A stretch of DNA of 24,134 nucleotides from a virus. A model generated the notes under the pieces. It was not told the origin of the DNA. It did not search any database and saw only the letters and a program-made list of their open reading frames with translations. This document shows, in pieces, positions 1-24,134 of this stretch; within the stretch, counting starts at the first letter, position 1, and every line of letters starts with the position of its first letter. The stretch is from IMG/VR virus record IMGVR_UViG_3300020125_000172, positions 1-24,134 of that record; one strand, given 5' to 3'. The position numbers and the translations under genes were made by a program.

Positions 1-30
1 ACAATGGTTAAAAAGGATTGTTTGAAATGA
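1..30 (+). CDS. 3' end of an upstream gene (partial)
   Basis: Only the last nine codons are present (TMVKKDCLK, then TGA at 28-30). The reading frame is open from base 1, and its stop overlaps the next start as ATGA, which is typical of coupled phage genes. P22-type gene order would put a portal, terminase or small accessory gene here, but the fragment is too short to tell. It could be a chance open stretch. Confidence 0.35.
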   Translation, partial: TMVKKDCLK

Positions 31-188
31 ATGAAGAAATGGTGAAACTCGTTAATGAGCTAAACAAGAGTAAAAACGAGTTCGATATAGCAACAACATG
101 CGTCGCACAGGCATTGCAATCTATGTGTGAGCGTCTGGACAGGGTGGAATTATGGATAATAGAAAGCCAAAAAAATCTGGCAAAGTAG
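27..188 (+). CDS. small hypothetical phage protein (53 aa)
   Basis: The ATG at 27 has an AAAGGA ribosome site about nine bases upstream and overlaps the preceding stop as ATGA. The product begins MNEEMVKLVNELNKSKNEF and looks largely helical and amphipathic. It continues through a stretch that could form a short coiled coil and ends QKNLAK. Its 3' end overlaps the next gene by 37 bp in another frame. I recognise no family. The support is the ribosome site, the overlap with the neighbouring gene and the dense packing of small genes around it. Confidence 0.5.
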   Translation: MNEEMVKLVNELNKSKNEFDIATTCVAQALQSMCERLDRVELWIIESQKNLAK

Positions 189-397
189 ACAAAGACCCTT
201 ATGACCGCCGGGGCGAGAAAGTTACGGATAAGGCTTTCAAGTCGGTTGAGAGGGGTGTAAAACCTGTTGCAAAGGACACCAATAAGACGCGAAGGAAGAC
301 AACACGAGCTCGCATAGTTGGTGAAACTGTTAAAACTGAAAAGCCGAAATCAAATCTTAAAAAAGATATGAAAAAGCCAATCAGTACGAAATATTAA
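152..397 (+). CDS. small, strongly basic hypothetical protein (81 aa)
   Basis: The start at 152 follows an AGGGTGGA ribosome site. The 81-aa product is extremely rich in Lys and Arg from end to end, including NKTRRKTTRAR near residue 45 and a Lys-rich C terminus. It has no hydrophobic core, so it is probably disordered or nucleic-acid binding. It lies in a set of tiny genes ahead of the structural genes. A role in DNA packaging or as a minor internal virion protein is possible but is only inferred from composition and position. Confidence 0.6.
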   Translation: MDNRKPKKSGKVDKDPYDRRGEKVTDKAFKSVERGVKPVAKDTNKTRRKTTRARIVGETVKTEKPKSNLKKDMKKPISTKY

Positions 398-406
398 GGG
401 ATTATT

Positions 407-607
407 ATGAGTTTATTAAGTTTATTTGTGGGAAAACATTTGGTGCCGGCGCTTGAGTCTGCTTTCATTGCTCACGAACCGGAAGCACAGCAACTATTTT
501 TATCCGAAACAACTGAATTGGCTAATCATTTGGTAACGTGGATTAATACAAAGGTGAAATCTGTTCCACCTGTACTTATTTCACAAGCTCATGGTTCAAT
601 GGAGTAA
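407..607 (+). CDS. small hypothetical protein (66 aa)
   Basis: The start at 407 is preceded by AAGGGA with good spacing and lies nine bases after the previous stop. The product (MSLLSLFVGKHLVPALE...) has a hydrophobic N terminus of about 15 residues and a second helical stretch ending in TWINTKVKSVPPVL. The N terminus could be a weak membrane or amphipathic helix. No family was recognised. Confidence 0.6.
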   Translation: MSLLSLFVGKHLVPALESAFIAHEPEAQQLFLSETTELANHLVTWINTKVKSVPPVLISQAHGSME

Positions 608-612
608 GCATT

Positions 613-792
613 GTGACTGACAAATGGATAAAGGGCGCAATTAAACACCCGGGTAAGTTGCACAGAGAACTCGGAGTGCCAAAGGGCAAGAAAATTCCTG
701 CAAAAAAGCTGGAAAAAGCGGAGCATAGTAAAAATACTACTCTAAGACGCGAAGCCAATCTTGCGGAAACTTTAAAAAAATTGCATAAGTAG
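613..792 (+). CDS. small phage protein of the WIKGAIKHPG type (59 aa, GTG start)
   Basis: This frame starts at GTG 613, with GGAG at 601-604 upstream, and runs to TAG at 790-792. The product begins VTDKWIKGAIKHPGKLHREL and contains GVPKGKKIPAKKLEKA and LRREANLAETLKKLHK. This is the pattern of a small conserved protein found beside structural genes in many tailed phages: a WIK.AIK.PG start, a K-IPAKKL core and an R.A.LA.TLKKL end. Its function is unknown. It is basic and predicted helical. The recognition rests on recalled motif similarity, not on a search. Confidence 0.75.
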   Translation: MTDKWIKGAIKHPGKLHRELGVPKGKKIPAKKLEKAEHSKNTTLRREANLAETLKKLHK

Positions 793-827
793 TATACTTG
801 GTAAATCATTATAATAAGGACATTAAA

Positions 828-1034
828 ATGAAAGAGCATAAATCAAGACATGGCATGATAGATAACCGTATGGTACATGACAATCATCAACAAGGTATTG
901 AGCGCGTAAAGCAAAAGCGTACTGAATATAATCCCAAAGACTGTGAAGGACATCATGGTAAAATGGGCGTTCATCATGGTAAAGAATCACATTTTAGCCG
1001 TCGTGGCGATTCTTTGACTCCAAGGAAAGCATGA
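828..1034 (+). CDS. small His/Lys-rich hypothetical protein (68 aa)
   Basis: I chose the ATG at 828 because AAGGA (816-820) lies just upstream. The frame is also open from a TTG at 798, but that start has no ribosome site. The product (MKEHKSRHGMIDNRMVHDN...) is very hydrophilic. It carries many His residues, including two HHGK motifs near residues 43-52, and a basic C terminus RRGDSLTPRKA. Metal or nucleic-acid binding is conceivable. No family was recognised. The stop overlaps the next start as ATGA. Confidence 0.6.
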   Translation: MKEHKSRHGMIDNRMVHDNHQQGIERVKQKRTEYNPKDCEGHHGKMGVHHGKESHFSRRGDSLTPRKA

Positions 1035-1213
1035 TAGAAAGAAATAAATTAAATTGTAAATGCTCAACTTGTCTTTATAAGACGCGACGTCGTCTTTATG
1101 AGCGTTACAAAAAGGATGAAAAACAATTAATAATAAAGGATTATTATAATGGCTCTTATATATCAATTTCCAACGCCTATTCCGGTGACGAATGGAAATT
1201 ATCCCCAATTTAA
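1031..1213 (+). CDS. small Cys-containing basic protein (60 aa), overlapping the next gene
   Basis: The start at 1031 overlaps the previous stop (ATGA) and has AAGGAA upstream. The N-terminal part carries CKCSTC followed by a run of basic residues (YKTRRRLYERYKK), suggesting a small metal- or nucleic-acid-binding peptide. The last 65 bp lie inside the start of the next gene in another frame, which is unusual for this compact but mostly non-nested cluster. A 6-bp inverted repeat (AAGACG/CGTCTT, 1079-1096) lies within it. The tail beyond 1149 may be under little selection. Confidence 0.5.
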   Translation: MIERNKLNCKCSTCLYKTRRRLYERYKKDEKQLIIKDYYNGSYISISNAYSGDEWKLSPI

Positions 1214-2159
1214 ATTTGCAGTATTCGGGGATAATCTGACAACTGTGACAACAGCAGGTTATTTGAATTCATCCAGTATTGAAGCTGGAATCCCATTATC
1301 AAATGCTGATATCATAATGGCTCTTTATAGTTTTAGCCAAACGACTACGACTGGTAGTTTCGGTATTTTTACTGTTAATATTTCCACCAGTACAGGTCAA
1401 GTAACTTTGACGGCATGGGGTAATCCAGGTGATGTAGTATTGCCGACAACCGCAAACTATCTTGCTCACTTTACGAATACATCAGGAACTTTATCATCAG
1501 CTGCTGATAATGTTACGAATCCCGGTAACATAGCCGCAGGTTTGTCAGGCACTCCTGGTACTTTAACTTCATTCCCAGGAACCGCAAGCAAAGGCTCGCT
1601 GATACTCGCAGCAGTAGCTAATACAGGTAATACAGCCACCACAATTAGTAATGCAGCAATGGGCCAAGCATCGGTAATTAGTATTCCAGACCCTGGTGCT
1701 GCCACAGCTGACTTCGCAATTGCTGCTGCGGCGTTAGTTAATGGCAATTTGATTCAGGCGTCAGGCACTGCGGGACTTGTAGCAGATTCAGGTTTAGCGA
1801 CAACCAATGTGGTTTCAAAAATTGCCGCAAACGTTTTCACAGGGGCCGGTCAAATCACCTTGGCAAAAGCCAATGGAACTGAGGCTGCAAATGCAGTTAC
1901 TGCTAGCGGAAATGCTGGTGTAATCACAACTTCTGCTTTAACAACAGCGGGAGGAGCGGCCTATGCCATTACATGGACAAATACTCTCATTACAACATCG
2001 TCTGTGATATTATTGACGATAATGGGTGGAACGAACACTACCGAAAATATTACCCTCAAAGCAACAGCAGGGTCAGGAACAAGTACCTTGACTATTTATA
2101 ATAATACAGCTGCGACAGCCTTGAATGGTACTATTTTAATCGGTTATACGGTGCTCTAG
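1149..2159 (+). CDS. probable virion surface/fibre-like structural protein (336 aa)
   Basis: The ATG at 1149 has AAAGGA nine bases upstream. The protein is rich in Thr, Ser, Ala, Gly and Asn and nearly free of charged residues and Cys, as expected for beta-structured phage fibre or decoration proteins. The middle part (about residues 135-200) contains GTPGTLTSFPGTASKGSL, AVANTGNTATTISNAAMGQA and VISIPDPGAATADF. These motifs recur in phage structural proteins of unknown role. The C-terminal third (TTAGGAAYAITWTNTLI to LNGTILIGYTVL) looks like a compact beta domain. It is the last gene before a strong terminator. The exact virion role is unknown. Confidence 0.7.
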   Translation: MALIYQFPTPIPVTNGNYPQFKFAVFGDNLTTVTTAGYLNSSSIEAGIPLSNADIIMALYSFSQTTTTGSFGIFTVNISTSTGQVTLTAWGNPGDVVLPTTANYLAHFTNTSGTLSSAADNVTNPGNIAAGLSGTPGTLTSFPGTASKGSLILAAVANTGNTATTISNAAMGQASVISIPDPGAATADFAIAAAALVNGNLIQASGTAGLVADSGLATTNVVSKIAANVFTGAGQITLAKANGTEAANAVTASGNAGVITTSALTTAGGAAYAITWTNTLITTSSVILLTIMGGTNTTENITLKATAGSGTSTLTIYNNTAATALNGTILIGYTVL

Positions 2160-2164
2160 TTGTA

Positions 2165-2204
2165 AAAGGAGGCACGGTTTTCACCTTCCTTTCCGTGCCT
2201 CTTT
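2165..2204. terminator. bidirectional hairpin terminator
   Basis: A GC-rich stem pairs AGGCACGG (2170-2177) with CCGTGCCT (2193-2200). AAAG/CTTT extends it with one bulged G, and the loop is about 15 nt. T-rich sequence follows on the + strand, and the complement gives CCTTTT on the other side. It lies between the stop of the 1149-2159 gene and the stop of the opposing HTH gene, so it can end both transcripts. Confidence 0.75.
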
Positions 2205-2205
2205 C

Positions 2206-2400
2206 CTATTCTTTTGAAATGAGATTTTCTCTAAACCAGTCTTGGACTTCTTTTTCTTTGTAATAAACTCTGCCGCATAGTTTGTGATATTTAAGATTAA
2301 GACCTTCATGTCTTGCTCGTCTAAACCAGTGAACTGATAAACCGTATTGTGAGGAAAGTTCTTTTTCACCAAAATATTTCACACCATCGATTGTTAACAT
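2206..2400 (-). CDS. small helix-turn-helix DNA-binding protein (64 aa)
   Basis: This is the only - strand gene within the late region. The start codon (complement at 2398-2400) has AAGGATC upstream. The product begins MLTIDGVKYFGEKELSSQYG and continues LSVHWFRRARHEGL and YYKEKEVQDWF. That is the layout of short AlpA/excisionase-like HTH_17 proteins: a helix, a turn with a recognition helix, then a beta wing ending at the VYYKEKEV position. Such proteins act as small transcription factors or excision/packaging accessory factors. With its own terminator and a following non-coding region it looks like a moron inserted between late genes. Its target may be the dyad at 2507-2528, which is only inference. 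Confidence 0.7.
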   Translation of the reverse strand: MLTIDGVKYFGEKELSSQYGLSVHWFRRARHEGLNLKYHKLCGRVYYKEKEVQDWFRENLISKE

Positions 2401-2506
2401 AATGATCCTTATTATGTATTGTTATGCATATCAATGCAAGTTTACTTAATTATCATATTTCAAGCGCAAGCTTATTTAAATATCATATAGTCTAGCATCT
2501 TTATGC

Positions 2507-2528
2507 GTTATTAATATTGATTAATAAC
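2507..2528. repeat. 9-bp perfect inverted repeat, possible operator
   Basis: GTTATTAAT (2507-2515) and ATTAATAAC (2520-2528) are separated by 4 bp. The dyad lies about 107 bp upstream of the HTH gene start and about 210 bp upstream of the scaffold gene, just before a possible promoter. The size and symmetry suit a dimeric regulator, but the region is AT-rich, which raises the chance of a random match. Confidence 0.4.
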
Positions 2529-2543
2529 ACTTAATACATCTTA

Positions 2544-2572
2544 TTGAGCAAATCCAGCAATATGACTAAATT
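2544..2572 (+). promoter_or_regulatory. possible sigma70-like promoter for scaffold/coat genes
   Basis: TTGAGC (2544-2549) and TAAATT (2567-2572) are separated by 17 bp. Each hexamer matches four of six consensus bases, so the call is weak. A promoter is expected somewhere here because the terminator at 2165-2204 would otherwise cut off the scaffold and coat genes. Confidence 0.25.
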
Positions 2573-2574
2573 CA

Positions 2575-2733
2575 GTTTGTGGCCACGTTTTTCTATATGG
2601 TGCCAAGGATGGCAATTGGCTTGCCGGGACTCATACGTTACATGAGGAAAGTTTTATAGCGTGATGGCGTAATAATCCGAAACTTGAACGTAAGTCAAGG
2701 TATTACCGTAGCGGGGCAATAGCTGGAAGGAAA
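2575..2733 (+). ncRNA. candidate structured RNA leader upstream of the scaffold gene
   Basis: No convincing gene lies in 2401-2737. The 3' half holds a series of potential hairpins: TGCCA/TGGCA (2601-2614); the alternatives GCCAA/TTGGC (2602-2620) and GGCAA/TTGCC (2611-2625); CTCAT/ATGAG with a 7-nt loop (2630-2646); and a two-part stem GTAATA/TATTAC (2669-2674 with 2701-2706) enclosing CTTGA/TCAAG with a 7-nt loop (2683-2699). The two 7-nt loops share complementary bases around ACGT and could kiss. No known RNA family was recognised. Confidence 0.3.
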
Positions 2734-2737
2734 ATGT

Positions 2738-3436
2738 ATGGATAATAGCGTTATGGATACGTCTGATAATAATCAGATCCAGGCTGAGCCGCCAATTCAG
2801 GCAACTGAAAAGATGGTTCCACAGTCACAAGTCAATGAGATTGTTGGCAATGCTAAAAGGGAAGCCGCTGAACGTGCCGTCGAAGCATTCAAAAGACAGC
2901 AAGTGCAAGCGCCATCTGAGCAGCCACAAAATTCTCAGCGCAATATGTCAGATGATGATATCGCGCGCGTTACTGACGACAGGATAAAACAGCACTTTAC
3001 CAAGATTGAGCAGGAAGCTCAGGACAGGGCAAATGTGGATGCGGCTAACCGAATCGTCGGTATGTTTCGTGACAAAGTGCAAGCTGGAAAAGAAAAGTTT
3101 GATGACTTTGAGACCGTGACCAGTAATGTTGCAATGCAATATTATCCTAACGTTGTACAGCTTCTAGCCGAACACGTTGATAATGCCGCAGACGTTCTGT
3201 ATCACCTGGCTCATAACAGGGACAAGCTTTATAGGCTTGAATCCTTGAGTTCCCATAATGCCTCTGACGGCATTTTCGAGATCAAAAGATTGGCTAATTC
3301 TATCAAGTCAAACGATGAAGGCTCGAATGTTAAAAATGCCAAAGAACCGTTATCCCAACAGAAGCCTTCCAATACCGGAACGGATTCGGGAGCTACTCTT
3401 TCTATGGCTGATTTAAAAAGAAAATATCGGGCATAA
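2738..3436 (+). CDS. probable scaffolding protein (232 aa)
   Basis: The start at 2738 follows GGAAGGA. A closer ATG at 2734 leads to a stop after three codons. The protein is hydrophilic and strongly helical, rich in Gln, Asn and Lys, with a disordered N terminus. A VPQSQVNEIVGNAKREAAERAVEAFKR-type helix lies at about residues 27-52, and the C terminus is basic (MADLKRKYRA). A small basic helical C terminus that docks on the coat protein is typical of P22-type scaffolds. Its place directly before a P22-like coat gene supports the call. It would direct procapsid assembly and then leave the shell. Confidence 0.75.
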   Translation: MDNSVMDTSDNNQIQAEPPIQATEKMVPQSQVNEIVGNAKREAAERAVEAFKRQQVQAPSEQPQNSQRNMSDDDIARVTDDRIKQHFTKIEQEAQDRANVDAANRIVGMFRDKVQAGKEKFDDFETVTSNVAMQYYPNVVQLLAEHVDNAADVLYHLAHNRDKLYRLESLSSHNASDGIFEIKRLANSIKSNDEGSNVKNAKEPLSQQKPSNTGTDSGATLSMADLKRKYRA

Positions 3437-3447
3437 AAATCCCTGAA

Positions 3448-3472
3448 TCCTAACTTATGGACAAGTTAGGAG
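3448..3472 (+). promoter_or_regulatory. hairpin covering the coat-gene ribosome binding site
   Basis: TCCTAACTT (3448-3456) pairs perfectly with AAGTTAGGA (3463-3471) across a 6-nt loop. The Shine-Dalgarno sequence AGGAG (3468-3472) of the coat gene lies almost entirely in the 3' arm. No T-run follows, so it is not a terminator. It could set translation of coat relative to scaffold, or respond to a binding protein. Confidence 0.55.
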
Positions 3473-3480
3473 TAATTAAA

Positions 3481-4797
3481 ATGGCAGTTTTTCCCACAAA
3501 TATTTTGCAACAGGTGCAAACCTACCAACGCTCTGGTTTGGCACTATTACAGAACTTATGTTGTCATATCAGTACATTTAACACAAAATTTAAAGACTTT
3601 GATAAGATTCAAGCCAACCTTGGTTCTGTTGTAACCTTTGACTTGCCCCCACGATTTACGACTACTGCGGGCCTTGTGGCAGCATTCCAGCCAGCCGTTC
3701 AACGTGTTCAGTCACTAGCTTGCGACCAAGCGAATAACACGTCATTTGCTGTTACCTCACAACAACGTATCTTCAACTTGGAAAAAGGCGAAGAGGATTA
3801 TATGCGTGTGTTTGGTAAGTCCGCAATTGCAGAACTGGCAGCTCTTGTGGAAGGCAATATTGCCCTGAACTGGGATTCGGGTGTTGTCAGCCAATTAGAT
3901 GGAACAACCAACGTTTTCTCCGGCCCATATCGCTTCTATGGCAACGGTTCGACCGCAATCAGTTCTTATCAGCAGCTGGCACAAGCCATTATGTTCTTCA
4001 AGAACTACGGCTCTGTAGCAGAAGGAATCAAGGTTTACTTGCCTGATACTGTAGTTCCCAGTGTAGTCGGTAATGGACTGAACCAATTCGTTCCACATCG
4101 TAATGATGAAATTGCAATGAGCTGGGAAGTAGGGGATTTTGGTACACCTTTGGTAAGTTATTACCAATCAAACTTAATGCCTATCCACGTTTCAGGTGAT
4201 ACTGGCGTTAATCAACAAACCCTGACTGTTGTTTCAACTAATGATCCAACTGGTCAAAACGTTACTCAAATCACGTTTAGTGGAGCAACTGCAAGTGATG
4301 CCAACGCAGTATTTGCCGGCGACTTATTCCAATTCCAGGATGGTGTAAGCGGTCAGCCAAATATGCGTTACCTGACTTTCATCGGTCATTTCCCCTCAGC
4401 AAATCCAGTCCAATTCCGGGCTGTCGCAAATGCGGCTTCAAATGCCAGCGGTAACGTTACCATCACATTTACCCCTGCACTGAACTGGGCTGGTGGTCAG
4501 AACCAAAACCTTAACAACCCTGTTGTTGCTGGTATGCAAGTTCTGGGTCTTCCTTCCCACCGTTGCGGTGGTATTTTGGGTGGAGATGCAGCATATCTAG
4601 CTATGCCTCAATTACCTGAACAAAGTCCGTATCCGACTGCTAATGAATATGACGATACCACAGGTGCTTCCATGCGATTAACCTACGGTTCTCTGTTCGG
4701 TCAAAACCAGACAGGTATGATTTATGATGAAACACATGGTTCTGTAATTGTTCCTGAATACGCCATGCGCTATATCATTCCACTTTCACAGGGTTAA
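3481..4797 (+). CDS. major capsid (coat) protein, P22 coat-like
   Basis: I chose the ATG at 3481 (MAVFPTNILQQVQTYQ...) because AGGAG lies eight bases upstream. An in-frame ATG at 3457 sits inside the loop and arm of the preceding hairpin and has no ribosome site. The 438-aa protein has the length and composition of P22-type coat proteins. It shows a helical N terminus, then VTFDLPPRF, a region resembling an inserted domain rich in beta strands in the middle (about residues 235-340), and a C-terminal part with VLGLPSHRCGGILGGDAAYLA and YAMRYIIPLSQG. Together with scaffold upstream and gp4/gp10-like genes downstream, it forms the shell. The family call rests on pattern and synteny. Confidence 0.8.
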   Translation: MAVFPTNILQQVQTYQRSGLALLQNLCCHISTFNTKFKDFDKIQANLGSVVTFDLPPRFTTTAGLVAAFQPAVQRVQSLACDQANNTSFAVTSQQRIFNLEKGEEDYMRVFGKSAIAELAALVEGNIALNWDSGVVSQLDGTTNVFSGPYRFYGNGSTAISSYQQLAQAIMFFKNYGSVAEGIKVYLPDTVVPSVVGNGLNQFVPHRNDEIAMSWEVGDFGTPLVSYYQSNLMPIHVSGDTGVNQQTLTVVSTNDPTGQNVTQITFSGATASDANAVFAGDLFQFQDGVSGQPNMRYLTFIGHFPSANPVQFRAVANAASNASGNVTITFTPALNWAGGQNQNLNNPVVAGMQVLGLPSHRCGGILGGDAAYLAMPQLPEQSPYPTANEYDDTTGASMRLTYGSLFGQNQTGMIYDETHGSVIVPEYAMRYIIPLSQG

Positions 4798-4801
4798 TTG
4801 G

Positions 4802-4830
4802 TATTACCCGTCTATGTTAGGCGGGTAATA
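4802..4830 (+). promoter_or_regulatory. strong intergenic hairpin after the coat gene
   Basis: TATTACCCGTC (4802-4812) pairs with GGCGGGTAATA (4820-4830), an 11-bp stem with one T-G pair and a 7-nt loop. It begins five bases after the coat stop, and no T-run follows. It may protect the coat mRNA 3' end, act as an RNase III-type processing site, or slow downstream transcription. Confidence 0.6.
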
Positions 4831-4857
4831 AATCAATCATTAATTGAGGATATAAAA

Positions 4858-5724
4858 ATGGCTATTCCACAAATCCAAAATGAAACAATTTATGCTTTAC
4901 CACGGTTATATACATCTGGACTCCAATTATCTGCCGCAACTCCAACTGCTGCAACCGTAGTTTGTGTGGCTCCTGGCGCCGCTCGTGATTCCACCAATAG
5001 CATTGACATGGTTGTTGGCTTACAGAATTATTTTGGTATAGATAATCCTGCGCAATTATTCAATGGTTATCAGCCAGGACTTTTTATCAATTCTGCAGTA
5101 AATGGAGTTAATGGCCTAGATACTGGAACAATCGCTGCAAGTACACAATATGCTATTTATTTGATTGGTGATTCACGCAATTATAATAACACGGCAGCTA
5201 TATTGAGCTTGACCAGCAATCAAGCCCCTATCCTTCCATCAGGTTATGATTCATTCAGACTTATTGGATTCTGGGCAACAGACGGATCCAGTCACTTTGT
5301 TTATGCAACAAATAAGCCTCAGAACATCGCTGGCCTTTTAACTTATTTCAATAGCCCAGGAGTTGCTGTCCTGACAGGTGGTACAGCTACATCGTTCACA
5401 GCGATTGACTTGACTACCGGAAGTGCTGTCCCAACTACAACCTTACAAAACATAATTGTTACTTTTCTTGTAACCTTTACGCCTGTAGCAGCAGGGGATA
5501 CTGTCCAATTTAGACCCACTGGATCAACTGCAACAGGAAACCTGCCAACAATTACAGGTGTGACTGCTGGTATTGCTCAGAGTCAGTATATTCAAGTTAT
5601 CGCGGGTGTTGGTTCATCCAAACCAGAAATTGATTATAGAGTCACATCAAGTTCAGACGCCGTAACTGTAACTGTAGTGGAATGGGCTGGTGTTTCAAAT
5701 AGTGCATATCCTGCACTGGTGTAA
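4858..5724 (+). CDS. possible capsid decoration/virion surface protein (288 aa)
   Basis: The ATG at 4858 has TTGAGGAT upstream. The frame is also open from 4798, but that stretch is the hairpin after coat. The protein begins MAIPQIQNETIYALPRLYTSGLQLSAA. It is rich in Thr, Ala, Gly and Asn with few charges and appears beta-rich throughout. A second half from about GVAVLTGGTATSF resembles a separate beta domain ending in VEWAGVSNSAYPALV. Its position directly after coat and before the gp4-like gene fits a head decoration or head-fibre protein. I do not recognise a defined family. Confidence 0.6.
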   Translation: MAIPQIQNETIYALPRLYTSGLQLSAATPTAATVVCVAPGAARDSTNSIDMVVGLQNYFGIDNPAQLFNGYQPGLFINSAVNGVNGLDTGTIAASTQYAIYLIGDSRNYNNTAAILSLTSNQAPILPSGYDSFRLIGFWATDGSSHFVYATNKPQNIAGLLTYFNSPGVAVLTGGTATSFTAIDLTTGSAVPTTTLQNIIVTFLVTFTPVAAGDTVQFRPTGSTATGNLPTITGVTAGIAQSQYIQVIAGVGSSKPEIDYRVTSSSDAVTVTVVEWAGVSNSAYPALV

Positions 5725-5744
5725 TCTCACAGGGAGTGAGTAAC

Positions 5745-6527
5745 ATGGCTTATACAGCAGAAAAATTGATTACTCGCTCCTGGTTTCTTTCAGGAATTGT
5801 GGCAAGGAATTTACAAGTAGCAACAGGCGATCAAATTTATGACGGCTTGGATATGCTCAACGATTTGCTCAATTTCAAACAAATTGAAACTGACTTAATC
5901 CCTTATTGGCAATATATTACCTTCAATGCGGTACCTCAGCAGGAATACTATTTTCTGCCAAATGTGGCATCAATTGAATCATCAACCTTCAACATCAATG
6001 TTGTGCGCTACCCCATGGTGCAAACGAGTAGAACAAACTATTTCGGCTCATCACGAGTTGATAATATTTATACGTTGCCATTTTCATGGAATCTTGAGCG
6101 TGGTGTAGGTGGTGGTACATACGGAATGTATTTCATACCGGATCAGCCATATCCCATCAAGATGAAGGCTAAAATATTCCTGGTTGATGTTAGCCTGACC
6201 ACTGATTTACAGGACGTGACGGCTTCTTTCACCAATCCATATGCAGTCCCGAATTATACGCCTTATACATTTATTAATAATGGCATTCAGGGCTATGACA
6301 CATCATATATCGAATATTTGAGATATGCGCTGGCACGATATATGTGTTCCGAGTATGGAATTATCTTCAATCCAGAGTCTGAAAAAATATTCCAGTCAAT
6401 GACGCGCAAGCTTATGTATATGGATCCACCTGATTTAAGTGGAAAGAAATTGTCCATTCTGTATGCTGATAGCAACCCCGGATATAATTTTGGGGACGTC
6501 AACATTGGGCACGGCTGGAGGCCATAG
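5745..6527 (+). CDS. head-closure/tail accessory protein, P22 gp4-like
   Basis: I chose the ATG at 5745 with AGGGAG at 5731-5736. A GTG at 5736 is part of that ribosome site. The 260-aa protein starts MAYTAEKLITRSWFLSGIVAR and continues with GDQIYDGLDMLNDLL. Later parts include a YFGSSRVDNI...LPFSWNLERG section, MYFIPDQPYPI, then IEYLRYALARYMCSEYGIIFNPESEKIF. This is the pattern of the gp4-type packaged-DNA stabilisation family in podoviruses: helical N terminus, beta middle, helical C terminus. Its job is to bind the portal ring after packaging and adapt it to the tail. At 260 aa it is longer than P22 gp4 (166 aa). Confidence 0.75.
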   Translation: MAYTAEKLITRSWFLSGIVARNLQVATGDQIYDGLDMLNDLLNFKQIETDLIPYWQYITFNAVPQQEYYFLPNVASIESSTFNINVVRYPMVQTSRTNYFGSSRVDNIYTLPFSWNLERGVGGGTYGMYFIPDQPYPIKMKAKIFLVDVSLTTDLQDVTASFTNPYAVPNYTPYTFINNGIQGYDTSYIEYLRYALARYMCSEYGIIFNPESEKIFQSMTRKLMYMDPPDLSGKKLSILYADSNPGYNFGDVNIGHGWRP

Positions 6528-6586
6528 TTGACGTCCATATAAAAATAAATTATTATTGCCCCTGTTTTAACTAAAGAGGTAATAAA

Positions 6587-7144
6587 ATGTCAAAAATAGT
6601 AAAGATATGTAAGGTTCATGGTGATTTAAATATTGAACAGACTAGAAAAGATGGTCATCTTTATAGATGTAAGGCTTGCAGAATTGCATCAAATAAAATT
6701 TCATACGATGCAAATAGGGAAAAGAGAATAGAATTATCTACAAAATGGAAATTAGAGAATCGTGAGCGTGCAAATGCATGGGGTCGAGCTGATAGGTTGA
6801 AAAATCCAGAAAAATATAGAGAAAATGAAAAAAAATATAAAAAACGGAATTGGGCGAAACTAAGCGTTAATGAGTCATTGAGAAAACTGGGATTAACAAA
6901 CGAACAATTTATTTTGATGAATGAGAAACAAAATAAAAAATGCGCTATTTGCAAAAATGAAGAAACAAGAATAGGACGCGGTGGAGAAATTGCTAGGTTA
7001 GCCATTGACCATTGTCATAAATCAGGAAAGATTAGAGCATTATTATGTCATTATTGTAATATTGCACTTGGAAGTTTTAAAGACAATATCGAATTGCTCC
7101 AATCAGCAATAAGATATTTAAAAGAACATAGCAATATAGAATAA
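6587..7144 (+). CDS. HNH endonuclease, recombination endonuclease VII type (185 aa)
   Basis: The start at 6587 has AAAGAGG upstream. The C-terminal half carries the endonuclease VII-type zinc/HNH motif: CAIC near residue 122, then LAIDHCHKSGKIR, then LLCHYCNIALG. The two CxxC pairs bind zinc and the DH.H forms the nuclease core. The N-terminal half has another Cys cluster (CKVHGD...YRCKACR) and a long basic helical region, probably DNA binding. It lies between the gp4-like and gp10-like genes, which are adjacent in P22, and is more AT- and Lys-rich than they are. It is therefore most likely a free-standing homing endonuclease, though a phage-used resolvase or packaging nuclease cannot be excluded. 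Confidence 0.8.
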   Translation: MSKIVKICKVHGDLNIEQTRKDGHLYRCKACRIASNKISYDANREKRIELSTKWKLENRERANAWGRADRLKNPEKYRENEKKYKKRNWAKLSVNESLRKLGLTNEQFILMNEKQNKKCAICKNEETRIGRGGEIARLAIDHCHKSGKIRALLCHYCNIALGSFKDNIELLQSAIRYLKEHSNIE

Positions 7145-7170
7145 CAATTTAACCAAGGACGGTTAACTGA

Positions 7171-8862
7171 ATGATAACCCGTGGACAGAATTTTAAAGAA
7201 TTTCCACTGAACATTGTAGGTTCTAGCACTTTTGGAAGATATCCAAAAATAAGTGTTGAGAAAACATACAATATGTTTATGTCCGATGAGTTCATGGTGC
7301 CCTATGCGGGTTACATTATCGCTATTCCATCCTCTCAATTCGGAAATGCAAAAGAAGGGCGTGCAATCTTTACCAGTACCAAATTCAATGCAATTGTCAT
7401 TGTAGTTGGTGCAAATGTTTATCTTGTGAATATTACCTTTAATCAGGCATTAGAAAAGGTAACTTTTTACTCCGTGGCAAAAATCGGTAGTTTGCAGACT
7501 CAATCAGGTGTTGTCTATATTGCTGAAAACAATAAGCCTCAAATCGGTATATCAGACGGAACTGCATTCTATATATATGATCCAGCCCTTTCGCCGGTGT
7601 TTCAGACCATTGCAATAGACTTTGTACCGGGATATCTGACGTTCCATGATACATATTTTATAATGCCAGCCTTTGGAACGCCGAGTTGGCGCCTTTCTGC
7701 AAATAATGATGGAACTTCATGGCCCAATGACCGTAACCATGTTGGCACGCTTCAAACCAAGCCTGACAACGTACAAGCAGTTGTTCGTTTCCCATCAAAA
7801 GGTAATATGATTTTCGTTATGGGAAGTATTGTGACGGAAGCCTGGTTCGATACTGGTGCCCAACTTTTCCCGTATCAACGTAATAATCAGTTCAATATCG
7901 ATTATGGCTGTCTATCCCCGGCCACAGTGGCATACATGGATGAATTCGTTGTATGGCTTGCCCAGAACGAAAAGTCAGGCCCAATCATTATGTACTCAGA
8001 CGGTGGCATGCCTAAGAAAATAACCACAGACGGCATCGATTATCTTTTTTCCACCCTGCAAAACCCACAAATTTCACAGGGTTTTCTTTACAGGCAAGAT
8101 GGGCATCTCTTTTATCAAATCAACTTTTACAGTGATAATCTCTCTCTATTCTACGATTTCAATACAGAAAAATTTTATCATTCCTCAGATCAGAATCTGA
8201 ATTATTTCATTGCCGCAGAGGTAGCGTTTTTTAACAATCAGTATTATTTCGTTACCAAAAACAATGGAAACATGTTTGCTTTTGATACCCAATTTACAGT
8301 TTATCAGGATGTCGATAATAATGGTGATGTCATTAATAATGAAATACCACGCATTCGTATTTGCAAGAATATAAGAAGTCCGGGTCAAGATTATTTTATT
8401 CTGAATGATATTGGTTTCACCATTGAATCAGGCGAAACAGACTACCAGCAGCAGGACTTAGGCGGCATTACTCTTATCACACAGGATGGAAAGCAACTCA
8501 TAACCCAGGGTGGTTTTCTAGGCTTTGTCGCTCAGGACGGGACGCCATTGGTTTCACAGGATGGGATATTATTTGTCAGCCAGCAAAATTCAATGGGCGG
8601 CGTTGTAAATCTCATAGCGCAGCAAGACGCTAATACAGGATTTACAAACTTATCCTTACCGCACGTTGATTTATCTATCTCACAAGACGGTGGGGCTACG
8701 TTCGGAAATGAATGGGCATATTACCTGCCACCTGTTGGAGTTCGTAAAAATCGTCTTATGTGGTGGCAGGGTGGTATTGCGAACGATCTTGTGCCTCAGT
8801 TTAAATTTTGGGGGATGGGTCGTTTTGTCATCACGGATGGTGTAGCAAATTTAAGGGCATAA
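7171..8862 (+). CDS. packaged-DNA stabilisation/tail hub protein, P22 gp10-like (563 aa)
   Basis: The start at 7171 follows AAGGAC. The first 30 residues (...GRYPKISVEKTYNMFMSDEFMVPYAG) match the usual start of gp10-type proteins. Conserved-looking stretches follow: IAENNKPQIGISDG, HVGTLQTKPDNVQAVVRFPSKGN, FPYQRNNQFNIDYGCLSPATVA and EKSGPIIMYSDGG. These give a beta-propeller-like protein that would form the hub on the gp4 ring. An insert at about residues 430-475 consists of short QDG-spaced strands (ITQDG, VAQDG, VSQDG). The C terminus ends in MWWQGG and a WGMGRFVITDGVANLRA strand. It is about 90 residues longer than P22 gp10 (472 aa). Confidence 0.8.
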   Translation: MITRGQNFKEFPLNIVGSSTFGRYPKISVEKTYNMFMSDEFMVPYAGYIIAIPSSQFGNAKEGRAIFTSTKFNAIVIVVGANVYLVNITFNQALEKVTFYSVAKIGSLQTQSGVVYIAENNKPQIGISDGTAFYIYDPALSPVFQTIAIDFVPGYLTFHDTYFIMPAFGTPSWRLSANNDGTSWPNDRNHVGTLQTKPDNVQAVVRFPSKGNMIFVMGSIVTEAWFDTGAQLFPYQRNNQFNIDYGCLSPATVAYMDEFVVWLAQNEKSGPIIMYSDGGMPKKITTDGIDYLFSTLQNPQISQGFLYRQDGHLFYQINFYSDNLSLFYDFNTEKFYHSSDQNLNYFIAAEVAFFNNQYYFVTKNNGNMFAFDTQFTVYQDVDNNGDVINNEIPRIRICKNIRSPGQDYFILNDIGFTIESGETDYQQQDLGGITLITQDGKQLITQGGFLGFVAQDGTPLVSQDGILFVSQQNSMGGVVNLIAQQDANTGFTNLSLPHVDLSISQDGGATFGNEWAYYLPPVGVRKNRLMWWQGGIANDLVPQFKFWGMGRFVITDGVANLRA

Positions 8863-8863
8863 A

Positions 8864-9235
8864 ATGGCATTACCTATACAGAATCCACAATCTATTTTCC
8901 CAGACCTTCCAAGGGAAACACCAGTTTTAACAAAAGATGGTGATTTTGCGCCTCTATGGAGTCTGGGTTTATCTTCCTTATTCCAGGCATTGCAAGAGAA
9001 TTTTAAGAATGAAGGAATTGTTTTTCCCAATTTAAGTGCTGTCAATATTGCTGACATTCAATCTCTTTATACGCCATTTATAGGAATGCCGTTGCCCGAT
9101 ACCTTTCCTGATATAAGCGGTCAAACTGTATTCGATACGACCAATCGAGTATCAAAACAGTTTGTTATCACGTATGATGGGGCTACGCCTCCAAACATTG
9201 TGACGGCGCAATGGAGACAATTTGTTTATTTATGA
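8864..9235 (+). CDS. hypothetical tail/ejection-region protein (123 aa)
   Basis: The start is one base after the previous stop, with AAGGGC upstream. The protein begins MALPIQNPQSIFPDLPRETPVLTKDG and has a mixed alpha/beta composition, with PNLSAVNIADIQSLYTPFIG in the middle and a C-terminal beta stretch ending WRQFVYL. In P22 the genes for the tail needle (gp26) and gp14 follow gp10. This gene occupies that interval, but its composition does not look like a trimeric coiled-coil needle. Function unknown; probably virion-associated. Confidence 0.6.
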   Translation: MALPIQNPQSIFPDLPRETPVLTKDGDFAPLWSLGLSSLFQALQENFKNEGIVFPNLSAVNIADIQSLYTPFIGMPLPDTFPDISGQTVFDTTNRVSKQFVITYDGATPPNIVTAQWRQFVYL

Positions 9236-9249
9236 TTCAAGGATGAATT

Positions 9250-9879
9250 ATGAGCTGGTTTTCACATTTATTCGGTGGTGGCAATAAGAACCCCGCAGAT
9301 GCGGCAATGCCGTATTTAAATCAAATACCTGGTCAAACCCAGCAGTATCAGCAGCCATTTTTTGATGCTGGCAAGAACGCTATCAAGCCATTAGAAGAAC
9401 AATATGGCCAGCTGTTGAATGATCCTGGTGCCAAAATGAATAAGATGGGGGAATCTTTTCAACAGTCCCCAGGCTTCCAATTTGCCATGCAACAGGCATT
9501 AGAGGCCGCTAATCACGCGTCAGCCGCCGGTGGTATGGCTGGAACTCCTCAGAGCCAATATGAGCAAATGCAACTTGCTACGCAGCTCGGTAATCAGGAC
9601 TATAATAAATGGATGGAAAACACACTCGGCCTATATGGCAAGGGCTTATCGGGTGAGGAAGGAATGGCAACCCGTGGCCAACAGGCAGGGCAAAGCATGG
9701 CTGATATGATAGCTCAGGTTTTGGCCCAGCAAGCGAATGTGGCATTTCAGGGTCAATCACAAAAGAATGAAAATAATAATGGACTGTGGGGCGGCCTCCG
9801 ACAAATGGGTGGTGCAGCATTGGGTGGGTTCACAGGTGGCCCAATGGGTGCATTTGCTGGCTGGAACGCAATGAAATAA
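9250..9879 (+). CDS. probable DNA-ejection (internal virion) protein, gp7 position (209 aa)
   Basis: AAGGAT precedes the ATG at 9250. The protein starts MSWFSHLFGGGNKNPADAAMPYLNQIPG and is rich in Gln, Gly, Ala and Met. It has helical Gln-rich parts, and the C terminus (GGLRQMGGAALGGFTGG... AFAGW) is Gly-rich and hydrophobic, suited to insertion in a membrane. P22 gp7 (229 aa) is the first of three ejection proteins encoded after the tail hub genes, and this gene has the same rank and a similar size. The assignment is by position and composition. Confidence 0.6.
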   Translation: MSWFSHLFGGGNKNPADAAMPYLNQIPGQTQQYQQPFFDAGKNAIKPLEEQYGQLLNDPGAKMNKMGESFQQSPGFQFAMQQALEAANHASAAGGMAGTPQSQYEQMQLATQLGNQDYNKWMENTLGLYGKGLSGEEGMATRGQQAGQSMADMIAQVLAQQANVAFQGQSQKNENNNGLWGGLRQMGGAALGGFTGGPMGAFAGWNAMK

Positions 9880-9888
9880 GGATATACG

Positions 9889-10974
9889 ATGACTTTTTCG
9901 TTTACAAATTATGCAGCCATTAAACCACAGCGTTCACCTTTCAGGGATATTGTAAGCGATATACTTGGTGGTTATAGTGGTGCGGTCAATGCAAAATATC
10001 TACCCAGAGAAAAAGAAGCTGATATTTTCCACAAGCAAATTTCGCCACTGGCTATGCTCGCAAGCAGTCCTTACTTTTCCTCTTTGCATCCGGCGCAGCA
10101 ACAACAAATGGCTCAATATATAAGTCAAATGCTAAGTAGACAGGGAATCGGTGAAGGCGGTCAACAAGGTTCCGGCATGGGTTCTGGCATGATGTCAGGA
10201 GGCGGTGGGCAGCAAGGTGCTTCCCCGGGCATGTCTGGCGGCATGGGTGGTCAGAGTATGGGCGGTCAAGGTCAATCCGCGCCTCAAGGTGATATGGACG
10301 AAAACGGTGATCCATTGATTCCCGGAAATCCGGGCGAGCATTTTACCAGCAAGTTTGGCGAATCTTCTTATACACCCGGTACCGCTCACCGCGGGAAAGG
10401 TGGAGAAGCCATATATACCCCGACAGGAAGCAATGTTCAAAAGGGACTCGATGTTTTAAGAGAAACAAAAGGGTTTACCAATTTATTTAATGAATATCGT
10501 TCTGCAGCTTCAGAAGTTGCCAAAGCTGGCCCCTTAAAGCAGGATTTATCAGTAGTTGCTGGAAATCTTGAAAAAGTTGGCAATCCTGTTACAAGTAAAA
10601 TTTCTGAATTTCTTGGTGGTGGGAAAGTTGCTGATGCTTATGCCAAAATGAAATCCACTGGTGCAAAAATGGCTCCAGCTTTAAAATCTATTGGTTTTCA
10701 TGACGCAGAAATAAATGATATGTTCACGATACATCCAGGTGAATCAGGAAAGAATTTTGAAGACAGAATGGATAAAACACTGCCTGTAATCCTTCGAAAA
10801 ATTAAAGAGCATCAGCGAAGCCTTAATCAGGGCGTTAATGTAAGTAAAAATTCGGAAGGAACAACTCAGCCTGAAATGCTGTTAATCGGCCCGGATGGGT
10901 CACAGGGTTTCGTGTCAGCTGATAAGGCCATGGAACTTATACGATCTGGACAGTTTAAGGAGGCAGGGCAGTGA
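9889..10974 (+). CDS. probable DNA-ejection protein, gp20 position (361 aa)
   Basis: AAGGAT lies upstream of the ATG at 9889. The N-terminal 90 residues are helical and begin MTFSFTNYAAIKPQRSPFRD. Residues about 85-135 form a low-complexity Gly/Ser/Met/Gln tract. The C-terminal half is a helical domain with VLRETKGFTNLFNEYRSAASEVAKAGPLK-type segments. It sits between the gp7- and gp16-position genes and overlaps the next gene at GTGA, so the two are translationally coupled. A role as an internal virion protein ejected with the DNA is inferred from position. Confidence 0.6.
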   Translation: MTFSFTNYAAIKPQRSPFRDIVSDILGGYSGAVNAKYLPREKEADIFHKQISPLAMLASSPYFSSLHPAQQQQMAQYISQMLSRQGIGEGGQQGSGMGSGMMSGGGGQQGASPGMSGGMGGQSMGGQGQSAPQGDMDENGDPLIPGNPGEHFTSKFGESSYTPGTAHRGKGGEAIYTPTGSNVQKGLDVLRETKGFTNLFNEYRSAASEVAKAGPLKQDLSVVAGNLEKVGNPVTSKISEFLGGGKVADAYAKMKSTGAKMAPALKSIGFHDAEINDMFTIHPGESGKNFEDRMDKTLPVILRKIKEHQRSLNQGVNVSKNSEGTTQPEMLLIGPDGSQGFVSADKAMELIRSGQFKEAGQ

Positions 10975-13049
10975 CAGCCGGAAAATTTGACTGGTCAACA
11001 GTTGGGGGACGCGCTGCAAATCAGCCACAAGCCCAACAGCAATCACAAGGAAATGCTTTTGACTGGTCAAGCGTTGGTGGTAGACCTGCGGAAAAAAAAG
11101 CAGCCAAATCTGAACGCCCAAAGAAAGCAGCCCAACAAAGCGAATCAGAGTATCTGGAACAGGTCAAAAAAACTCATCCGCTGATATATAAGCTCGCTGA
11201 AAAGCTCCAGGGCAACCCAAATATACAAAAAGCTGCCGACATAGCCGGTCACTTTAATAATGCCGTGGAAGGTACAGGCTTGCCATCAGCTGCCCGCGGG
11301 TTAATCCATCCCAATATTGAAATTGGCCGTGGAATTGCAAATTTAATTCCCGGGGTAAAAATTCCAAAGCAGGAATTACCAAAACTTAATATCAATCCAT
11401 ATGTCGGTGAGACAATGGAAGATATCGGTTCAATGGGGAACATTACCCCGCATATAGGTGCGCCACTGACCAAAGGATATCAAGCTGTTAAAAAGGGTAT
11501 CGATAAAATCCCATATGCTAAAAAATTACCAGAAATCGTGCGTAACCTGATAGCTGGTGGTGCTACTGGTGCCGCTATATCCCCTGATAATAGATCCCTT
11601 GGTGCTGGCCTTGGTACAGGTGCGGAATTAGTACCAGCAGCCTGGCAAGGTGGTAAAAATTTACTGGGAAAATATAATGTAAAAGGCAAAGAAGCGGCAT
11701 ATTTAAAATCTGTCATTGAACATCAAATGCAGGAAGCCGAACATGAAAAGCTGAAAAATCTTGCATCACATAAATTTGATTCAAGTAATCCTGAGTCATT
11801 GATGCTAGGTGCAGAAGACAAAGCCAAACAACTGGCACAAGCGGAAGCATTCAAAAAGCATCATATCGGTCAAGAGAAAATGCTACCTGGCCAGCAATTG
11901 ATACCCGAAGCTGAACACGCCGTTAAAAACGTTAATGACGTCATCAGGCATACGCTAGGTGAAGGCGAACCCAATATACAAAAGCTGTCAGACCGAGTTG
12001 TGGAAGCCATTGAAGGCACGCCGACAACTGAACCCCATCCAAAGACAGGATTGCCACGACAAGTTCGTGTCGGAGGCTTGCGTGAAGAAATCGGTTCACA
12101 ATACGATAAACTCGGTGATAGTTTGCCTGACATCGAAATCAAAGGTACGCCGGATATGGCTGCCGTTGAAAAAGAAATGAAACAGTATTTTGGTAAAAAT
12201 TCGAATCTTACAGACGAACAGAAAGAAAACTTTAAAAAAGCATTCGCCGCTTCTCATCCATCATCCAAGACCCGGACTATCAATGGCCCGGCTTTCTTCA
12301 AGTCATATCGTGCCTTAAGGCAAATGGAAAGCGCACAAAGACACAAGGCTTTCGGTTTACCCATACAAGCGCATGATGAATGGATTGCAAAAGCTAATCA
12401 GACCAAACATACCTATGAAGACATGGAAAAGCTCATCGGTGAACATTTCCCCAAAGATACCTTGGAACGCCTTCATAAAATCAATCATGAATACAGTACG
12501 AAAGTCGCGCCATTACATGATAATCCTGTTTATCAAAGCATGTTAAAGCATGGTAAATATGATTCCAATGCTATTAAAGCACTTTCAGGAACCACGAAAG
12601 GTAATGATATTTTAAGGAATATAATCACATCTGATCCTGAATTATCTAAAATGATTGTAGGGCATTCATTTGCTAGCGAACCTGAAAAGCTATTGAAGCC
12701 GAATAAATTATTGGAACCCTATATCAAGGCAAATCCTGAATTACAGCGTTTACTGGGATTCCAGAAAGAAGCACAACAGCAAATGGAAACAGCGCAGCAG
12801 ACCGCAGCATTACATAAAAATATCGAAAAGATTCCCAAATTGACGCAGGAGATTAGGGAACAGAAATCGCTAGCTAAAAAACTTTTGCTTGAATCAGATG
12901 TGAAAGACATCACCAAAGCAGAAGCTCAACAAAAAAAACATGAATATGATAAAGCACAAAAAAAATTGCGAACACTGACAAATCGATTAATAAGCTTGGC
13001 AATGGCAACAGGTACAATCGGATATTTGGGTAAAAAAATCAGTGAATGA
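10971..13049 (+). CDS. probable DNA-ejection protein, gp16 position (692 aa, GTG start)
   Basis: The GTG at 10971 overlaps the previous stop as GTGA and has a full AAGGAGG site (10957-10963), so the start is well supported despite being GTG. The N terminus holds a short repeat, FDWSTVGGR (about residues 6-14) and FDWSSVGGRPA (about residues 30-40). A Gly/Ala-rich, possibly membrane-active part (NLIAGGATGAAIS...GAGLGTGAELVPAAWQGG) lies near residues 190-225. The rest is a long helical Lys/Glu/Gln-rich body. The 692-aa length and third rank in the set match P22 gp16 (609 aa), which is injected to aid DNA entry. No enzymatic motif was recognised. Confidence 0.65.
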   Translation: MTAGKFDWSTVGGRAANQPQAQQQSQGNAFDWSSVGGRPAEKKAAKSERPKKAAQQSESEYLEQVKKTHPLIYKLAEKLQGNPNIQKAADIAGHFNNAVEGTGLPSAARGLIHPNIEIGRGIANLIPGVKIPKQELPKLNINPYVGETMEDIGSMGNITPHIGAPLTKGYQAVKKGIDKIPYAKKLPEIVRNLIAGGATGAAISPDNRSLGAGLGTGAELVPAAWQGGKNLLGKYNVKGKEAAYLKSVIEHQMQEAEHEKLKNLASHKFDSSNPESLMLGAEDKAKQLAQAEAFKKHHIGQEKMLPGQQLIPEAEHAVKNVNDVIRHTLGEGEPNIQKLSDRVVEAIEGTPTTEPHPKTGLPRQVRVGGLREEIGSQYDKLGDSLPDIEIKGTPDMAAVEKEMKQYFGKNSNLTDEQKENFKKAFAASHPSSKTRTINGPAFFKSYRALRQMESAQRHKAFGLPIQAHDEWIAKANQTKHTYEDMEKLIGEHFPKDTLERLHKINHEYSTKVAPLHDNPVYQSMLKHGKYDSNAIKALSGTTKGNDILRNIITSDPELSKMIVGHSFASEPEKLLKPNKLLEPYIKANPELQRLLGFQKEAQQQMETAQQTAALHKNIEKIPKLTQEIREQKSLAKKLLLESDVKDITKAEAQQKKHEYDKAQKKLRTLTNRLISLAMATGTIGYLGKKISE

Positions 13050-13077
13050 TTTTATTTTCACCAAAAAATGATTATAC

Positions 13078-13102
13078 TATCTCTTTTATAGACAGAGAGA
13101 TA
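13078..13102 (+). repeat. short inverted repeat before small ORFs
   Basis: TATCTCT (13078-13084) and AGAGATA (13096-13102) form a 7-bp stem with an 11-nt loop. The 3' arm overlaps AGAGAG, the likely ribosome site for the 22-codon ORF at 13107. No T-run follows. Confidence 0.35.
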
Positions 13103-13106
13103 AATT

Positions 13107-13175
13107 ATGGGCATTTGTATCGCAGTATTTATTTTGGGTTATGCTTTATCCGAACTACTTAATTCGGATATATAA
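13107..13175 (+). CDS. possible 22-aa hydrophobic peptide
   Basis: ATG at 13107 with AGAGAG upstream encodes MGICIAVFILGYALSELLNS followed by two residues and a stop, essentially a single membrane-spanning segment. It ends two bases before the start of the next gene, so its translation could feed into that gene. It may be a real micropeptide (a holin-like or leader peptide) or a chance ORF. Confidence 0.35.
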   Translation: MGICIAVFILGYALSELLNSDI

Positions 13176-13176
13176 A

Positions 13177-13446
13177 ATGAAACATGAGGAAAGAATTGTA
13201 GACTATCCAAAAAGCTTGGAAACTCGTGTAGCATTGGTTGAAATGGCTATTGTTAATATAAGTCAATCTCTTATTAGAATGGAAAATAAATTCGATAAGC
13301 TTTCAGATAAGGTTGACCAAGGGTTTTCAGATATTAACAAAGAATTCGTTTCAGTTAGAAAGGAAATGAAATCTGATTTCAGATGGATTCTGGCAACGAT
13401 TGCCGGAGTTATAGGCGTAATGGCACACGGATTTCACTGGTTTTAA
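13177..13446 (+). CDS. small coiled-coil protein with C-terminal membrane anchor (89 aa)
   Basis: I prefer the ATG at 13177 (MKHEERIVDYPKSLETRVALVE...), with GGA 8 bases upstream and tight coupling to the preceding micro-ORF. The frame is also open from 13141. Residues about 10-65 form heptad-like helices (ENKFDKLSDKVDQGFSDINKEF). The last 22 residues (FRWILATIAGVIGVMAHGFH...) are a membrane segment. This is the architecture of XhlA-like and similar phage membrane-anchored coiled-coil proteins, some of which sit near lysis or tail genes. A lysis-associated role is possible but not shown. Confidence 0.65.
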   Translation: MKHEERIVDYPKSLETRVALVEMAIVNISQSLIRMENKFDKLSDKVDQGFSDINKEFVSVRKEMKSDFRWILATIAGVIGVMAHGFHWF

Positions 13447-13479
13447 AAGATTTAAAACATACAGCAAAAGGATTTTGCT

Positions 13480-15408
13480 ATGCCGATCAATCCAAAGCTG
13501 CTTATTGCAGCGCCGATGCTACAGGACAGCTTTGTTGACAAAGACGGCTCCCCTATGGCTGGCGGTATCATAACCTGTTATCAGGACAACAGCCGAACGA
13601 CATTAAAAAACTGGTATTACCAATCATCGAACTTTGCTGATGCGGAAGGTAATTATACCTTTTCCAGACTTCCAAATCCTTTGACATTAAGTTCTGCCGG
13701 GACTATTTGTGATTCCAATGGCGTAGACACCATTCCATTTTTCTATCCCTATAGTGAGCTGGATGAAACCGTTTCGCAGCCTTATTACATCACCATTGTA
13801 AATCATGCTCAAACCAATCAAATAACGCGGCCTAATTTCCCATACAATGTGATAGCCAACAGTGTTACAAGTAATGCGCTGTCCGTAGATAATTACATTA
13901 TCAACAATGTATTCTGGCGCAATATTGGAAGCGCTTCACTGACAAGTACTACACAATTGACAGTTGCACCCAGTCAACATGATGGTTTTCAATATCCTGA
14001 TATCGTTTTCCGTAAAAATGTCACCGGCGCTGTTGATACAGTGACCTTCACCAAATTCGCACAATCCAATACACAAACTCTGACTGGGGACATAACACCA
14101 GAATTTTATCTGAATCATACTTGCAGTGGTGCCGGCAGCGGGGAATTACAAAAATGCTATCAGTTTCCCATATCCTTGCATTTGGACACCTTAAACGCCG
14201 TTACCTATACAGTGACCATTCAGGCGCAAAATGCTGGTGGGACATCAACTGGTGAAAATGTTATCGAATTGCTAATATTCCAAGACACAGGAACCGGAAC
14301 TACAGCGCCGGTACCTTTCCCAATAACGTCTATAACATTGAACCCGGCATGGACGAAATATGAGTTTACCGGCGTATTCCCCGGAACATCAGGTCTGACA
14401 CTCGGAAACGGTGGTGATGACGCATACTATTTGCAAGTACAAGTACCTCTCAATTCAACGTGCAACATCAATTTTACAAAACCATCGATTTATCTGACAA
14501 CGGATATACCGACAAACAGTTTTGCAACCTATGATGAAATAGACGCAATCATAAATAGCCCACGTACAGGTGATATCAGGACGTCATTGAATTCATTCCA
14601 GCCATATGGTTGGGTACATATGAATAACGGTACTATTGGCAGCGCAAGCTCAAATGGTACAGCACGTGCCAATCAGGATACCTGGCAATTATTCAATTTG
14701 ATATGGACATTATTTTCTGCGTATAACCATACAACAACGAACGTTCTAGCCCAAATGGTAACCAGTGGTGGTGCTAACGTGGCCTATGGTGCCTCAGCAA
14801 TAGCAGACTTTACTGCTAACAAGGCTATTACTCTAAGCCAAACAATGGGGCGCGTCTTACTGGGAACGGTTCCATCCTTTGATCAGCAGTTAACTTCATT
14901 TTCGACTGTGATCACGGGTAGTAACAGCGGTGGTAACTTATTAATCACGACTTCAAATAATGTGGTTTTCTACAATGGAATGCCTATTTATTTCATTCAG
15001 AATACAGGCACACTTCCGTCAAACTTGGCACTGAACACTGTTTATTATGTCTCTGGGTTTAACGGAACCAATACATTTAACGTTTCCACGACCTATGCGA
15101 ACGCAATAAATTCTGTAGTTCTTGCCTTCACAACGACAGGAACACCGACAAATAGCGTTGTCTCATCGTTACCCAATATGACAACTGGTGAGTACTCACA
15201 TACACAGTTACCCGGTGAATTGGCAACCCACACCCATACCATAGCAAATGCTCCGAACTCCTTTTTCTCCAATACGGGTGGTGCTGGACTCAATGCCGGG
15301 GCAACAGCAAATACAGCAGTTGCAATCACGCTCAATACTGCGGGTTCAAGCGTGCCATTCAATATTGTGCAACCAGCAATATATATGAACATGTTCATGA
15401 AATTATAA
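13480..15408 (+). CDS. tail fibre protein with collar-like C-terminal domain (642 aa)
   Basis: AAAGGA precedes the ATG at 13480. The N terminus (PMLQDSFVDKDGSPMAGGIITCYQDNSRTTLKNWYYQ) matches the opening module of many phage tail fibres, an Ig-like or virion-anchoring beta module. The middle (about residues 120-350) is a beta-rich carbohydrate-binding-like section. From about residue 365 a collar-type region follows: GDIRTSLNSFQPYGWVHMNNGTIG, WQLFNLIWTLF, TLSQTMGRVLLG, then a HTHTI motif and an end FNIVQPAIYMNMFMKL. It is the best receptor-binding candidate in the window. Confidence 0.8.
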   Translation: MPINPKLLIAAPMLQDSFVDKDGSPMAGGIITCYQDNSRTTLKNWYYQSSNFADAEGNYTFSRLPNPLTLSSAGTICDSNGVDTIPFFYPYSELDETVSQPYYITIVNHAQTNQITRPNFPYNVIANSVTSNALSVDNYIINNVFWRNIGSASLTSTTQLTVAPSQHDGFQYPDIVFRKNVTGAVDTVTFTKFAQSNTQTLTGDITPEFYLNHTCSGAGSGELQKCYQFPISLHLDTLNAVTYTVTIQAQNAGGTSTGENVIELLIFQDTGTGTTAPVPFPITSITLNPAWTKYEFTGVFPGTSGLTLGNGGDDAYYLQVQVPLNSTCNINFTKPSIYLTTDIPTNSFATYDEIDAIINSPRTGDIRTSLNSFQPYGWVHMNNGTIGSASSNGTARANQDTWQLFNLIWTLFSAYNHTTTNVLAQMVTSGGANVAYGASAIADFTANKAITLSQTMGRVLLGTVPSFDQQLTSFSTVITGSNSGGNLLITTSNNVVFYNGMPIYFIQNTGTLPSNLALNTVYYVSGFNGTNTFNVSTTYANAINSVVLAFTTTGTPTNSVVSSLPNMTTGEYSHTQLPGELATHTHTIANAPNSFFSNTGGAGLNAGATANTAVAITLNTAGSSVPFNIVQPAIYMNMFMKL

Positions 15409-15419
15409 GAGGAAAAATT

Positions 15420-15776
15420 ATGACTTCACAAGTTTTGAATTTCGGCAGAGATGTACAGGGATATAATGCCTATGCGCCCAAAGACTCAGGCAATAAATTC
15501 AGTGCAACGCTTGCGGCAGGTGGTGCCAGTTCAATCACGGTTCCCAGAAATTATCCGATATGGATTGTGGCATTTTCGCCGCAGCCTGGTACTGACGTGT
15601 GGGTTGATTTTACCGGGGCAACAGCAGCAATACCGGTTGGGGCTACATTTGCCAGCACAACATCCTCATTAAATCCAGGTCAAAGGACAGTGCTTGCAGG
15701 TACTACAATCAGTGTCATTACAAATAGTACGACAGCGGATGTCGGCATTGAGTTATGGCCAACAGGTGAAGCATAA
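15420..15776 (+). CDS. small beta-rich tail-associated protein (118 aa)
   Basis: AGAGGAAAA precedes the ATG at 15420. The product (MTSQVLNFGRDVQGYNAYAPKDSG...) is uncharged, Thr/Ser/Ala/Gly-rich and predicted all-beta (ASSITVPRNYPIWIVAFSPQPGTDVWV...). It resembles small proteins that accompany tail fibres, either fibre tips or chaperone-like subunits. Its stop overlaps the next ATG by one base (TAATG). No family assigned. Confidence 0.6.
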   Translation: MTSQVLNFGRDVQGYNAYAPKDSGNKFSATLAAGGASSITVPRNYPIWIVAFSPQPGTDVWVDFTGATAAIPVGATFASTTSSLNPGQRTVLAGTTISVITNSTTADVGIELWPTGEA

Positions 15777-15970
15777 TGAGCGAAAAGGATTCGTATTGTC
15801 ACGGGTTTAAACTGGATAAGCCCATAAGAATGGCAACGGATAATATTTTCGGTGCCATACCGAATGGCAACTACAGCCCGAATCCACCACCTATTGCTGA
15901 CTTCTTTTTACTTTTGGATGGGACAAACTTTTTGCTTTTGGACGGAACCGACTTTTTATTATTGTCATAA
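15776..15970 (+). CDS. small protein with LLLDGT repeats (64 aa)
   Basis: The ATG at 15776 shares its A with the previous stop and has AGGTGA upstream. The N terminus includes MSEKDSYCHGFKLDKPIRM, then a Pro-rich linker (NYSPNPPPIADF). The C terminus is a two-and-a-half copy repeat, FLLLDGTN-FLLLDGTD-FLLLS. The copies use different synonymous codons, which indicates selection on the peptide rather than a recent DNA duplication. Similar C-terminal LLLDGT tails occur in small phage proteins near fibres as far as I recall. Function unknown. Confidence 0.6.
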   Translation: MSEKDSYCHGFKLDKPIRMATDNIFGAIPNGNYSPNPPPIADFFLLLDGTNFLLLDGTDFLLLS

Positions 15971-16000
15971 TTGAAACAGCTATGAATAAGGATATTCATA

Positions 16001-16756
16001 ATGTCAAAGAATCTACAACAGGTATTTGTTGCTAATCCGATTACAACAAATCAAAGCACCGATTTGATGTATTTCGCCCGGTCACCCTACGGAGCAACAG
16101 ATGATACAGGGATGACCTATGCGAATTTTGCACTCCAATTTGGTGCGCCATATACCGCCGCAGCATTGACAAAAACCGATGATACGAACGTAACTGTTAC
16201 ACTCGGTGGTACACCAGCAACCGCTCTCTTGCGTGCTACATCCTTGACATTAGGATGGACAGGAACGCTTGCCGTTGGCCGCGGTGGACTTGGAATCGCT
16301 ACCACACCAACCAACGGCCAAATACCTATCGGTAACGGAACCAACTATACGGCTGCCGCAATCACTCAAGGTACGGGTATCACTGTAACCAATGGTGCCG
16401 GCACAATAACGATTGCATCCACTGGCGTGGGTTCTACGGTCTGGAATGACGTTTCCGGTACTACCCAAGCCGCCGCAGTTAATAATGGATACATAATTTC
16501 AAACGCATCTCAAACAACGGTTACATTGCCCGCAACGGCTGCAGTTGGTAGTACTTTCGCTGTGGCAGGAAAAGGGGCAGCAGGATGGATCCTGCAAGCA
16601 AATACGGGACAGGTTATCCATTACGGAAGTTCCGCAACAACCTCAGCCGGATCTTTAACATCAACAAACCAATGGGATTCTGTAACGATTGTCTGCGTTA
16701 CAGCCAATACAACATTTGCCGTCATAGCATCACAGGGAATATTGACGGTAGCTTAA
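16001..16756 (+). CDS. tail fibre/adhesin-type protein (251 aa)
   Basis: AAGGAT precedes the ATG at 16001. The N terminus (MSKNLQQVFVANPITTNQSTDLMYFARSPYG) is a short attachment-like segment. The middle has the common fibre repeat GRGGLGIATTPTNGQIPIGNGTNYTAAAITQGTGITVTNG. The C-terminal 105 residues (from WNDVSGTTQAAAVNNGYIISNAS) form a beta domain ending in ASQGILTVA. This domain is clearly related to the C-terminal domain of the 17560-18204 gene, sharing NNGY, TLPA, GxGWxxxxxxGQxIHxGS, STNQxDSxxxVC, ANTT and QGILT(V/I)A. Likely a surface-exposed tail component. Confidence 0.7.
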   Translation: MSKNLQQVFVANPITTNQSTDLMYFARSPYGATDDTGMTYANFALQFGAPYTAAALTKTDDTNVTVTLGGTPATALLRATSLTLGWTGTLAVGRGGLGIATTPTNGQIPIGNGTNYTAAAITQGTGITVTNGAGTITIASTGVGSTVWNDVSGTTQAAAVNNGYIISNASQTTVTLPATAAVGSTFAVAGKGAAGWILQANTGQVIHYGSSATTSAGSLTSTNQWDSVTIVCVTANTTFAVIASQGILTVA

Positions 16757-16766
16757 GGAGTGAACA

Positions 16767-17534
16767 ATGGCTACAAATAACAGTGTTAATACCGGATTAG
16801 CAGGTGCCAGCGGTACAGGTGCTTTTGCGGGTAATGTATCACCAAGTTTCACAACGCCAGCACTTGGAACACCAACGGCAGGTGTATTATCCAGTTGTAC
16901 AGGATATGCACAAAGCGCATTGACTGGATTGGGAACCGGTGTTTCAACATTTCTTGGTACACCATCCAGTGCTAACTTAGCCGCAGCCGTTACCGATGAG
17001 ACTGGAAGTGGCGCGCTTGTATTTGCCAATACGCCAACCCTTGTAACCCCGGTTTTAGGGGCAGCATCAGCAACAAGTGTTACTTTTAGCACTACCACAG
17101 GAATAGTTGGTACAACCACAAATAATAATGCCGCAGCGGGTAGCGTAGGTGAATATATAAGTTCATCGGTTGATTCTGGAACCCCTGTATCAGCAACAAG
17201 TGGTGCAGCATTCAATGTTACATCTATTTCATTAACTGCCGGTGACTGGGATGTATGGGGAACTGTAGGAAGTGTGCCAAATGCCGCCACAACTACCACC
17301 AATATGTTTTGCTGGATTAGTACGACATCGGCTTCATTTACAGGCCCACCAAATTCGGGCGGTGCAAATACATGGCAATTACCTGTAGCAGCCGGCGTAG
17401 GTTTGTATTTAACAATGCCACATTTCAGGGTTCCTTTAGGCTCAACTACTACAGTTTATTTAAGCGCATTAATTACATTCGCCGTTAATACAAATGCGGG
17501 ATATGGTTTTATTGGTGCTCGAAGAAGACGTTAA
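16767..17534 (+). CDS. tail fibre-type protein (255 aa)
   Basis: AAGGAG precedes the ATG at 16767. The N-terminal half contains the widespread fibre module GTGAFAGNVSPSFTTPALGTPTAGVLSSCTG and PSSANLAAAVTDETGSGALVFANTPTLVTPVLG. The C-terminal half (from about residue 125) is a different beta module with LTAGDWDVWGTVGSVPNAATTT and the terminal YLSALITFAVNTNAGYGFIGARRRR, a common end of phage fibre proteins. It sits between two genes that share another C-terminal domain. Confidence 0.75.
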   Translation: MATNNSVNTGLAGASGTGAFAGNVSPSFTTPALGTPTAGVLSSCTGYAQSALTGLGTGVSTFLGTPSSANLAAAVTDETGSGALVFANTPTLVTPVLGAASATSVTFSTTTGIVGTTTNNNAAAGSVGEYISSSVDSGTPVSATSGAAFNVTSISLTAGDWDVWGTVGSVPNAATTTTNMFCWISTTSASFTGPPNSGGANTWQLPVAAGVGLYLTMPHFRVPLGSTTTVYLSALITFAVNTNAGYGFIGARRRR

Positions 17535-17559
17535 TAAATAATTTTCAAAAGGATTTAAA

Positions 17560-18204
17560 ATGGCAACTACAGAAGAGATGTTCACATCATTGCCGACAGT
17601 ATCAAGCGCACAATTGACGGATATTATTTGCGCAGTACAGGGATATGTTAGCCCCTCTGTACTGGGATTGTCGGTACAGGAACCATTGCAGCAGATTTAC
17701 AATTTATTTCAAGCTAATATTATTTTGTTCAATTCTGGAAATCCGAATGGATTTGTTGCCGGCACGACCTATCAGTTTTGCTGGGATACGCTCGATCAGG
17801 ATTTATTTATCTGCACTACCTCAGGAACAGCTTTAACAGCTGTATGGACTAACATTAATTCAGGAAGTGACATATTCCAGTGGACAAATGTTACAGGCAC
17901 AAGCTTGGTCATGTCACAGAATAATGGATATGTAGCTAATAATGCGGGGCTTGTGACTTTAACATTACCAGCAGGATCAGCATTTGGTACAAACATTTCC
18001 ATTGTTGGAACCGGTGCTGGGGGATGGTTTATTGCTCAGTCAGCGGGTCAACAAATACATATTGGAAGTGTTTCTACGACATCAGGTGCTACAGGTTCAG
18101 TTGCATCAACTAATCAATATGATTCAATCAATCTTGTATGTACAGTAGCAAATACAACATGGGTGGCACGTGGTGGCCCACAGGGTATTTTGACAATCGC
18201 ATGA
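17560..18204 (+). CDS. tail fibre/adhesin-type protein, paralogous C terminus (214 aa)
   Basis: AAAAGGA precedes the ATG at 17560. The N-terminal 110 residues (MATTEEMFTSLPTVSSAQLTD...) differ from those of neighbouring genes and include QGYVSPSVLGLSVQEPLQQIYNLFQANI. The C-terminal part (from WTNVTGTSLVMSQNNGYVANN) matches the C-terminal domain of the 16001-16756 gene across its length and ends PQGILTIA. A duplication of one binding or trimerisation domain onto two stems is the simplest reading. Its stop overlaps the rusA start. Confidence 0.7.
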   Translation: MATTEEMFTSLPTVSSAQLTDIICAVQGYVSPSVLGLSVQEPLQQIYNLFQANIILFNSGNPNGFVAGTTYQFCWDTLDQDLFICTTSGTALTAVWTNINSGSDIFQWTNVTGTSLVMSQNNGYVANNAGLVTLTLPAGSAFGTNISIVGTGAGGWFIAQSAGQQIHIGSVSTTSGATGSVASTNQYDSINLVCTVANTTWVARGGPQGILTIA

Positions 18205-18548
18205 TTCAATTGGAACTACCATGGCCGCCTAGTATCAACCATTACTGGCGGCACACCAAAACAGGGCATTACATCAGCAAAGAAGGGAAAGCCTATCGTG
18301 AAATGGTTTTTTTCCATTGTCTTAAATCCAGAGATAAATTCAAGAAGGAGGACAGACTCTCAATCCATATCCAGGCATTCCCTCCGGATAAAAGAAAGCG
18401 TGACCTTGATAATGTGCTTAAGAGCCTCCTGGATGCGCTCCAGGAAGCAAGGGTATATCATGATGACAGTCAGATAGATCATATCTCTATCACGCGTAAT
18501 TTCTCTAAGGACGGTAAGGTAAAAATCCTCATCAACGCTATGAGCTAG
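18201..18548 (+). CDS. rusA: RusA-family Holliday junction resolvase (115 aa)
   Basis: I chose the ATG at 18201, which overlaps the previous stop as ATGA. An upstream extension to 18138 lies inside the fibre gene. The protein begins MIQLELPWPPSINHYWRHTKTG. It contains the RusA signature PPDKRKRDLDNVLKSLLDAL, then ARVYHDDSQIDHI, with the conserved Asp residues expected to bind metal for cutting four-way junctions. RusA normally serves recombination or resolves branched DNA before packaging. Here it is the last gene of the tail operon and meets the - strand SSB gene head-on, their stops sharing CTAG. Confidence 0.88.
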   Translation: MIQLELPWPPSINHYWRHTKTGHYISKEGKAYREMVFFHCLKSRDKFKKEDRLSIHIQAFPPDKRKRDLDNVLKSLLDALQEARVYHDDSQIDHISITRNFSKDGKVKILINAMS

Positions 18549-18937
18549 AACGGGCAATCATCGTCGTCAAATGCTTCAACCTCTTTAACCTCTTTTTTCG
18601 GAGCACTTTCAGCTTTGACTTTGGGAATGAACTTGATGTCATTGGCGCTAATTGAATAAATGTATTGGCCGGCACGTTCTCCGCTTTTAATCTCTTTATT
18701 CTGAATTTCACCAGTTACATAGATTAAGTCCCCTACGTGGACATATTTGGCAGCAACATCAGCAAGCTTGCTAAAGCAATTGACCTGGTGCCAAGTGGTC
18801 ATTTCCTGTGGGGTACCTGACGCATCCTTGTATTTCTTGCTGGTAGCAAGTGAAAGAACGGTAACATTCACCCCGCTCTTTGTGGTTTTGCTGTCCTTTT
18901 TACCTACACGACCCAATAATGTCCCTACGTTAATCAT
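18545..18937 (-). CDS. ssb: single-stranded DNA-binding protein (130 aa)
   Basis: The protein starts MINVGTLLGRVGKKDSKTTKSG, continues with VLSLATSKKYKD and TTWHQVNCFSKLADVAAKYVHVGDLIYVTGEI (the SSB OB-fold), and ends with a linker and the acidic tip FDDDDCPF. The tip corresponds to the DDDIPF-type tail that recruits partners. AAGGGG precedes the start, which shares one base with the recT stop (TAATG). It is the last gene of the leftward recombination operon and would coat ssDNA for RecT annealing and replication. Confidence 0.92.
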   Translation of the reverse strand: MINVGTLLGRVGKKDSKTTKSGVNVTVLSLATSKKYKDASGTPQEMTTWHQVNCFSKLADVAAKYVHVGDLIYVTGEIQNKEIKSGERAGQYIYSISANDIKFIPKVKAESAPKKEVKEVEAFDDDDCPF

Positions 18938-19788
18938 TAATTACCCCTTTCATTATCACCAGAAATATTAAGAACCTTTTTAAGCTTTTCAGTTTGATTC
19001 GATCCTTCAATCACGACGCCGCTTTCTTCTGAGCCCATGAAATTCATATCGAAGTCCTCAGATGCCGATGCCTTCATATCCTGAACGCCAATCTCTTGCT
19101 GTTCATCCAGGCTCACCGCTTTTTGCATTTCCACACTACAAGGCAGCCATTTGAAAAGTCGCCTTAAAACGGTCTTTTTAGCCATTTCCTCAAAGTGTGT
19201 AACCCATGGGCCGTTATCTTTGGACTTGGATGAATTACGGATATTATCAACCTCAGACTTGCTCATCACATCAAACTGGTGGCCGCCATCCTTCAAGAGA
19301 GCTACCGCATAAACCGCTATCAGGTTGCCCCGGTCATTCAGGGATGGTTTGTGTTTGATGTCTTCTTTCAAACCGAACTCATAGCTGAACTCATCATTCT
19401 CATAAACCGAGCGAGCAACCAGTGACACAATCTGTCCAGACCTACGCGCTAAGTCCAGAAATCCACGATAGCCTGGCATGAAGGTACATTCGTAAACACC
19501 TGTCTTATAGTTCTTAAAAGGTATTAAATAGCAGGAACCCATGATACCTGGTTCAAGACCAAGCTGGGATGCTTGCATAATCGATGCTATAAAGCTCATC
19601 GGGTCACATTGTTGAAGCATTGGGTTCTTTCGAAGTTCAGTCAGTGCGATACGTGTCATACGTTCCGTGGTCAAATGCTTTGGTAAACAGCGAGCTATTT
19701 CAGGTTTCATCTTATCAAGCATGCTGGCAACGGTTTGTTGCTTCTTTACTGGCATCTTGTCTTTTGTGTCTTCTATTACAGCACTCAT
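18937..19788 (-). CDS. recT: RecT-family ssDNA annealing recombinase (283 aa)
   Basis: The start has AGAGGGGAA upstream and overlaps the previous gene's stop (ATGA). RecT hallmarks appear in order: LDKMKPEIARCLPKHLTTERMTRIALTELRKNP near residues 25-58, SFIASIMQASQLGLEPG near 63-80, CYLIPFKN, FMPGYRGFLDLARRSG near 110, and WVTHFEEMAKKTVLRRLFKWLP near 195-215. It anneals complementary single strands made by the partner exonuclease. The operon also encodes a YqaJ-type exonuclease and SSB, giving a complete recombination module. Confidence 0.92.
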   Translation of the reverse strand: MSAVIEDTKDKMPVKKQQTVASMLDKMKPEIARCLPKHLTTERMTRIALTELRKNPMLQQCDPMSFIASIMQASQLGLEPGIMGSCYLIPFKNYKTGVYECTFMPGYRGFLDLARRSGQIVSLVARSVYENDEFSYEFGLKEDIKHKPSLNDRGNLIAVYAVALLKDGGHQFDVMSKSEVDNIRNSSKSKDNGPWVTHFEEMAKKTVLRRLFKWLPCSVEMQKAVSLDEQQEIGVQDMKASASEDFDMNFMGSEESGVVIEGSNQTEKLKKVLNISGDNERGN

Positions 19789-19958
19789 TCTAATTCCCCT
19801 CTTGCAAACTCAATACCATCAACAAATGATTGTCCAGCTATGGTTGCCTCCTTTTGAGAGGCATATTCATCAAGACAAGTTAAAAAGTCGCTGTTAGCAT
19901 AAATTTCAGCAGTCCATATTTCATTGACTTCCCAGACCTTAAAATAAAAATTTATCAT
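19785..19958 (-). CDS. small hypothetical protein between exonuclease and RecT (57 aa)
   Basis: The start (complement at 19956-19958) has AGGTGA upstream and overlaps the preceding stop as ATGA. Its own stop overlaps the recT start, also as ATGA. The product begins MINFYFKVWEVNEIWTAEIY and ends VDGIEFARGELE. It has mixed alpha/beta character with several aromatic residues. No family was recognised, but the double overlap makes it a convincing translated member of the recombination operon. It could be an exonuclease or annealase accessory factor. Confidence 0.65.
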   Translation of the reverse strand: MINFYFKVWEVNEIWTAEIYANSDFLTCLDEYASQKEATIAGQSFVDGIEFARGELE

Positions 19959-20179
19959 GATTCACCTAAAAGTTTTTTTCGTTCCATTTTGAAATCTTCG
20001 AGCTGTCTGTTTGAGGATTCAAAATAATGATCCCATCTTCCTTCATTATAAATATTCAAAATGTATTTTTTCAAACACTTGGTGGTTTCTTCCATGGTAA
20101 ATTTAAAATCAAAAAGGTTTTGTATTGCTGATTCAAATTTTTCCGAATTCAAGAATTCATCTACTGATATTTTAGTCAT
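19955..20179 (-). CDS. small hypothetical protein after the exonuclease gene (74 aa)
   Basis: Its start shares one base with the exonuclease stop (TAATG) and its stop overlaps the next start as ATGA. The product (MTKISVDEFLNSEKFESAIQ...) is helical and charged. It has a Cys at residue 35 and an end FKMERKKLLGES. The tight coupling on both sides argues that it is expressed together with the exonuclease. Function unknown. Confidence 0.65.
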   Translation of the reverse strand: MTKISVDEFLNSEKFESAIQNLFDFKFTMEETTKCLKKYILNIYNEGRWDHYFESSNRQLEDFKMERKKLLGES

Positions 20180-21018
20180 TAGTTCATCCCTTTCAACAGA
20201 AACGTACGTGACCCGCGTTTGTTAGCCTTCCATGATACGATAGGTTTACCGCTTTCATCGGTGAGACACTCAGCATCTTTCATAAATTGCATGATGTTAA
20301 ACTTGTACTTGTCCTCAACCTCACTCAATTGTTTTATTTTAAATCTAGTATCAAACAGCGTTGCTAATTGTGCTTTCACTTTTTCATCAACTGTTAAGGT
20401 CTTTTCAGGATCATGTTTCGGGAACATCAAACGCAAGTCAACCTGATTAATGGGTTGTGGTGGAGTACGAGTTTGTACGCATTCCCAGAACTTACGGGCA
20501 GCTTCAATGACAAATGCTTCCAGTTCAGCATCACGGGTATATTTGAATTCACGATAATCAAAGCCACCTATGAGTACAGCAATGTAGGCACAGTCTGCGT
20601 TCATAACTGCGCAGTAATGGGCTACCTGGACAAGATACGGCATAGGTATGACATCTGAACCATCTTCGCCCCATTGGTGCGCCATAAAAGAATTTGAGCA
20701 CTTTACTTCCAGTACTGCCTTAAGAGATGGAATATAGCCGTCAACATTACCACGTAGAAAATCGTAAACAGGATGAACAACGGCATCGGGCGTTTCAACC
20801 GTAACATTATTTCGTTTAGCAAATTCATCACGAACAATCCCTTCTAGTTGGTGTCCCCAGTATTGCAACGGTGTTTCTTCGTAATCAGATTCAACTTCAC
20901 CAATCTTTTCAAGATAAAGCTGATACGGGGTTTTGTAGCTGGATAAACCAAGTATGATTGGCATGTCACTTCCACCAATACCGAGTTTTCGTTCTATTAA
21001 TTGTTGTTCAGTAAGCAT
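20179..21018 (-). CDS. YqaJ-like viral recombinase/exonuclease (279 aa)
   Basis: I chose the start at 21018 (MLTEQQLIERKLGIGGSDMP...) because GCGGAGAA lies just upstream. The frame extends to 21054 without a ribosome site. The PD-(D/E)XK nuclease core is visible: GIGGSD near residues 15-20, WGHQLEGIVRDEF near 54-66, the Asp of RGNVDGYI near 91, and the catalytic LEVKCS near 104. This is the lambda exonuclease/YqaJ fold, which digests duplex ends to leave strands for RecT. It is the first gene of the leftward operon, transcribed from the promoter at 21101-21140. Confidence 0.88.
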   Translation of the reverse strand: MLTEQQLIERKLGIGGSDMPIILGLSSYKTPYQLYLEKIGEVESDYEETPLQYWGHQLEGIVRDEFAKRNNVTVETPDAVVHPVYDFLRGNVDGYIPSLKAVLEVKCSNSFMAHQWGEDGSDVIPMPYLVQVAHYCAVMNADCAYIAVLIGGFDYREFKYTRDAELEAFVIEAARKFWECVQTRTPPQPINQVDLRLMFPKHDPEKTLTVDEKVKAQLATLFDTRFKIKQLSEVEDKYKFNIMQFMKDAECLTDESGKPIVSWKANKRGSRTFLLKGMN

Positions 21019-21100
21019 TGCGTTCTCCGCGTTTATAAAAATATAGATATGCACAAAAAAACGATTCCATGTTCATATTTAGCCTTCAATTCATTTAAAG

Positions 21101-21140
21101 GATTGACACATTATGCGCAATCGATTATAGTTTGTCAATC
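21101..21140. promoter_or_regulatory. symmetric overlapping divergent promoters with 8-bp inverted repeat
   Basis: + strand promoter: TTGACA (21103-21108), 17-bp spacer, TATAGT (21126-21131). - strand promoter: TTGACA (complement of 21133-21138), 17-bp spacer, CATAAT (complement of 21110-21115). The two -35 boxes form the arms of a perfect inverted repeat GATTGACA/TGTCAATC spanning 40 bp, so each -10 box lies within the other promoter's spacer. They drive the early rightward and leftward recombination operons. An alternative - strand pair, TTTGCA with 17 bp to a perfect TATAAT, overlaps as well. Inside the dyad are palindromes TGCGCA (21114-21119) and AATCGATT (21119-21126). Confidence 0.8.
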
Positions 21141-21164
21141 AAATTCTGCAAAAAGAGGTAAAAC

Positions 21165-21344
21165 ATGAAGTTCTCAGATGTAATGGCATTTTATGACTAT
21201 AAAATGATTAATATTGCTAAAGATTTAAAGGTTTCAAGGGACACGGTAAAGGCATGGAAAGAAAATGATGCGATTCCATTTAAGATGCAATGTGTGCTGG
21301 AAGTCACGAGCAATGGAAGACTTAAAGCTGTTAAGGATAATTGA
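21165..21344 (+). CDS. Cro-like repressor (59 aa)
   Basis: AAAGAGG precedes the ATG at 21165, about 27 bp after the expected transcription start. The protein runs MKFSDVMAFYDYKMINIAKD, then LKVSRDTVKAWKENDAIPFKMQCVLEVTSNGRLKAVKDN. The helix-turn-helix is INIAKDLKVSRDTVKAWK (about residues 15-32), followed by the IP...Q..LEV.(S/T).G.LKA end typical of Cro-family repressors. As first gene of the rightward operon it would bind the adjacent symmetric promoter region and control both operons. No CI gene stands opposite it. Confidence 0.8.
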   Translation: MKFSDVMAFYDYKMINIAKDLKVSRDTVKAWKENDAIPFKMQCVLEVTSNGRLKAVKDN

Positions 21345-21345
21345 A

Positions 21346-21630
21346 ATGGCAAAATATTTGTGCGTTATGTGTGGTTGTGAGTTCAGGCGAGAAAAGCAGT
21401 CGATATCTCATATGAATCTATTTCATGATCATGTCGTTATAAAAAAGAAGCTCAGAGGAAGGATTGCTGATTTCCTTCTTTATTTTTTATCAGACGGTGG
21501 TGTATTAAAACTTTTCAGGCTTGGTGGATTGATAATAATTTGGCATGTCATTCGTAATCACTTTCCCGAAATTGAATGGAGCGATATGGAAATTATATTG
21601 ATTGGTATATCGATTGGAATGATAGCTTAA
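21346..21630 (+). CDS. small C2H2 zinc-finger-like protein with hydrophobic C terminus (94 aa)
   Basis: I chose the ATG at 21346, with AAGGAT upstream and one base after the cro stop. Upstream in-frame codons lie inside the cro gene. The N terminus has Cys6-x2-Cys9-x12-His22-x4-His27 with Phe13, the spacing of a classical C2H2 zinc finger. A basic stretch (KKKLRGR) follows, then two hydrophobic segments (about residues 55-70, around LFRLGGLIIIWHVI, and 80-94, MEIILIGISIGMIA). A membrane-anchored zinc-binding early protein is suggested. No known family was recognised. Confidence 0.6.
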   Translation: MAKYLCVMCGCEFRREKQSISHMNLFHDHVVIKKKLRGRIADFLLYFLSDGGVLKLFRLGGLIIIWHVIRNHFPEIEWSDMEIILIGISIGMIA

Positions 21631-21647
21631 CAAATTAAGGATAGGGA

Positions 21648-21827
21648 ATGTCTGACGAAATAAAAATCATGCTGGATAATGAATCGCTAGCAAAATTACT
21701 CCGATCTAATCTTTCCTGTCACACGGGAAAGACCCTCACTCAAGATACGTTAAATGAGATCACTAGGCAAATAATTGAATCTATTGAGTATTTTTTGAAT
21801 AAATCGGATGGTTTAGTTAATTTGTAA
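21648..21827 (+). CDS. small hypothetical early protein (59 aa)
   Basis: AAGGATAGGGA precedes the ATG at 21648. The product (MSDEIKIMLDNESLAKLLRS...) is helical with a central SCHTGKTLTQDTLNE stretch and ends in a helix IIESIEYFLNKSDGLVNL. Its position after the Cro-like and zinc-finger genes is that of early regulatory or replication accessory genes. No HTH can be confidently assigned. Confidence 0.6.
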   Translation: MSDEIKIMLDNESLAKLLRSNLSCHTGKTLTQDTLNEITRQIIESIEYFLNKSDGLVNL

Positions 21828-21861
21828 TATATCAATTTGAAAAATATCAGGTTAATATAAT

Positions 21862-21889
21862 CAGGAAGTTTTAGAGGCTTCCTGCCTCT
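21862..21889 (+). promoter_or_regulatory. two mutually exclusive hairpins in the rep leader
   Basis: CAGGAAG (21862-21868) can pair with CTTCCTG (21878-21884). Alternatively AGAGGC (21873-21878) can pair with GCCTCT (21884-21889). The stems share bases and cannot form together. No T-run follows, so they are not simple terminators. This could be an attenuation or protein-binding switch. Confidence 0.35.
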
Positions 21890-21912
21890 TACAGCTTCTA
21901 CAAATGCATTGT
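21886..21912 (+). promoter_or_regulatory. nut-like site (boxA-like element plus small hairpin)
   Basis: CTCTTACA (21886-21893) equals the core of lambda nutR boxA. Eight bases after CTCTTA comes a small hairpin, ACAA-ATGCA-TTGT (21900-21912), with a 5-nt loop as in boxB, though its stem is only 4 bp and AT-rich. The place between a cro-like gene and a terminator matches lambda nutR-tR1. Weak evidence on its own. Confidence 0.25.
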
Positions 21913-21961
21913 TTGAATACCGACGACCAAGTTAGTTACTCAAACATTAATAATAATAATA

Positions 21962-22005
21962 AACACTCAGGGCTTTGGCTTACCTGAATGTTGCTGGGCT
22001 TTTTT
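21962..22005 (+). terminator. rho-independent-like terminator before the replication genes
   Basis: AACACTCAGG (21962-21971) and CCTGAATGTT (21983-21992) pair along ten positions with one C-A mismatch and an 11-nt loop. T6 follows at 22000-22005 after seven bases. The gap between stem and T-run is longer than usual, so it may be partial. It would limit entry of early transcripts into the replication genes. Confidence 0.45.
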
Positions 22006-22045
22006 GTCATCCATAAAGCTCAACAAACTACGGACGAATTATATC

Positions 22046-22909
22046 ATGATAAATCAATTCAATTCAAACATTGCTGTCAAATTCAACATTAATACCGCTA
22101 TATTTGTTCAAGAACTCGCCCAGTGGACATTTTATAACCTTGTTAATAAACATAATATCCATGATGGTTTATGTTGGTCTTTTAATTCGCTTGAAGCTTA
22201 TACAGAAATATTTCCTTATTGGACACGCCGGCAACTTGAAACAGTGATTAATAATGCAATAAAAGATGGATTGGTGGCAAAAGGTAATTATAACAAACAT
22301 AAATATGACAGAACCTGTTGGTATGCTCTTACCTATGAAGCTTTGTCATATTTCCCTGAATTGACCAAAGAGACATACTTAATAACCCTTTCGCAGTCCA
22401 TTTCACAAAATGGGGAACTGTACGACAAAAATCTGACTCATGACGAAAACGCGTATCACCATTTCACAAAACTGTGTGAGGCTTTTCACAGAACTGTGAC
22501 AGCTATACCATCTACTTTTAACTCATCTAATGTTTTATCTAATAAAAAGACATTAGATAAAACCCCATCAGGAGACGGTGATGCCGGCAACCCTGATATT
22601 CAACCAAAGCTTGATTCTAAAAAGTCCCTTGATTTACAAGATCTGATTTCGGACAATCCTCACGATATTCCAAAACCCATGCTTGAAGATTGGGTAATTA
22701 TCAGGAAGGGCAAGAAAGCAAAGATAACCAGAACAGCATGGTTAAAAGTGAACAAAACTCTCTCAGAGATTGAAAAGGCATATAAAATTAAGCCGATAGA
22801 GTCTTTCGAAAGGATGGTTGCCAATTGTTGGCTATCACTGGAAACAAAGTATTTCAAGGATGAATCAAAAAGCAACGGATCGCATAACTCAATAAAACCC
22901 TCACTGTAA
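22046..22909 (+). CDS. phage replication initiator with N-terminal winged helix (287 aa)
   Basis: I chose the ATG at 22046. The upstream TTG at 22004 lies in the terminator T-run. The ribosome site is weak (CGGAC). Residues about 10-105 resemble the winged-helix DNA-binding domain of phage and plasmid replication proteins: NTAIFVQELAQWTFYNLV, NIHDGLCWSFNSLEAYTEIFPYWTRRQLETVINNAIKDGLV, then NKHKYDRTCWYALT. A variable linker (about 115-210) is followed by a C-terminal domain with DWVIIRKGKKAKITRTAWLKVNKTL and ERMVANCWLSLE. It should bind the origin, probably within its own linker-coding DNA, and load the helicase encoded next. Confidence 0.75.
   Translation: MINQFNSNIAVKFNINTAIFVQELAQWTFYNLVNKHNIHDGLCWSFNSLEAYTEIFPYWTRRQLETVINNAIKDGLVAKGNYNKHKYDRTCWYALTYEALSYFPELTKETYLITLSQSISQNGELYDKNLTHDENAYHHFTKLCEAFHRTVTAIPSTFNSSNVLSNKKTLDKTPSGDGDAGNPDIQPKLDSKKSLDLQDLISDNPHDIPKPMLEDWVIIRKGKKAKITRTAWLKVNKTLSEIEKAYKIKPIESFERMVANCWLSLETKYFKDESKSNGSHNSIKPSL
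22398..22563. other. candidate replication origin inside the initiator gene
   Basis: Direct repeats: CCATTTCACAAAA occurs at 22398-22410 and 22459-22471. TTTCACA(A/G)AACTGTG occurs at 22462-22476 and 22484-22498, 22 bp apart, or about two helical turns. The second copy is itself a near-palindrome (TCACAG-AA-CTGTGA). An AT-rich stretch follows, with a perfect 12-bp inverted repeat GTTTTATCTAAT/ATTAGATAAAAC (22532-22543, 22552-22563). Iterons next to AT-rich DNA in the linker of the initiator gene mirror lambda ori within gene O. Confidence 0.45.
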
Positions 22910-22918
22910 GGATTTGTT

Positions 22919-24134
22919 ATGTTAGCAAAAGATTTAGCTTTGAAACTTTCGGAACATGCAGAAGATATAGCCATGAATTTGTTTCCCAACGGAAAAAGGG
23001 TAGGAAGCGAATGGTGTGTCGGCTCGGTTCATGGTGAAGCCGGTCAGTCCCTTAAAATCCATCTATTTGGAAATAAAGCTGGTATATGGAGTGATTTTGC
23101 AATTGGTGCCAGCGGTGATTTGCTGGACTTATGGGCTTTGAAAGGAAATGTATCGATTTCCAAGGCAATGAGTGAAGTTGCAAATTATTTTAATATCTCA
23201 GGAATAAAAGCTAATTATGGTAATAGCAAAAAGACATTCGTAAAACCTCCAAGGATTGCGTATGCGGAGACAAAATCAAAAAGCGCTACTTACACATACC
23301 TTAATGTGAAAAGATGCCTTGATGAGGCTGTAATTGCGAAATATGAGGTTCCTCACGATGATTCAGAGATAGTTTTTAATTATATTCGTGAAAATGAGCT
23401 AATATTTGTAAAAAAAATGAAAGTAGAAAGGAAAAACGGGATAAAGCAGATGTATGTGTCAGCAAACTGTGAACCCTGTCTTTTCGGATGGAACGTAATT
23501 CCAAAGACAGCAAGAAAGGTGGTCATATGTGAAGGCGAAATTGATGCCATGTCCTTTTGCCAATACGGAATCCCTGCGCTATCAGTACCGTTCGGTGGTG
23601 GTTCAGGTGATAAGCAGAAATGGATTGAATATGAGTTTGACCGCTTAAATCGTTTCGATGAAATCTATGTATGTATGGACAATGATGATGCTGGAATGGC
23701 AGGTGCGAAGGAAATCATTGACCGCTTAGGAGCGCATAGGTGCCGGCTGGTTGAGCTTCCGATGAAAGATGCAAACGAATGCCTGGTAAACGGAATCAGC
23801 GCTGATGATATGCAATATTACTTGGATAACGCAAAGACCCTTGACCCAGAGGAATTGCGCCGCCCGATTGAATTCACGCAGAGTTCCTATGAAATCATTC
23901 ATCCGGTTCCGGGGAAGTTTTTAGGCTATGTCATTGGTTGGGATAAGTTCAAGGAAAATATCCTTTTCAGACCCTCAGGTTTGTCAGTCTGGACTGGATA
24001 CAATGGCCACGGCAAAACGCTGTTTTTAAGTCATGTCATGCTCAATATGATAGCTCAGGGTGCCAGAGTTTGTATTGCCAGCATGGAGTTATTTCCAGAA
24101 GAATTAATGGCCAGAATGTACTTGCAAGCCACAG
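22919..24134 (+). CDS. bifunctional primase-helicase (Toprim plus RecA-type), 5' part
   Basis: GTAAGGAT lies upstream of the ATG at 22919, and the frame stays open to the window end (405 codons). The N terminus (MLAKDLALKLSEHAEDIAMNL... GSEWCVGSVHGEAGQSLKIHLFGNKAGIWSDFAIGASGDLLDLW) is the zinc-finger-less version of the phage primase start. The Toprim domain follows, with VVICEGEIDAMS near residue 201 and CMDNDDAGMAGA near 252, carrying the acidic metal ligands. A linker leads to the helicase, whose Walker A is GYNGHGKT near residue 360. It resembles T7 gp4-type enzymes that unwind DNA and make primers. The gene continues beyond the window. Confidence 0.88.
   Translation, partial: MLAKDLALKLSEHAEDIAMNLFPNGKRVGSEWCVGSVHGEAGQSLKIHLFGNKAGIWSDFAIGASGDLLDLWALKGNVSISKAMSEVANYFNISGIKANYGNSKKTFVKPPRIAYAETKSKSATYTYLNVKRCLDEAVIAKYEVPHDDSEIVFNYIRENELIFVKKMKVERKNGIKQMYVSANCEPCLFGWNVIPKTARKVVICEGEIDAMSFCQYGIPALSVPFGGGSGDKQKWIEYEFDRLNRFDEIYVCMDNDDAGMAGAKEIIDRLGAHRCRLVELPMKDANECLVNGISADDMQYYLDNAKTLDPEELRRPIEFTQSSYEIIHPVPGKFLGYVIGWDKFKENILFRPSGLSVWTGYNGHGKTLFLSHVMLNMIAQGARVCIASMELFPEELMARMYLQAT

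Follow-up and report, generated by a model that had tools for sequence, protein, structure and literature searches.

The locus analysed here raises the question of how early transcription of a phage can be divided between a leftward and a rightward operon when the promoters of both appear to be packed into the same 40 bp. The whole stretch of DNA analysed (the window) is a 24,134-base IMG/VR virus record, a fragment, and its positions 21101-21140 read GATTGACACATTATGCGCAATCGATTATAGTTTGTCAATC (Table 1). A sequence-only reading had described TTGACA-17-TATAGT on the plus strand and TTGACA-17-CATAAT on the minus strand, and the letters at 21103-21138 bear this out; each of the two predicted promoters matches the sigma-70 consensus at 11 of 12 positions. 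The -35 boxes lie, as had been proposed, in the arms of an inverted repeat with perfect arms of 8 bp, GATTGACA (21101-21108) and TGTCAATC (21133-21140). The coordinates of the -10 boxes (21110-21115 and 21126-21131) likewise place each of them inside the spacer of the opposite promoter, the cores interleaving within 36 bp and the -10 boxes remaining separate, with 10 bp between them. Taking the transcription start as 7 nt past position -7, starts were predicted at 21138 (plus strand) and 21103 (minus strand), 35 bp apart, with transcripts that diverge without overlap. The label 'face-to-face' given to the pair was therefore wrong: because the predicted transcripts diverge, this is an overlapping divergent pair and not a face-to-face pair in the style of P2/186. 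Judged by sequence, spacing and gene orientation, the window element is predicted to be an overlapping divergent sigma-70 promoter pair.

Table 1. Positions of the promoter element, the flanking genes and the unpaired promoters of relatives (window coordinates unless a relative is named).
Feature	Position	Strand	Remarks
Rightward promoter, -35 box TTGACA	21103..21108	+	also holds predicted leftward start 21103
Rightward promoter, -10 box TATAGT	21126..21131	+	17-bp spacer to its -35 box
Leftward promoter, -35 box TTGACA	21133..21138	-	also holds predicted rightward start 21138
Leftward promoter, -10 box CATAAT	21110..21115	-	17-bp spacer to its -35 box
Entire symmetric element	21101..21140	.	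8-bp perfect arms; conserved unit 21103-21138 (36 bp)
YqaJ/RecE-like exonuclease	20179..21018	-	first leftward gene; start ATG 21018; predicted leader ~85 nt
RecT-like annealing protein	18937..19788	-	leftward operon
Single-strand DNA-binding protein (SSB)	18545..18937	-	leftward operon
Cro-like regulator, 59 aa	21165..21344	+	first rightward gene; AGAGG ribosome site 21154-21158
Replication initiation protein	22004..22909	+	rightward operon; PHROG 11233, E=3e-25
Unpaired CATAAT promoter, L150	12582	-	
Unpaired CATAAT promoter, L154	11440	+	
Unpaired CATAAT promoter, L155	1644	-	
Unpaired CATAAT promoter, L161	10416	+	

The genes around the element diverge on both sides; wherever a related locus contains both genes, exo runs leftward and cro rightward, and ribosome sites precede the divergent genes on either side. 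This gene order agrees with the earlier proposal that the promoters serve recombination genes on the left, here YqaJ exonuclease, RecT and SSB, and Cro/replication genes on the right; the leftward operon also contains two small proteins between the exonuclease and RecT. The ATG start of the exonuclease was favoured over a GTG at 21054, since the alignments to most relatives begin at residue 10-13. On the other side, the Cro-like gene begins 25 bp from the 40-bp element, as had been read, and the predicted rightward leader from 21138 to the cro ATG measures 27 nt. A search of the window for Rfam curated RNA families found none. Further left, 16001-16756 and 17560-18204 encode structural-looking proteins with similar ends of ~60 residues (GWILQANTGQVIHYGS... 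and GWFIAQSAGQQIHIGS...), which suggests, from these sequences, a duplicated tail-type domain.

Could such a mirrored pair arise by chance? With the geometry fixed, the expected count of matches at 22/24 or better is 1.9e-6 per window, and the best score found in 100 Markov-simulated windows was 17; on these grounds a chance origin was rejected. Across the 24-kb window only three sites score 11/12 with a spacer of 16-18, and two of them are the mirrored pair. When all IMG/VR contigs were scanned, the strict two-strand 36-bp pattern was present in 31, 26 of them in the phage family, and bacterial and archaeal genomes (257 Gb) returned 20 matches, against an estimated few by chance at typical base composition. 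One of these 20 (L097) is a stray contig of the phage family, binned with an 'uncultured Bacteroidetes' genome, possibly through a binning error. Most other cellular matches are isolated and several adjoin regulator genes (VapB-like, HxlR-type and LacI-like, names that are our reading of the translations and not profile matches). In Acidobacteria the pattern precedes vapBC-like genes, and in Nitrospirae/Thermodesulfovibrionales it separates an HxlR-type regulator from a ferredoxin-type gene (both under the loci L093, L101, L103; L095, L102, L104), and these vapBC-like and HxlR-type occurrences are independent cellular cases of the mirrored pattern. No cultured phage with the mirrored element was found: BLAST of a 44-bp consensus for cultured homologues gave partial, chance-level matches only, the best matches of the exonuclease to phages were below 60% identity, and the protein in the coat position had no match to cultured phages.

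Exonuclease similarity yielded 40 related loci and a Cro profile 42, both searches being independent of the element, and 27 dereplicated exo/cro junctions from IMG/VR formed the comparison set. Counting a promoter as kept when it matched at 9/12 or better, the expectation that relatives would conserve both promoters held in 24 of the 27 lineages; the other three, L127, L135 and L136, kept a single promoter, always the leftward one, a finding that by the earlier reading's own terms speaks against it in this minority, and none kept the rightward promoter alone. Conservation of the dyad, which had been suggested as a further point to compare, was found for the 36-bp core 21103-21138 and did not extend to the outer two bases of the arms (GA/TC), which vary in relatives. 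The 36-bp frame is intact in 26/27 lineages; in L128, one inserted base lengthens the rightward spacer to 18 and leaves the leftward spacer at 17. The nesting is not indispensable, since the rightward promoter was lost there in 3/27 lineages.

Changes per site were counted in 26 lineages on the exonuclease tree, which is weakly resolved in places. The four hexamers together averaged 2.25 changes per site, whereas other sites averaged 9.7 (P 7.5e-11), and taken singly each hexamer was slower than the rest (P 2e-5 to 1e-3), all P values being approximate because the lineages are related. Recombination at the exo/cro junction is likely, since Cro subgroups are discordant with the exonuclease tree, and the contrast between hexamers and other sites is independent of it. 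Mean changes per site were 1.8 and 4.2 for the rightward -35 and -10 boxes and 0.17 and 2.8 for the leftward ones, compared with 8.2 in the central spacer, 11.1 in the upstream flank and 9.8 at cro third codon positions; the leader flanks evolve at neutral-like rates. Site by site, the rightward -35 box (21103-21108) had 0, 1, 1, 1, 2 and 6 changes, and the leftward -35 box (21133-21138) had 1, 0, 0, 0, 0 and 0 and is practically invariant. Within the rightward -10 box, positions -12, -11 and -7 changed once each and -9/-8 vary freely; within the leftward -10 box, -11A and -7T are invariant and -9 varies freely. This pattern in the -10 boxes, with -11A/-7T fixed and tolerated sites variable, is in terms of sequence the signature of sigma-70 recognition. 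The constrained rightward -10 box is independent evidence of a second promoter because it is sited in the leftward spacer. Collectively, the comparative data indicated that these are very likely two real promoters and supported strong selection in the relatives on both -35/-10 pairs and their spacing.

The leftward -10 box carries C and not the consensus T at -12 (window 21115) in 24/26 lineages; this C is an unfavourable letter, and the rightward -10 box keeps T at -12. A further TTGACA-17-CATAAT promoter, unpaired and also with the odd C at -12, was seen in near-full-length relatives ~5-8 kb past cro and aimed back (Table 1). The L154 copy is very similar to the leftward half of the early element (TTGACAAA.T.TAACGAA.TATACATAATGT). 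A back-to-back order, with the -35 boxes inside and the -10 boxes outside, was observed in L142, L143, L034 and L039. The first two are distant Cro relatives with separate promoters (L142 with an exonuclease, L143 with none seen nearby), and in L034 and L039 no cro gene adjoins the pair.

The symmetry of the element might have another origin. The dyad could serve chiefly as the operator of a dimeric regulator, Cro or another, with the mirrored promoter as a by-product and transcription in one direction. Such a role would fit the cellular 36-bp patterns, which lie mainly beside regulator genes (VapB-like antitoxin, HxlR-type, LacI-like) and in some cases have a gene on one side only, and it would fit the conservation of the TGTCAA arm and of T30 beyond the needs of a -35 box. 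However, the arms are unequally conserved, the sixth base of the plus-strand arm having changed 6 times and its mirror base once; conservation ends at the hexamers, skips the spacer and shows sigma-70-like tolerance within the -10 boxes; the rightward -10 box is constrained although it lies outside the dyad arms; and both sides have genes in need of a promoter. We consider the operator explanation improbable.

A candidate regulator for such an operator is encoded next to the element. The Cro-like protein matches PHROG 409 (E=1e-12); as a single protein it reaches 25 bits against Pfam P22_Cro, under the cut-off of 30.2, and the profile of its family matches P22 Cro (1RZS, E=2.7e-6) and N15 Cro (2HIN, E=0.003). 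When three Cro subgroups were scanned for dyads, the preferred centre was element position 23.5, with TGNCNAAT-N8-ATTNGNCA spanning 24 bp (positions 12-35). This candidate was strong and clear in one subgroup alone (the SRQYV-helix group) and matched the window at chance level, and the 17 bp between its half-sites would suit a small dimer badly. The scan over the three subgroups and the window found no convincing Cro operator. The dyad was also considered as the reason for the conserved C at -12, an explanation dropped since the unpaired promoter of the same phages is CATAAT too. In L141, a perfect 12-bp inverted repeat, AATATCATTTGT-caac-ACAAATGATATT, lies just upstream of the cro start and covers the rightward -10 box, the leftward -35 box and the rightward start; its sequence makes it a candidate Cro operator in that phage. 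An extra HTH_3 regulator was noted in two relatives, L036 (directly behind cro) and L082-L084. A role for the Cro-like protein as modulator of both promoters is plausible; repression by it is speculative.

We think it likely that the element is a hub of early transcription in a lytic-looking phage family, in which two strong outward sigma-70 promoters within 36 bp would be occupied by polymerase exclusively and divide early transcription between left and right. From their sequences we infer that both promoters are active. Each -35 box would double as the start site of the opposite promoter, and host RNA polymerase would occupy the 36-bp site in a single orientation at any time. Steric exclusion of two polymerases follows from this geometry; we strongly infer that exclusion is mutual, and polymerase probably must pick one direction at a time. 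Each firing would then serve the exonuclease, RecT and SSB on the left or Cro and replication on the right, in a ratio set by relative promoter strength. At a later stage a single regulator, most likely the Cro-like product, could silence both directions by binding at any point of the 36 bp. Polymerase exclusion at overlapping promoters is established elsewhere (PMC4207663; PMC12825309), and competition appears only with strong promoters (PMC12825309), in keeping with the element, where both -35 boxes are consensus. Weighing against this reading are the three lineages without the rightward promoter, the separate back-to-back promoters of L142 and L143, the C at -12 of the leftward promoter and the failure of the dyad scan to yield a convincing Cro operator.

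The same mutual exclusion given by the geometry, together with a Cro-like gene placed first on the right, might instead support a bistable developmental switch (lytic/lysogenic or early-left/early-right) built on polymerase competition and Cro. Overlapping promoters form a switch only if a regulator acts differently on each (PMC4207663). Among 19 near-full-length relatives, tyrosine integrase PF00589 was found in none (the control was positive in 14/14) and a Peptidase_S24 repressor in none; a serine recombinase of the resolvase family was present in two (L147 and L148), and HTH_3 regulators in 2/19. Within the window there is no gene between exo and cro, hence no cI there. These counts of integrase, S24 repressor and serine recombinase made a lysogeny switch unlikely, and both operons encode lytic early functions, which leaves a bistable switch of either kind very improbable. 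That the leftward promoter alone is selected, the rightward match persisting through common descent and because it overlaps the leftward start region, would suit the nearly invariant leftward -35 box and the lineages with the leftward promoter only (three, against none with the rightward only), but is the least credible explanation of all given the single changes at rightward -12, -11 and -7 against 8.2 per site in the remaining leftward spacer and a rightward -10 box kept in 24/27 lineages.

With neither an S24-type repressor nor a tyrosine integrase found among the 19 near-full-length relatives, the two outward promoters are better read as an early lytic divider than as a lysogeny switch. 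Their arrangement has several partial counterparts. The E. coli bio operator-promoter, under BirA control and serving cellular metabolism, is a dyad of ~40 bp that lies between divergent operons and in which two promoters overlap and diverge; the element resembles it in dyad size and divergent overlap, a likeness of described layout. In lambda, cI lies between pL and pR, which are separate promoters. The phage region shares with the lambda/P22 early region a leftward recombination operon, a rightward Cro-replication operon and a putatively P22-like Cro, whereas it has no cI in between and its counterparts of pL and pR are fused in 36 bp. The lytic and lysogenic promoters of lambdoid phages have been described as back-to-back (PMC7498355). 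The pR/pL pair of P2/186, regulated by a small DNA-binding protein, also sets two opposed phage promoters close together, but these face each other 40-60 bp apart and separate lytic from lysogenic transcription (PMC7498355), whereas the promoters of the element diverge and both are early lytic. Pc/Pr of pLS20 likewise overlap and diverge, are flanked on one side by a regulator gene and let polymerase exclude its rival, as polymerase would at the element; unlike the element, where both promoters are near consensus, they differ greatly in strength and involve multiple Rco operators and DNA looping (PMC4207663). The element departs from them in its symmetry too.

Bacterial bidirectional promoters in E. 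coli and Salmonella share a symmetric -10 box, and their starts are 7-25 bp apart, mostly 18 (PMC12825309, PMC10268837); five that were tested showed no competition at basal level (PMC12825309). Like them, the element is pseudo-symmetric and is predicted to engage polymerase in one orientation or the other, each excluding its opposite, and to yield divergent RNAs. Unlike them, it has separate -10 boxes, consensus -35 boxes and conservation across a virus family. The predicted starts 35 bp apart and the unshared -10 boxes place it outside this class, although by analogy it would work like a bidirectional promoter.

A more far-reaching possibility, which we regard as rather doubtful, is that the exact 36-bp mirror acts as an 'orientation divider', in which competition alone would couple the recombination operon of a lytic phage to its replication operon in a fixed ratio with little noise, the partition needing no dedicated regulator. 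Known overlapping divergent promoters are for the most part isolated examples or belong to the type with a shared -10 box, where competition can scarcely be seen at basal level (PMC12825309). What is new, on comparison of the sequences, is a mirrored overlapping divergent pair maintained across an uncultured phage family, in more than 20 diverged lineages. The two dozen or so diverged versions, together with the half-lost lineages and the relatives with separate promoters, constitute a comparative set on selection for polymerase competition, and the mirrored element gives phages a compact arrangement in place of separate pL and pR.
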